From the NCBI GenBank assembly GCA_903856295.1, contig CAIOBP010000114.1, positions 1-54,558 of the forward strand: DNA of 54,558 nt, given 5' to 3'. Position numbers and translations under genes: made by a program. A model generated the notes under the pieces. It did no database searches. It was not told where the DNA came from and saw nothing but the letters and a program-made list of their open reading frames with translations. This DNA comes from an uncultured Rhodospirillales bacterium (lineage in GTDB: Bacteria; Pseudomonadota; Alphaproteobacteria; Azospirillales; Azospirillaceae). Below are positions 1-54,558 of this stretch, one piece after another (within the stretch, counting starts at the first letter, position 1; each line of letters starts with the position of its first letter).

Positions 1-135
1 CAAGCGGCAGGTCGGCGCCGAGGGATGGTCTCTCCGGTCTCACCAAGGGATAAATGATGGGAGGCCGGCGTCCGGCGTCAGGGGCAGGCAGCTACTTCAA
101 CGCGAGTTCTAACCCACGAGTCGCAGCGACGGGCC
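1..135. repeat. Left copy of 135-bp terminal inverted repeat
   Basis: These 135 bases are an exact reverse complement of 54423-54557. The inner edge is the G/C block GGGCC at 131-135; inward of it the two flanks differ (A-rich here, codons of a hemerythrin gene at the other end). Two perfect copies facing each other across a 54 kb window are most simply explained as the end of a dispersed element, for instance an insertion sequence, present at two places. No transposase is visible because the window stops inside the repeat. The family cannot be named from this fragment. Confidence 0.85.
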
Positions 136-270
136 AAATTTTTTGAAGTGTATTGCGGTTTGCCTTGGTTGTGCTCTGGAGATTTTCCAAGACCCCCGAG
201 GATTGTGTTTGTTTTGTTCTTGCAGCCTCTCGGCCTTGGAGCGGTTCGGGACGGAGGGTTTCATCCGCAT

Positions 271-1857
271 CTATTTGTTGACATCCAGTTTTGTCGGAAG
301 CTCGGTGCTCCGGGGCGCCGCCCGATCCATCGATGCCGCGTTTGTGCCGGGAGTTTGGGGCGTGGCCGGCTTTTCCTTGTCGGTTTCCTTGGATTTATCG
401 TTCGCTTTTTCTTTTTCCTTCGCGATTTCCTTTTCTTCCTTGGTCGGGGCGCGCCAGCCGCCACCAAGGGCCTTGAACAGCCCGACCGCCGCCTGGATGT
501 GGCCGAGACGGGCCTGGGCCAGGGCGTCCTCGGCGGCGAACAGGGTTTTCTGGGTGTTCAGCAGGGTGGTGATATCGATCAGCCCGGCGCTGAACTGGGC
601 CATGGCGATGTCGTAGGCGCGCTGGGCGGTATCGACCGCCGCCTTTTGCGCCGTTTCCTCCTCGGCGGTCTTGTGATTGGCGACGACGGCGTTCTCGACA
701 TCGGAGAAGGCCGAGACCACGGCCTTGCGGTAAGTCTGAACCAGTTCGTCGTAACGCGCCTGCCGGTAGTCGCGCTCGCCCCGGAGGGCGCCGCCGTGGA
801 AGATCGGCTGGGCGATGCCGCTGCCCAGCGAGAACAGCACGCTGTTGGAATGGAGCAGCGTCGACAGCGCCAGACTTTCGAAGCCATACTCGGCGGTGAG
901 CTTGACGCTGGGAAACAGCGACGCCCTGGCGGCGCCGATATCGGCGTTGGCGGCGATCAGCTGGGCCTCGGCATACTGAATGTCGGGCCGGCGCTGGAGC
1001 AGGTCCGAGGGCAGGCCCGGCGCCACCGCCGGCACGACCACGGTCGATAGCGTGCCGTCGTCGGAGCGCATCTGTTCGGGCAGCCAGCCGACCAGCACCG
1101 CCAGGGTGTTGGCGTTCTGGCGCAATTGCTGTTCGAGCGGCGGCACGGCGGCCCGCAGGTTCGCGACCACGCTTTCCTGCTGGGCGACGTCCAGTTCGGT
1201 GGCGGTGCCGAAACGCACGCGGTCCTTGATCGCGTCCAGCACCCGCTCGGCGTTGGCGAGGTTGGCGTCGGCGGCCTCCAGCCGGTCGCGCAGGCCGAGA
1301 CCGTTGAAATAGCTGCTGGCGACGCTGGCTTGGACGGTCAGGGCCACGGTCTGCCGGTCGAAGCGGCTGGCTTCGGCGTTGGCCTCGGCCGCTTCGACCG
1401 CCGCGGCGTTCTTGCCCCAGAAGTCCAGCTCGTAACTCACCGACAGGCTGGTGGTGAAGCTGTTCTTGGCGACCGGCCGGGAGTTGGGGTTGTTGGGAGT
1501 CTGGGTCGGGGTCTGGGCGCGCTGGACGCCGGCATTGGCATCGACCGCGGGCAGCAGGGGGGCGCCGCTGATCCGGGCCTGGGCGTCGGCCTGACGCACC
1601 CGGGCGGCGGCGGCGGCGAGGTCGAAGTTCGAGGTTTCTGCCAGCCGCATGTAGGCGTCGAGCATCGGGCTGTGGAACTGCTTCCACCAGTCGGTCGCCG
1701 GCCAGACTCCGCGGTCCCTGGTGTCCCCGGACTCGTTCCTGGCGGACTCGTTCCAGGCGGCCGGGAGCGGCGTCTTCGGGCGCGCGTACTCGTCGGTCTG
1801 GCTGCACGCCGAGAGCGACAGGGCGATCAGGGGCAGCGCAACAGCGGGTCTCATCAC
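271..1857 (-). CDS. RND efflux outer-membrane lipoprotein, NodT/OprM (TolC-like) family
   Basis: Outer-membrane channel for the tripartite pump encoded upstream. The 528-residue product starts with a lipoprotein signal ending in LSAC (lipobox, Cys18). It then has the two outer-membrane efflux repeats typical of NodT proteins, including the RRPDIQYAEAQLIAANADIG motif in the middle. Length is slightly above the usual 460-500 because of a C-terminal tail of about 60 residues rich in Lys and Glu (around residues 463-500), which is not part of the channel fold. It is the last gene of the operon and overlaps the mdtC-like gene by 4 bases (ATGA), implying translational coupling. Its product should be lipid-anchored with a periplasmic alpha-barrel. 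Confidence 0.93.
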   Translation of the reverse strand: MMRPAVALPLIALSLSACSQTDEYARPKTPLPAAWNESARNESGDTRDRGVWPATDWWKQFHSPMLDAYMRLAETSNFDLAAAAARVRQADAQARISGAPLLPAVDANAGVQRAQTPTQTPNNPNSRPVAKNSFTTSLSVSYELDFWGKNAAAVEAAEANAEASRFDRQTVALTVQASVASSYFNGLGLRDRLEAADANLANAERVLDAIKDRVRFGTATELDVAQQESVVANLRAAVPPLEQQLRQNANTLAVLVGWLPEQMRSDDGTLSTVVVPAVAPGLPSDLLQRRPDIQYAEAQLIAANADIGAARASLFPSVKLTAEYGFESLALSTLLHSNSVLFSLGSGIAQPIFHGGALRGERDYRQARYDELVQTYRKAVVSAFSDVENAVVANHKTAEEETAQKAAVDTAQRAYDIAMAQFSAGLIDITTLLNTQKTLFAAEDALAQARLGHIQAAVGLFKALGGGWRAPTKEEKEIAKEKEKANDKSKETDKEKPATPQTPGTNAASMDRAAPRSTELPTKLDVNK

Positions 1858-4800
1858 GAACCTCCAGCTTCCATGATCTGCCGCCGCTCGCGGCGCAGCC
1901 GCCGCCAGCGCGAAAACCGCGCCAGGGCAAGGTAAACCACCGGTGTGGTATAAAGGGTTAAGAACTGCGAGACGATCAGCCCGCCGACCAGCGCCACCCC
2001 CAGCGGCCGGCGCATTTCGCCGCCGGCTCCGGCGCCGATGGCCAGCGGAATCGCCCCCAGCACGGTGGCCAGGGTGGTCATGGTGATCGGGCGGAAACGC
2101 TGGTGGCAGGCCTCGAGAATCGCCGCCTCGGGCGAGAGGCCGCGGGTGCGCTCGGCGACGATGGCGAAATCCACCAGCATGATGCCGTTCTTCTTGACGA
2201 TGCCCATCAGCAGGATCACGCCGATGATGCTGATGATGCTCAGCTCGTGGCCGGTGACCAGCAGCGCCAGCAGCGCCCCGATGCCCGCCGAGGGCAGGGT
2301 CGAGAGAATGGTCAGCGGATGCAGGGTGTTTTCATAGAGCACCCCGAGCACGATGTAGATGGCCAGCAGCGCCGACAGGATCAGAATCGGCTGATCGCGC
2401 AGGGATTCGGCGAAGGCCTTGGCGTTGCCGGCGAATTCGGTGCGAATGCTGGCGGGTAGGCCGATATCGGCCCCGGCGGCCTTGACCAGTTCGGTCGCGT
2501 GCCCGAGCGACACCCCCGGCCCGAGGTTGAAGGAAATGGTGGCGGCGGGAAACTGCCCCTGATGGCTGACCGAGACCGGCGCCGTCCCCGGCTCGAAGCG
2601 GGCGATGGCGCTTAGCGGCACCTGCTTGCCGTCGGCGGTGGGCACGAACAGCCGGGTCAGCGAGACCGGGTCCTCCTGCAAGGCCGGGTCGAGTTCGAGA
2701 ATCACATGGTACTGGTTGCGCTGGGTGTAGATGGTCGACACCTGCCGCTGGGCGAAGGCGTCCTCCAGAATATTGTCGACCGTGGTCATGTCGATGCCCA
2801 GCCGGGCGGCGGCGTCGCGATCCACCGTCACCATCATCTCGCGGCTGGCGGCGTCCTGGTCGCTGGAAACATCGGCGAGGCCGGGGACCTTCTTCAGCCG
2901 CTCGATGTAGCGCGGCGACCATTCCCGCAGCTCTTCCAGGGACTCATCCCAGAGCACGAACTGGAACTGGCCCTTGCCGGCGCGTCCGCCGACCCGGATA
3001 TCCTGGGCCGCCTGGAGAAACACCGAAAAGCCCTCGATGCGCGCCAGCTTGGGCCGCAAGCGGGTGACGACCTCCTCGGGCGTGGCCTCGCGCAGGTGGA
3101 CCGGCTTGAGGCTGATGAACATCCGGCCCTGGTTGGAAGTGGCGATCGGTCCGCCGGCGCCGATGAACGAGCCGACGGTGGCCACCGCCGGGTCCGACAT
3201 CACGATCCGGATCGCCTTCTGCTGGCGCTCGGCCATGGCCTTGAACGAGACATCGGAGCGCGCTTCGGTGGTGCCGATGATCAGCCCGACATCCTGGGGC
3301 GGAAACAGCCCCTTGGGCACGACGCCGTACAGCCAGACCGTCAGCCCGACGGTGCCGAGGGTGACGCCGAGCATCAGTCCTTGGTGGCGGATCACCCAGC
3401 CGAGGCCGCGTTCGTAGGGGCGCTGGCACCAGCCGAACACCGCCTCGGCCAGCCGGGCCAGAGCGGCCGGGGTGAAACGGCGCCGTCCCGAGGACATCAT
3501 GTGGCCGTAGAGGGTCGGGGTGACGGTGATCGAGACCAGCCCCGAGACCAGAATGGCCACGGTCAGGGTCACCGCGAACTCGTGGAACAGCCGCCCGACC
3601 ACTCCGCCCATGAACAGCAGCGGAATGAACACCGCCACCAGCGACACCGTGATCGAAATCACGGTGAAGGTGATCTCGCGGGCGCCGATGATCGCCGCGG
3701 TCAGCGGCTCCTCGCCCTTTTCGATGTGGCGGGTGATGTTCTCGATCATCACGATGGCGTCGTCGACCACGAAGCCGACCGAGATGGTCAGGGCCATCAG
3801 CGAGATGTTGTCGAGGCTGTAATCGAGCAGCCACATCACCGCCGTGGTGCCGGCCAGCGACAGCGGAATGGTGATCGAGGCGGCCAGGGTCGGGGTGAGG
3901 CGCCCGAGCGAAACCAGCACCACCAGCACCACCAGCACCACGGTGATCAGCAGGGTCTTCTCGACGTCGGCGACATTGGCGCGGATCGATTCGGTGCGAT
4001 CGGAAACCACCGAGACTTTACTGCCCGCCGGCATCCACTCTTCGAGCTGGGGCAGCACCGACTTGATACGGTCGACGGTCTCGATGACGTTGGCGCCCGG
4101 CTGCTTGAACACGATCACCAGAATCGCCCGGTCGCCGTTGAACCATGCCGCCATCCGGGTGTTTTCGACGCCGTCGGTGACCGAGGCCACCGCGGTCAGC
4201 CGCACCACCGCGCCGTTCTGCGCCCGCAGGATCAGCGGCCGGTAGTCGGCGGCGGTGAACAGCTGGTCGGTGGCGCTGAGGGTCGATTGCTGGTCGGGGC
4301 CGTCGAAGCCGCCCTTGGGCATGTCGACATTGGCCTTGGACAGCACCGAGCGGACATCCTCCAGCCCCAGCCCCATGGCCGCCAAGGCTCCGGGGTTGAC
4401 CCGCACCCGCACCGCCGGCTTCTCGGCGCCGCTGACGGTGACCTGGGCCACGCCCTCGATCTGGGAAATCCGCTGGGCGATGATGGTGTCGGTGGCGTCG
4501 TAGAGCTTGGCCGACGAGAGGGTGTCGGAGCTGATGGCCATGATCAGGATCGGCGCGTCGGCGGGATTGGCCCGGCGCCAGGTCGGCGGCATCGGCAGAT
4601 CGGCGGGCAGGTCGCCGCCCGAGGCGTTGATCGCGGCCTCGACATCGCGCGCCGCCCCGACCGAATCGCGATCGAGCCCGAACTGCACCGCGATGTTGAC
4701 CGAGCCCTGGGAACTGGTCGAGGTCAGCTCGCTGACTCCGGCGATGGTGCCGAGCCGGCGCTCCAGCGGGGCCGCCACCGTCGCCGCCATGGTGGTGGGG

Positions 4801-4958
4801 TCGGCGCCCGGCAGCTTGGCCGAAACCTGGATGGTCGGAAAGTCGACCGCCGGTAGCGGCGCCACCGGCAGAAACACGAAAGCCACCGCCCCGACCAGGA
4901 ACACGCCCAGCGACAGCATGAAGGTGGCCACCGGCCGGCGGATGAACAGTTCGCTCAC
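1854..4958 (-). CDS. mdtC: RND multidrug efflux permease, MdtC-like
   Basis: Inner-membrane proton-driven exporter of the hydrophobe/amphiphile RND family, 1034 residues, the full family length. The N-terminus (FIRRPVATFMLSLGVFLVG) and the PVAPLPAVDFPTIQVSA stretch resemble E. coli MdtC more than MdtB. The TM4 proton-relay segment GFVVDDAIVMIENI is intact with both aspartates, and the second-half segment GIVKKNGIMLVDFAI is present. The adjacent mdtB-like gene overlaps its start by 4 bases. In E. coli MdtB and MdtC act as a mixed trimer with MdtA; the same is likely here. The pump substrate cannot be told from sequence. Confidence 0.95.
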   Translation of the reverse strand: MSELFIRRPVATFMLSLGVFLVGAVAFVFLPVAPLPAVDFPTIQVSAKLPGADPTTMAATVAAPLERRLGTIAGVSELTSTSSQGSVNIAVQFGLDRDSVGAARDVEAAINASGGDLPADLPMPPTWRRANPADAPILIMAISSDTLSSAKLYDATDTIIAQRISQIEGVAQVTVSGAEKPAVRVRVNPGALAAMGLGLEDVRSVLSKANVDMPKGGFDGPDQQSTLSATDQLFTAADYRPLILRAQNGAVVRLTAVASVTDGVENTRMAAWFNGDRAILVIVFKQPGANVIETVDRIKSVLPQLEEWMPAGSKVSVVSDRTESIRANVADVEKTLLITVVLVVLVVLVSLGRLTPTLAASITIPLSLAGTTAVMWLLDYSLDNISLMALTISVGFVVDDAIVMIENITRHIEKGEEPLTAAIIGAREITFTVISITVSLVAVFIPLLFMGGVVGRLFHEFAVTLTVAILVSGLVSITVTPTLYGHMMSSGRRRFTPAALARLAEAVFGWCQRPYERGLGWVIRHQGLMLGVTLGTVGLTVWLYGVVPKGLFPPQDVGLIIGTTEARSDVSFKAMAERQQKAIRIVMSDPAVATVGSFIGAGGPIATSNQGRMFISLKPVHLREATPEEVVTRLRPKLARIEGFSVFLQAAQDIRVGGRAGKGQFQFVLWDESLEELREWSPRYIERLKKVPGLADVSSDQDAASREMMVTVDRDAAARLGIDMTTVDNILEDAFAQRQVSTIYTQRNQYHVILELDPALQEDPVSLTRLFVPTADGKQVPLSAIARFEPGTAPVSVSHQGQFPAATISFNLGPGVSLGHATELVKAAGADIGLPASIRTEFAGNAKAFAESLRDQPILILSALLAIYIVLGVLYENTLHPLTILSTLPSAGIGALLALLVTGHELSIISIIGVILLMGIVKKNGIMLVDFAIVAERTRGLSPEAAILEACHQRFRPITMTTLATVLGAIPLAIGAGAGGEMRRPLGVALVGGLIVSQFLTLYTTPVVYLALARFSRWRRLRRERRQIMEAGGS

Positions 4959-7900
4959 GCCGGTTTCCTCCGGGTCCGCAGCCGCACCTTCAGCCGGTCC
5001 ATGGCCAGATAGATCACCGGGGTGGTGTAGAGGGTGAGGACTTGGCTGAGCAGCAGCCCGCCGACGATGGCGATGCCCAGCGGCCGGCGCAGCTCGCCGC
5101 CGGTGCCCTGGTCGAAGGCCAGCGGCAGCGCGCCCAGCAGCGCCGCCATGGTGGTCATCATGATCGGCCGGAAGCGCAGCAGCGAGGCCTGAAAGATCGC
5201 CTCGCGCGGCGCCATGCCGTGTTCGCGCTCGGCCTGGAGCGCGAAGTCGATCATCATGATCGCGTTCTTCTTGACGATGCCCATCAGCAGCACGATGCCG
5301 ATCAGCGCCACCAGCGACAAGTCGGTGCCGGTCACCATCAGGGCGAGCAGCGCCCCGACCCCGGCCGAGGGCAGGGTGGTCAGGATGGTGAAGGGGTGGA
5401 TGGTGCTCTCATAGAGCACGCCGAGCACGATGTAGATCACCACCACCGCCGCCAGGATCAGCAACGGCTCCGAGCGCAGCGACGAGCGGAACTCGGCGGC
5501 GTCGCCGCTGTAGCCGCCGCTGACCGTGTTGGGCATGCCGAGCCGTTCGCGGGCGCCGTCGATGGCGCTCATGGCCTCGCCGAGCGAGGCGCCGGGCGCG
5601 AGGTTGAAGCTGATGGTCACGGCGGGAAACTGCGCCTGATGGGTCACCGCCAGCGGCACCCGGGCGCGCCTGGCGGTGGCGAAGGCCGAGAGCGGCACCA
5701 GCCCGCCGGCGGTCGAGCGGACGTAAATGGCGTTCAGGGTCTCGGGGCCGAGCTGATAGCCGGGCGTGACCTCCAGGATCACATGGTACTGGTTGACCTG
5801 GGTGTAGATGGTCGACACCTGCCGTTGGCCGAAGGCGTCGTAGAGGGTGTCGTCGATGGCCTGCACCTGGATGCCCAGCCGCGAGGCCTGATCGCGGTCG
5901 ATGCTCAGCCGGACCTCGGAGCCCTCGGTTTCCTGATCCGAGGCGACGTCGGCCAGCATCGGCAGGGCGGTGATCGCGCTTTGCAGCCGGGGCGCCCAGG
6001 CGACCAGCTCCTCGCCGTCGACGTCCATCAGCGTGTACTGGAACTGGGTGCGGCTGGTGCGGGCGCTGATCTGAATGTCCTGCACCGCCTGCATGTGGAC
6101 TTCGGCGCCGGGGACCGCCGCCATGGTCCGGGCCAGCCGGGTGATCACGGTCTCGACGCCGGCCCGGCCCTTGCGCGGTTTCAGCACCAGGGTCAGGTGG
6201 CCGGTGTTGGGGGTGGTGTTGACGGTGCCGGCGCCGAGAAACGAGGCGACTCCGGCGATGTCGGGATCGCGCAGTGCCAACTCGGCCACCCGCTCCTGGA
6301 GCGCGCTCATGGCGCCGAAGGAAATGTCGTCGCGGGCGTCGAGGGTGGCGGTGATCAGGCCGGTGTCCTGGGCGGGCAGAAAGCCCTTGGGCACCACCAT
6401 GTAAAGCCCGATGGTGGCCACCAGCGTCGCCACCGCCAACCACAGAGTCGCGGTCTCGTGGCGCAGCACGCACTCCAGGGTCCGGCCGTAGGCCCGGCGC
6501 AGCGCCGCGAACAGGCCGTGCTCGGATTCCCCCTCATGGGCGTTGGCGCGGCTGAGGATGTGACCGCACATCATCGGGGTCAGGGTCAGCGACACCACCG
6601 CCGAAATCACCACCGCCAGGGTCAGGGTCAGGGCGAATTCGCGGAACAGCCGGCCGACGATGCCGGTCATGAACAGCAGCGGAATGAACACCGCCACCAG
6701 CGACACGGTCAACGAGACGATGGTGAAGCCGATTTCCCGCGCGCCCTTGAAGGCGGCGGCCATCGGCGTTTCGCCCTGCTCGATGTAGCGGACGATGTTT
6801 TCGATCATCACGATGGCGTCGTCGACCACGAAGCCGGCCGAGATGGTCAGGGCCATCAAAGAGAGATTGTCGAGGGTGAAGCCGCACAGCGACATGGCGC
6901 CGAAGGTGCCGATCAGCGACAGGGGCAGCGCCACGCCGGGAATGATGGTCGCCGGCACCGACTTCAAAAACAGGAAGATCACCAGGATCACCAGCCCGAT
7001 GGTCAGGGCCAGGGTGAACTGGACGTCGGCCACCGAGGCGCGGATGGTCACGGTGCGGTCGGACAGCACCGTGATGGCGATTCCCGCCGGCACCGTCTGG
7101 ATGATTTGGGGCAGCGTCTCCTTGATGCGGTCGGCGGTGGCCACGATGTTGGCGCCGGGCTGGCGCTGGATATCGACGATCACCGCCGGGCGGCCGTCAC
7201 GCCAGCCGGCGACCCGGGAATTTTCCACTCCTTCCACCACCTCGCCGACATCGCGCACCCGCACCGAGGCGCCGTTGCGGGTGGCCAGGATCAGGCCGCG
7301 ATATTGTTCGGGATCGCCGAGCTGGTCGTTGGTGGCGATGGTTTCCGAGAGCTGGGGGCCGTCGAAGCTGCCCTTGGGCAGGGAGACATTGGCCTTGGAG
7401 AGCGCGCCGCGGACATCCTCCAGGCTCAGCCCGTAGCCCGAGAGCCGGGCGGGGTCGATGCGGATGCGGAAGGCCGGGCGCTGGCCGCCCTGAATCTGCA
7501 CCCGGCCGACGCCGCCGATCTGGCTGAGCTTCTGGGCGAGCAGGGTGTCGGCGACGTCGTTGACCTTGGTGATCGGCAGTGTCGTCGAGGACAGGGCCAG
7601 GGTCATGATCGGCGGGTCGGCCGGGTTGACCTTGGAATAGGTCGGCGGGTTGGGCAGATTGGCCGGCAGCACGCCGCGCGCGCTCTGGATCGCGGCCAGC
7701 ACATCCTCGGAGGCGACGTCGATGTTCTTGCCGAGATCGAACTGGAGGGTGATAGCGCTCAGCCCGTAGGAACTGGTCGAGGTCATCGATTGCAGCCCCG
7801 GCATCAGCCCGAACTGGCGTTCCAGCGGCGTCGTCACCAGCGAGGCGATGGTGTCGGCGCTGGCGCCGGGCAGCTGAGTCGTGACCTGGATGGTCGGAAA

Positions 7901-8023
7901 ATCGACCTGGGGCAGGGCGGAGACCGGCAGCAGCCGGTAGCCCAGCAGGCCGATCAGCACCACCGCGAACGCCAGCAGCCACGTCGCCACCGGCCGGGCG
8001 ATGAACGGAGCCGAGATGTTCAT
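4955..8023 (-). CDS. mdtB: RND multidrug efflux permease, MdtB-like
   Basis: Second RND inner-membrane exporter, 1022 residues. The early region (RPVATWLLAFAVVLIG, PVSALPQVDFPTIQVTTQLPG) and the NPPTYSKVNPADPPIMTLAL stretch match MdtB-type proteins. The relay segment GFVVDDAIVMIENIVRYIEQG is intact. Large periplasmic loops follow TM1 and TM7 as usual. It overlaps the adaptor gene upstream and the mdtC-like gene downstream by 4 bases each, so the three pump proteins should be made in a fixed ratio. Paired, non-identical RND permeases in one operon are the signature of MdtBC-type heteromeric pumps. Confidence 0.95.
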   Translation of the reverse strand: MNISAPFIARPVATWLLAFAVVLIGLLGYRLLPVSALPQVDFPTIQVTTQLPGASADTIASLVTTPLERQFGLMPGLQSMTSTSSYGLSAITLQFDLGKNIDVASEDVLAAIQSARGVLPANLPNPPTYSKVNPADPPIMTLALSSTTLPITKVNDVADTLLAQKLSQIGGVGRVQIQGGQRPAFRIRIDPARLSGYGLSLEDVRGALSKANVSLPKGSFDGPQLSETIATNDQLGDPEQYRGLILATRNGASVRVRDVGEVVEGVENSRVAGWRDGRPAVIVDIQRQPGANIVATADRIKETLPQIIQTVPAGIAITVLSDRTVTIRASVADVQFTLALTIGLVILVIFLFLKSVPATIIPGVALPLSLIGTFGAMSLCGFTLDNLSLMALTISAGFVVDDAIVMIENIVRYIEQGETPMAAAFKGAREIGFTIVSLTVSLVAVFIPLLFMTGIVGRLFREFALTLTLAVVISAVVSLTLTPMMCGHILSRANAHEGESEHGLFAALRRAYGRTLECVLRHETATLWLAVATLVATIGLYMVVPKGFLPAQDTGLITATLDARDDISFGAMSALQERVAELALRDPDIAGVASFLGAGTVNTTPNTGHLTLVLKPRKGRAGVETVITRLARTMAAVPGAEVHMQAVQDIQISARTSRTQFQYTLMDVDGEELVAWAPRLQSAITALPMLADVASDQETEGSEVRLSIDRDQASRLGIQVQAIDDTLYDAFGQRQVSTIYTQVNQYHVILEVTPGYQLGPETLNAIYVRSTAGGLVPLSAFATARRARVPLAVTHQAQFPAVTISFNLAPGASLGEAMSAIDGARERLGMPNTVSGGYSGDAAEFRSSLRSEPLLILAAVVVIYIVLGVLYESTIHPFTILTTLPSAGVGALLALMVTGTDLSLVALIGIVLLMGIVKKNAIMMIDFALQAEREHGMAPREAIFQASLLRFRPIMMTTMAALLGALPLAFDQGTGGELRRPLGIAIVGGLLLSQVLTLYTTPVIYLAMDRLKVRLRTRRKPA

Positions 8024-9222
8024 CGCGGGCCGCCATTGTGTTCACCGTCTTTGTGGTCTTCGGCCTTGCGCTCCCCGGCTTTATGCTCGCCGCCCTCGGG
8101 GCGTCGGGCGTTGACGGTTTTGCTGCCGTTCTGGAGCTTGGCCACCCCGTCGACCGCCACCAGTTCGCCCTCGGCGAGGCCGCTCTCGATCACCGCCTCG
8201 CCGGCTTCCTGAGGTCCCAGGGTCACCGGCCGCAGCTCCGCCGTCTGGTCGGGCTTGAGCAGGAAGACGTAGGGCCCCTGAGGGCCGCGCAGCACCGAGG
8301 CCGCCGGCACCACCAGGCCGGCGGCGCGGGTGGTCAGCAGTAGGCGGATATTGACGAACTGGCCGGGCCACAGCCGGCGCTCGGCATTGGCGAACACCGC
8401 CTTGAGCTTGATCGTGCCGGTGGTCTGGTCGACCTGATTGTCCATCAGCTCCAGGGTGCCGCGTTCCAGCACCGTGCGGTTGCCGGAATCGGTGACCAGC
8501 ACCGGCAGCGGCTCCCGGTTCGGGCGGTGCATTTCCTCGTTGATCGCGCTCAGGCTTTGCTGGGGCAGGGTGAAGACCACCGAGATCGGCTGCATCTGGG
8601 CGACCATCAGCAGGCCGGTGGCGTCGCTGGCGCGCACGATGTTGCCGCGATCGATCTGGCGGATGCCGGTGCGGCCGTCGATCGGCGAGGCGATCACGGT
8701 GTAGCTGAGCATGGCGCGGGCATTGTCGATGCTCGCCTGATCGACCCGCACCGAGGCTTCCATCTGCTTGAGCAGGGCGCGGGCGGCGTCGACGGTCTGG
8801 CCGGCGATGCGGTTGCCGAGTTCGAGATAGCGCCGGAGGTCGAGGCGGGCCAGCTCGAGCTGGGCTTCGTCCTTGGCCTTGGCCGCCAGGGCCTGATCGA
8901 GCTGGGCCTGATAGGTGCGGCCGTCGAGGCGGACCAGCGCGTCGCCGGCCTTCACCTCCTGGCCTTCCTTCACCGCCCAGTCCACCAACTCGCCGTCGAC
9001 CCGGCTGCGAATGGTGACGCTGTTGTAGGCCTGAACCGTGCCCAGCCCGTCGAGATAGATCGGCACGTCCTTGCGCTGGACGGGCGCCGGCACCACCGGC
9101 ACCGGCCGTCCCTCGCCGGCCCGCCGTCCGCCCTGGTCCTGGGGCGCCTGGGCCGGCCGCGATGACCAGAAGGCGGCGCCCGCGACCGCCACCAAGAGAC
9201 CGATGATCACAAAGCGCCGCAT
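8020..9222 (-). CDS. mdtA: RND periplasmic adaptor (membrane fusion protein), MdtA-like
   Basis: Links the MdtBC-like permeases to the outer-membrane channel. From the chosen ATG at 9222 the product is 400 residues: an N-terminal hydrophobic anchor (FVIIGLLVAVAGAAFW), a barrel-sandwich/lipoyl half (GELVDWAVKEGQEVKAGDAL, near residue 75-95), a coiled-coil hairpin, the second half (SPIDGRTGIRQIDRGNIV), and a beta-barrel domain. A GTG start at 9249 would add nine residues; the ATG is preferred because a GGACGGGACG stretch lies just upstream and the anchor then begins at residue 4. The C-terminus is an unusual His/Lys/Glu-rich tail of about 25 residues. First gene of the efflux operon. Confidence 0.93.
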   Translation of the reverse strand: MRRFVIIGLLVAVAGAAFWSSRPAQAPQDQGGRRAGEGRPVPVVPAPVQRKDVPIYLDGLGTVQAYNSVTIRSRVDGELVDWAVKEGQEVKAGDALVRLDGRTYQAQLDQALAAKAKDEAQLELARLDLRRYLELGNRIAGQTVDAARALLKQMEASVRVDQASIDNARAMLSYTVIASPIDGRTGIRQIDRGNIVRASDATGLLMVAQMQPISVVFTLPQQSLSAINEEMHRPNREPLPVLVTDSGNRTVLERGTLELMDNQVDQTTGTIKLKAVFANAERRLWPGQFVNIRLLLTTRAAGLVVPAASVLRGPQGPYVFLLKPDQTAELRPVTLGPQEAGEAVIESGLAEGELVAVDGVAKLQNGSKTVNARRPEGGEHKAGERKAEDHKDGEHNGGPR

Positions 9223-9318
9223 GAGACGTCCCGTCCTAGTTGAACCCACAGTCGGTCCGGTCGCACCCTACCCTGGAGTCGGCCGGGTTTGAAGGTATTA
9301 CACGCGACTGGGAGTATG

Positions 9319-9343
9319 AAACATGCGCGCAGCGGACATGTTT
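9319..9343. promoter_or_regulatory. Candidate operator in the mdtA/GGDEF divergent spacer
   Basis: A 7-base perfect inverted repeat AAACATG ... CATGTTT with an 11-base spacer lies about 100 bases upstream of the mdtA-like start, in the 268-base spacer shared with the diguanylate cyclase gene. Its symmetry fits a dimeric repressor site for the efflux operon. No regulator gene lies next to it, so this is inference only. Confidence 0.3.
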
Positions 9344-9490
9344 TAGCTGCGGGCATTTTTATTGGTCCCAAATTTTTCGGTATCGCGATGCCGCGGAAAA
9401 TGGCACAATTACAACCATAAATTTGACGCGATTTGTCGCCATGGGCACCACCCCCGGCGGAACGCGGCGCAGCAGTAGCGAGAGCGTCCG

Positions 9491-10393
9491 ATGACCGAGT
9501 CTCGTCCAAGAATTCTGGTGGTCGACGATATTACTGCGAACATCAAAATTCTCGGCGCCATCCTGCGGCAGGACCACGAAATTCTCGTCGCCAGCAACGG
9601 TGCCGAAGCGCTGGAGATCGCGCTGGCCGAGTTGCCCGACGTGATTCTCCTCGACGTCATGATGCCGGACATGGATGGTTACGAGGTCTGCCGGCGGCTG
9701 AAGAACGATCCCCGGACCGTCGGGATTCCGGTGATCTTCATTTCGGCGATGAACGAGGTCGAGGACGAAGCGCGCGGCCTGGAGGTCGGCGGGCTCGACT
9801 ACATCGTCAAGCCGGTCAATGCCCCGATCGTCAGGGCCCGGGTGCGGATTCATCTGGAGCTGAAGCGCCAGCGCGAGCTGTTGCAGCGGATCTCGATGAT
9901 CGACGGTCTGACCGGCATCGCCAACCGCCGCCAGTTCGACGAAGTGCTGGCGAGCGAGTGGCGGCGCTGCCATCGCAGCGCCTCGTATTTGTCGCTGATC
10001 ATGGTCGATGTCGATTTCTTCAAGCATTACAACGATCAGTACGGGCATCTCGCCGGGGATGAATGCCTGAAGGCCGTGGCTGAGGCGATGGCCGGGCAGG
10101 TCCGCCGCTCCGCCGACCGGCTCGCCCGCTTCGGCGGCGAGGAGTTCGCCTGCCTGCTTCCCGACACCGGCGCCAACGCGGCCTACGCCATGGCCCAGCG
10201 GCTGCGGGAGGCGGTGTCGGAGCTTGGCATCGCTCATGCCTGTTCGGCGGTGAGCGAGCACGTTACCATCAGTCTCGGTGTCGCCAGTCTGATTCCCGAG
10301 AACGGCGACGGCGCTTTCCGTTTGATCGATCTGGCCGACCGCGGCCTCTATCACGCCAAGCAGCATGGTCGCAATCAGGTGGCGGTGATATAG
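9491..10393 (+). CDS. Response regulator diguanylate cyclase (REC-GGDEF)
   Basis: Makes cyclic di-GMP under phosphorelay control. The 300-residue protein has a receiver domain (1-120) with acidic pair Asp12-Asp13, phosphoacceptor Asp55 (LLDVMMPD) and Lys107 (VKP). A GGDEF domain (135-300) follows, with an intact GGEEF signature at 215-219, so it should be catalytically active. The RxxD inhibitory I-site (RSAD, 206-209) sits five residues before it, implying product feedback. It resembles a one-REC version of PleD. No kinase gene is adjacent; the nearest is the PAS kinase at 12483-14477 on the other strand. The start ATG follows an AGCGAGAGCGTCCG stretch. Confidence 0.93.
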   Translation: MTESRPRILVVDDITANIKILGAILRQDHEILVASNGAEALEIALAELPDVILLDVMMPDMDGYEVCRRLKNDPRTVGIPVIFISAMNEVEDEARGLEVGGLDYIVKPVNAPIVRARVRIHLELKRQRELLQRISMIDGLTGIANRRQFDEVLASEWRRCHRSASYLSLIMVDVDFFKHYNDQYGHLAGDECLKAVAEAMAGQVRRSADRLARFGGEEFACLLPDTGANAAYAMAQRLREAVSELGIAHACSAVSEHVTISLGVASLIPENGDGAFRLIDLADRGLYHAKQHGRNQVAVI

Positions 10394-10533
10394 GGGGCAA
10401 TCGGGCGATATAGGGGAGAGTGCGGAGCCAGCCGCCGCGATGGATTTTCGCCGGGGGATCGGCTAGGGTCCCCGGATCGCCGGGTTGTCCGCTCCGGCAG
10501 TCTCCGCAACAGATTTCTCCGGTCGCCAACATC

Positions 10534-11703
10534 ATGTCCGCTGTGTCCAAGGGTCGGGTGCTCCAGGTGCTGGAGACCTATCTGCCGCTGATCGGTGGCG
10601 CCGAGTTCCATCTCCATTACTTGACCCAGAACCTGATCGCCCAGGGCTGGGAGGTCGAGATCGTCACCGGGCCGGCCGATGACGGCACCGTCGAGCATCG
10701 GGATATCTGCCCGGTGCACCGCTTGCCCCATGCGGTGGGACGGCGGGCGCTGCCCTATGTCTTCGTCTGGCTGCTGCGCTTCGTGCGGATGTTCCCGCGT
10801 TTCGACGTCATTCACGTCCACCACACCTCGTTTTTGTCGTTCGTGGCGGTGATTGCCGGTTGGTTCACCGGCAAGCGCATCGTCGTGACCCTGCACGGGT
10901 TGGGCGTGCTCGACAGCGGCGTCAATAATTGCCCGATCCGCCGGATCTATCGCTGGCTTTCGATGAAGGGGGCGGGGCGGATCATCGCCACCAGCGAGGA
11001 AATGACCGCCGTCGCGGTGCGCTTCGTGCCGCGCGACCGGGTGGTCGAGATCACCAACGGCGTCGACACCGAACGCTTCGCCCCAACCGGCGACCGCAGC
11101 TTCGAGGGCGTGGCCGGGACGCTGCGCCTCGCCACCCTGCGCCGGATGAACCCCAAGAACGGCGTCCATTTCGTGATCGACGCCCTGGGGCTGGCCGGGG
11201 AGCGGCTGACCTTCTTTCTGCGCATGGCCGGGGACGGGCCGCTGCGCCCGGCCATCGAATCCGGCATCGCCGAGTTCGGTCTGGGGCAGCGGGTGAGGTT
11301 CGAGGGCTTTCTCAATCACGGTCAGGTCAAGCCGCTGCTCGATCAGACCGATGTCGCGATGTTCCTCTCCACCGCCGAATCGACCAGTCTCGCGGCGCTG
11401 GAATGCATGGCCATGGGGTGTATCGTGGTGTGCAGCAATGCCGGCGCCTTCCCGCTGTTCGTGCAGAACGGCATGACCGGCTTCATCGTCGACCTGTTCG
11501 AGCAGGGCCAGTCGGACTATGCGGCGCCGATGCATCTCGAGCCCTGGCAGACTGAGCGGGTCGCCGAAACCCTGATCGCGATCCAAGCCATGCCGGCCGC
11601 CGAGTTGCGGCGGATCTCCGAGGCGGCGCGCGCCTATGTCCGTGCCCATTTCGATTGGTCGGTGATCACCGCCACCACCGTCGCCCAGGCCTACCGCCGC
11701 TAA
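10534..11703 (+). CDS. Glycosyltransferase family 4
   Basis: Retaining GT-B glycosyltransferase, 389 residues from the ATG at 10534. The start was chosen because the protein then begins RVLQVLETYLPLIGGAEFH, the usual N-terminal nucleotide-sugar fold with a GGAE loop; the frame stays open upstream to 10420 but that part is not conserved-looking. Domain 2 contains TNGVDTERFAP and the E-x7-E motif (AESTSLAALECMAMG) that contacts the donor sugar. It probably acts on a cell-surface polysaccharide or lipid-linked glycan. It lies alone, about 140 bases after the diguanylate cyclase, so c-di-GMP control of glycan synthesis is possible but unproven. The ribosome binding site is weak. Confidence 0.9.
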   Translation: MSAVSKGRVLQVLETYLPLIGGAEFHLHYLTQNLIAQGWEVEIVTGPADDGTVEHRDICPVHRLPHAVGRRALPYVFVWLLRFVRMFPRFDVIHVHHTSFLSFVAVIAGWFTGKRIVVTLHGLGVLDSGVNNCPIRRIYRWLSMKGAGRIIATSEEMTAVAVRFVPRDRVVEITNGVDTERFAPTGDRSFEGVAGTLRLATLRRMNPKNGVHFVIDALGLAGERLTFFLRMAGDGPLRPAIESGIAEFGLGQRVRFEGFLNHGQVKPLLDQTDVAMFLSTAESTSLAALECMAMGCIVVCSNAGAFPLFVQNGMTGFIVDLFEQGQSDYAAPMHLEPWQTERVAETLIAIQAMPAAELRRISEAARAYVRAHFDWSVITATTVAQAYRR

Positions 11704-11714
11704 CGTCCCGGTTT

Positions 11715-11756
11715 CCAAAGGCCTCGGCCTTTGGCGGGTCCAGGGCGGAGCCCTGG
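11715..11756. terminator. Double-hairpin intergenic element after the GT4 gene
   Basis: Two adjacent hairpins: a 9-bp stem with a 2-base loop (11715-11734, CCAAAGGCC/GGCCTTTGG) and a 7-bp stem with a 3-base loop (11740-11756, CCAGGGC/GCCCTGG). They lie between the convergent GT4 gene and the yafQ-like toxin gene. There is no T-tract, so it is either a weak terminator or a REP-like repeat. The element at 39900-39950 has a similar design. Confidence 0.55.
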
Positions 11757-11791
11757 AAGCGGCGCCGTTCCGCCTCCGGGAACCGGGCAGA

Positions 11792-12082
11792 TCAGCCAAA
11801 CAGTTCCGAATGGGTCCCGGCCCGGACGAAGATCACCTCCTCGTTCAATCCCTGCCCGGTCAGTCGGTAAATAAGAAGAAAATCGCCACCAATATGACAT
11901 TCGCGGTGGTCCGCCCAGTGACCGCTCAATGGATAATCTCGCCACTCCGGGCCAAGCGGACCATTATTGGCGACGATCAAGGACATCGCTTCCTTGAGCC
12001 CGTTCATGTCGTAGCGTCCGGAACGGGACAGTCTGACCCAATCCTTGATGAAGTCACTGTCGCGATCGGATCGGCGAGGCAT
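11792..12082 (-). CDS. yafQ: YafQ/RelE-family mRNA interferase toxin
   Basis: Toxin half of a type II toxin-antitoxin pair, a ribosome-dependent mRNA endonuclease family. From the ATG at 12082 the product is 96 residues, close to E. coli YafQ (92). The key residues match: His63 and Asp67 in HRECHIGGDFLLIYRL, and the C-terminal His91 plus Phe95 in GTHSELFG; the YafQ counterparts are His63, Asp67, His87 and Phe91. The gene overlaps the end of the antitoxin gene by 29 bases, so the toxin is translated behind it. An upstream start at 12121 in the same frame would lie deep inside the antitoxin gene and is unlikely. The product appears intact and active. Confidence 0.88.
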   Translation of the reverse strand: MPRRSDRDSDFIKDWVRLSRSGRYDMNGLKEAMSLIVANNGPLGPEWRDYPLSGHWADHRECHIGGDFLLIYRLTGQGLNEEVIFVRAGTHSELFG

Positions 12083-12359
12083 CGCCGCCCGTTTGTCGTC
12101 CGGCCTCTTCCTCAATGTCATTGATCAAATTCTCAAAAGTATCAAATCGGGCACTTCTAATTTCGCGAGCCCGGAGCATGGCCGCCCTGGTCTCGGCATT
12201 GGGAACAACAAGCTCGTATGGGAGCGCGCCGTCTTTGGCGATCCTGGTCATCAGCATGCGGATGACGTCCGCAACCGTCAGGCCAATTTCGTCGAGCACC
12301 GAGATGGCGCGTTGCTCGATATCCCGATCAACCCGTGCCCGGACCAAGGTCGTTGTCAT
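12054..12359 (-). CDS. dinJ: DinJ/RelB-family antitoxin
   Basis: Antitoxin of the pair, 101 residues. The N-terminal ribbon-helix-helix part (VRARVDRDIEQRAISVLDEIGLTVADVIRMLMTRIAKDGALPYEL) is the classic RelB/DinJ DNA-binding domain, and the C-terminal region that wraps the toxin contains FDTFENLINDIEEEAG. The tail is about 15 residues longer than in E. coli DinJ and ends in the sequence shared with the toxin start. It is first in the operon, next to a strong set of palindromes at 12383-12414 that it probably binds, giving conditional-cooperativity autoregulation. Confidence 0.9.
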   Translation of the reverse strand: MTTTLVRARVDRDIEQRAISVLDEIGLTVADVIRMLMTRIAKDGALPYELVVPNAETRAAMLRAREIRSARFDTFENLINDIEEEAGRQTGGDASPIRSRQ

Positions 12360-12382
12360 AAAAATCCCCGTTCTTCTGCTCT

Positions 12383-12414
12383 CTCAATATTGAGCATATA
12401 TGTGCTCAATTGAG
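12383..12414. promoter_or_regulatory. Overlapping palindromes, likely DinJ-YafQ operator
   Basis: Three overlapping inverted repeats lie 24-55 bases upstream of the antitoxin start: CTCAATATTGAG (12383-12394), TTGAGCA-N6-TGCTCAA (12390-12409) and CTCAATTGAG (12405-12414). Each is built from the half-site CTCAA/TTGAG. The region is AT-rich in an otherwise GC-rich window. Ribbon-helix-helix antitoxins bind such paired half-sites cooperatively, so this is very probably the autoregulatory operator. Confidence 0.65.
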
Positions 12415-12482
12415 CCGAAGATCAATCCCTCTCGTGACGGTCAGAGCGCGGTGTGCGTCCGGCCTTCGGCGTCCAGACCCCG

Positions 12483-14477
12483 TTACCCCTGTTGGCTGAG
12501 GACCCGTGAGGCGGGGAAGCGCATGTGGGCGGTGGTGCCGTGGCCGATTTCGCTCTCGATTTCGAGGGAGCCGCCGTGCAACTCCATCAGGTTGCGGCTG
12601 ATCGCGAGGCCGAGGCCGGTGCCTTCGATCTTGCGCGAGAGGCGCGAGTCGGCCTGCTGGAACGGCTCGAAGATGCGCGGCAGCATCTCGGGGTTGATGC
12701 CGGGGCCGCTGTCGATGACCGAAATCAGCATCTGACCGTCCTCCCCGACCCGGGCGCTGACGGTGACGCTGCCGCCGCGCGGCGTGAACTTGACGCTGTT
12801 GGACAGCAGGTTGAGCAGCACCTGCATCACCGAACGCCGGTCGGCCGAGATGCGCTGGGCGCGGCCGGCGATGCGGGCGCCGACCGTCAGTTCGCCGTGA
12901 TCGGCCCGCGCCCGCACCATGGTCAGGCAGGACTCGACCACCGAGGCGATGTCGATGGTCTCCTCGATCAACTCGAAGCGGCCGGCCTCGATGCGCGCCA
13001 TGTCGAGCAGATCGTTGATGATGCCCAGCAGATGCTGGCCGCTCTCGAAAATGGTTTCGGCGTATTCGACGTAGCGCGGGGCCAGCGGCCCGAACAGTTC
13101 GCGCTTGAGAATCTCGGAAAAGCCGATGATGGCGTTGAGCGGCGTGCGCAACTCGTGGCTCATATGGGCGAGGAACTCGCTCTTGGCGCGGTTGGCGAGT
13201 TCGGCCTGGCTCTTGGCGGCGAGCAGGGCGCTTTCGGTGCTCTTGCGCTCGGCGATGTCGCGAATCACGCCGACGAAGGAGCGCCGGCCGCGAGGGCCGC
13301 CCGTGGCGCCGAAATATTCGCCCTGATCGAGGATTTCGGTGATGGCCAGCTCGATCGGCACCAGCGAGCCGTCCTTGCGCTGGGCCACCAGTTCCCGTTC
13401 CCTGCCGACGTTGCGCTCCGGGCCGCCGCGCCGGAAGTTGTTCATGATCGAGTCGTGCCGGTCCTGGAAGGACTGGGGCATCAGGATCGCGAGGCTGCGG
13501 CCGATCACCTCATAGGCGCGCCAGCCGAACAGGCGTTCGGCGGCGTCGTTGAAGGTCTCGATCACCCCTTGTTCGTCGGCGGTGATCACGGCGTCGAACA
13601 TCGAGGACAGGATCGCGTGCATGCGGTTGGCGAAGGCCAGCAGCGCCGCCTCGGTGCGCCGCCGCTCGGTGATATCTTTGAAGATGCTGATCACCAGCAG
13701 CCGGCCGTTCCAGCCCATGGTGGTGCTGGTGATTTCCACCGGCACCGTGCTGCCGTCGGAGCGGCGCACCAGCACTTCGCTGGTCTGACGGCCGACCTGA
13801 TGGGCGCGGTGGCAGAACAGCTCCCAGTAATGGTCGCGTTCGTCGTCGGGGTGAAGCAGTGCCTGGGAGGCGCCGATGATCTCGTCGACCGGCCGCTGGA
13901 TCAGGTCCCCGGCCTGCTGGTTGCAGTTGACCACGATGCCGGTCTCGGCGTCGGCGACGAACACCGCTTCACCCGAAACCTCGAAGATGCGGCAGAAGAA
14001 GCGGTCGGCGTCGGCGGCGCTGACCCGGGCGAGCCGGCCTTCCGCGGCGGCGTCGGCCGGCGGGGTCGGCAGTGGCGCCGGCCGGTAGAGCGGCATCAGG
14101 GCGGCTCTGGCGGCGGCGGCGTCGGGCATGGCGTCGATCAGGGCGAAGATGCCGAGCGGCGTGCCCTCGTCGCTGTAGATCGGCGTCCGGCTCTCGATCA
14201 CCGTGACGACGTGGCCGTCGCGATGGAGATAGCGGGCGGGAACCGGGACGTTGCCGCCGCCGCCATCGGCCAGCAGGCGCGCCCGCTCGGCGGCTCTGAT
14301 CTTGCGGTCTTCGGGCGGAATGATCGTTTCGCCCAGGCTGCCGCGCAATTCGATGTCGTTATAATCGAGGGTCCGGCAGAAGGCCGGGTTGGTCGCCAGG
14401 ATCTGCCCGCTCACACCGGTAACCACCACACCCTTCGGTGATCGCCTGAATGTCGACGCGAGTTTTTCCGGATACAT
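12483..14477 (-). CDS. Multi-PAS sensor histidine kinase
   Basis: Soluble sensor kinase; no membrane segments are seen. From the ATG at 14477 it has 664 residues (a GTG at 14525 would add 16). Three PAS domains follow one another: about 7-115, 155-275 (ending VISIFKDITERRR) and 285-415 (ending IRDIAERKST). A HisKA domain has phosphoacceptor His441 in HMSHELRTPLNAIIGFSEIL, and the HATPase domain has the N box (NLLSNSVKFTPRGG), G1 (DSGPGI) and G2 (GTGLGLAIS) motifs. All catalytic motifs are intact. No response regulator is adjacent, so it is an orphan kinase; the REC-GGDEF protein at 9491-10393 and the HPt protein at 49891-50583 are possible partners by function only. Confidence 0.92.
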   Translation of the reverse strand: MYPEKLASTFRRSPKGVVVTGVSGQILATNPAFCRTLDYNDIELRGSLGETIIPPEDRKIRAAERARLLADGGGGNVPVPARYLHRDGHVVTVIESRTPIYSDEGTPLGIFALIDAMPDAAAARAALMPLYRPAPLPTPPADAAAEGRLARVSAADADRFFCRIFEVSGEAVFVADAETGIVVNCNQQAGDLIQRPVDEIIGASQALLHPDDERDHYWELFCHRAHQVGRQTSEVLVRRSDGSTVPVEITSTTMGWNGRLLVISIFKDITERRRTEAALLAFANRMHAILSSMFDAVITADEQGVIETFNDAAERLFGWRAYEVIGRSLAILMPQSFQDRHDSIMNNFRRGGPERNVGRERELVAQRKDGSLVPIELAITEILDQGEYFGATGGPRGRRSFVGVIRDIAERKSTESALLAAKSQAELANRAKSEFLAHMSHELRTPLNAIIGFSEILKRELFGPLAPRYVEYAETIFESGQHLLGIINDLLDMARIEAGRFELIEETIDIASVVESCLTMVRARADHGELTVGARIAGRAQRISADRRSVMQVLLNLLSNSVKFTPRGGSVTVSARVGEDGQMLISVIDSGPGINPEMLPRIFEPFQQADSRLSRKIEGTGLGLAISRNLMELHGGSLEIESEIGHGTTAHMRFPASRVLSQQG

Positions 14478-14646
14478 CGAGCGGTGCCTTGCCAACCCTG
14501 TCCAGGTCGCGGGCGGGTGACCCACCGGAAGGTAATAGCTTGGTCATATCAGGCATGCAAGGCGGCAATCGAAGATAATGACCGCCCGCCCGGGCTCCGA
14601 CTGGCCCTGACGTCCGTGCCCGCGAAGCGCGGGCGGCGGCAGGGGG

Positions 14647-15630
14647 TCAGCCGGGCGCGAGGGTCAGCACCATCTTGCCGGTGGCGCGGCGGTCGACCAG
14701 GGTCTGGAGCGCCTCGGAGACCTGCTCCAGGGGAAAGCTGCGGGAAACCAGCGGTTTGAGTTTGCCATCCTGGAACCAGGCGAACAGTTGCGCGAAACTC
14801 TCGGCCACCAGCTCCGGAGCGTGGCGGCGGTAGGAGCCCCAGTACAGCCCGATCACCGAACAATTCTTGACCAACAGCAGATTGGCGGGAATCTGCGGTG
14901 TGGTGCCGCTGGCGAAGCCGATGGCCAGCAGCCGCGCGCCCCAGGCGACGGAGCGCAGGCTCTTGTCGAAGACCTCGCCACCGACCGGATCATAAACGAC
15001 ATCGGCGCCGCGCTCGCCGGTCAGGGCGCGCACCCGCTCGCGGATGTCCTCGGTTTTGGTGTCGATCAGATGGTCGGCGCCGTGGGCGGCCGGAATCTCC
15101 AGCCGGTCGCGGCCGTTGGCGGTGGCGATCACGGTGGCGCCCAGCGCCTTGCCGATTTCGACCGCGGTCAGGCCGACTCCGCCGGCGGCGCCATGGACCA
15201 GCAGGGTTTCGCCGGCCTTCAGGTTGGCGCGTTCCCACAGCGCGATGTGCGAGGTGCCATAGGCGATCGGGAACGAGGCGGCGGTGGCGAAATCCATGGA
15301 CTCGGGAATCGGAAACACGTCCTCGGCGCGGGCCAGAACCTGCTCGGCGAAGCCGCCATGGTCGAGCACCGCCATCACCCGCTGGCCGGGCGCGAAGCCC
15401 GCGACTCCGGAGCCGCATTCCAGCACCGTGCCCGCGACCTCAAGGCCGGGGGAGAAAGGAAATACGGGCTTTTCCTGATACTTGCCGGCGATCATCAGGG
15501 TGTCGGCGAAGTTCAGCCCGGCGGCGGCGACCTGGAGGCGCACCTGTCCCGGTCCGGGCGAGGGGGGAGGAATCTCCATGATCGAGAGGGAAGACGGCCC
15601 GCCCCAGCCTTGACACAAAACCGCTCGCAT
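14647..15630 (-). CDS. Zinc-free NADPH:quinone oxidoreductase (MDR superfamily)
   Basis: Predicted NADPH-dependent reductase of quinones or conjugated carbonyls. From the ATG at 15630 it has 327 residues, the usual length. The start is supported by a strong AAGGGAAGCGAAGG ribosome site, while the longer open frame to 15801 has no such support. The N-terminal GroES-like domain carries GLNFADTLMIAGKYQ and the nucleotide-binding domain carries HGAAGGVGLTAVEIGKALG. Structural-zinc cysteines of alcohol dehydrogenases are absent, as expected for this family. It is divergently arranged with the TrmH-like gene across 100 bases. Confidence 0.9.
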   Translation of the reverse strand: MRAVLCQGWGGPSSLSIMEIPPPSPGPGQVRLQVAAAGLNFADTLMIAGKYQEKPVFPFSPGLEVAGTVLECGSGVAGFAPGQRVMAVLDHGGFAEQVLARAEDVFPIPESMDFATAASFPIAYGTSHIALWERANLKAGETLLVHGAAGGVGLTAVEIGKALGATVIATANGRDRLEIPAAHGADHLIDTKTEDIRERVRALTGERGADVVYDPVGGEVFDKSLRSVAWGARLLAIGFASGTTPQIPANLLLVKNCSVIGLYWGSYRRHAPELVAESFAQLFAWFQDGKLKPLVSRSFPLEQVSEALQTLVDRRATGKMVLTLAPG

Positions 15631-15730
15631 CCTTCGCTTCCCTTCAGATTGTCCCCTCGCGCACTCCAGCTTGCCCGCGACGCGCCGGCAGTGCAAGCTG
15701 ACAGGCTTGATCGGGGATGAACGCGAAAGG

Positions 15731-16297
15731 ATGAACGGCGTGGCCAGAGGATATTTCGCTGTTGGCGTCGAGGGGATCAGCAAGCCGGGCAATCTCGGCA
15801 ATCTTCTGCGTTCGGCTCACGCTTTCGGCGCCAGCTTCGCCTTCGCGGTGACGCCGTCGCTGGACACTCGGGAAATGCATCTGGTCGATACCTCGGACAG
15901 CGAGTCCAGCCTGCCATTCTACACCTATCCCGACGTCGCCTCGCTGGTATTGCCCCGCGATTGCTGTCTGGTCGGGGTGGAGTTGCTCGACGAGGCGGTG
16001 GAACTGCCCAGTTTCCGCCATCCCACCCGTGCCGCCTACGTGCTGGGTCCGGAGCGCGGCGAGTTGTCGCCGGCCCTGGCCGGGCGCTGCCAGTTTCTGG
16101 TGAAAATTCCGACCCGGTTCTGCGTCAATGTCGGAGTCGCGGGGGCGTTGGTGATGTACGACCGCATGGTCTGTCTCGGCCGCTACGCGGAACGGCCGGT
16201 GCGCGTCGGTGGCCCGACCGAGGGCACCGCCACGCACATTCACGGCAAGCAGAAAATCAGGAACCGGGTGCGCAAGCACGCCTCACGCGACTCGTGA
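15731..16297 (+). CDS. TrmH/SpoU-family RNA methyltransferase
   Basis: S-adenosylmethionine-dependent 2'-O-ribose methyltransferase of the knotted SPOUT class, 188 residues from the ATG at 15731 (AAAGG site just before it). The three family motifs are visible: motif 1 NLGNLLRSAHAFGA with the conserved Asn and Arg, motif 2 YVLGPERGELS, and motif 3 FCVNVGVAGALVMYDRM, which forms the cofactor knot. It lacks the N-terminal RNA-binding extension of RlmB-type enzymes. The C-terminal HIHGKQKIRNRVRKH is basic and may contact RNA. The target nucleotide (tRNA or rRNA) cannot be assigned. Confidence 0.9.
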   Translation: MNGVARGYFAVGVEGISKPGNLGNLLRSAHAFGASFAFAVTPSLDTREMHLVDTSDSESSLPFYTYPDVASLVLPRDCCLVGVELLDEAVELPSFRHPTRAAYVLGPERGELSPALAGRCQFLVKIPTRFCVNVGVAGALVMYDRMVCLGRYAERPVRVGGPTEGTATHIHGKQKIRNRVRKHASRDS

Positions 16298-16306
16298 CGC
16301 CCGGTA

Positions 16307-16735
16307 TCAGTGGCGGGTTTCAACGCTGGTCGCGGCCGCGGCGGCCAGTTCGACCTGTTCGATGATCGCGGCCGAAGGCAGGGCGCTGCCATAAAGGGCA
16401 TCGAAGCTGGTGAGGCTGGTTAGCAGGTAGTCGGCCTCGAAGTCGCTCAGGTTTTGCTGAATGTACAGCTCGGCCACGCCCTCGGGGCTGAGATTATCCA
16501 GGTCCTCGTAGGTGTCGGTCAGGGCTTTGCGCAGAGTTTCCCGCATGTCGGCAATGAAATGATTGGCCAGCTTGCGGGCCTCGCGATCGATGATTTCGGC
16601 TTCCAGGCCGATGGTGCCGCATTTCTCCGCGAGGTTTTCTCTCAGGAAGCGGGCGAAGTGCCAAACCAGAGTGCGCGTGAACTTCTTGCCGACACCGATT
16701 TCCAGATAGCAGTCCGAGGTATCGATCCTGAGCAT
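16307..16735 (-). CDS. Conserved-looking hypothetical protein
   Basis: 142-residue soluble protein of unknown function. The ATG at 16735 follows an AGGGAG ribosome site eight bases upstream and is preferred over an upstream in-frame start at 16810. It is predicted mostly helical, with a charged middle (LEAEIIDREARKLANHFIADMRETLRKALTDTYEDLD) and an Ala-rich C-terminal helix. No signal peptide, membrane segment or recognisable motif is seen. It is convergent with the TrmH-like gene, whose stop lies 9 bases away, and preceded by 268 AT-richer bases, so it is probably a single-gene unit. Function unrecognised. Confidence 0.7.
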   Translation of the reverse strand: MLRIDTSDCYLEIGVGKKFTRTLVWHFARFLRENLAEKCGTIGLEAEIIDREARKLANHFIADMRETLRKALTDTYEDLDNLSPEGVAELYIQQNLSDFEADYLLTSLTSFDALYGSALPSAAIIEQVELAAAAATSVETRH

Positions 16736-17003
16736 CGCGTTGACTCCCTGTGGCGCGGGTCTCTGATCTATGGATGATGAGCGATAAAGCTTAATGAAGT
16801 GTAAGTTCAAGGGTGGTGCGGCGTCCTGTCGCAGAAATAAATCTTTCGGAACGTTTGCATTTTATGAATATACCAGATCATTGTTTGGGAGTCACTCTCA
16901 ATCGCCGGTCTTTTGATCTGGAATCCTGATTTTGAAAATCCGGACAAATTTAAGATGATTCTTTATCCTTCCTTTTGCGCGGCCATCTTGATGGCGGCCG
17001 TTG

Positions 17004-18041
17004 TCAGCGGCCTTTCTTGATCGCATTCCGATAAAATGCCGTCATGTCACGAACCAGGACTTCGCTGGTGAAGGTGCTCTCGTAGGTCTGGCGGCCGCCT
17101 TCGATCAGGCGTTGGCAGAGCGCGGGGTCGGCGAGGCAGCGGTTGATGGCGGTGGCCAGGGCGTCGACATCGTCGGTGGGGATGAGCAGGCCGTTGCTTT
17201 CGTTTTTGCAATAGGCTTTCGGCCCGGCGGCGGCGGCGGTGATCAGGGGCACGCCGGCGGCCCAGGCCTCGACCATCACGGTGCCGAAGGGCTCGATGCG
17301 CGAGGGGAAGGTGCAGAGGGTGCTGGCGGCGAGCAGGGCGGCGCGGTCGGTGCGCCAGCCGAGCCAGCGCACCCGCTGGTCGACGCCGAGAGAGACCGCG
17401 AGCGCCTTGAGTTCGTCCTTCAGCGGCCCCTCGCCGGCCAGCCAGAGATAGGCTCCCGGCACCTGGACCAGCGCTTTCAGCAGCACGTCGAGGGCCTTGT
17501 GATAATGGAGCCGGGCCAGGGACAGCAGCACCGGCACGCCCTCGGGGGTCTCGAGGCTGGCGCGGTCGACCGGCGGCTGGGGCGGCAGATCGGCGAAGGT
17601 GTGAATGCAGGCGGTGGCTTCGGGCGGCGCGCCGCTGGCCACGATATGACGGGCCAGTTCATGGGTGACGCCGACGAAATACTGGCAGTTCTTGTAGTAT
17701 TTGAGATCGTACGGGCCGCCGAACCAGCCGATGTTGGGCGCGCCGCCCCGGGCCGGAGCATAGGAACTGGCCCGGGCCATCCAGAAGTGGCAGACATCGG
17801 GCTTGAAGTCGCGAATCGCCTTGGCGATCGTCCATTTCGTGCCCCAGCCGATCCAGGGCTGGGGAAAGCGGGCGTGGCGGACGGGAATGCCCAGCCCGTT
17901 CCACAGCGCGTCGCGCAGCGGGCTGGGGCGGCCGACGACCATCTGCTCGACCCCGGCCTTGTGCAGGGCCTGCACGCTGTCGGAGTACATGGTTTCGGCG
18001 CCGCCGTGTTCGGCTCCGGCCATGACCTGAAGAACCCTCAT
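17004..18041 (-). CDS. Glycosyltransferase family 4
   Basis: GT-B glycosyltransferase of 345 residues. The start MRVLQVMAGAEHGGAETMYSD has the usual first strand and GGAE loop. The donor-binding E-x7-E motif is in SRIEPFGTVMVEAWAAGVP, and the middle has LLSLARLHYHKALDVLLKAL. The ATG at 18041 overlaps the stop of the upstream GT9 gene by 4 bases, so the two are co-translated. With a heptosyltransferase-like partner, a role in lipopolysaccharide core or a related surface glycan is likely. The exact sugar and acceptor are not predictable. Confidence 0.9.
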   Translation of the reverse strand: MRVLQVMAGAEHGGAETMYSDSVQALHKAGVEQMVVGRPSPLRDALWNGLGIPVRHARFPQPWIGWGTKWTIAKAIRDFKPDVCHFWMARASSYAPARGGAPNIGWFGGPYDLKYYKNCQYFVGVTHELARHIVASGAPPEATACIHTFADLPPQPPVDRASLETPEGVPVLLSLARLHYHKALDVLLKALVQVPGAYLWLAGEGPLKDELKALAVSLGVDQRVRWLGWRTDRAALLAASTLCTFPSRIEPFGTVMVEAWAAGVPLITAAAAGPKAYCKNESNGLLIPTDDVDALATAINRCLADPALCQRLIEGGRQTYESTFTSEVLVRDMTAFYRNAIKKGR

Positions 18042-19012
18042 GCCCTTTTCTCCTGCGCGCCGGTGCGCCGCCATAGTGTCGCGGCCGCAGCGGCCACGGT
18101 GTCCACCTCGATACCATCCATCATGGTGCCGGTGGTATCGGGATCGTAACCCGGCACCGACAGCAGCTCTTCGAAGGATTGCGGCGTGCGGATGAAGGCG
18201 CAATGTTCGCCCCAGGGACGGTAATGCTCGGGCCGGCTGGGGCCGAACAGGCCGAGCGTCGGAGTGCCGACCGCCGCCGCGATGTGCATCAGGCCCGAAT
18301 CGTTGCCGATGAACAGGGCGCAGCGGGCGAGGCAGGTCCCGGCTTCCAGCGGATCGGTGGCGCCGACCAGATCCAACCGGCGGGCGGGATCGATCGCCGC
18401 CAGCACCGGTTCCGCCTGATCGCGCTCGCTTGCCGCCGCCAGCACCGCCACCCGGGCGCCGGGCAGAATGCCGTCGGGGCCGGTCAGCCGTTCGGCCAGG
18501 GCGGCGAAGCGGTCGGGGCGCCAGGTCTTGCCGATCCAGTTGGCTGCTGGTCCCAGCGCCAGCACCGGCGGTCCTTCGGGCACCAGGGCGGCGGCGCGGG
18601 CCAGTTCGGCCTCGCCGAACCACAACCGCGGCGCCGGCGCCGCGGGCAGGCCAAAGACAGTGGCCAGATGCTCGAGCCGGTGGCGATCGGCGGGCGGGCT
18701 GGAGACGATCACCGTCCGGTTGCGGAACAGCAGGCGCGAAACGGCGGAATCGCGCAAATCCACCACCAGGCTCCACCAGCGGGGCAGGCAGAGCCGCCAC
18801 AGGCGCAGCCAGTGCCCGGCGCGTTTCTGCTTTTGCAGGGGGATCACGCGCTCGATCCCTGGCAGCGCCCGGAACAGCGGCGCCGCCACCGGCCCGCAGG
18901 CGACGGTGACCCGCGCCCCGGGGTAGCGGCTCACCAGATGATCGAGCACCCCGGTCGAGAGGACGGCGTCACCCAGCCGGTTCGAGGTGATGAAGAGCAA
19001 TGTGAAGGCCAA
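18038..19012 (-). CDS. Glycosyltransferase family 9 (heptosyltransferase-like)
   Basis: 324-residue GT9 protein related to WaaC/WaaF/WaaQ ADP-heptose transferases. Features seen are the N-terminal NRLGDAVLSTGVLDHL, the mid-protein LALGPAANWIGKTWRPDRFAAL, and the C-terminal donor-site block GNDSGLMHIAAAVGTPTLGLFGPSRP. These are the standard GT9 landmarks. It is the first gene of a two-gene operon with the GT4 gene (4-base overlap). It probably acts at the inner face of the inner membrane on lipopolysaccharide core or another lipid-linked glycan. Calling it a specific Waa enzyme would go beyond the sequence. Confidence 0.9.
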   Translation of the reverse strand: MAFTLLFITSNRLGDAVLSTGVLDHLVSRYPGARVTVACGPVAAPLFRALPGIERVIPLQKQKRAGHWLRLWRLCLPRWWSLVVDLRDSAVSRLLFRNRTVIVSSPPADRHRLEHLATVFGLPAAPAPRLWFGEAELARAAALVPEGPPVLALGPAANWIGKTWRPDRFAALAERLTGPDGILPGARVAVLAAASERDQAEPVLAAIDPARRLDLVGATDPLEAGTCLARCALFIGNDSGLMHIAAAVGTPTLGLFGPSRPEHYRPWGEHCAFIRTPQSFEELLSVPGYDPDTTGTMMDGIEVDTVAAAAATLWRRTGAQEKRA

Positions 19013-19066
19013 GGACGTACTCTCCCCAGGAAAACAGGCGAAGGACTGTCACCGGAAACCGTCTTG

Positions 19067-20563
19067 CTACTGGACCTGATTATCGTCCCGATCTCTGGAT
19101 TTCTCGTCTTCGTCCTCGTCCTCCCCGGAAGGGTCGCTGGAATTTTTGTCGGTCCGGACTTTGTTGATCTTCGTTGGTTTCTTGCCGCCGGCCGGGCGGC
19201 CATCGATATTGACGACGCGGCAGGAGCGGCTGGTGTGGCTCTCGCAGGCCGCCGCCGCTTCTTCTTCGGCGTCGCTGGCGGTGTCCCGGCCGCTGCGCCA
19301 GCCATAGGCGCCATCGGGGGCGACGGCGAAGGCCCGGTGCGAGCGCGCGGCGAGATAAGCCTCGAAGGCCAGCCGGCCCTTGGCCGACAGTTCGGGCGGC
19401 GTGGCGTCGGTGTCTTCCGGGGTATCCTCGGGGTCGTCTTCCGGGGCCACCTCGGGATCGTCTTCCGGGGCCACCTCGGGATCGTCTTCCGGGGCCACCT
19501 CGGGATCGTCTTCCGGATCCTCCTCGGGCTCGGGTTCCGTCTTCGCCTGGGGCGTCGGGCGCGGCGCCGTCGGCGCGACGGTGTTTGCCGGCGCGGCGGC
19601 GTTCGGCAGCGGCGGCAGGCCGGCGACCGTCGCGACATAGGCTTCGTCGGTCCGGGCCTTGAAGCTGTCGTAGGAGATCCAGCCGAAGCCGTTTTCGCCC
19701 CAGCTGTCGCCCCAGGAGTTGATCAGCCGGAAGGCGCGCTTGCGGTCGTCGTAGCCGACCACGACCATGGCGTGACCGCCGCCGTCGCGGCCCATCTCCT
19801 TGAATACGGTGTCGCCGGTCAGCTCGGTGAAGGCGTCGTTGACGTACATGCCGATCACCACCGGGTTGCCCTTGGCGATCTGCTCCTTGATGGCGCTGAG
19901 GCTGGTCAGGTCGACCGTCCGCCAGCTCTGGATGCGCCACTGTCCGGCCTCGCGCTTGACGTCGGCCGGCGGCCGGCGCGAGCAGCTGGTGTCGCGATAG
20001 GGAAAGCGCGACATCGGCACCGTGCCGACGTCGCGCAGCAGGGTCAGGGCGTCGGCGATGTCGGAGCCGCTGTCGCAGCCTTCCGAGGAATCGGCGATCT
20101 GGTTGTAGACGAAGGACGGGCTGAGCAGGATCGGGTCGCGGTCCTTGCTCCGGCCCTGGGCGCGGTTGGCGTAGTAGCCGCGCATGGCGTAGCCCACCGA
20201 CCAGCCGACGCACGAACTCTGATCGCCCTGGTCCTTGGGCGGCGGAAACAGCGCCGACAGGTCGGCGGCGGATGGCAGCAGCATGCCGCGAGTCGGCGAG
20301 GTGCGCTCGTGCTGCTGGTATTTCTCGGCGGGCTCGAATTTCAAACCACGCGGAAAGACGCGGCGGTGACCGGCCTGGGCGGAAGCGGGGGAGGACGGCG
20401 CGGCGGCCTCGGCGCCTTCGGTGCCGTAGGCGACCTCGGCCCGCGCCCCGTCTGTGGCCGGCAGGGCCAGCCAGAGCAGCGCCAGCAGCGGCGTCAGCCG
20501 GAGCAGGGTCGCCGCTTGTGCGGACGTGCCGCCTCTGTTTTCCCGTTCCAGTCTGGTCGACAC
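19067..20563 (-). CDS. Secreted papain-like (C1) cysteine peptidase with acidic repeat linker and DUF4189-like tail
   Basis: 498 residues from a GTG at 20563, chosen for its GGGAG upstream and because a signal peptide (LLRLTPLLALLWLALPATDGARA) then starts near residue 20. The C1 domain spans about 100-315, with oxyanion Gln112, catalytic Cys118 (DQGDQSSCVGW), His264 (GGGHAMVVVGYDD) and Asn282 (INSWGDSWG). All four are intact, so it should be active in the periplasm or outside the cell. A Pro/Glu/Asp linker (342-386) contains three perfect 24-base repeats coding for PEVAPEDD. The C-terminal part (390-460) resembles DUF4189 with two cysteines, followed by a highly charged tail. Divergent from the HdeA-like gene. 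The frame is open further upstream, but that part lacks coding character. Confidence 0.88.
   Translation of the reverse strand: MSTRLERENRGGTSAQAATLLRLTPLLALLWLALPATDGARAEVAYGTEGAEAAAPSSPASAQAGHRRVFPRGLKFEPAEKYQQHERTSPTRGMLLPSAADLSALFPPPKDQGDQSSCVGWSVGYAMRGYYANRAQGRSKDRDPILLSPSFVYNQIADSSEGCDSGSDIADALTLLRDVGTVPMSRFPYRDTSCSRRPPADVKREAGQWRIQSWRTVDLTSLSAIKEQIAKGNPVVIGMYVNDAFTELTGDTVFKEMGRDGGGHAMVVVGYDDRKRAFRLINSWGDSWGENGFGWISYDSFKARTDEAYVATVAGLPPLPNAAAPANTVAPTAPRPTPQAKTEPEPEEDPEDDPEVAPEDDPEVAPEDDPEVAPEDDPEDTPEDTDATPPELSAKGRLAFEAYLAARSHRAFAVAPDGAYGWRSGRDTASDAEEEAAAACESHTSRSCRVVNIDGRPAGGKKPTKINKVRTDKNSSDPSGEDEDEDEKSRDRDDNQVQ
19443..19514. repeat. Three perfect 24-bp tandem repeats inside the peptidase gene
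   Basis: Three head-to-tail copies of a 24-base unit (19443-19466, 19467-19490, 19491-19514), with degenerate partial units on both sides, encode the PEVAPEDD linker of the C1 peptidase. The repeats keep frame, so copy-number change by slippage would only alter linker length. Confidence 0.9.
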
Positions 20564-20779
20564 CCTGTTTCTCCCGTCGTGCGCCGTGGTCGTCGCGGCG
20601 ACAGGATCGTGTGTGAGCCGGTAAAGCGCAAGCATCAAGGGGGTGCGGCGCAGTCGCGCGGGATCATTCCTGCCTTGACGCTTTTGTGGGGAACACGTCA
20701 GCTTGCTGTCTCCGCCGCGAACGGCGGCGGCCCGGCCGGGAGCCGGGTCGGTCTTCCACCCCGGATGAGGAACAGGACG

Positions 20780-21136
20780 ATGGGAAAGAATATGTTGGCC
20801 GGTGCTGTACTGGCGGTGGCGCTGGGTTTGTCGGCCGGTCAGGTCCGGGCCGGCGGTGTCATCGATGACAATACCATCGATTTCTCGAAATTGACTTGCG
20901 ATGAACTGATGAATGAGATTCGCAACGACATCAAGAAGGGCAAGTCGCCCGAAGAAGCCGCTGGTATGAACATGATGATGGCCGCGATGTGGATCGACGG
21001 TTATCTGAGCCATGAATCCGGAGATACCCGGACGACGCTCAGCTGGCTGGGCGATGTCATGACCGCCATCGGCGACAACTGCGATAAGTCGCCCAAGACC
21101 CCGCTGCTGAAGATCGTCAAGTCGTCGCTGAAATAG
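20780..21136 (+). CDS. HdeA-like periplasmic acid-stress protein
   Basis: 118-residue exported protein. The signal peptide (NMLAGAVLAVALGLSAGQVRA) is cut near residue 24. The mature part matches the HdeA/HdeB fold: FSKLTCDELM with Cys40, the central AAMWIDGYLSHESG helix, and a second Cys101 (IGDNCDKSP) that should form the family disulfide. HdeA proteins are small ATP-independent chaperones that protect periplasmic proteins at low pH. The ATG at 20780 has AGGAACAGG before it; an in-frame ATG at 20765 is an alternative. Divergent from the secreted peptidase across about 216 bases. Confidence 0.85.
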   Translation: MGKNMLAGAVLAVALGLSAGQVRAGGVIDDNTIDFSKLTCDELMNEIRNDIKKGKSPEEAAGMNMMMAAMWIDGYLSHESGDTRTTLSWLGDVMTAIGDNCDKSPKTPLLKIVKSSLK

Positions 21137-21256
21137 CAAGCTCTCCGAAATGACGGGCCTGCCGTGTCAGGCCGGCGGAAAAAGCGCCATGGTATTCCGG
21201 AACGGAAACGGGTACTTTGACGCGTTCCGTGCAACTTCTTTGTGGAGGACCGTTTC

Positions 21257-21325
21257 ATGAGCAAGCAGACGAAGCCCGGCATGCCGGTGAGCACCCCCGT
21301 TCGCGCCGGCAAGGGCCGTTCGTGA
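21257..21325 (+). CDS. Putative 22-residue peptide
   Basis: A short frame with an excellent ribosome site (TGGAGGA, 21243-21249, seven bases before the ATG) encodes a 22-residue, basic, Pro/Gly/Lys-rich peptide beginning MSKQTKPGMPVSTPV. It lies 120 bases after the HdeA-like gene and in the same direction. No family is recognised. It could be a real small protein or a leader peptide; the convergent CgeB-like gene lies downstream, so there is nothing obvious for it to lead. Confidence 0.4.
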   Translation: MSKQTKPGMPVSTPVRAGKGRS

Positions 21326-21443
21326 TATGCCGCCACCGGGCGGGACGGCTTTCGGCCATCCGGCCCGGTGCCCGGTTCCGCTTCCGCGCGGTGTCGCGCG
21401 TGTCATTCCAAAGGGTTTCGTTATTTCGGGCCAAAGGGTTTCG

Positions 21444-22622
21444 TTATCTCGGGTCGAGGCATCCCGGTGCCACGCTCTTGATCCAGCTCAGCAGGCGGGT
21501 CAGGCGATGGTTCCAGCTGTGACCGGAGAGGAAGGCGGCGGTGCCGTTGGCCGCCCGGTTCGCCAGGGCGTCGTCCCCGGTCAACGCTTCGCCGACACAG
21601 GCCGCCGCCGCCGCCGGGTCGGGGGATAGCGCCAGGAGCGAGTCGGCGCCGGTCGCGGCGAGCAGCCAGGGCGCGGCGACGGTGGCGGCGACGGCGCCAT
21701 GGGCCATGGCCTGGAACGGCCGCTCGTGGGACTCGTAGTAGGGCGGCAGCAGGTTGAGCACGAGCTTCGACCGCGCCATCATCTTGAACAGCTCGGTTAC
21801 CGGCCGCTCGCCCAGGGTTTCCACTGGCGATCCGGCGGGCAGCAGGGCGTCCCAGCCTCGCCCGACCACGGTGACCGGCAGTCCCTCGGCGGCGCGCAGG
21901 AAGTCCAGCCGCACCCGGCTGCGCAGATAGGTGTCGACCGCCCAGAAGTAGGTCTGCACCATCTCGATCGGCGCCTGGGGATCGTTCAGAACCTCGACCA
22001 CAATCTCGTGCAGGGCGCGGCGCGGCGCGGCGACGTGGGCGGCCAGCATGGTTTCCAGCCGGTCGCGGGCCTCGGCGCCATGGTCGATCCAGCGGGCGCG
22101 GGTCAGGGCGGGGTCTTCGCGCAGGGTACCGGCCAGCAGCACCGGAATATCCCGCTCGCTCCAGGGCGTCGGCTGGCCGCCGCCCGGCGCGGCGGCGTGG
22201 GGCAGATGCAGCAGCGGCAGGCCGTCGCGGATGTGGCCGCGGCAGAAGCGCAGGTTGCTCGGAGTCGGAAAGGTCGCGATCAGGCGCGGCACTTCGCTGC
22301 GAAGGGTCTGGTGGTGGTAGACCGGATGATCGACGAAGTAGATGAACAGCGGCGCCTTGGTTTCCTGGTAGAAGCCCGGCCCCTGGCCCGGCTTGGGCAC
22401 GCCATAGCCGTTGAGGCTGAGGAACAGCGCCACCGGTTCGCGCCGGATCAGCGCCACCGTGCGGCCGACCGCGTCCGGCAACCGCAGGTCGACGATCTCG
22501 GTGCGCAGGCCGCGTGTCCGGAACGCCGCCGCCCAGTGGTCGACCATGGTGTTGAGGCTGTCGAACTCCGAGTGGCCCTTGTAGAGGATCACCACCGGCT
22601 GACCGCCGCCAGAGGCGCTCAT
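21444..22622 (-). CDS. CgeB-like glycosyltransferase (GT-B fold)
   Basis: 392-residue protein, last of a three-gene operon. It starts with VVILYKGHSEFDSLNTMVDHWAAAFRTRGL, a GT-B first strand and loop, and has the segment PLFIYFVDHPVYHHQTL common in proteins of the CgeB/glycosyl-transferase-for-dystroglycan-like group. The C-terminal donor half has VTVVGRGWDALLP and NLLPPYYESHERPFQAMAHGAVAA, in which the Glu/Phe/Met cluster takes the place of the usual E-x7-E motif. Some related proteins work near flagellin glycosylation loci, but no flagellar gene is in this window. It overlaps the preceding gene by 4 bases. Confidence 0.72.
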   Translation of the reverse strand: MSASGGGQPVVILYKGHSEFDSLNTMVDHWAAAFRTRGLRTEIVDLRLPDAVGRTVALIRREPVALFLSLNGYGVPKPGQGPGFYQETKAPLFIYFVDHPVYHHQTLRSEVPRLIATFPTPSNLRFCRGHIRDGLPLLHLPHAAAPGGGQPTPWSERDIPVLLAGTLREDPALTRARWIDHGAEARDRLETMLAAHVAAPRRALHEIVVEVLNDPQAPIEMVQTYFWAVDTYLRSRVRLDFLRAAEGLPVTVVGRGWDALLPAGSPVETLGERPVTELFKMMARSKLVLNLLPPYYESHERPFQAMAHGAVAATVAAPWLLAATGADSLLALSPDPAAAAACVGEALTGDDALANRAANGTAAFLSGHSWNHRLTRLLSWIKSVAPGCLDPR

Positions 22623-23860
22623 GATGCCCCCCGGTCGGAGAAGAGGGGCTTCAGGCCGGGACCGAGTCCGGTCAGCGCCATCAGATCGTTGGAGCGGGTT
22701 TTCTCGCGGGCGGTCTGGGGCAGGGCGTGCGCGCTCTTGAAGAAGCCGGGCAGGTGGAAGCGCGCGGGCAGCACCGTGTTGACGTTGGCGATGTCGTCGC
22801 CATCGCGGCGCAGGATGGCGATCGCCCGGTAGAGCGCGACCTGATCGTGGGTCCAGAGCGGCCCGGTTTCCAGGAGCTTCGCCCGGACATACCCGCTGAC
22901 CAGTCCGAAGAACCGGTTGGCCGCCGGGCCGGGGTGGGCGCCGACCACCGAGGCGTCGACCAGCAATTGCGGCCAGATTTCCCGGGTCCGGATGTGGGCC
23001 AGCGGAAAAGCCCGGATCATTTTCAGCACCTCGGCGCTGCCCGGGGCGAAGGCGCTGTCGATATCGAACAGGATCAGCGGCCGCCCGGCCATTTCAAGCA
23101 GCGTTTCGGCGAGCAGGAAGCGGACCGAACAGCAATATTCCGGCAGCCGGGTCCCCGCGTAGCCGGTGGCGGCGATGGTCAGGCCGGGGTGGCGGCGCGC
23201 CAGTTCGCCGGCCAGTTGCCGCGCGCCGTCATCGGGATTGACGATGCCGATGAACAGCGCGTGCTCGGGACCGGCATGGCGATAGAAGCCCTCGGCCAGC
23301 CGTTCGGCATAGGTGCAAAAGTACAGGGAGTCGCCGAAAGCCGCGCACAGGGCGGCGGCGGCGCTCCAGTCTCCGGGGTGGAGGAGGGGGGGCGGCGGCG
23401 TGATACCGCCGGTCGCGGGCGTCCACTCCAGGGGCTCGAACAGGAACGCCGCCGCCACCAGCTTGGTCAGACTCGGCAGGGGGAGCGATTCGCGGGGATG
23501 CTGTGCGGCCAGCTCGAGCAGCAACCGCACGCCATCGCGCAGCATGGCGAGGCCGGAGTCGTGCTCGAAGCGCAAAAAGTGGGCGAGGCCGCCGGCACAG
23601 CGCAGGGCGGCGGAAAAGGCGCTGGCGGTGCCGAAGCCCCGGCACAGTCCGAGCACGGTTTCGGCCTGCCCGCTGGCGATCAGCTGGCTGCACACCTCGA
23701 ACGCCAGGGCGGTGCCGGAGCCGCCCCGGTGGTTGCGATAGGTGAAAATCTCGTTCAGCCCCGCAAGATTGCCGTCACGCGCCATCCGCAGGCCCAGCTC
23801 GAGGAAGGCCGGTTCGTCCGGTGGTTCCGCCTTGACGCGGGCGATCAGCGCGTCATGCAT
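22619..23860 (-). CDS. Putative GT-A-like glycosyltransferase with helical N-terminal domain
   Basis: 413 residues. The N-terminal 150 residues are helical and TPR-like (ELGLRMARDGNLAGLNEIF; FLRFEHDSGLAMLRDGVRLLLELAAQ). The rest suggests a nucleotide-sugar transferase: strand-rich HALFIGIVNPDD, then LILFDIDSAFAPGS with a DxD-type metal motif, and WTHDQVALYRAIAILRR, where a His-Asp pair is common in GT-A enzymes. No signal peptide is seen. It sits between the phosphatase gene (8-base overlap) and the CgeB-like gene (4-base overlap). The glycosyltransferase call rests on these weak motifs and on context, so hypothetical protein is the safe alternative. Confidence 0.6.
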   Translation of the reverse strand: MHDALIARVKAEPPDEPAFLELGLRMARDGNLAGLNEIFTYRNHRGGSGTALAFEVCSQLIASGQAETVLGLCRGFGTASAFSAALRCAGGLAHFLRFEHDSGLAMLRDGVRLLLELAAQHPRESLPLPSLTKLVAAAFLFEPLEWTPATGGITPPPPLLHPGDWSAAAALCAAFGDSLYFCTYAERLAEGFYRHAGPEHALFIGIVNPDDGARQLAGELARRHPGLTIAATGYAGTRLPEYCCSVRFLLAETLLEMAGRPLILFDIDSAFAPGSAEVLKMIRAFPLAHIRTREIWPQLLVDASVVGAHPGPAANRFFGLVSGYVRAKLLETGPLWTHDQVALYRAIAILRRDGDDIANVNTVLPARFHLPGFFKSAHALPQTAREKTRSNDLMALTGLGPGLKPLFSDRGAS

Positions 23861-24380
23861 GGGGCGACGCCTGGGCCGGGGGCGACGCCTGGGCGATGCC
23901 GGAGGCGAGCGCGCCGCTGCCGGTCAGGGCGGCCCGGTGCCAGCCGAGGTAGGCGCGCTTGATCGCGCCGTTCAGCCGCAGCAGCGCCTCGCCATGTTCG
24001 AGAATCAGCATGTTGGGGGACATGGCGGGGCGTATCTTCGAGATATGGGAAAAGGCCCGCTCGGGCGCCATGCCGTGGCGAATCAACACCAGAATGGCCA
24101 CGGCGGTCGAACGGGATACTCCCGCCACGCAATGAACCAGAATCCGGTCGTCGCGCTGGAATCGCGAGGCGAATTCGAGAATCCGCGCAATGGCGTCGCG
24201 GGATGGCGCCGGTTGCGGCCCCGCCAGGTCTTCGAGGTCGAAAAAACATTCCTGGTGGTAGGTTCCGGAGTCGGGCGGGCGTCGGTGATCGTCGGGATCG
24301 AACAGGCCGATGGTCTTGGTCGCCCACTCCTCGCGGAGTCTGACGCTGTCGTGCAAGCCGCTGATTTGAATCTGAAACAT
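23853..24380 (-). CDS. Dual-specificity/tyrosine-type protein phosphatase
   Basis: 175-residue single-domain cysteine phosphatase, starting at the ATG at 24380 (GGGGAG site just upstream). The active-site loop is HCVAGVSRSTA with nucleophile Cys84 and Arg90. Asp residues in FFDLEDLAG (48-51) are candidates for the general acid. The short Ala/Pro-rich C-terminus carries a small duplicated segment (ASPPAQASP). It heads an operon in which all three genes overlap. Candidate substrates are phosphoproteins or phospho-sugars linked to the downstream glycosyltransferases. The adjacent TTCGCA palindromes lie 187-257 bases upstream. Confidence 0.85.
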   Translation of the reverse strand: MFQIQISGLHDSVRLREEWATKTIGLFDPDDHRRPPDSGTYHQECFFDLEDLAGPQPAPSRDAIARILEFASRFQRDDRILVHCVAGVSRSTAVAILVLIRHGMAPERAFSHISKIRPAMSPNMLILEHGEALLRLNGAIKRAYLGWHRAALTGSGALASGIAQASPPAQASPHA

Positions 24381-24711
24381 GCCGTCTCCCCTGTCCGATT
24401 GTCCCACCGGCCGCGCGTCGGGGTCAAGGGGAGGGGAAGAGCCGGAGCCGGTGGTGCCGCCGGCTTGGCGTCCCGTATCCTGGGAGGGTCTAAGGGCATC
24501 AAGTTTGGCGTGCCGAAGCATTCGTAATAATTCTGTCAGTCGTGATGCCAATAGAATCGATTGAATTTCGCAGGTGCGAAGGGTGTTGTATATTTACTCG
24601 ATACACATTCGCAGTCAATCGATGTATGACTTGCGAACCACACTTTGGAAACGGGGGCGATCGCTAGTGATCCGCCATTGATCGAGTATCGTCATTGCAA
24701 GGGAATGATCA
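24381..24711. promoter_or_regulatory. Divergent regulatory spacer with four TTCGCA half-sites
   Basis: This 331-base spacer separates the phosphatase operon (minus) from a 56-codon gene (plus). It is AT-richer than its surroundings from about 24525 onward. It holds TTCGCA-GG-TGCGAA (24567-24580) and a wider pair of the same half-sites (24608-24613 and 24632-24637), plus a TACTCGAT ... ATCGAGTA pair (near 24595 and 24683). Repeated inverted half-sites between divergent genes suggest a shared regulator. No known regulator's consensus was recognised. Confidence 0.45.
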
Positions 24712-24882
24712 ATGACTGAAGTGTCATCTGCTTATCAGGTGCAGAGGTTCCAGCTCGCGCACCCTTCCCAATCCTCGAAAGAGGTTCGGATCGCCCATCA
24801 GACGGCGGAGGTGGCCACGGCCGCCGCGCCCAGTCGACCGGTCAATCCCAATCTGGGCACGAAGCTCGACATCAAGGTCTGA
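24712..24882 (+). CDS. Putative 56-residue small protein
   Basis: Short frame with an AAGGGA ribosome site 7-12 bases upstream of the ATG. The product is 56 residues, soluble, beginning MTEVSSAYQVQRFQLAHPSQ and ending NPNLGTKLDIKV. The middle is Ala/Thr/Val-rich. No signal peptide, cysteine or membrane segment is seen. It is divergent from the phosphatase/glycosyltransferase operon and shares its regulatory spacer. Not recognised; it could be a secreted peptide, an adaptor or a substrate of the neighbouring enzymes, but none of these is shown. Confidence 0.5.
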   Translation: MTEVSSAYQVQRFQLAHPSQSSKEVRIAHQTAEVATAAAPSRPVNPNLGTKLDIKV

Positions 24883-24991
24883 CACAAGAATATCTGACAC
24901 CGGAACATCCGACGCCAGCGCGCCCAGGGTGGTCCGATCCTGGGCGCGCCGAAGTCTCGTCGCTTGGCGGTTTTTGCGTCAGAGTGTTCGG

Positions 24992-25150
24992 TCATGCCGC
25001 CTTGGAGACGGGGTGGGATTGGTTTGCGGCCCGGTGCGCCCGCGGCGTGGCCGGCGGCGCTTCATGGCCGATGTCTGCGAAGACCAACTCGGTCGCGGTG
25101 GCGGTTTGGAGCAGGGCGTCCAGGCGTCCCAGGAACGAAGTGCGGGTCAT
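24992..25150 (-). CDS. Putative 52-residue small protein
   Basis: A minus-strand frame with an AAAGGAG site seven bases upstream of the ATG encodes 52 residues: an amphipathic N-terminal helix (SFLGRLDALLQTATATELVF), then DIGHEAPPATPRAHRAANQ and a short basic tail. Codon choice is GC-rich like its neighbours, and the ribosome site is among the best in the window. The gene faces the 56-codon gene convergently, 109 bases apart. Function unknown. Confidence 0.5.
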   Translation of the reverse strand: MTRTSFLGRLDALLQTATATELVFADIGHEAPPATPRAHRAANQSHPVSKAA

Positions 25151-25458
25151 GGTATGCTCCTTTGCGTGGGTCTGTCGGCGAATGCGCCTGATGTCAGATA
25201 TAGGTCGTGAAGGTGAGCGGCTGTGAGCGGTCAGGCATGCGCATGCGGGGATACCAGGGAAAAGGGCCGGGATGGCTATGACTGGGGCCTGTGATTTCGG
25301 AATGTTTTACGCAAGTTCAATGTTCTATGCGTTGCCGGGCGGGATTCCGGGGCAGCTATGCGTTTTTAGTATGATGTGCCGCGCCCCCTTGCCAGGGGGT
25401 GTTGCCGGTGCTATGAGCCTGTGGTCGCATCCGGTGCTGGTCCGGGTGGCGCTGGTCA
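25151..25458. other. Non-coding spacer upstream of tRNA-Gly
   Basis: About 308 bases without a convincing gene. It contains the ribosome site of the 52-codon gene at its left edge and a candidate tRNA promoter at its right (25389-25417). A loose direct repeat (AATGTTTTACGCA / AATGTTCTATGCG, about 25301-25335) is visible. Nothing else is recognised. Confidence 0.5.
25389..25417 (+). promoter_or_regulatory. Candidate sigma70-type promoter for tRNA-Gly
   Basis: TTGCCA (25389-25394), a 17-base spacer and TATGAG (25412-25417) lie about 40 bases before the mature tRNA-Gly end. The same TTGCCA with a 17-base spacer occurs before tRNA-Trp. Spacing and hexamers fit a housekeeping promoter, but this is pattern matching only. 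Confidence 0.4.
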
Positions 25459-25532
25459 GCGGGTGTAGCTCAATGGTAGAGCAGAAGCCTTCCAAGCTTA
25501 CGACGAGGGTTCGATTCCCTTCACCCGCTCCA
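25459..25532 (+). tRNA. tRNA-Gly (anticodon TCC)
   Basis: A 74-base cloverleaf: acceptor GCGGGTG pairs with CACCCGC, D-arm GCTC/GAGC, anticodon loop CTTCCAA giving TCC, T-loop TTCGATT, and an encoded CCA end (25530-25532). It reads GGA, and possibly GGG, codons. Confidence 0.95.
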
Positions 25533-25856
25533 ACTTCAGGCTTTCTCATCCGATCCTGATCTGTGGGCATGGCAGGTCTGCGCCACGATTGTCGAATCGT
25601 TTGACAATTCGCAGCTCAGGAGGATGCCTTACGTAATATTGGTGGCTGGCGAAGCCGTAAGGTAAAACGACATGGTGTTGCCGCTTATACCGAGACGCTG
25701 AAATCGGTTGTACTCTGTTCCTCGCAGAACAGGGCGCGCGGGTGGCTCCGGGGTATGAGTTGCTTTCGGTGCCGTGGTGTACAGTGGGCTTTACGGGGCG
25801 GGCGGCTCTCTGATTCGGCGCTCCCGGATACCCGGTTTTCAGCGGAGGGGGTTTTC
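25533..25856 (+). other. Leader region upstream of rquA
   Basis: 324 bases between tRNA-Gly and rquA. Three dyads are visible: ATTGTC ... GACAAT (near 25587-25609), CCTTACG ... CGTAAGG (25627-25633/25656-25662) and CTGTTC-N6-GAACAG (25715-25732). The first could end tRNA-Gly transcription although no T-tract follows. The third is the best operator candidate for rquA. No gene is supported here; the upstream extension of the rquA frame to 25755 has no ribosome site. Confidence 0.4.
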
Positions 25857-26597
25857 GTGTCGGTTGAAACTATCATTCCGGGCGAGACGATGGTCGTCGA
25901 TCGGGGCTGTCTGGGTGCCGAGACGGGCGCCGAGGACCGGGTTCCGAATTATCTCAACGACATTTATCGTTGGGCCTATCTCAATCCGCTGGCGCTGGCC
26001 ATCTTCAATCACCGGCCGATCGTGTCGGCGATTCTGTGGGGCAATTACGGCCGGCTGTTCCGGGCGGTGCTGGAAGAGGTGCGCCCCGGCGACCGGACGA
26101 TGCAGTTGGCGGCGGTCTATGGCCCGTTTTCGGCCGACCTGATGGAGGCTCTGGGGCCGGCGGGCAGCCTCGATCTGATCGAGGTGGCGCCGATTCAGGT
26201 CGAGATGACCCGCAAGAAGCTGGAAGCCTACAAGAGCGCCCGCGTGCTGCTCTGCGATGCCGCGAATCCGCCCCAGGGTCCCTACGATCTGGTGATCAGC
26301 TTTTTCTTGCTCCATGAGGTTCCCGAGGATTTCAAGGCGCGGATCGTCGATGCCGCGCTCAGCCGGCTCAAGCCGGGCGGGCGGGCGGTGTTCGTCGATT
26401 ATCATGGCCCCGAGCGCTGGCATCCGCTGCGGCCGGTGATGGTCAAGGTCTTCGACTGGCTCGAGCCGTTCGCCAAGATATTGTGGTCGAGGGAGATCGA
26501 CAGCTATGCCGGTTCGGGCGCGCCCGATGTGGTTTGGCGCAAGCGGACCTATTTCGGCGGGCTCTACCAGAAACTGGTGGCCGAACGGCGGGGGTGA
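25857..26597 (+). CDS. rquA: Rhodoquinone biosynthesis enzyme RquA
   Basis: RquA converts ubiquinone to rhodoquinone, the low-potential quinone that lets complex II run as fumarate reductase under low oxygen; the family uses S-adenosylmethionine as amino donor rather than as methyl donor. The product is 246 residues from a GTG at 25857, preceded by a GGAGGGGG site. Diagnostic segments are VPNYLNDIYRWAYLNP, LWGNYGRL, the altered cofactor motif MQLAAVYGPFS (83-92) instead of a canonical GxGxG, FFLLHEVPEDFK (149-160), DYHGPERWHPLR (181-192) and YFGGLYQKLVA at the C-terminus. It lies between tRNA-Gly and tRNA-Trp, alone. Confidence 0.9.
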   Translation: MSVETIIPGETMVVDRGCLGAETGAEDRVPNYLNDIYRWAYLNPLALAIFNHRPIVSAILWGNYGRLFRAVLEEVRPGDRTMQLAAVYGPFSADLMEALGPAGSLDLIEVAPIQVEMTRKKLEAYKSARVLLCDAANPPQGPYDLVISFFLLHEVPEDFKARIVDAALSRLKPGGRAVFVDYHGPERWHPLRPVMVKVFDWLEPFAKILWSREIDSYAGSGAPDVVWRKRTYFGGLYQKLVAERRG

Positions 26598-26629
26598 GCT
26601 TGACGTCGTCATTATTCCGAAACTTCCCC

Positions 26630-26658
26630 TTGCCAAGGCCGGCGTCGCCCGTTACAAA
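26630..26658 (+). promoter_or_regulatory. Candidate promoter for tRNA-Trp/secE-nusG
   Basis: TTGCCA (26630-26635), 17 bases, TACAAA (26653-26658), about 100 bases before tRNA-Trp. It matches the layout of the tRNA-Gly promoter candidate. A 7-bp hairpin (CACGGTT ... AACCGTG, 26676-26698) follows and could end rquA transcription or lie in the tRNA leader. Confidence 0.35.
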
Positions 26659-26759
26659 GGCCGACGCTTTTTCGGCACGGTTGGTCGTACGAACCGTGGC
26701 GGGCGGCTTTTCGCGTTATGGGGAGCCGGGAGCGTGAGTCGGAGTTTTGTTCGGGATTT

Positions 26760-26835
26760 AGGAGTGTAGCTCAATTGGTAGAGCACCGGTCTCCAAAACC
26801 GGGGGCTGGGGGTTCGAGCCCCTCCACTCCTGCCA
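26760..26835 (+). tRNA. tRNA-Trp (anticodon CCA)
   Basis: A 76-base cloverleaf: acceptor AGGAGTG/CACTCCT, D-arm GCTC/GAGC, anticodon stem CCGGT/ACCGG with loop CTCCAAA (anticodon CCA), T-arm GGGGG TTCGAGC CCCTC, and an encoded CCA end. tRNA-Trp directly before secE is a widely conserved bacterial arrangement. Confidence 0.96.
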
Positions 26836-26925
26836 GTTCCGAGTCCAGGCCGGGTTGATCCGTTGTTCGTTTTTTTCGTTTTCGCCTTCGATATCCCTAG
26901 AACCGCTGACATAACAAACAAGACG

Positions 26926-27120
26926 ATGAAGCAAAGCCCCGTTGAATTCGCACGAGACGTCCAGCGCGAAGCGCTCAAGGTCACTTGGCCGTCGCGCCGG
27001 GAGACGCTTGTGACCACGGCCATGGTGTTCGTGATGGTTATCCTGTCGGCCGTCTTCTTCCTGCTGGTCGATCAGGTCATGGCATTCGGGGTGCGCCAGA
27101 TACTCGGCTTGGGGAGCTGA
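26926..27120 (+). CDS. secE: Preprotein translocase subunit SecE
   Basis: Small essential subunit that clamps SecY in the Sec translocon. It has 64 residues, the short single-membrane-helix form found in most bacteria. The amphipathic region [24 protein letters not shown] carries the conserved VTWPS motif and precedes one membrane helix ([19 protein letters not shown]). The ATG at 26926 is used rather than the upstream in-frame start because the conserved part begins here. nusG starts four bases after its stop. Confidence 0.96.
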
Positions 27121-27124
27121 CGCC

Positions 27125-27655
27125 GTGGCTGCTCGCTGGTATGTCGTCCACGTCTATTCCGGATTCGAGAAAAAGGTCGCTCAGGCGATCCGGGAGAAGG
27201 CCGCGCAAAAGGCCCTCGAGGACAAGTTCGAGGAAATCCTGGTTCCGACCGAGGAGATCGTCGAGATTCGCCGGGGCTCCAAGATCAACACCGAGCGCAA
27301 GTTCTTTCCGGGCTACGTGCTGGTCAAGATGGACCTGACCGACGACACGTGGCATCTGGTCAAGAACACGCCGAAGGTCACCGGTTTTCTCGGCGGCGGC
27401 GGCCGGCCTCAGCCGATCAGCCAGCACGAGGCCGAGCGGATCATCCATCAGGTTCAGGAAGGCATCGAACGGCCGAAATCCTCGATCATCTTCGAGATCG
27501 GCGAACAGGTTCGGGTCAGCGATGGTCCCTTCACCTCCTTCAACGGCACCGTCGAAGAGGTGGACGAGGAGAAGTCGCGACTCAAGGTGGCGGTGTCGAT
27601 CTTCGGCCGGTCGACTCCGGTCGAGCTGGAATACAGTCAGGTTGAGAAGGTCTGA
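27125..27655 (+). CDS. nusG: Transcription termination/antitermination factor NusG
   Basis: RNA polymerase-associated factor, 176 residues, with a GTG start. The NGN domain begins [20 protein letters not shown] and includes [23 protein letters not shown]. The KOW domain has [32 protein letters not shown] and binds Rho or S10. Sequence and length are standard. It is co-transcribed with secE (4-base gap). A 152-base spacer with GC-rich dyads separates it from rplK. Confidence 0.97.
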
Positions 27656-27807
27656 GGCGGGGCGGGTCGCAGCGGGAGGAGTCTTCCGCGCCGTGACTCG
27701 GGCCGCAGGTTTTGTTTCGCGCGGGAGGCCGTCCCCGGAAGTCCAGGGGGAGCCGCACCGCGCACACCCGCGATCCCATCGGGGGGTCGCCTTGACGAGG
27801 TGTCGAG

Positions 27808-28236
27808 ATGGCGAAAAAAGTTACAGGCTACATCAAGCTGCAGGTCCCGGCCGGCAAGGCCAATCCGTCGCCGCCGATCGGCCCGGCGCTCGGTCAGCGC
27901 GGCCTGAACATCATGGAATTCGTGAAGGCGTTCAACGCCCGCACCCAGGACCTGGAAACGGGCATGCCGGTGCCGGTGGTGATCACGGCCTATTCGGACC
28001 GGTCCTTCACCTTCGTGACCAAGACCCCGCCGGTCACCTACTTCATCAAGAAGGCCACCGGCGTCGCCAAGGGCTCGGCGACCACCGGCAAGGGCTTCAT
28101 CGGCACCATCTCGTGGGACCAGTGCCGCGAGATCGCGGCCAAGAAGATGGTCGATCTCAACGCCCACGACGTTGAAGCCGCGGCGCAGATGATCGCCGGT
28201 TCCGCCCGTTCCATGGGCTTGCAGGTGGTGGAGTAA
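27808..28236 (+). CDS. rplK: Large-subunit ribosomal protein L11
   Basis: 142 residues. The N-terminal domain contains the conserved [29 protein letters not shown], and the C-terminal rRNA-binding domain has [16 protein letters not shown]. It is part of the GTPase-associated centre and needed for stringent-response sensing by RelA. It starts the L11 operon with rplA four bases downstream. Confidence 0.98.
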
Positions 28237-28240
28237 GACC

Positions 28241-28942
28241 ATGGCCAAGATCGGAAAGCGTCTCAAGGCGGCCAAGACGACCGTCAACCCGAATGCCTTC
28301 GTCGCTCTCGAAGCGGCGGTGAAGCTGGTCAAGTCCAACGCCAAGGCCAAGTTCGACGAGACCGTCGAAATCGCCATGAACCTCGGCATCGACCCCCGTC
28401 ATGCCGACCAGATGGTCCGCGGCATGGTGCTGCTGCCCAACGGCACCGGCAAGACCGTGCGGGTCGCGGTGTTCGCCAAGGGTGCCAAGGCCGATGAGGC
28501 GCGGGCCGCCGGAGCCGACATCGTCGGCGCCGAAGACCTCGCCGAGAAGATTCAGGGCGGTCAGATGGATTTCGACCGCTGCATCGCCTCGCCCGACATG
28601 ATGGCGGTGGTCGGCAAGCTCGGTAAGATTCTCGGCCCGCGCGGCCTGATGCCCAATCCCAAGCTCGGCACCGTGACGCCGAACGTCGGGGAGGCGGTGA
28701 AGGCGGCCAAGGGCGGCAACGTCGAGTTCCGCGCCGAGAAGGCCGGTATCGTTCATGCCGGTGTCGGCAAGGCTAGCTTCACGGAAGAGGCGCTGGTCGA
28801 GAACGTCCGGGCGTTCGTCGGTGCGATCAACCGTGCGCGCCCCAGCGGCGCCAAGGGCACCTACATCGAGAAGGTGTCGCTGAGTTCGACCATGGGGCCG
28901 GGCGTCAAGCTCGATCTCGGGACGATTTCGGCCCAGGCGTAA
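28241..28942 (+). CDS. rplA: Large-subunit ribosomal protein L1
   Basis: 233 residues, normal length. It shows the L1 signature region [20 protein letters not shown] and the domain containing [20 protein letters not shown]1 forms the mobile stalk at the E site and in many bacteria represses its own operon by binding the mRNA leader. It is coupled closely to rplK. Confidence 0.98.
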
Positions 28943-29236
28943 TGTGTTTTTGTCGCTGCGTCCCTCGGGAGGCGGCGGCAAAGGGGCGGAAAGGTCCGGG
29001 TTTACCCGGATACCTCCGCCCACCCTGTCCGAGACCGCGGGTGCCGGGGTTCGCTCCGGCTTAAAATGTCTGGCCCGCCGAGACGGGAGTTGCAACCGGA
29101 TTTCCCGGCCCTCTCCAGGAAAAGGAGAGGATGCCGGATCAGAGACGGCGAGAACTTCTGGGACAGGTTGAACCGGGGCGGTGTCGCTGAGCGGCATGGT
29201 CCCATGGGTGCAACTTACTGGTACGGAGGCGATCCC
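28943..29236 (+). promoter_or_regulatory. Likely L10 leader / regulatory spacer upstream of rplJ
   Basis: A 294-base spacer between rplA and rplJ without a supported gene. It contains several dyads, for example CCTCTCC-N7-GGAGAGG (about 29109-29129), and the sequence conserved in many bacterial L10 leaders sits in this position, where L10-L12 represses its own synthesis. The exact fold was not computed, so the call rests mainly on position and length. Confidence 0.45.
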
Positions 29237-29767
29237 TTGGATCGGACACAGAAGGAGAAGGCGATTGCCGCGCTGAGCAAGCGCGTGCAGGACGTGTCCC
29301 TTGTGGTGGTCACCCGCCATAACGGGCTCACGGTCGCGGAAGTGACCGACCTGCGGCGCAAGATGCGTGCGGCGGGCGCCAACTTCAGCGTCACGAAGAA
29401 CCGGCTCGCCCGTATTGCTCTGAAGGGCACACAGTTCGAGAACCTGGACGGACTCTTCAAGGGTCCGACCGCGATCGCCTATTCGCGCGATCCGGTGGCC
29501 GCCGCCAAGGTGGCCACCGACTATGCCAAGGCCAACGAAAAGCTCTCGATCCTGGGAGCCGGTCTCGGCACGGTGGTTCTGAATGCCGAGGGCGTGCTGG
29601 CGCTTGCCAAGCTGCCGTCGCTCAACGAACTGCGTGCGGGCCTTCTCGGCATGATCAATACGCCGGCGACGCGGATCGCCGGTGTGCTGCAAGCGCCGGG
29701 CGGACAGCTCGCCCGCGTGCTTTCGGCCTATGCCAAGAAGGACGAGTCTCAGGGCGAGGCGGCGTGA
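29237..29767 (+). CDS. rplJ: Large-subunit ribosomal protein L10
   Basis: 176 residues from a TTG start at 29237, preceded by a GGAGG site (29225-29229). The protein then begins DRTQKEKAIAALSKRV, which is where alphaproteobacterial L10 normally begins. The frame is open upstream to 29066 but runs through the leader. It anchors the L7/L12 stalk; the conserved VTKNRLARIALKGT and FKGPTAIAYS segments are present. A TTG start on a very highly expressed gene probably helps autoregulation. Confidence 0.95.
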   Translation: MDRTQKEKAIAALSKRVQDVSLVVVTRHNGLTVAEVTDLRRKMRAAGANFSVTKNRLARIALKGTQFENLDGLFKGPTAIAYSRDPVAAAKVATDYAKANEKLSILGAGLGTVVLNAEGVLALAKLPSLNELRAGLLGMINTPATRIAGVLQAPGGQLARVLSAYAKKDESQGEAA

Positions 29768-29817
29768 CGTCGATAAACCCAACCATTCCCAAAGTTCATA
29801 TCTCCTGGAGTTGACAG

Positions 29818-30192
29818 ATGTCGAAGTTGGAAAAGCTTGTTGATGAGTTGTCGGCGCTGACCGTGATCGAGGCCGCCGAGTTGTCGAAGATGCTGGAAGA
29901 GAAGTGGGGCGTTTCGGCTGCTGCGCCGGTTGCCGCCGCCGCTCCGGTTGCCGCCGTTGCCGCCGCTCCGGTCGAAGAGCAGACCGAGTTCAACGTGATC
30001 CTGGCCGCCGCTGGCGACAAGAAGATCAACGTCATCAAGGAAGTGCGCGCGATCACCGGTCTCGGCCTCAAGGAAGCCAAGGATCTGGTCGAGGGTGCGC
30101 CCAAGGCCGTCAAGGAAGGCGTCTCGAAAGAAGACGCCGCGAAGATCAAGAAGCAGCTTGAAGACGCTGGCGCGACCGTCGAAGTTAAGTAA
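29818..30192 (+). CDS. rplL: Large-subunit ribosomal protein L7/L12
   Basis: 124 residues: N-terminal dimerisation part ([27 protein letters not shown]), an Ala/Pro-rich hinge and the C-terminal factor-binding domain ([38 protein letters not shown]). It forms the stalk that recruits translation GTPases. A CTGGAG ribosome site precedes the ATG. Confidence 0.98.
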
Positions 30193-30235
30193 GCTTGCTT
30201 TGACGATCGACGTCGTACATAGCGCAACGCCGGAC

Positions 30236-30254
30236 GGCGACGGGATCCGTCGCC
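30236..30254 (+). terminator. Hairpin between rplL and rpoB (possible attenuator)
   Basis: A perfect 8-bp stem with a 3-base loop (GGCGACGG-GAT-CCGTCGCC) in the 154-base rplL-rpoB spacer. No T-tract follows, so it may be a partial terminator or an RNA processing site that sets the ratio of ribosomal protein to polymerase mRNA, as known for other bacteria at this position. Confidence 0.45.
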
Positions 30255-30346
30255 GGCCGGTGCTTGCGTCTTCTGCGCGGTTTGGGGCCCTTCGCGCGGT
30301 CGGGCACCGCCAGAGACTGGGCTAAGATTTGGAGTCGGGGACATCC

Positions 30347-33300
30347 ATGGCTAAATCCTTTACGGGACGCAAGCGTGTTCGGAAGAGCTTCGGGCGGATT
30401 CCGGAAGTCACCCAGATGCCGAACCTCATTGAGGTGCAGCGCAGTTCCTATGACCATTTTTTGCAAATGGACGTGCCGCCCGAAAAGCGGGTGTTCGTCG
30501 GATTGCAGGAAGTGTTCAAGTCGGTGTTTCCGATTAAGGACTTCTCCGACCGTGCCGTGCTCGACTTCGTGAAATACGAGTTGGAGCAGCCGAAATACGA
30601 TGTCGAGGAATGCCAGCAGCGCGGCATGACCTTCGCGGCGCCGCTCAAGGTGACGCTCCGGCTCTCGGTGTTCGACATCGAGGAGGACACCGGTCTGCGC
30701 TCGATCCGCGACATCAAGGAGCAGGATGTCTACATGGGCGACATGCCGCTCATGACCGCGAACGGCACCTTTGTGATCAATGGTACCGAGCGCGTGATCG
30801 TCTCCCAGATGCATCGTTCGCCGGGCGTGTTCTTCGACCACGACAAGGGCAAGACCCACAGCTCCGGCAAGTATCTCTTTGCCGCCCGGGTCATTCCTTA
30901 TCGCGGCTCCTGGCTTGACTTCGAGTTCGACGCCAAGGACTTGGTTTATGTTCGTATCGACCGTCGGCGCAAGTTGCCGGCGACCACCCTGCTGTTCGCC
31001 CTTGATGGCGCCGAGACCGAGAAGCTGCGCGCCGGACGGCGCGAGCCGCTGGCGCCCTATGAGGCCCAGGGCATGGGCAAGGAGGAAATCCTTTCCACCT
31101 TCTACGGCTCGATTTCCTACAGCCGGGCTGGCAGCGGTTGGAAGACGCCGTTCGATGCCGAGCGGCTGAAGAATGTCAAGCTGGCGTCCGATCTGATCGA
31201 TGCCGCCACCGGTCAGGTGGTGGTGACCGCCGGCACCAAGATCACGCCGCGTCTCTCCAAGAAGCTGATCGAGGCGGGCCTGAGCGAGCAATTGGTGTCG
31301 ACCGAAGAGCTGACCGGCCAATACCTCGCCGCCGACATGATCAACGAGAAGACCGGCGAGGTTTACTACGAGGCCGGCGACGAGTTGACCCTGGCCGCGA
31401 TCGAAAAGCTGGAGAAGGTCGGAATCAGCCAGATTCCGGTGCTGGCCATCGACCATGTCAATGTCGGCGCCTACATGCGCAACACCATGGCCGCCGACCG
31501 CAACGCCAGCCGCGAAGACGCGCTGATCGATATCTACCGCGTCATGCGTCCGGGCGAGCCGCCGACTCTCGAGTCGGCCGAGGCGCTGTTCCAGGGCCTG
31601 TTCTTCGACAGCGAGCGCTATGACCTTTCGGCGGTCGGCCGGGTCAAGATGAATGCCCGCCTCGGTTTCCAGACCGACGACCAAGTGCGGGTGCTGCGCA
31701 AGGCGGACGTGCTGGAAATCTTGCGCGTGCTGGTCAGCCTCAAGGACGGCCGGGGCGAAATCGACGACATCGATCATCTCGGCAACCGCCGCGTGCGGTC
31801 GGTCGGCGAGTTGATGGAGAATCAGTACCGGGTCGGTCTGCTGCGCATGGAGCGCGCGATTCGCGAGCGCATGTCCTCGGTTGAGATCGACACCGTGATG
31901 CCTCACGATTTGATCAATGCCAAGCCGGCGGCGGCGGCGGTGCGCGAGTTCTTCGGCTCGTCGCAGTTGTCCCAGTTCATGGATCAGACCAACCCGTTGT
32001 CGGAAATCACCCACAAGCGGCGCCTTTCAGCCCTCGGGCCGGGCGGTCTGACCCGCGAGCGCGCCGGCTTCGAGGTGCGAGACGTACACCCGACCCATTA
32101 TGGCCGCATCTGCCCGATTGAGACGCCGGAAGGCCCGAACATCGGCCTGATCAACAGTCTGGCCACGTACGCCCGGGTCAACCAGTACGGCTTCATCGAA
32201 AGCCCGTACCGCAAGGTCGATAACTGCCGGGTCACCGACGAGGTGGTGTACCTGTCGGCGATGGAGGAGGGCAGGTACACCGTTGCCCAGGCCAACGCCG
32301 TGGTTGACGAGAAGGGCCATTTTACCGCCGATTTGGTGTCTTGCCGCCAGGGCGGTGAGTATTTGATGGTCAAGCCTGAGAATATTCAGCTGATCGACGT
32401 GTCGCCGAAGCAGTTGGTTTCGGTGGCGGCGGCGCTGATCCCGTTCCTGGAAAACGACGACGCCAACCGCGCGCTGATGGGCTCGAACATGCAGCGGCAG
32501 GCGGTGCCGTTGCTCCAGGCCGATGCGCCGCTGGTCGGCACCGGCATGGAGGCGACCGTTGCCCGCGACTCCGGTGTGGCCATCGTCGCCCGGCGTTCGG
32601 GAATGATCGACCAGATCGACGCCACCCGCATCGTCATTCGCGCCACCGAGGACACCAACGCTGCCGCGCCCGGTGTCGACATTTATAACCTGTTGAAATT
32701 CCAGCGCTCTAACCAGAATACCTGTATCACTCAGCGGCCGCTCGTGCGGGTGGGCGATCAGGTCAAGGCTGGCGACATCATCGCCGACGGCCCCAGCACC
32801 CAGTTCGGCGAGTTGGCGCTCGGGCGCAACGTTCTGGTCGCGTTCATGCCCTGGAACGGCTACAACTTCGAAGACTCGATCCTGATTTCCGAGCGCATCG
32901 TGCGTGACGACGTGTTTACCTCGATCCATATCGAGGAATTCGAAGTCATGGCCCGCGACACCAAGCTCGGCCAGGAAGAAATCACCCGCGATATTCCCAA
33001 CGTCGGCGAGGAAGCGCTCAAGAACCTCGACGAAGCCGGTATCGTTTACATCGGCGCTGAGGTGAAGCCGGGCGATATTCTGGTCGGCAAGGTCACGCCC
33101 AAGGGCGAAAGCCCGATGACCCCGGAAGAAAAACTGCTGCGTGCCATCTTCGGCGAAAAGGCCAGCGATGTTCGCGACACCTCGTTGCGTCTGCCGCCGG
33201 GTGTGGCCGGAACGGTGGTCGATGTTCGGGTGTTCTCGCGCCGCGGTGTCGACAAGGACGAGCGCGCGATGCAGATCGAGCGCGCCCAAATCGAGAAGCT

Positions 33301-34531
33301 GGCCAAGGACCGTGACGACGAGAAGGCGATCCTGGAGCGCAGCTTCTACAGCCGGCTCAAGGAAGTGCTGCTCGGACAGGTCGCGGTCAGCGGTCCGCGC
33401 GGTTTCCAGGCCTCCGGGCAGCCGATTACCGAGGTGGTGCTCAAGCCCTACACCCACGGTCAGTGGCGGCAGATCAGTGTCACCAATGAGCAGGTGATGG
33501 AGGATATCGAGGCCATGGGCCGGGTGTTCGATGAATCCATCGATGCTCTCAAGGCCCGCTTCGAAAACAAGGTCGAGAAGCTCCAGCGTGGCGATGAATT
33601 GCCGCCCGGCGTGATGAAGATGGTCAAGGTCTTCGTCGCGGTGAAGCGCAAGCTGCAACCCGGCGACAAGATGGCCGGCCGCCATGGCAACAAGGGCGTG
33701 GTCTCCAAGATCATCCCGATCGAGGATATGCCCTATCTTGAGGACGGTCGTCCGGTTGATCTGGTGCTCAACCCGTTGGGCGTGCCTTCGCGCATGAATG
33801 TCGGGCAGATTCTTGAGACGCATCTTGGCTGGGCCTCGGCGGGACTGGGGCGCCAGATCGGCGAGTTGCTCGACAAGTACCGGATCGCCATGCGCAACAA
33901 TCCGGGCTCGGGCGATCTTGAACCGCTGCGTACGCGTCTGCGTACGGTGTATGGCGAGAAGGCGTACGCCGCCGATATCGCCGATCTCAGCGGCCAGGAA
34001 CTGGTGGAGTTGGGCAACAACCTGCGGGTCGGCGTTCCTTTCGCCACCCCGGTGTTCGACGGCGCCCGCGAGGAAGACATCTGCCATATGCTGGAGGAGG
34101 CCGGGCTGTCGCGCTCGGGGCAGGTCACCCTGATCGACGGTCGCACCGGCGAGGCGTTCGATCGTCAGGTCACGGTCGGTTACATCTACATGCTCAAGCT
34201 GCATCACTTGGTTGACGACAAGATCCACGCGCGTTCGATCGGCCCCTACAGCCTGGTTACCCAGCAACCGTTGGGCGGTAAGGCTCAATTCGGCGGACAA
34301 CGTTTCGGTGAAATGGAAGTGTGGGCGCTTGAAGCGTACGGCGCCGCGTACACCCTCCAGGAAATGCTGACCGTCAAGTCCGACGACGTCTCGGGACGGA
34401 CGAAGGTGTACGAGGCCATCGTCCGTGGCGACGACAACTTCGAAGCCGGAATTCCGGAATCGTTCAACGTCTTGGTCAAGGAACTGCGGTCCCTCGGCCT
34501 GAACGTCGAACTCAATCAGCGGACCCTTTGA
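30347..34531 (+). CDS. rpoB: RNA polymerase beta subunit
   Basis: 1394 residues, typical for Alphaproteobacteria. It begins [20 protein letters not shown]. The rifampicin-pocket region ([34 protein letters not shown]) is wild-type-looking, with the residues usually altered by resistance mutations intact. Downstream are [14 protein letters not shown] and the C-terminal clamp region ([24 protein letters not shown]). The start at 30347 fits the conserved N-terminus; an in-frame TTG 18 bases upstream is less likely. Confidence 0.98.
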
Positions 34532-38719
<4,188 letters not shown>

Positions 38720-38747
38720 ACCAGCGCTTTTTGGACGTGTTATCTCT

Positions 38748-38787
38748 CTCCCTCCGCACCTGTGTGCGGGGGGAGATCGCTTTTCTG
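38748..38787 (+). terminator. Rho-independent terminator after rpoC
   Basis: A 12-bp, GC-rich stem with one internal mismatch (38748-38759 with 38764-38775) and a 4-base loop is followed by a short T-rich stretch (CTTTTCTG). It lies 29 bases after the rpoC stop and closes the secE-rpoC transcription unit. Confidence 0.85.
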
Positions 38788-38892
38788 TGATCTTCGCCAC
38801 TGTTTTTTTGTGAAAGCGTGGTAGAATCCAGCGCATTGAGAGCGCTCTTACCGGCGTTGGCCCGGCTCGGCGAGACACGCGGCAGGAAGGCG

Positions 38893-39735
38893 ATGGGGTT
38901 TCAAGTCACCTTTTGGGGGGTTCGCGGCACCATTCCCTGCCCGATGGCCTCACATATGCAGTTCGGCGGCAACACCAGTTGCGTCGAGGTCGCGGCCGGC
39001 GATGCCCGGATCATTTTCGACGCCGGGACCGGCTTGCGGCTGCTGGGCAAGCGTTTCCTGACCGATGGCATCCGTCGGGCGACTCTGCTGCTCAGCCATA
39101 CCCACCTCGATCACATCAGCGGCTTCCCCTTTTTCGGGCCGGCGTTTCAGCCGGGCTTTATGTTCCGGGTGATGGCCGGGCATCTGGGCAATGGTGGCCG
39201 CGACGCCACCGACATCCGTTCGGTGCTGGCCCGTCAGATGGAGCGGCCGCTGTTTCCGGTGCCGCTCCAAACCATGGGGGGCTCGATCAGCTTCGATGAT
39301 TTCAGTCCCGGCGATGGCTTTGCCCTGGGCGGAGGGGTGCGGGTGCGGACCGCGCCGTTGAACCACCCCGACGGCGCCACCGGTTATGTCGTCGAATATC
39401 GCGGGCGCTCGGTGGCTTTCGTTACCGATACCGAGCATTTCCCCGGCCGCATCGATGAAAATATCCTGGCGTTGGTCGAGGGGGTGGATCTGCTGATCTA
39501 CGACACCACCTATACCGATGCCGAATATGTCGCCGCCCGCGTCGGCTGGGGCCACTCGACCTGGCAGGAAGGCGTGAAACTGGCCAAGGCGGCGAAAGTC
39601 GGCCGGTTGGTGCTGTTCCATCACGAACCCGATCACGACGATCAGACCATGGCCCGCATTGAAGCCGAAGCCCAGGCCATGCGCCCCGGCACCTTCGCCG
39701 CCCGCGAAGGCGCGACCGTGGTGCTGGCGGAGTAG
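38893..39735 (+). CDS. Metallo-beta-lactamase-fold hydrolase
   Basis: 280 residues from the ATG at 38893 (AGGAAGG just upstream). The metal-binding motif HTHLDH is at 69-74, with further ligands in NHPDGATGYVVEY, VTDTEHF and the final LFHHEPDHDD. The N-terminal FWGVRGTIPCP is typical of a cluster of cytosolic MBL-fold proteins close to PqqB/PhnP-type phosphodiesterases, some of them found next to response-regulator genes. No signal peptide. The substrate is unknown. A -10-like TAGAAT lies at 38822-38827. It is convergent with the DASS permease. Confidence 0.88.
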   Translation: MGFQVTFWGVRGTIPCPMASHMQFGGNTSCVEVAAGDARIIFDAGTGLRLLGKRFLTDGIRRATLLLSHTHLDHISGFPFFGPAFQPGFMFRVMAGHLGNGGRDATDIRSVLARQMERPLFPVPLQTMGGSISFDDFSPGDGFALGGGVRVRTAPLNHPDGATGYVVEYRGRSVAFVTDTEHFPGRIDENILALVEGVDLLIYDTTYTDAEYVAARVGWGHSTWQEGVKLAKAAKVGRLVLFHHEPDHDDQTMARIEAEAQAMRPGTFAAREGATVVLAE

Positions 39736-39986
39736 GGGGCGCGGAGTCGGTGAGGGCCGGTATGGCAAGGGGCCTCGCCCCTCGCGCTCCCCGCCTGGGG
39801 CCGACGGCCCCAGACCCCGGGACTTTTTTTAAGAGAAGAGCCCCCGCCTGAATGGTCGGCACCACTCGTGCGGGGGTTCTTCTCTTAAAAAATCATGGGT
39901 TCCAAGGGTCTGCGACCCTTGGCAGGGGGTGCAGGGGGACGGATGTCCCCTTGCCATACCGGCCTCTACCGACTCCGCGCCCCCTA
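39733..39986. repeat. Nested inverted repeat joining two convergent stop codons
   Basis: Outer arms of 40 bases (39733-39772 and 39947-39986) match as inverted repeats with only two mismatches, and each arm begins with the TAG stop of the gene beside it. Inside lie several hairpins (GGGGC-CTC-GCCCC, CTGGGGCC-GAC-GGCCCCAG, CCAAGGGTC-TGC-GACCCTTGG) and the bidirectional terminator at 39825-39892. The whole interval could fold into one long structure. It resembles intergenic palindromic repeats of Rhodospirillaceae rather than an insertion sequence, since no reading frame is supported. Confidence 0.8.
39825..39892. terminator. Bidirectional Rho-independent terminator
   Basis: Two 23-base arms (39825-39847 and 39870-39892) pair with one mismatch around a 22-base loop. 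The T-run on one side and A-run on the other provide U-tracts for transcripts arriving from either strand. It should end both the MBL-hydrolase and the DASS-permease mRNAs. Confidence 0.8.
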
Positions 39987-41384
39987 TATCCACCCGAGCA
40001 GATGCCACCACAGGTAATTCAGTGGCATTAGGCCGATGATGGTGGCCAGGGCGAGGATCAGGCAGAGTTTTTGGGCCGAGCCCAGGCGTTCACCGCCGAG
40101 TTGCATGGCCACCACCAGCGGTGCCGATTCATAGGGTAGCAGCGGGTTGGAGAAGCCGAGCACCTGACTCATCAGGACGGACTCCAGGGGCAGGCCCGAG
40201 GCTTGGGCCATTTGGGCCGCGAGCGGGGTCAGCACGGCGGGCACGCCGGGCAGGGTGGTGACGGTGCCGACCAGGGTGCTGACGGCGGTCAGACCGGCGT
40301 AGCTCCAGGCTGGTTCTCCGGGGGTGAGCGGCATCACCGAGAGGATTGCCGCGGCGAGGCGGGAGCCGAGTCCGGACTCTCCGACCAGCGCCCCCAGGCC
40401 GAGGATGCCGCCGACATAGAACAGCGAGCCGTAATTGATCTCACGGTTGAAGGCGGGGCCGCTGACCAGCGCCACTCCCGGCCAGAGCAGCAGCACCGCC
40501 ACCGCCATGCTGATCCAGGCCGGGCTGATGTGGTGAGCGAAGTCGGTGGCCCACAGCACCACCGCCGCCGCCAGCAGCAGTGCTAGCCAGCGTTCGTCGC
40601 GGCTCATGGCGGTGTGGGGGCGTGGCTCCAGGGGGCGGGGGGTGTCGGGCCACAGCCAGACGATCAACGGCACCATCACCAGGGTTTTGAGCAGGCCGAG
40701 CACCGGAAAGTGCAGCAGCAGATAGGCGCCATAGGTCGGAGTGTAGTGGTAGAGGGTCTCGGAGGCGCCGGCCAGCACGATGTTCGGCAGGTTGGAGGGC
40801 AGCACCGAGAAGGTCGGGACATGGCAGCCAAACGCCGCCGCCAGCACCACCCCGGTCCGGCCGGCGGTGCCGGGGGTGAAGCCGAAGCGGTCGGCCAGGG
40901 CCAGGGCGATCGGCATCAGCAGCACCGCCCGCCCCATCGAGGAGGGCATGACGAAGCCGAGCGCCACTCCGACCAGGGTGACCCCGGCGATCACCCCCCA
41001 ATAGCTTGAGCCGAACAGGCGGGCGAGGGACTGGGCGATGCGCTCGCCGAGGCCGGTCGAGCGTACCGCCACCCCCATCACCAAGCCGCCGAAGATCAGC
41101 CACAGCGCCGCCGATTCGAAGCCGGAAAATACTACCCGGGGCGGCGCCACCTGGGTGAGCATGGCCACGGTGAAGAAGGCCAGGGCGGTGATGTGTTCGG
41201 GAATCGCGCCGGTGGCCCACAGGCCGATGGCGGCGGTGACCAGCGCCAGCGCCCGGGTTTCGGCCGGCGGCAGCGGCGCGGCAACCAGCACCAGTCCGGC
41301 ACAGACGATGGCGAGGATGGCGATCAGGCGGGCAGGGGGCAGGCGGGCGGGGGGCAGGCGGGCGGGGGGGAGATGTTTGCGCAT
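39984..41384 (-). CDS. SLC13/DASS-family sodium:anion symporter-like permease
   Basis: 466-residue integral membrane protein with about 11-12 predicted helices. It shows the two-fold repeat expected of the divalent anion:sodium symporter/ArsB-NhaD superfamily: GFVMPSSMGRAVLLMPIALALADRFGF in the first half and TLPGVPAVLTPLAAQMAQASGLPLESVLMSQVLGFSNPLLPYESAPLVVAMQL in the second. The substrate may be a dicarboxylate, sulfate or another anion. The N-terminus has three copies of LPPAR encoded by near-perfect 15-base repeats (about 41330-41374) before the first membrane helix, so the true start might lie a little downstream. Convergent with the MBL hydrolase gene. Confidence 0.85.
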   Translation of the reverse strand: MRKHLPPARLPPARLPPARLIAILAIVCAGLVLVAAPLPPAETRALALVTAAIGLWATGAIPEHITALAFFTVAMLTQVAPPRVVFSGFESAALWLIFGGLVMGVAVRSTGLGERIAQSLARLFGSSYWGVIAGVTLVGVALGFVMPSSMGRAVLLMPIALALADRFGFTPGTAGRTGVVLAAAFGCHVPTFSVLPSNLPNIVLAGASETLYHYTPTYGAYLLLHFPVLGLLKTLVMVPLIVWLWPDTPRPLEPRPHTAMSRDERWLALLLAAAVVLWATDFAHHISPAWISMAVAVLLLWPGVALVSGPAFNREINYGSLFYVGGILGLGALVGESGLGSRLAAAILSVMPLTPGEPAWSYAGLTAVSTLVGTVTTLPGVPAVLTPLAAQMAQASGLPLESVLMSQVLGFSNPLLPYESAPLVVAMQLGGERLGSAQKLCLILALATIIGLMPLNYLWWHLLGWI

Positions 41385-41454
41385 GGGGGTCGCATTGCCC
41401 GCCGGACCGCCGCTTGTAAAGCAGTATTCCGGTATGACAGACCCGGGACGGGCG

Positions 41455-42780
41455 CTACCGCGCGCCTCCCGGGGGCGCGCACTTCAGGCGTTCCGCCAAG
41501 TGGTCGGCGCGCTGGGCGAGTTTGGGGTGCCGCTGCTCCTGCGGGGGTTGGCCGTTGCGCTGGATGGTGGCGTGGAAGGCGGCGATTTCGGCGCACGCCT
41601 CGGCCGGGCGCTGCAACTGCGCCAGAATGCCGGCGGCTTCCAGATGGGCGGCGGCGGCGGGCGGGGAGCGCGGCCGGTCCCTGGTGAGCGCGGTCAGCTC
41701 GTCCAGGGCGCGCTGGGTGTTGCCCTCGGCGGCGTAGGTGCGCGCGATCATCAGGTCGAGACGGGCGATGCCGGGCGGCTCGATGGCGCCGCTTTGCCGG
41801 GCTTCCTCGCAGATGCGGCGGGCGCCGGCATAATCCTTGGCCTGCCAGCGTTCGCGGACGCGCTCCCTCACCGCGCGCATTGGACCGGGGGGCGGTTCGT
41901 GACCGGGCGGGTCATCGGCGATCGGCGGCGGTTCGTCGTTATCGTCCTGGCCGGGAGGCGGCGGGGGAGGGGGAGGCGGCGCCACCGCCGCAGGACCGGG
42001 GGGCGGAGTCTGCACCGGGGGGAGAGCGGGGGCGGTGCCGTTCGGCGCCGTCAGCACAAGGTCTCCGGTGAGCGAGCTGCTTTCCCAGGGTACCTGCTGG
42101 CCGCCGCTCTCCTGGGAAACCGTACGCCGCACCTCCTTGAACACCGACTCGATCGGAGCGCTTTTGCCGATGGCCTTGAGCAGGGCGGCGGTGTAGAGGC
42201 CGTTGCTGCTGGTGCCGTCGCTGGCGGTCTGGCCGGGTGCGGTCGAGTAGGCGATCAGGCTGCCGGAGGGCGCGGTCACCGCCGCCAGCCCCCGTACGCC
42301 GCCACGCGAGGTCGCAGGGAAGGGATTGTTGCGGCAGGCGTCGAGAATCACCACCCGCACCGCCGCCCGTTCGATCTGGTCCATGACCAGATCCAGATCG
42401 ACGCTCTCCAACCGCAGGGTGCGCTCTTCCTGAAGCCGGGCGTCGACGGGGATCAGGTAATTGCGTCCGGCGGCCTGAACGCCGTGCCCGGCGTAGTAGA
42501 CCACCACCTGATCGGAGCCGCCCACCGAGTGTCCGAATTCGGCCAGTGCCGTCTCGAAGTCGCTTTTGCGGGCGTCGGTCACCAGCTTGACCCGGAACCC
42601 GATCGCCTCCAGCGTCCGGGCCATGGCCTGGGCGTCGTTGGCCGGGTTCGGCAGGGCGCCGACCGTGGCGTAGCGGCTGTTGCCGATCACCAGCGCCAGC
42701 TTCGCCGCGTCGGCCGGAGGGGCCACGGCCAGCAGCGCGATCGCCAGGGCGACCCATGACCCCACACCGAAACGTCCCAT
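41455..42780 (-). CDS. Secreted caspase-like (C14) peptidase with proline-rich linker
   Basis: 441 residues from the ATG at 42780 (GGAGGGG site upstream). A signal peptide (SWVALAIALLAVAPPADAA) precedes a caspase p20-like domain starting KLALVIGNSRYATVGALPNPANDA. The catalytic dyad is His99 (YYAGHG) and Cys149 (LDACRNNPF), both intact. A linker of many prolines (about 255-300, including nine in a row) leads to a helical, TPR-like C-terminal part (CAEIAAFHATIQ near its end). Bacterial metacaspase-like proteins of this kind are exported; their targets are mostly unknown. The upstream frame extension to 42936 is not supported. Confidence 0.88.
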   Translation of the reverse strand: MGRFGVGSWVALAIALLAVAPPADAAKLALVIGNSRYATVGALPNPANDAQAMARTLEAIGFRVKLVTDARKSDFETALAEFGHSVGGSDQVVVYYAGHGVQAAGRNYLIPVDARLQEERTLRLESVDLDLVMDQIERAAVRVVILDACRNNPFPATSRGGVRGLAAVTAPSGSLIAYSTAPGQTASDGTSSNGLYTAALLKAIGKSAPIESVFKEVRRTVSQESGGQQVPWESSSLTGDLVLTAPNGTAPALPPVQTPPPGPAAVAPPPPPPPPPGQDDNDEPPPIADDPPGHEPPPGPMRAVRERVRERWQAKDYAGARRICEEARQSGAIEPPGIARLDLMIARTYAAEGNTQRALDELTALTRDRPRSPPAAAAHLEAAGILAQLQRPAEACAEIAAFHATIQRNGQPPQEQRHPKLAQRADHLAERLKCAPPGGAR

Positions 42781-42983
42781 GTGGCCCCTCCATCGCGCGT
42801 TGCCGCCGGTCCGGTGTACAGGATAGCGCGGCCGGATGTCCCGTCCTGTGACGGGGCTCACAGCTGCGTTTCGTCTTTTCGGCGCGGCGTGCCGCGTGTT
42901 GCCTAACGGGGCGGAGTCGGATAGGGTCGGGGCCATGGTCGAGAGGAAATCCGCACGCTTTCAGGTGATCGGGGCGCTGTCCG

Positions 42984-43796
42984 ATGGCAAGCCGTCGTAG
43001 CAAGTCCGGGGGCGTTTCGGAGTCGCTGGCCCTGCCGGGGTTCGAGCCGCCTCCGGTCGCGCCGGTCTCGCGCCGCGCCGCGCCGGCCGCGCCGCCCGTC
43101 CGGCAGGATGAAGCCGCCGAGCCGCCGCCCCATTACACCGGACATCGCGACCGGCTGCGCCAGCGCTTCCTGAACTCGGGCGCCGACGGCTTGCAGGATT
43201 ACGAATTGCTGGAACTGCTGCTGTTTCCGGTGATTCCGCGCCGGGACGTCAAGCCGCTGGCCAAGGACCTGATCCGGGAGTTCGGCGGCTTCTGGGCGGT
43301 GGTGACCGCGCCGCCCGAACGCTTGCGCAAGGTGGCCAATTTCAGCGACGCCACCATTGCCGCGGTCACCGTGGTCGGGGCGGCGGCGTTGCGGGCGACC
43401 CGGCAGCAGGTGATGAACAAGCCGGTGTTGGCCGGCTGGGAGGCGTTGCTCGGCTATTGCCAGGCGGCGATGGCCCATGAACCGAACGAGCAGCTGCGCC
43501 TGCTGTTCCTCGATTCCAAGAACAGTTTGATCGCCGACGAGGTGCAGCAGCGCGGCACCATCAATCACACGCCGGCCTACCCGCGCGAAATCGTCCGGCG
43601 GGCGCTGGAACTGGGCGCTCACGGGGTGATCCTGGTGCACAATCATCCGGCCGGAGACCCCAGCCCGTCCCGCGACGACATTCACGTCACCAAAGAGATC
43701 GCCCGGGCCGCCAGCGCCCTTGGGCTGGTCCTGCACGATCACCTGATCGTCGCACGCGGCCAGACCGTCAGCTTCAAGGCGCTGGGACTGCTGTGA
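42984..43796 (+). CDS. radC: RadC-family JAB1/MPN (JAMM) protein
   Basis: 270 residues. An N-terminal Pro/Ala-rich segment is followed by the RadC helix-hairpin-helix-like domain (GHRDRLRQRFLNSGADGLQDYELLELLL) and then the JAMM metalloprotease-like domain with H-x-H-x10-D (His219, His221, Asp232 in HNHPAGDPSPSRDD). The family was once tied to DNA repair, but its real role is unsettled; it is often in mobile or stress contexts. It is divergent from the caspase-like gene across about 200 bases. Confidence 0.93.
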   Translation: MASRRSKSGGVSESLALPGFEPPPVAPVSRRAAPAAPPVRQDEAAEPPPHYTGHRDRLRQRFLNSGADGLQDYELLELLLFPVIPRRDVKPLAKDLIREFGGFWAVVTAPPERLRKVANFSDATIAAVTVVGAAALRATRQQVMNKPVLAGWEALLGYCQAAMAHEPNEQLRLLFLDSKNSLIADEVQQRGTINHTPAYPREIVRRALELGAHGVILVHNHPAGDPSPSRDDIHVTKEIARAASALGLVLHDHLIVARGQTVSFKALGLL

Positions 43797-43896
43797 GCGG
43801 CCGTCGGTCCGGACCCCGCACCGGGCGCACTGGCGCGGCTGGGGCGGATCGGGTAAGATTGCTTCGTAAGTTTTCGCCCGCCCGCCCGACGGACCC

Positions 43897-44487
43897 ATGA
43901 CCGAAACCACGTACGCCCTGATCGAGGTCGCCCTGATCGAGCTGAATTCCGGCACCGTGCGCAACATGCGCGAGGCGCTGGCCCAACTCGGCGTTCGCAA
44001 TGTTCACGTGCATTCGAGCACCGTCGGGCTGGCCGGGGCCATCGGCGAGCAGTCTCCCGATCTGGTGATCGTCGATGTCGACGCGCCAGCGCTCGAGGGG
44101 TTCAAGGTCATCCAGCGGCTGCGTTGCGATCCGTCCCTGCCCAACCCGTTCGTGTGCATCATCGCCACCGCCGAGCAGCCGACGGCGGCGCTGCTGCACA
44201 AGGTCGACAATTCCGGCGCCGACGCCTTGCTGGTCAAGCCGTTCGCGCGCAAACAGCTGGTGGACATGGTTCATGGGCTGATCGCGGGGCGGAAGCCTTT
44301 CGGGGTATCCAGCGACTATATCGGCCCCGACCGCCGCAAGCATCCGCGCGAGGACGCGTCGGTTCCGACCCTCAATGCGCCCAATACCTTGCGGGCCAAG
44401 GCAACCGGGCACTTGGAACCCCAACGAGGCCCGCGACCGCATCGCCAAAGGCGTGGTGTGGCTGAGCGAGCGCAAGGCCCAGAGTGA
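43897..44487 (+). CDS. Response-regulator-like protein, N-terminal part of a frameshifted gene
   Basis: Receiver domain (1-130) with likely phosphoacceptor Asp61 (LVIVDVDAP) and Lys115 in LLVKPFARKQL; the usual N-terminal acidic pair is missing (IEVALIELN), so metal binding may be weak. After a linker (YIGPDRRKHPRED) and PNTLRAKATG the frame runs into non-conserved sequence (HLEPQRGPRPHRQRRG) and stops. The same DNA read one base over continues sensibly as TWNPNEARDRIAKGVVWLSERK. One extra G in the run at 44407-44409 explains this. The intact protein would be about 326 residues over 43897-44875. Confidence 0.75.
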   Translation: MTETTYALIEVALIELNSGTVRNMREALAQLGVRNVHVHSSTVGLAGAIGEQSPDLVIVDVDAPALEGFKVIQRLRCDPSLPNPFVCIIATAEQPTAALLHKVDNSGADALLVKPFARKQLVDMVHGLIAGRKPFGVSSDYIGPDRRKHPREDASVPTLNAPNTLRAKATGHLEPQRGPRPHRQRRGVAERAQGPE

Positions 44488-44875
44488 CTCGTTTCAGATC
44501 GCGTTCCTGATGGAGTACGCCCGGCCCGGCCTGATCACCCACCCGCCCGACCGGATCGCTCTCCTGCATGCCCACAGGGTGACCACTCTGGTCGAGGATT
44601 TTCTGAAGCGGATGGCCGGACGCGACCATGATCCCCGCCTCGAGACCATCGGCAAGGAGCTGCTGACCCTGCTCGGCCGTATCCGCAAGGACCCCGAAAC
44701 CCCGGCGACCGCGGCGGAACTGGTTCAGATCAAGGCGCTGTCCCTGACCCTGGCCGAGGCGCTCAATCCCGGCAAAACCGTGGACACCCTGACCCACGAG
44801 ATCGCCGAGGCCACGACCGAGTACCGGGCGCGCATGGAGTGCCTGAGGGCGGTCTCCCCCAACTCCGGCCATTGA
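44375..44875 (+). CDS. C-terminal part of the frameshifted response-regulator gene
   Basis: This frame is coding-like from about 44410 onward (NPNEARDRIAKGVVWLSERKAQSDSFQIAFLMEYARPGLI) and is helical to its end. Its first dozen residues (MRPIPCGPRQP) overlap the receiver gene in another frame and are probably not real. No ribosome site is visible before the ATG at 44375. It is best read as the second half of the gene starting at 43897, separated by a single-base insertion, through either a sequencing error or a true frameshift. Confidence 0.6.
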   Translation: MRPIPCGPRQPGTWNPNEARDRIAKGVVWLSERKAQSDSFQIAFLMEYARPGLITHPPDRIALLHAHRVTTLVEDFLKRMAGRDHDPRLETIGKELLTLLGRIRKDPETPATAAELVQIKALSLTLAEALNPGKTVDTLTHEIAEATTEYRARMECLRAVSPNSGH

Positions 44876-44951
44876 TGAGCGCATTTCCCTGCCCCCATCG
44901 CGTGGTCGCGGGCGTATAACAGGGGCTGGCCGTCTGCCTGGGGATTTCCGC

Positions 44952-47144
44952 GTGATCACTTCGCCTTCCGACCTGGACCGTCTCGCCGCTCTGGTCGGCA
45001 TCGAGCCGTTCTTCTTCGACATTTGGGGCAACCGCGCCGATGTTTCCCCGGCGGCCAAAAGGGCGCTGATCGCCGCCCTGGGCTACGCCGCCGGCAGCGA
45101 AAGCGAGATCGCGGCCAGCTTGCGCGAGGTTGAAACCGCGCCCTGGCGCCGTCTGGCGCCGCCGGTGCTGGTGGCCAGCGAAGCCGAGGCCATCGAGTTG
45201 CCGTTGGCGCTTCTCGATTCGGACCTGGAGACGCCGCTCGCCTGGAGTCTGACCGAGGAAACCGGCGCGGCTCACGAGGGCACGGCCGCCGCCGCCGGGT
45301 TGGCGCTTCAGGCGGTGGCGCTGCTCGATGGCGTGGCGATGCGCCGTCTGGTGCTGCCGTTGCCGGTGCGGCCGCCACAGGGCTATCACACGCTCAGCGT
45401 TTGCCATGGCGGGCGCGAGGCCCGGCTCAGCCTGATCGTCGCCCCCGAGCGCTGCCTGACCCCGGAAGACATCGTGCCCGGCGGCCGGAGCTGGGGGCTG
45501 GGGGTGCAACTCTACGGCGTGCGCAGCGCCGGCAACTGGGGCATCGGTGATTTCTCCGATTTGGCGGACCTGGGGGAACTCGCGGCGCGCTGGGGCGCCG
45601 GCGTGGTCGGGCTGAATCCGCTGCATGCCCTGTTCGCCGCCGATTCCCACCATTATAGCCCTTATTCGCCGTCCCATCGGGGCTTTCTCAATATTCTGTA
45701 TATCGATCCGGTGGCGGTGCCCGACCTTGCCGAGTGCCCCGAGGCCCGTGAGTTGATCGGCGGGCCGGCGTTCCTGCGGGATCTGGCCAAGGCCCGGGCC
45801 TCGGAGCTGGTGGATTATCCGGCGGTGGCGGCGCTCAAGCGGCCGGTGCTGGAGCGGCTGTTCGACAGCTTCCGCCGCCGTCATCTGGAGCTTGCCGAGC
45901 CCAGTCCGCGCGCCGTCGCCTTTCGCGCTTTTCAGACCGCGGGCGGGGAGGCGCTGTACCGCTTCGCCCTGTTCGAAGCGCTGCATGAGCAGATGTTCGG
46001 CAGCGATTTCACCCGCTGGGATTGGCGCAGCTGGCCCGAGGGCTTCCGTGATCCGGCCGGCCCCGAGGTCGCGGCCTTCGCCGCCGCCCATGCCGACCGC
46101 GTGACCTTCTTCCAATATCTGCAATGGCTGGCCGACCAGCAACTGGGCGATGCGGCGGCGCGGGCCAGGCGGGCCGGGCTCGGCTTCGGCTTCTACCGTG
46201 ACCTCGCGGTGGCCATCAGCCCCGGAGGTGCCGCCGCCTGGGCCGAACCGGGCGCAGTCGCCGTCGACGCCCGCGTCGGCTGTCCGCCCGATCAGTTCAA
46301 TCTTCAGGGGCAGAACTGGGGGCTGGCGCCCTTCTCTCCGGTCGGGTTGGCCGAGAGCGCCTACCGGCCGTTCATCGAGCTGCTGCGCGCCAATATGCGC
46401 CATGCCGGGGTTTTGCGCATCGATCACGTGATGGCGCTCCAGCACCTGTACTGGATTCCTCCCGGCGGCGGCATCGGCGGCTATGTCAGCTATCCGTTCC
46501 GGGATCTGGTGCGGCTGATCGCCCTCGAGTCGCAGCGCAACCGCTGCGTCGTGATCGGCGAGGATCTCGGCACCGTGCCCGAGGGCTTCCGTCCGGCGAT
46601 GGAGCGGGCGGGGATTCTCTCGTGCCGGGTGTTTTACTTCGAGCGCGACCACGGCGGCAACTTTCTGCCGCCCGAGGCTTATCCGGCGGGAGCGCTGGTC
46701 ACCGCCACCACCCACGATCTGGCCACATTGGCCGGCTTCTGGCAGGGCAGGGACCTGGATTGGCGGACCCGGCTCGGCCTGTATCCCACCCCCGAGATGC
46801 GCGAGGGCGAGGCGCGCGGCCGCGATCACGACCGCTGGCGCCTGCTCGACACCCTGGCGCGGGCTGGTGTGCTGCCCGACCGGATGCATCCGCGCCACGG
46901 CCGGCTGCCTGTGCTCGACGATGAGCTGGTCACGGCGATCTACCGCTTTCTCGCCCGCAGCCCGGCGCAGGTGCTGATGGTCCAGATCGAGGATCTGCTG
47001 CTCGACCCGGAACAGCCCAATCTGCCCGGCACCGTCGCCGAGCATCCCAACTGGCGCCGCCGCCTCGCCCTGGCTCTCGACCAGATCGGCCGTTTGGACT
47101 CGGCGGCGCGGCTGGCCGGGGGAATCAAGTCTTGTGGTCGCTGA
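44952..47144 (+). CDS. malQ: 4-alpha-glucanotransferase (amylomaltase), GH77
   Basis: 730 residues from a GTG at 44952, the long MalQ form with an extra N-terminal region. GH77 landmarks are GVQLYGVRSAGNWGIGDFSDL, DSHHYSPYSPSHRGFLN, GCPPDQFNLQGQNWGLAPF, the nucleophile Asp in LRIDHVMALQHLYWIP, the acid/base Glu in VIGEDLGTVPEGF, and the third carboxylate in TTHDLATLAGFW. It moves glucan segments between malto-oligosaccharides or glycogen. No other glycogen gene is in the window. The only upstream gene on this strand is the split response-regulator gene, 76 bases away. Confidence 0.95.
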   Translation: MITSPSDLDRLAALVGIEPFFFDIWGNRADVSPAAKRALIAALGYAAGSESEIAASLREVETAPWRRLAPPVLVASEAEAIELPLALLDSDLETPLAWSLTEETGAAHEGTAAAAGLALQAVALLDGVAMRRLVLPLPVRPPQGYHTLSVCHGGREARLSLIVAPERCLTPEDIVPGGRSWGLGVQLYGVRSAGNWGIGDFSDLADLGELAARWGAGVVGLNPLHALFAADSHHYSPYSPSHRGFLNILYIDPVAVPDLAECPEARELIGGPAFLRDLAKARASELVDYPAVAALKRPVLERLFDSFRRRHLELAEPSPRAVAFRAFQTAGGEALYRFALFEALHEQMFGSDFTRWDWRSWPEGFRDPAGPEVAAFAAAHADRVTFFQYLQWLADQQLGDAAARARRAGLGFGFYRDLAVAISPGGAAAWAEPGAVAVDARVGCPPDQFNLQGQNWGLAPFSPVGLAESAYRPFIELLRANMRHAGVLRIDHVMALQHLYWIPPGGGIGGYVSYPFRDLVRLIALESQRNRCVVIGEDLGTVPEGFRPAMERAGILSCRVFYFERDHGGNFLPPEAYPAGALVTATTHDLATLAGFWQGRDLDWRTRLGLYPTPEMREGEARGRDHDRWRLLDTLARAGVLPDRMHPRHGRLPVLDDELVTAIYRFLARSPAQVLMVQIEDLLLDPEQPNLPGTVAEHPNWRRRLALALDQIGRLDSAARLAGGIKSCGR

Positions 47145-47481
47145 GTATACGAACGGCGGGACAAAGCCGCCCGGCCGGAGTAGCGGGGCGCCTGAAAGTC
47201 GCGCCCGGCCCCGTTTGACGACCGGCATTGGCTGTGCCTGCTAGATTTCACAGGAGAGAGCCTAAAACTATTGCAAATGCTTTTCTTGCTTGCCCTATTC
47301 TTCGGCAAAATCGAGAGTGGCCAGGTTCTGTCGTTGTAAGTTTATCACAAGTCCACCGGCTCCTTCATAAGAAGCGTTTTTGCGACTTGCGCTGACAAGC
47401 CGGGAGAGGTTTCATCCCGCCATGTAATCGTTGTCGCCGGCTGCTGTGGATGCGGCCAACTGGTCAGGAAGGATGCCCACC
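47145..47481 (+). other. malQ-porin spacer
   Basis: 337 bases with no gene supported. A hairpin GGGCGC-N9-GCGCCC (47186-47206) followed by CGTTTG may end malQ transcription. From about 47250 the spacer becomes AT-richer and should hold the porin promoter; a TTATCA-17-TCATAA arrangement (about 47340-47368) is a weak candidate. The porin ribosome site AGGAAGG is at 47466-47472. Confidence 0.45.
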
Positions 47482-48780
47482 ATGAAGAATTCCCTGCTCG
47501 CGGGTTGCGCCGCCATCGCTTTTGCCGGACTGTGCGGAACCGCCGTCGCCGGCGACACCGCTCCCGGAAAGTTCGATGTCAAGCTGAGCGGCGACGCCTA
47601 TTTCACGGCGGGCTATACCGGTCAGAACAGCGCCCCGGTCGCCACCGACCGCAAAAGGACCGGTGACTTCACCAACCGTTTCCGTCTGCAGGTGACCCCG
47701 ACCGCCACCGCGGACAACGGTCTTGAATATGGCGCCAATATCCGTATCCGGGCCTGGAATTCGACCGGCACCGTCGATACCGATCAGGCCTACATCTTTG
47801 CCGATGGCAAGTGGGGCCGGCTCGAAGGCGGCGTCACTCCCGGCCCGAACACCCAGTATGGCGTGACCGCGCCGTCTGGTTTCGGCACCGGCGGCGTCTT
47901 CGGCGACTGGAGCGAAGGCCCCGGCACCGCGACTTGGCTGAACAACCAGAACACCTACCTCGCCGGCACCTTCGGTGGCGAATACAACACCATCACCGGC
48001 AACAACTGGGCGACCAAGGTCAATTACTTCACGCCGCGCTTCTTCGCCCAGGAAGATGCCAACACCGGCTTGATGGCCGCGATTTCGTACACGCCCCATA
48101 ACGTCAACGTCAACACCGGCGTCAGCCGCGTCAAGGGTGTCGGCGGTGCCGCCGCCGCGGACAGCTTCTGCAGCTATGCCGGCGTGGCCGCTCCCCTTCA
48201 GGGTTGCGGTTGGAGCAACATCGTCGAAGCCGATATGTTCTACAGCGGCAGCTTCAACGGCGTCAGCGTTTCGACCAGCTTCGGGTATGAGCAGGGCAAC
48301 GCGGCTGCGACCACCACCACGGCCAACTCCTTCAACGATCTGAAGGTCTATCAGTTCGGCCTTCAGCTCGGCTACGCTGGCGTCCTGTTCGGCGGTGGCT
48401 ACCAGAGCGCCGGCAAGTCCGGCTACACCCGCAGCTCGACCACCGCCGCCGGCGCCGCCGTGCTGAACAAGACCGCCCAGTCCTCGTACAACCTGGGTAT
48501 CTCCTATGAGAACGGCCCGGCCCTGGTCGGCTTCAACTACGAGCACGGCGAAGACGCTGGCGACATGGCCCTGGCCGGTGCGCGCAAGGCCGACCTCTAT
48601 TCGGTGGGCGCCACCTACACCCTGGCTCCCGGTCTGACCACGTCGCTGGAATATCTCTACAGCAGCACCCGTAATCAGGCCGGTTTCAACAGCGGCTCGG
48701 CCGACTATATCGGTGGCAACAGCCTGACCGGCAGCAAGAACGCCAACCTGATCCTGTGGAAGAACGTCGTTACCTTCTAA
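47482..48780 (+). CDS. Gram-negative porin
   Basis: 432-residue outer-membrane beta-barrel. The start at 47482 is set by AGGAAGG nine bases upstream; the signal peptide is NSLLAGCAAIAFAGLCGTAVA, cut before GDTAPGKFDVKLSGDAYFTAGY. The mature part alternates strands with aromatic girdles and has the typical RFRLQVTPTATADNGLEYGANIRIR and GRLEGGVTPGPNTQYG (loop 3 region) segments. It ends in WKNVVTF, the C-terminal Phe needed for Bam recognition. A single Cys pair (CSYAG, GCGW) lies in a probable external loop. It is likely highly expressed, with a strong terminator after it. Confidence 0.93.
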   Translation: MKNSLLAGCAAIAFAGLCGTAVAGDTAPGKFDVKLSGDAYFTAGYTGQNSAPVATDRKRTGDFTNRFRLQVTPTATADNGLEYGANIRIRAWNSTGTVDTDQAYIFADGKWGRLEGGVTPGPNTQYGVTAPSGFGTGGVFGDWSEGPGTATWLNNQNTYLAGTFGGEYNTITGNNWATKVNYFTPRFFAQEDANTGLMAAISYTPHNVNVNTGVSRVKGVGGAAAADSFCSYAGVAAPLQGCGWSNIVEADMFYSGSFNGVSVSTSFGYEQGNAAATTTTANSFNDLKVYQFGLQLGYAGVLFGGGYQSAGKSGYTRSSTTAAGAAVLNKTAQSSYNLGISYENGPALVGFNYEHGEDAGDMALAGARKADLYSVGATYTLAPGLTTSLEYLYSSTRNQAGFNSGSADYIGGNSLTGSKNANLILWKNVVTF

Positions 48781-48807
48781 GGGCTTCGTGACACGGACCT
48801 TGGTGGG

Positions 48808-48836
48808 AAGGGGAGCTTTCGGGCTCCCCTTCTTTA
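48808..48836 (+). terminator. Rho-independent terminator after the porin gene
   Basis: A perfect 9-bp stem (48808-48816 with 48823-48831, AAGGGGAGC/GCTCCCCTT), a 6-base loop and a T-rich tail (TTCTTTAT), 28 bases after the porin stop. Confidence 0.9.
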
Positions 48837-48880
48837 TGTGTGCGGGGCAGGTTTATGTGCGGCGGGGTGGGGGCGGGCGA

Positions 48881-49612
48881 TCAGCTGGAACTGACGTCGA
48901 TCAGGGTGCCGAGATGCAGCCCCAGCGCCTCGGCGGCCCGGCCCTGATTGATCGCGATTTCGGCCAGACCGTTTGAATTCGCGTACCACAGGCATTCACC
49001 GGGCGGAACGTCGGCGAAGGTGCGGCCGCGCCGGATCGGGCGTCCCGCAGCCTCCAGAAGCGTGTTCCGGCCGAGGGTTTTGGCGCGCAGCCCGGTCATG
49101 GCGTTGCCATAGGCGTCGATATAGATGATGCGGGGCAGCTCATCGGGCCAGTTCGGGCGGGCGATGGAGTCCGGTGCCAACTGCACGCCGGGGGAGGCCT
49201 CGCCCCGGGCCAGCCGCGCCGCGATCGGCGCGAACAGGTCCCGGGCATGGAAGGTCGCCGACAGATTGGTCGGAATCCACTCGATCACCCAGACATGAAG
49301 GTCGCGCGACCGCCGCCGCACCAATTCAAACAGGCCGTTGTCGGGTCCGACGAACCAGCGGCCATCGGCGTAGAGCACCAGCGGCCGCCGGTTGGTGCCG
49401 ACCTCGGGATCGACCACGCACAGAAAGACATCGCCGGGCATGAAGGTTTCGGCGTACGCGGCCAGCAGATAGGCGGACAGCCGGGGGTCATACATCGGGG
49501 CGTCGAGAAACAGGTCGATGACCGGCACCGTCGGGGCCGCGCGCATCAGCACCGCCTTGACCTGACCGTTATAGGGACCGAGCGTCCCGAAATCGGTGAA
49601 CAGGAAGATCAT
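48881..49612 (-). CDS. SAM hydrolase (SAM hydroxide adenosyltransferase, DUF62 family)
   Basis: 243 residues, the usual length. The family cleaves S-adenosylmethionine to adenosine and methionine with water, related to fluorinase and chlorinase. Landmarks are LFTDFGTLGPYNGQVKAVL at the N-terminus, CVVDPEVGTNRRPL, FVGPDNGLFELV, and the C-terminal WYANSNGLAEIAINQGRA adenosine-binding segment. The halogenase-specific insertion is not evident. It lies 60 bases after the small protein ending at 49673 and might be the last gene of the Pat-HPt operon. Confidence 0.9.
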   Translation of the reverse strand: MIFLFTDFGTLGPYNGQVKAVLMRAAPTVPVIDLFLDAPMYDPRLSAYLLAAYAETFMPGDVFLCVVDPEVGTNRRPLVLYADGRWFVGPDNGLFELVRRRSRDLHVWVIEWIPTNLSATFHARDLFAPIAARLARGEASPGVQLAPDSIARPNWPDELPRIIYIDAYGNAMTGLRAKTLGRNTLLEAAGRPIRRGRTFADVPPGECLWYANSNGLAEIAINQGRAAEALGLHLGTLIDVSSS

Positions 49613-49672
49613 CGTCCCATCATAGCCGGTTCGCTGCCTGGGCGCGACTCGCGCGAGCGGAGGGGGCAGGAC

Positions 49673-49894
49673 TCAGGTCACGCCGATGGTCTTGTCCTTG
49701 CGGCGGGTGACCTGAAGCTGACCATCCGCGCCCTTGACATAGGTGGTCTTGCCCACCGCCAGATTGTCGAGAATGATCACCAGCGCCCGGGGAATGGCCG
49801 CGAACTCCTTGGAACCCCTGGAGTCCGTATTGTAGACCCCGATAGCGGCGCGAACCATGTCGCGGCCTATCGGCTTACCGTCGTTTCCGATCAT
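49673..49894 (-). CDS. Small protein coupled to the HPt gene
   Basis: 73 residues from the ATG at 49894, which overlaps the stop of the HPt gene by 4 bases (ATGA). It contains GRDMVRAAIGVYNTDSRGSKEF and PRALVIILDNLAVGKTTYVKG, and ends QVTRRKDKTIGVT. No membrane helix or known motif. Translational coupling argues that it is a real gene and works with the HPt protein. An in-frame ATG at 49936 would overlap more of the HPt gene. Function unknown. Confidence 0.6.
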   Translation of the reverse strand: MIGNDGKPIGRDMVRAAIGVYNTDSRGSKEFAAIPRALVIILDNLAVGKTTYVKGADGQLQVTRRKDKTIGVT

Positions 49895-50583
49895 CGCTCT
49901 CGATCCGTTATCGCTGCCCCATCGCCCGCCGGACACTCCGTGGGCGACTGATCATACTGCATTCGCACGCCCGTGCGCAGCTCCTGGAGAATGATCAGGG
50001 CGCGTTTGAAGCCGAAGCGCCCGATGGCTTCGAGCATTTCCTGGCAACGCCCGGCCTGGGGGCTACCGGCCAGCGCCCGCGACAGGACCGAGGCGCGCTC
50101 CCCGGCACGGGTGTTGTTGCTTCTCAGCAGTGTCGTCAGCTCATCGAACAGGGCCTCAAGCTCGGCCGCCGACAGCGGCGAAGCGGCGTGATCAGGCTCG
50201 TCCCTGGCCGTGGGGGCGGTGAGACCGGAGCAGGAGTTCAGCACCACCGTCAGCTCTTGCTCCAACCGGTCGAGCAGAGCGGGCAGCGTCTCGCGGTTAT
50301 CCGTCCTCAGGGCCGCCAGCAACCCCTGGGCGGCGGCGGCGACCGCCGAAGCCCCGAGATTGCCGGCGACACCCTTGAGCAGGTGGGCGCCGCGATCGGC
50401 GTCGTCGAAGTGTCCGGCGGCGATCCCGGCGCGCAGCCGGGCGATGGCATCGCCCGAATCGACGCCGAACTGGACCAGCAGCGACCGCAACAGCCGCCGG
50501 TCGCCCATAACCCGCCCGAGCGCGCTGCGCAGGTCGAATCCTGGCAGCGCGGCGGGCAGCAGCTCATCGTTCCTGGTGATCAT
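49891..50583 (-). CDS. Histidine phosphotransfer (HPt) domain protein
   Basis: 230 residues. The HPt four-helix bundle occupies about 15-115 with phosphoacceptor His67 in the diagnostic AHLLKGVAGNLGA. The C-terminal half (about 135-210) is a helical segment (LSAAELEALFDELTTLLRSNNTRAG ... FGFKRALIILQEL) like that found at the end of many hybrid kinases. It has no kinase domain of its own, so it should shuttle phosphate between other signalling proteins. The start overlaps the Pat-like gene's stop by 4 bases, and its stop overlaps the small gene downstream. Confidence 0.88.
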   Translation of the reverse strand: MITRNDELLPAALPGFDLRSALGRVMGDRRLLRSLLVQFGVDSGDAIARLRAGIAAGHFDDADRGAHLLKGVAGNLGASAVAAAAQGLLAALRTDNRETLPALLDRLEQELTVVLNSCSGLTAPTARDEPDHAASPLSAAELEALFDELTTLLRSNNTRAGERASVLSRALAGSPQAGRCQEMLEAIGRFGFKRALIILQELRTGVRMQYDQSPTECPAGDGAAITDRER

Positions 50584-53291
50584 GGCGTCAGTTTCAGCCG
50601 GACCTCGACGATCGCCATGTCCTCGGAATCGTTCTTGCGGCTGAAGCCAAGATCACGGCACAGGTTCAGCATGTTATGATTTTCGCGCAGCACCTCGCCA
50701 TAAATCTCGCCGATGTCGCGAGCCTTGGCATAGTCGAGAATCTTCTTCATCAGGATGGTGCCGAGGCCGTGACCCTTGAGGTTCGACTGAACCATCACGG
50801 CGAACTCGGCCTTCTGATTGTCGGGATCGGCGGCGATGCGCACCGCGCCCTGAATTTCAGCGGTCGCGCCGTGGAACGGTTGGGTCACCGCCACCAGCCC
50901 CATCTCGCGATCATAGTCGATCTGGGTCAGGCGCGCCGCCGCCTGATGGGAGAGGTGGCGCATCGGCGCGAAGAAGCGCAGACGGATATCCTCGGGAGTC
51001 ATGCGCTCGAACAGGCGCTGGAGCGCCGGCTCGTCCTCGGGGCGGATCGGCCGCAACAGATACTCGGTGCCGTCCTTGAGCCCCGACTTTTCCTCCAGAT
51101 ACTTGGGATAGGGCGGAATCGCCAGCCGGGCCGAGCCGGGCACCGATGGCACTGCGACCTTGATCCGGGCGTCGAGGGCGAGCACGCCCTGCTCGTCGGC
51201 GAACAGCGGGTTGATGTCCAGTTCGGTGATATCGGCGAAGTCGATCACCAGCTGGGAGATTTTCATCAAGGTCAGCTCGATGTCCTTGATCGCCGCCGCC
51301 GGCCGGTCGCGATAGCCGCGCAGCAGACGGGAAATGCGGGTGCGCGAGATCAACTCTTGAGCAAGGTTGAGATTGAGCGGCGGCAGGGCCAGGGCCTGAT
51401 CGCCGACCACCTCGACGCTGACGCCGCCATGGCCGAACAAAATCACCGGGCCGAACAAATGGTCGTTGGTCATGCCGATGATCAGTTCGTGAGCGCCCGA
51501 GCGCACCGCCATCTGCTGGACCGTGAAGCCCTCGATATGCGCGTCGGGGCAGGCGACCTTGACCCGCTCGAGCATGGCCAGAGCCGCGATCCGGGTCTGT
51601 TCGGGATCGGGAATGCCGAGCACGACACCGCCGACATCGGACTTGTGGGTGATGTCGCGCGACAGAATCTTCAGCGCCACCCGGCCGCCGATGGCGCGGG
51701 CCGCTTCCTCGGCCTCCTCGGGGCTGGTGACCCGGCGGGTGTCGACCACCGGAATGCCATAAGCCGCCAGCACCTGCTTGGCCTCGTACTCGCTGAGCCA
51801 CGGCCGGTTCTCGGCCAGCGCCACGTCGATGATCTTGCGCACCGCGGCGTCGTCGGGGGTGAAATCTTCCAGCACCGAGTCCGGCGTCTCCATCAGCTGA
51901 TCCTGGTTGGCGCTGTACTGGACCAGATGCATGAAGGCGCGGGTGGCGTCGCCGGGGGTGTCGTAGGTCGGAATCGAGTTGGCGGCGAACAGCGAGCGCG
52001 ACTGGATCGCCGTGCCCTCGCCGAGCCAGGAGGTCAGCACCGGCCGCTGCTTGCCGTTGGGATGCTTCGAGAGGGTGTCGATGATCGCCTGAGCGGCCCA
52101 ATAGCTGTCGCCGACCGCGGTCGGGCAGTTGAGCACCAGGAAGCCGTCGGCGTCGGAGTCGTCGAGCAGCGCCGCCAGCGAGTCGGAATAGCGCTTGGCG
52201 GTGGCGTCGCCGATGATGTCGACCGGATTGCCGTGGGACCAAGTCGGCGGCAGGAAGCTGTTGAGCCGCTTCATGGCGTCGGGGCCGATTTTGGCCAGCT
52301 GGCCGCCGCCTTCGATCAGCGAGTCGGTGGCCAGCACGCCGATGCCGCCGCCGTTGGTCAGAATGGCCAGCCGCCGGCCGACCCGCTTGCCGCCGGTGAT
52401 CGAAACCCCCATGCCCACGGTTTCGGCGGCATCGAACAACTCGTCGAGATCATGGACGCGCAGCACGCCGGCCCGGCGGAAGGCGGCGTCGTAAACCCGG
52501 TCCGAGCCGGCCATGGCGCCGGTGTGGGAGCTGGCGGCCTTGGCCGCCTCGTCGCTGCGTCCGGCCTTGATCACGATCACCGGCTTCTGGCGCGCGGCGG
52601 CGCGGGCGGCCGACATGAACTTGCGGGTGTGGGTCAGCGCCTCGATGTAGAGCATGATCGCCCGGACATTGGGGTCGGCCGAGAGATAGTCGAGCAGGTC
52701 GGCGAAATCGACGTCGGCCTTGTTGCCCATGGAAATCAGGTGCGAGAAGCCGATCTTGCGATTGGTCGCCCAGTCGACGATCGAGGTCAGCACCGCGCCC
52801 GACTGGGCGACCAGGGCGATATCGCCCTTCATCGGCGCGACATGGACGAAGCTGGCGTTGATGCCGCGTCCGGGAATCATCAGGCCCAGGCAGTTCGGGC
52901 CGAGAATGCGCAGGGCATGGGGCTTGGCGGCGTCCAGCACCTTCTGCTGCAACGCCTTGCCTTCCGCGCCGACCTCGCCGAAACCGGCGGTGATCACCAC
53001 GGCGGCGCGGGTGCCGCGGGTGCCCAACTCGTCGATAATGCCGGGAATGGTATCGGGCGGGGTGCAAATCACCGCGAGATCGGGCGTAATCGGCAAGTCC
53101 GAGATCGATTTATAGGCCAGAACGCCTTCGATCGCCTTTTCGCGCGGGTTGACCGGCATGATCGGGCCGTCGAAACCGGCGTGGAACAGATTCCGCGCCA
53201 CCACGGCACCGATCGAATTTGGCCTGCGACTGGCGCCGATCAGCGCGATCGACGTTGGCTTCAGCAGGAAATCGAGATTGCGAATGGTCAT
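50580..53291 (-). CDS. Pat-type protein: NDP-forming acyl-CoA synthetase fused to GNAT acetyltransferase
   Basis: 903 residues, close to PatZ/YfiQ of enteric bacteria (886). Order of domains: CoA-binding Rossmann part (8-130; LIGASRRPNSIGAVV), succinyl-CoA-ligase-like part (150-300) with the phospho-His position His256 in SSHTGAMAGSD, a flavodoxin-like segment, ATP-grasp (about 480-715; ALKILSRDITHKSDVGGVVLG) and a C-terminal GNAT domain (about 730-895) with the acetyl-CoA loop LKGHGLGTILMKKIL. In relatives the GNAT part acetylates lysines, for instance in Acs. First gene of a coupled operon with an HPt protein. Confidence 0.92.
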   Translation of the reverse strand: MTIRNLDFLLKPTSIALIGASRRPNSIGAVVARNLFHAGFDGPIMPVNPREKAIEGVLAYKSISDLPITPDLAVICTPPDTIPGIIDELGTRGTRAAVVITAGFGEVGAEGKALQQKVLDAAKPHALRILGPNCLGLMIPGRGINASFVHVAPMKGDIALVAQSGAVLTSIVDWATNRKIGFSHLISMGNKADVDFADLLDYLSADPNVRAIMLYIEALTHTRKFMSAARAAARQKPVIVIKAGRSDEAAKAASSHTGAMAGSDRVYDAAFRRAGVLRVHDLDELFDAAETVGMGVSITGGKRVGRRLAILTNGGGIGVLATDSLIEGGGQLAKIGPDAMKRLNSFLPPTWSHGNPVDIIGDATAKRYSDSLAALLDDSDADGFLVLNCPTAVGDSYWAAQAIIDTLSKHPNGKQRPVLTSWLGEGTAIQSRSLFAANSIPTYDTPGDATRAFMHLVQYSANQDQLMETPDSVLEDFTPDDAAVRKIIDVALAENRPWLSEYEAKQVLAAYGIPVVDTRRVTSPEEAEEAARAIGGRVALKILSRDITHKSDVGGVVLGIPDPEQTRIAALAMLERVKVACPDAHIEGFTVQQMAVRSGAHELIIGMTNDHLFGPVILFGHGGVSVEVVGDQALALPPLNLNLAQELISRTRISRLLRGYRDRPAAAIKDIELTLMKISQLVIDFADITELDINPLFADEQGVLALDARIKVAVPSVPGSARLAIPPYPKYLEEKSGLKDGTEYLLRPIRPEDEPALQRLFERMTPEDIRLRFFAPMRHLSHQAAARLTQIDYDREMGLVAVTQPFHGATAEIQGAVRIAADPDNQKAEFAVMVQSNLKGHGLGTILMKKILDYAKARDIGEIYGEVLRENHNMLNLCRDLGFSRKNDSEDMAIVEVRLKLTP

Positions 53292-53625
53292 AGCCCCATG
53301 CCCCCTGGTTTGGCGCGAAAAACGGAACCCCGCCCGAAAGTCGAGGAGCGGCGATGTCGCGCCGATTACCCCCGTAATCTATCCGAACTCGGTTAATGAT
53401 GAGTAATGATACTGTGAAATCATGCCGCACCGCAGCGGAACAGGGTGCGGCGAGGCGCCGCAGGGGGGCGGCCCCTTGTGTCTGAAAAACAGGGCATGAA
53501 GAAAGCGCCGTGAGGGTGGGGGCAATCGGATGCAGAAAAATCCTTCACCCGTTTCCCCTGATGACCGGCGCGAGAAGGCCGGATCGCGAGTATAAGGTGA
53601 CGCTCATTCCAACCGGAGTCCTGTC
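53292..53625. other. Divergent spacer between the Pat operon and the CopD-like gene
   Basis: 334 bases without a supported gene. Besides the GATTAC palindrome it has a perfect 8-bp hairpin, GCCGCACC-N12-GGTGCGGC (53424-53451), and a TATAAG at 53591-53596 that could be the -10 element of the downstream gene, although no good -35 is at the right distance. Confidence 0.4.
53364..53379. promoter_or_regulatory. Candidate operator upstream of the Pat operon
   Basis: A perfect 16-base palindrome, GATTAC-N4-GTAATC, lies 73-88 bases upstream of the Pat-like start. It is AT-rich for this region and suits a dimeric regulator. The regulator is unknown. Confidence 0.4.
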
Positions 53626-54090
53626 ATGCCGGATGCTGAAATCGCGCGCGCTCTTCACGTTGTCGCCATCGTGCTGTGGATTGGCGGCGTCGGGTTCGTG
53701 ACCCTGTGCCTGCTGCCCTATTGTCGGGCCGAGGTGCCCCCGGCCGTTGCCATCGCCACCTTCGAGGCGATGGAGCGGCGCTTCGCGGCCTTGGCCCGCT
53801 ACCTGATTCTGGTCGGCGGCGGCTCGGGGCTGTGGATGGTCAGTCGCTACCAGCTCTGGGAGCGGTTCGGCGCTCCCGGCTTCTGGTGGATGCATGCCAT
53901 GGTTGCGGTCTGGCTGATCTTCTTTGTGTCGGTGTTCATCGCCGAACCGCTGTTTCTGCATCGCTGGTTCTCCCGCCGGGCGGCGTTGGACCCGGTGGGT
54001 ACGCTGCGCGCCATCTGGTATTTGCATCTGATTTTGTTGACTGTCAGCGTGGTGACCGCCTTTGGCGCGGTGTGGGGTGTGCACGGTTGA
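53626..54090 (+). CDS. CopD/DUF2269-like integral membrane protein
   Basis: 154 residues with four predicted membrane helices: ALHVVAIVLWIGGVGFVTLCLL, YLILVGGGSGLWMV, WWMHAMVAVWLIFFVSVFIA and IWYLHLILLTVSVVTAFGAVWGV. Each of helices 1, 3 and 4 contains a His, in a pattern seen in CopD-like and cytochrome-b-type proteins, so haem or copper binding is possible. No partner gene such as CopC is adjacent. The exact family was not determined. Confidence 0.7.
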   Translation: MPDAEIARALHVVAIVLWIGGVGFVTLCLLPYCRAEVPPAVAIATFEAMERRFAALARYLILVGGGSGLWMVSRYQLWERFGAPGFWWMHAMVAVWLIFFVSVFIAEPLFLHRWFSRRAALDPVGTLRAIWYLHLILLTVSVVTAFGAVWGVHG

Positions 54091-54201
54091 GGATCAGGCC
54101 GGCCATCCGTAAGCACTATTGCCAATTGGAAGTCCGGCCGGGATGGCGCATGGTTGAGCCTGAACAGTTTACTGGTTGACCCCTGTTATGGGAGATCTGC
54201 C

Positions 54202-54480
54202 ATGTTGCTAGAATGGACAGAGCATCTTTCGATCGACCATGCGGTAATCGACCAGGATCATCGGCATATGATCTGCTTGATCGACCGTCTTTACAATTTG
54301 CCGGACAATGGGCACTGTCTCGATGAAATGGAGCGGTTGTTTGGTGAGCTTGTTGACTTCATGTCGGATCATTTCAGGCGTGAGGAGCGGCTCATGGATG
54401 ATGTCGATTATCCCCAAAAAGCGGCCCGTCGCTGCGACTCGTGGGTTAGAACTCGCGTTGAAGTAGCTGCCTGCCCCTGA
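54202..54480 (+). pseudogene. Hemerythrin-like protein gene, truncated by the terminal repeat
   Basis: The first 73 codons (54202-54422) are hemerythrin-like: WTEHLSIDHAVIDQDHRHMI with the first iron-ligand histidines, then FMSDHFRREERLMDDVDYPQ with the HFxxEE ligands. At 54423 the sequence enters the 135-base repeat and the last residues (RPVAATRG-type reading in another frame, here RRCDSWVRTRVEVAACP) come from the repeat. The third ligand group (HxxxH) and the final Asp are lost, so the di-iron site cannot be completed. A GGGAGA site precedes the ATG. Confidence 0.8.
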
Positions 54481-54557
54481 CGCCGGACGCCGGCCTCCCA
54501 TCATTTATCCCTTGGTGAGACCGGAGAGACCATCCCTCGGCGCCGACCTGCCGCTTG
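54423..54557. repeat. Right copy of 135-bp terminal inverted repeat
   Basis: Exact reverse complement of 1-135. It begins GGCCCGTCGCTGCGACTCG at the junction with the hemerythrin gene and runs to the end of the window. The junction breaks a protein-coding gene, which is what insertion of a mobile element would look like. The rest of the element lies outside the window. Confidence 0.85.
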
Positions 54558-54558
54558 G

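Follow-up and report, generated by a model that had tools for sequence, protein, structure and literature searches.

A predicted phosphatase–glycosyltransferase operon beside a small YjfB-tailed gene in an uncultured member of the Azospirillaceae

Layout of the locus

The window is a stretch of 54,558 nucleotides (contig CAIOBP010000114.1) from an uncultured Rhodospirillales bacterium of the Azospirillaceae. Within it lie four genes that the original prediction proposed as a possible undescribed system, with a phosphatase heading two glycosyltransferase genes and a divergent small gene across a shared spacer. All four frames were confirmed where they had been placed, as were the overlaps of 8 bases between the phosphatase gene and P0002 (23853-23860) and of 4 bases between P0002 and P0003 (22619-22622). 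The features are as follows:

21408-21453, no strand: 23-base repeat in two copies at the operon's downstream end, seen in the sequence
21444-22622, minus strand: P0003, 392 aa, glycosyltransferase of GT-B type (CgeB-like), by Pfam Glyco_trans_1_2
22619-23860, minus strand: P0002, 413 aa, with a helical (TPR-like) front and a putative GT-A-like back, by FDID and W..DQ..LY motifs
23853-24380, minus strand: predicted dual-specificity phosphatase, 175 aa, by Pfam DSPc, a PDB sequence match and HCx5R
24381-24711, no strand: intergenic spacer of 331 bases between the divergent starts, with one promoter-like site per strand
24712-24882, plus strand: P0004, small protein of 56 aa with a YjfB-like C-terminal tail, VNPNLGTKLDIKV, by homologues and silent-biased divergence

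The best ATG for the phosphatase (minus strand, 24380) gives the length of 175 aa. In the spacer a promoter-like site is present on each strand (plus, 24567-24594; minus, 24427-24398), but these are consensus matches only. Two such sites were found in 24300-25000 against 0.2 expected from shuffles, and the genes of the operon may be co-expressed. A tRNA was the sole Rfam match between 20800 and 26000.

Two broader readings of the locus were rejected. An anti-phage defence system was discarded as none of the four proteins matched PADLOC models at E 0.01. Phage origin was likewise tried and dropped, with PHROGs matches limited to the phosphatase among the four proteins (four families, two of them named dual specificity phosphatase).

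The predicted phosphatase and transferases

The gene at 23853-24380 is supported as a predicted dual-specificity phosphatase by a Pfam DSPc match over the curated cut-off (E 3.4e-9, 37.1 bits vs 33.5) and by the active-site motif HCx5R, present in the translation as HCVAGVSR. Among PDB sequences, its best match (E 3.6e-6) belongs to the dual-specificity phosphatase family. It shares the catalytic domain and motif with other members of this class but differs by heading a glycosyltransferase operon. Phosphatase matches are widespread, occurring in 46 of 59 genomes of the family including its own, and are absent from all four congeners. Neighbouring genes vary among the inspected loci of phosphatase relatives. 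Of the 45 other genomes with a match, 29 were sampled at one locus each, and no P0002 or P0003 relative was found within 1.5 kb of the phosphatase (0/29). One of the six phosphatase loci viewed more widely (L183 in G012) has a GT9-like transferase downstream, along with an acetyltransferase look-alike identified by eye. This GT9-like neighbour suggests that the link between phosphatase and glycosyltransferase may be more than a single accident. No paper in the literature collection searched joins dual-specificity phosphatase, glycosyltransferase, operon and alphaproteobacteria.

P0002 has no Pfam match, even with the limit at E 10, and hence neither a TPR nor a GT-B match. A 27% relative in G001 gave a TPR_14 match below the cut-off (E 0.042). 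The label GT-A-like for the back half of P0002 rests on FDID (FDxD) and the W..DQ..LY stretch, which are kept in distant relatives and which we take to be GT-A motifs. Residues 201-353 aligned with the distant relatives in hhalign at E 1.6e-6 (probability 90). An hhalign comparison between two alignments was set aside as circular because both contain P0002. The AlphaFold model, with a mean pLDDT of 39.2, did not confirm a GT-A fold, and the sole match among PDB sequences up to E 1 was a thaumatin-like protein at 0.7. A relative in G003:C39 is 53% identical, and three plasmid matches, all on Azospirillum plasmids, reach 25-26% over about half the length.

P0003 is placed over the curated cut-off of Pfam Glyco_trans_1_2 (E 2e-13, 50.9 bits vs 25), the family of CgeB-like glycosyltransferases; the name CgeB was the label of the original prediction. 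It differs from these enzymes in having no spore context and in being one of six matches to P0003 in its own genome. A scan of the genome contigs with P0003 as the sole query gave no match, nor did the plasmids. Its closest relatives are 31-49% identical. The closest of all (49%, L170) stands without the other three genes: in its 19-kb locus the phosphatase and the small gene gave no match up to E 1, and no match to P0002 was better than E 0.005.

The two transferase genes recur together. P0002-type and P0003-type genes are adjacent in three of the four congeners, in each case without the phosphatase. In G001:C46 and G004:C139 the pair has the same order with a 4-base overlap each, while in G003:C39 the order is swapped and an in-frame TGA breaks the P0002-type frame. 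In both G001:C46 and G004:C139 the P0002-type gene is a distant relative only (22-24% identical, with E of about 1e-4 to 1e-5 in pairwise comparison); the family search with P0002 missed these two genes, which were found beside P0003 relatives. All the neighbourhood comparisons made here are limited by draft contigs.

The small gene and its C-terminal tail

P0004 begins with an ATG preceded at 7 bases by AAGGGA and has two homologues in one congener, G003. Divergence of the frame is biased towards silent changes. The frame is thus under selection by sequence comparison and the gene is real, as anticipated, and a chance frame was rejected on the homologues together with the silent-biased divergence. 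A single-sequence structure model has two helices followed by an unstructured part (pLDDT 67) and was not counted as evidence.

Residues 36-55 of P0004 match profile positions 41-57 of Pfam YjfB_motility, the last 17 positions, at E 0.017 and 15.6 bits, below the cut-off of 27. The likeness is therefore to the C-terminal motif of YjfB rather than to the full-length family, and the N-terminal part of P0004 is unmatched. In PMC11607428, YjfB is placed in a flagellar sub-module as a small protein that is uncharacterized. P0004 differs in that, of the genes named in the window, none of its neighbours is flagellar.

Ten places in the five genomes of the genus carry this tail or a close variant of it. 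Homologues of P0004 are on other contigs with other genes as neighbours, and at E 1e-3 no relative of any of the three enzymes appears in eight loci with tail-bearing genes. One tail-bearing relative in G001 is near motB and motA, both tested with Pfam. Flagellar look-alikes next to tail genes in G002 and G004 were identified by eye. A FlaG beside the tail gene in G000:C29, also seen by eye, was dropped because Pfam gave no match, even at E 10.

Interpretation and alternatives

As only the two transferase genes stay together in related species, the four genes are probably a local grouping of an ordinary kind rather than a new system of four parts. Our preferred reading, which we put at about an even chance, is of a glycosylation operon specific to this lineage, which has recruited a phosphatase and adjoins an independent small gene with a YjfB tail. 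The helical front of P0002 would probably hold a target protein while its GT-A-like half transfers a sugar. P0003 would then add a further sugar or act on the same target. The phosphatase, common in the family and without fixed partners among the loci seen, would have been placed upstream in this lineage, where it probably dephosphorylates the same target or a phosphorylated precursor, coupling both modifications. The small gene would be of motility type and merely share the spacer. If true, the coupling of a protein phosphatase to a glycosyltransferase pair would in our judgement be unusual, with two protein modifications linked in a single bacterial operon.

The original prediction had gone further, suggesting that P0004 could be a substrate or regulator; in such a four-gene system it would play that part for the three enzymes, with expression from the shared spacer. 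In favour of this are the divergent layout, a promoter-like site on either strand of the spacer and the fact that the small gene is real, together with three cases elsewhere: in G001:C6 a P0003 relative follows a radical SAM gene and has four Gly/Ala-rich small proteins encoded in tandem nearby on the opposite strand; in G003:C164 a weakly GT-A-like gene (Anp1 E 0.039, under the cut-off) is found ~340 bases away from a P0004 homologue; and in G002:C188 a small frame with a related ending, NRGRNLNIVA, is separated from a P0002 relative by ~8.8 kb. However, small frames with an ending of this kind are missing from 19 of 21 loci around relatives of P0003; only L056, with its Gly/Ala-rich proteins, and L166, with a single 75-aa frame ~8 kb off, have them. 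Nothing was found to tie P0004 to the enzymes, and its tail is common to small proteins in other neighbourhoods. The expectation that homologues would be neighbours elsewhere is borne out for the transferase pair but fails for the phosphatase with the transferases and for the small gene with them. In the loci seen, the phosphatase (0/4 congeners, 0/29 loci) and the small gene (0/8 loci) both fail to keep their neighbours; on this ground a conserved four-gene system was rejected as the main reading, and we consider it quite improbable.

The varied neighbours of phosphatase relatives, and the persistence of the transferase pair without a phosphatase in congeners, would also fit a phosphatase that is functionally unrelated to both transferases and simply co-transcribed. 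Against this, the 8-base overlap with P0002 suggests coupled translation; we consider such an arrangement unlikely. We regard as similarly unlikely a role for the operon in glycosylating flagellin or some other flagellar protein, with the YjfB-tailed small protein as the flagellar link. The model here is FlmG, which PMC7591256 describes as the flagellin O-glycosyltransferase of Caulobacter, with a TPR front and a GT-B back. Both proteins are alphaproteobacterial, and P0002, like FlmG, would join a helical protein-binding front to a glycosyltransferase half; two flagellin matches in the genome exceed the Pfam cut-off, and both the flagellar description of YjfB and the tail gene near motB and motA point the same way. 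By its Pfam results, however, P0002 falls outside the FlmG class, and its back half is GT-A-like. Both flagellin genes are on a different contig from the operon, the stretches around flagellin genes in G000, G001 and G003 contain no P0002 or P0003 relative at E 1e-2, and G001 already has a TPR-GT41 (FlmG-like) gene ~3 kb from a flagellin gene.

Apart from the preferred glycosylation operon, the shared tail PVNxNLGxxLxIxV on otherwise different small proteins of the genus might serve as a common tag, used perhaps in flagellar export or to be recognised by a shared enzyme, with one such protein the dedicated target of the adjacent phosphatase-glycosyltransferase operon; this is a long shot. The more durable point is that the tail is common to many small proteins of one genus and to the motility-linked YjfB, and as a defined motif it is open to mutation and testing.

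Operon layout and the transferase pair

The source genome is a 4.0-Mb draft, one entire contig of which (C114) makes up the window. The original prediction described a phosphatase and two transferases overlapping in one operon opposite a divergent 56-codon gene, and these genes are present where they were placed:

23853-24380, minus strand: phosphatase, with a DSPc domain and HCx5R motif
22619-23860, minus strand: P0002, GT-A-like protein
21444-22622, minus strand: P0003, matching Glyco_trans_1_2
24712-24882, plus strand: P0004, divergent small gene (56 codons)

On the minus strand the phosphatase gene overlaps that of P0002 by 8 bases, which in turn overlaps that of P0003 by 4 bases. The window also holds a papain-family cysteine protease frame (19067-21139, minus strand; DUF4189 match below cut-off) containing a 24-base tandem repeat at 19412-19539, and an HdeA/HdeB family match (20807-21109, plus strand; E 3.5e-6) lies between protease and operon.

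P0002 has zero Pfam matches, and its structure model was set aside as fold evidence due to its poor quality. The GT-A-like label is reasonable but unproved: the FDxD and W..DQ..LY motifs in its sequence follow the GT-A transferase pattern. Both motifs are kept when residues 201-353 are aligned by hhalign with the relatives from the congeners G001 and G004 (E 1.6e-6, probability 90). Bearing on a TPR-like front are a TPR_14 match below cut-off (E 0.042) in a relative from G001 and, at 26%, an Azospirillum sp. B510 match annotated as a tetratricopeptide repeat protein.

The genomes are drafts with neighbourhoods visible up to contig ends; a simple script made the gene calls in the relatives, and any name marked as by eye reflects appearance alone. 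The expectation that homologues of the four genes would be neighbours elsewhere held for the transferase pair, but not for the phosphatase or the small gene in the loci covered. The best P0002 relative (53% identity), in congener G003 (G003:C39, L055), is interrupted by one in-frame TGA. In a 385-genome class sample lacking G003, matches at E 1e-10 were found in two genomes, the source genome and G401 (partial match), while inclusion of more distant relatives gives 28/59 family genomes, own counted. P0003 matches occur in 13/59 family genomes, with six within its own genome. A P0002-type gene adjoins a P0003-type gene in three of the four congeners (G001:C46, G004:C139, G003:C39). The pair overlaps by 4 bases in both G001:C46 and G004:C139. 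The P0002-type genes of these two loci are only remotely related to P0002 (22-24% identity, pairwise E about 1e-4 to 1e-5), and the P0002 search did not list them. In G003:C39 the order is reversed, without overlap, and the glycosyltransferase shares 23% identity with P0003 over 300 residues. The neighbour of the G002:C265 glycosyltransferase is a gene of another kind on the opposite strand. The closest P0003 relative (49% identity) follows gyrA-like and coaD-like genes, named by eye, in the 19-kb locus L170, where neither the phosphatase nor P0004 finds a match at E 1; a P0002 match there (E 0.005, 86 residues, about 6.6 kb from the P0003 relative) was taken as chance.

Several further features were observed around these relatives. 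The G003:C39 pair (L055 6420-10181) is preceded, at a distance of about 0.8 kb, by a ROS/MUCR regulator gene. In G001:C6 (L056 5484-6873, minus strand, and 7113-10011), a P0003 relative lies with GNAT and radical SAM genes next to a tandem set of four small proteins rich in Gly/Ala (frames of 87 aa and 105 aa), which end in DNTSIGSININS/HS; the locus looks like a peptide-modification cluster. A P0002 relative in G002:C188 has, about 8.8 kb away, a gene (L061 10414-10620) for a 68-aa protein that ends NRGRNLNIVA.

The phosphatase in other genomes

Phosphatase matches are present in 46/59 family genomes, own counted, and in none of the four congeners at E 1e-3. Across 29 loci, one per genome from 29 of the 45 other matching genomes, no P0002- or P0003-family match (E 1e-3) lies within 1.5 kb of the phosphatase relative. 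A match to the tail expression, in one ORF running past the end of L075, was taken as spurious. Of six loci viewed more broadly, one (G012, L183) has downstream a GT9-like gene (Pfam E 5.9e-6) and a gene that resembles GNAT by eye.

The small gene and its tail

P0004 has two homologues in G003 (C164 and C43; tblastn against eight loci gives E 2e-7 and 7e-7), which begin like MSGIPxSH...AYQTAHP and finish with the same C-terminal tail. Over 45 codons (first 28 and last 17, omitting the length-variable middle), pS exceeds pN in all three in-frame pairs (0.58/0.34, 0.74/0.34, 0.74/0.24), whereas reading either of the other frames puts pN above pS in 6/6 comparisons, one narrowly (0.41/0.39). Picking homologues by protein similarity somewhat favours pS > pN, but the off-frame control lacks that excess. 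The predicted purifying selection is thus confirmed, and P0004 is therefore a real gene. Its absences elsewhere are weak evidence because searches easily miss short proteins; a search of 99 genomes returned its own genome alone, though homologue-bearing G003 was included.

None of the eight loci with tail-bearing genes contains relatives of the three operon enzymes at E 1e-3. Near the G003 homologues are a weak Anp1-like gene (C164; E 0.039) and a hemerythrin-domain gene (C43). Divergent small genes in G003:C164 (L115 1470-1718, minus strand; 1982-2200, plus strand) both have YjfB-like ends, the second being NKVDIRV.

A 22-column model built from four tails finds ten places at E <= 0.05 in 5/5 genomes of the genus, including the four model-building rows and six new places (weakest E 0.03), and none in 25 genomes outside it (best 0.10). 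In a 385-genome class sample without congener matches, the source genome alone scored strongly, followed by two others at 0.003 and 0.009. The tails terminate short reading frames, with variants including VNGNLG, ANANLG, and VNPALG. The end of the Pfam profile for YjfB, which PMC11607428 assigns to a flagellar sub-module and describes as a small, uncharacterized protein, matches the same residues of P0004. P0004 does not reach the family cut-off, nor does any protein in the 39 genomes searched. In G001:C68 (L116 8320-8646), the gene for a 108-aa tail-bearing protein shares 4 bases with an ATE-type transferase gene. This tail gene lies about 3.3 kb from a MotB gene, which is followed by MotA (both tested with Pfam). 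Tail-gene surroundings in G002 and G004 resemble these by appearance alone.

A proposed common target for the operon

Going beyond gene order and families, we infer as most likely that P0002 and P0003 would glycosylate one shared target, that the phosphatase would act on this target or on a precursor, and that P0004 would be independent of the operon. Two points weaken the alternative that the operon modifies a flagellar protein: the operon is distant from both flagellin genes, and G001 already has a gene of the type of FlmG, the Caulobacter flagellin glycosyltransferase, about 3 kb from its flagellin gene. At this locus (G001:C2, L182 2961-9132), the flagellin gene has upstream of it the FlmG-like TPR-GT41 gene and a gene that matches O-FucT weakly, below cut-off.
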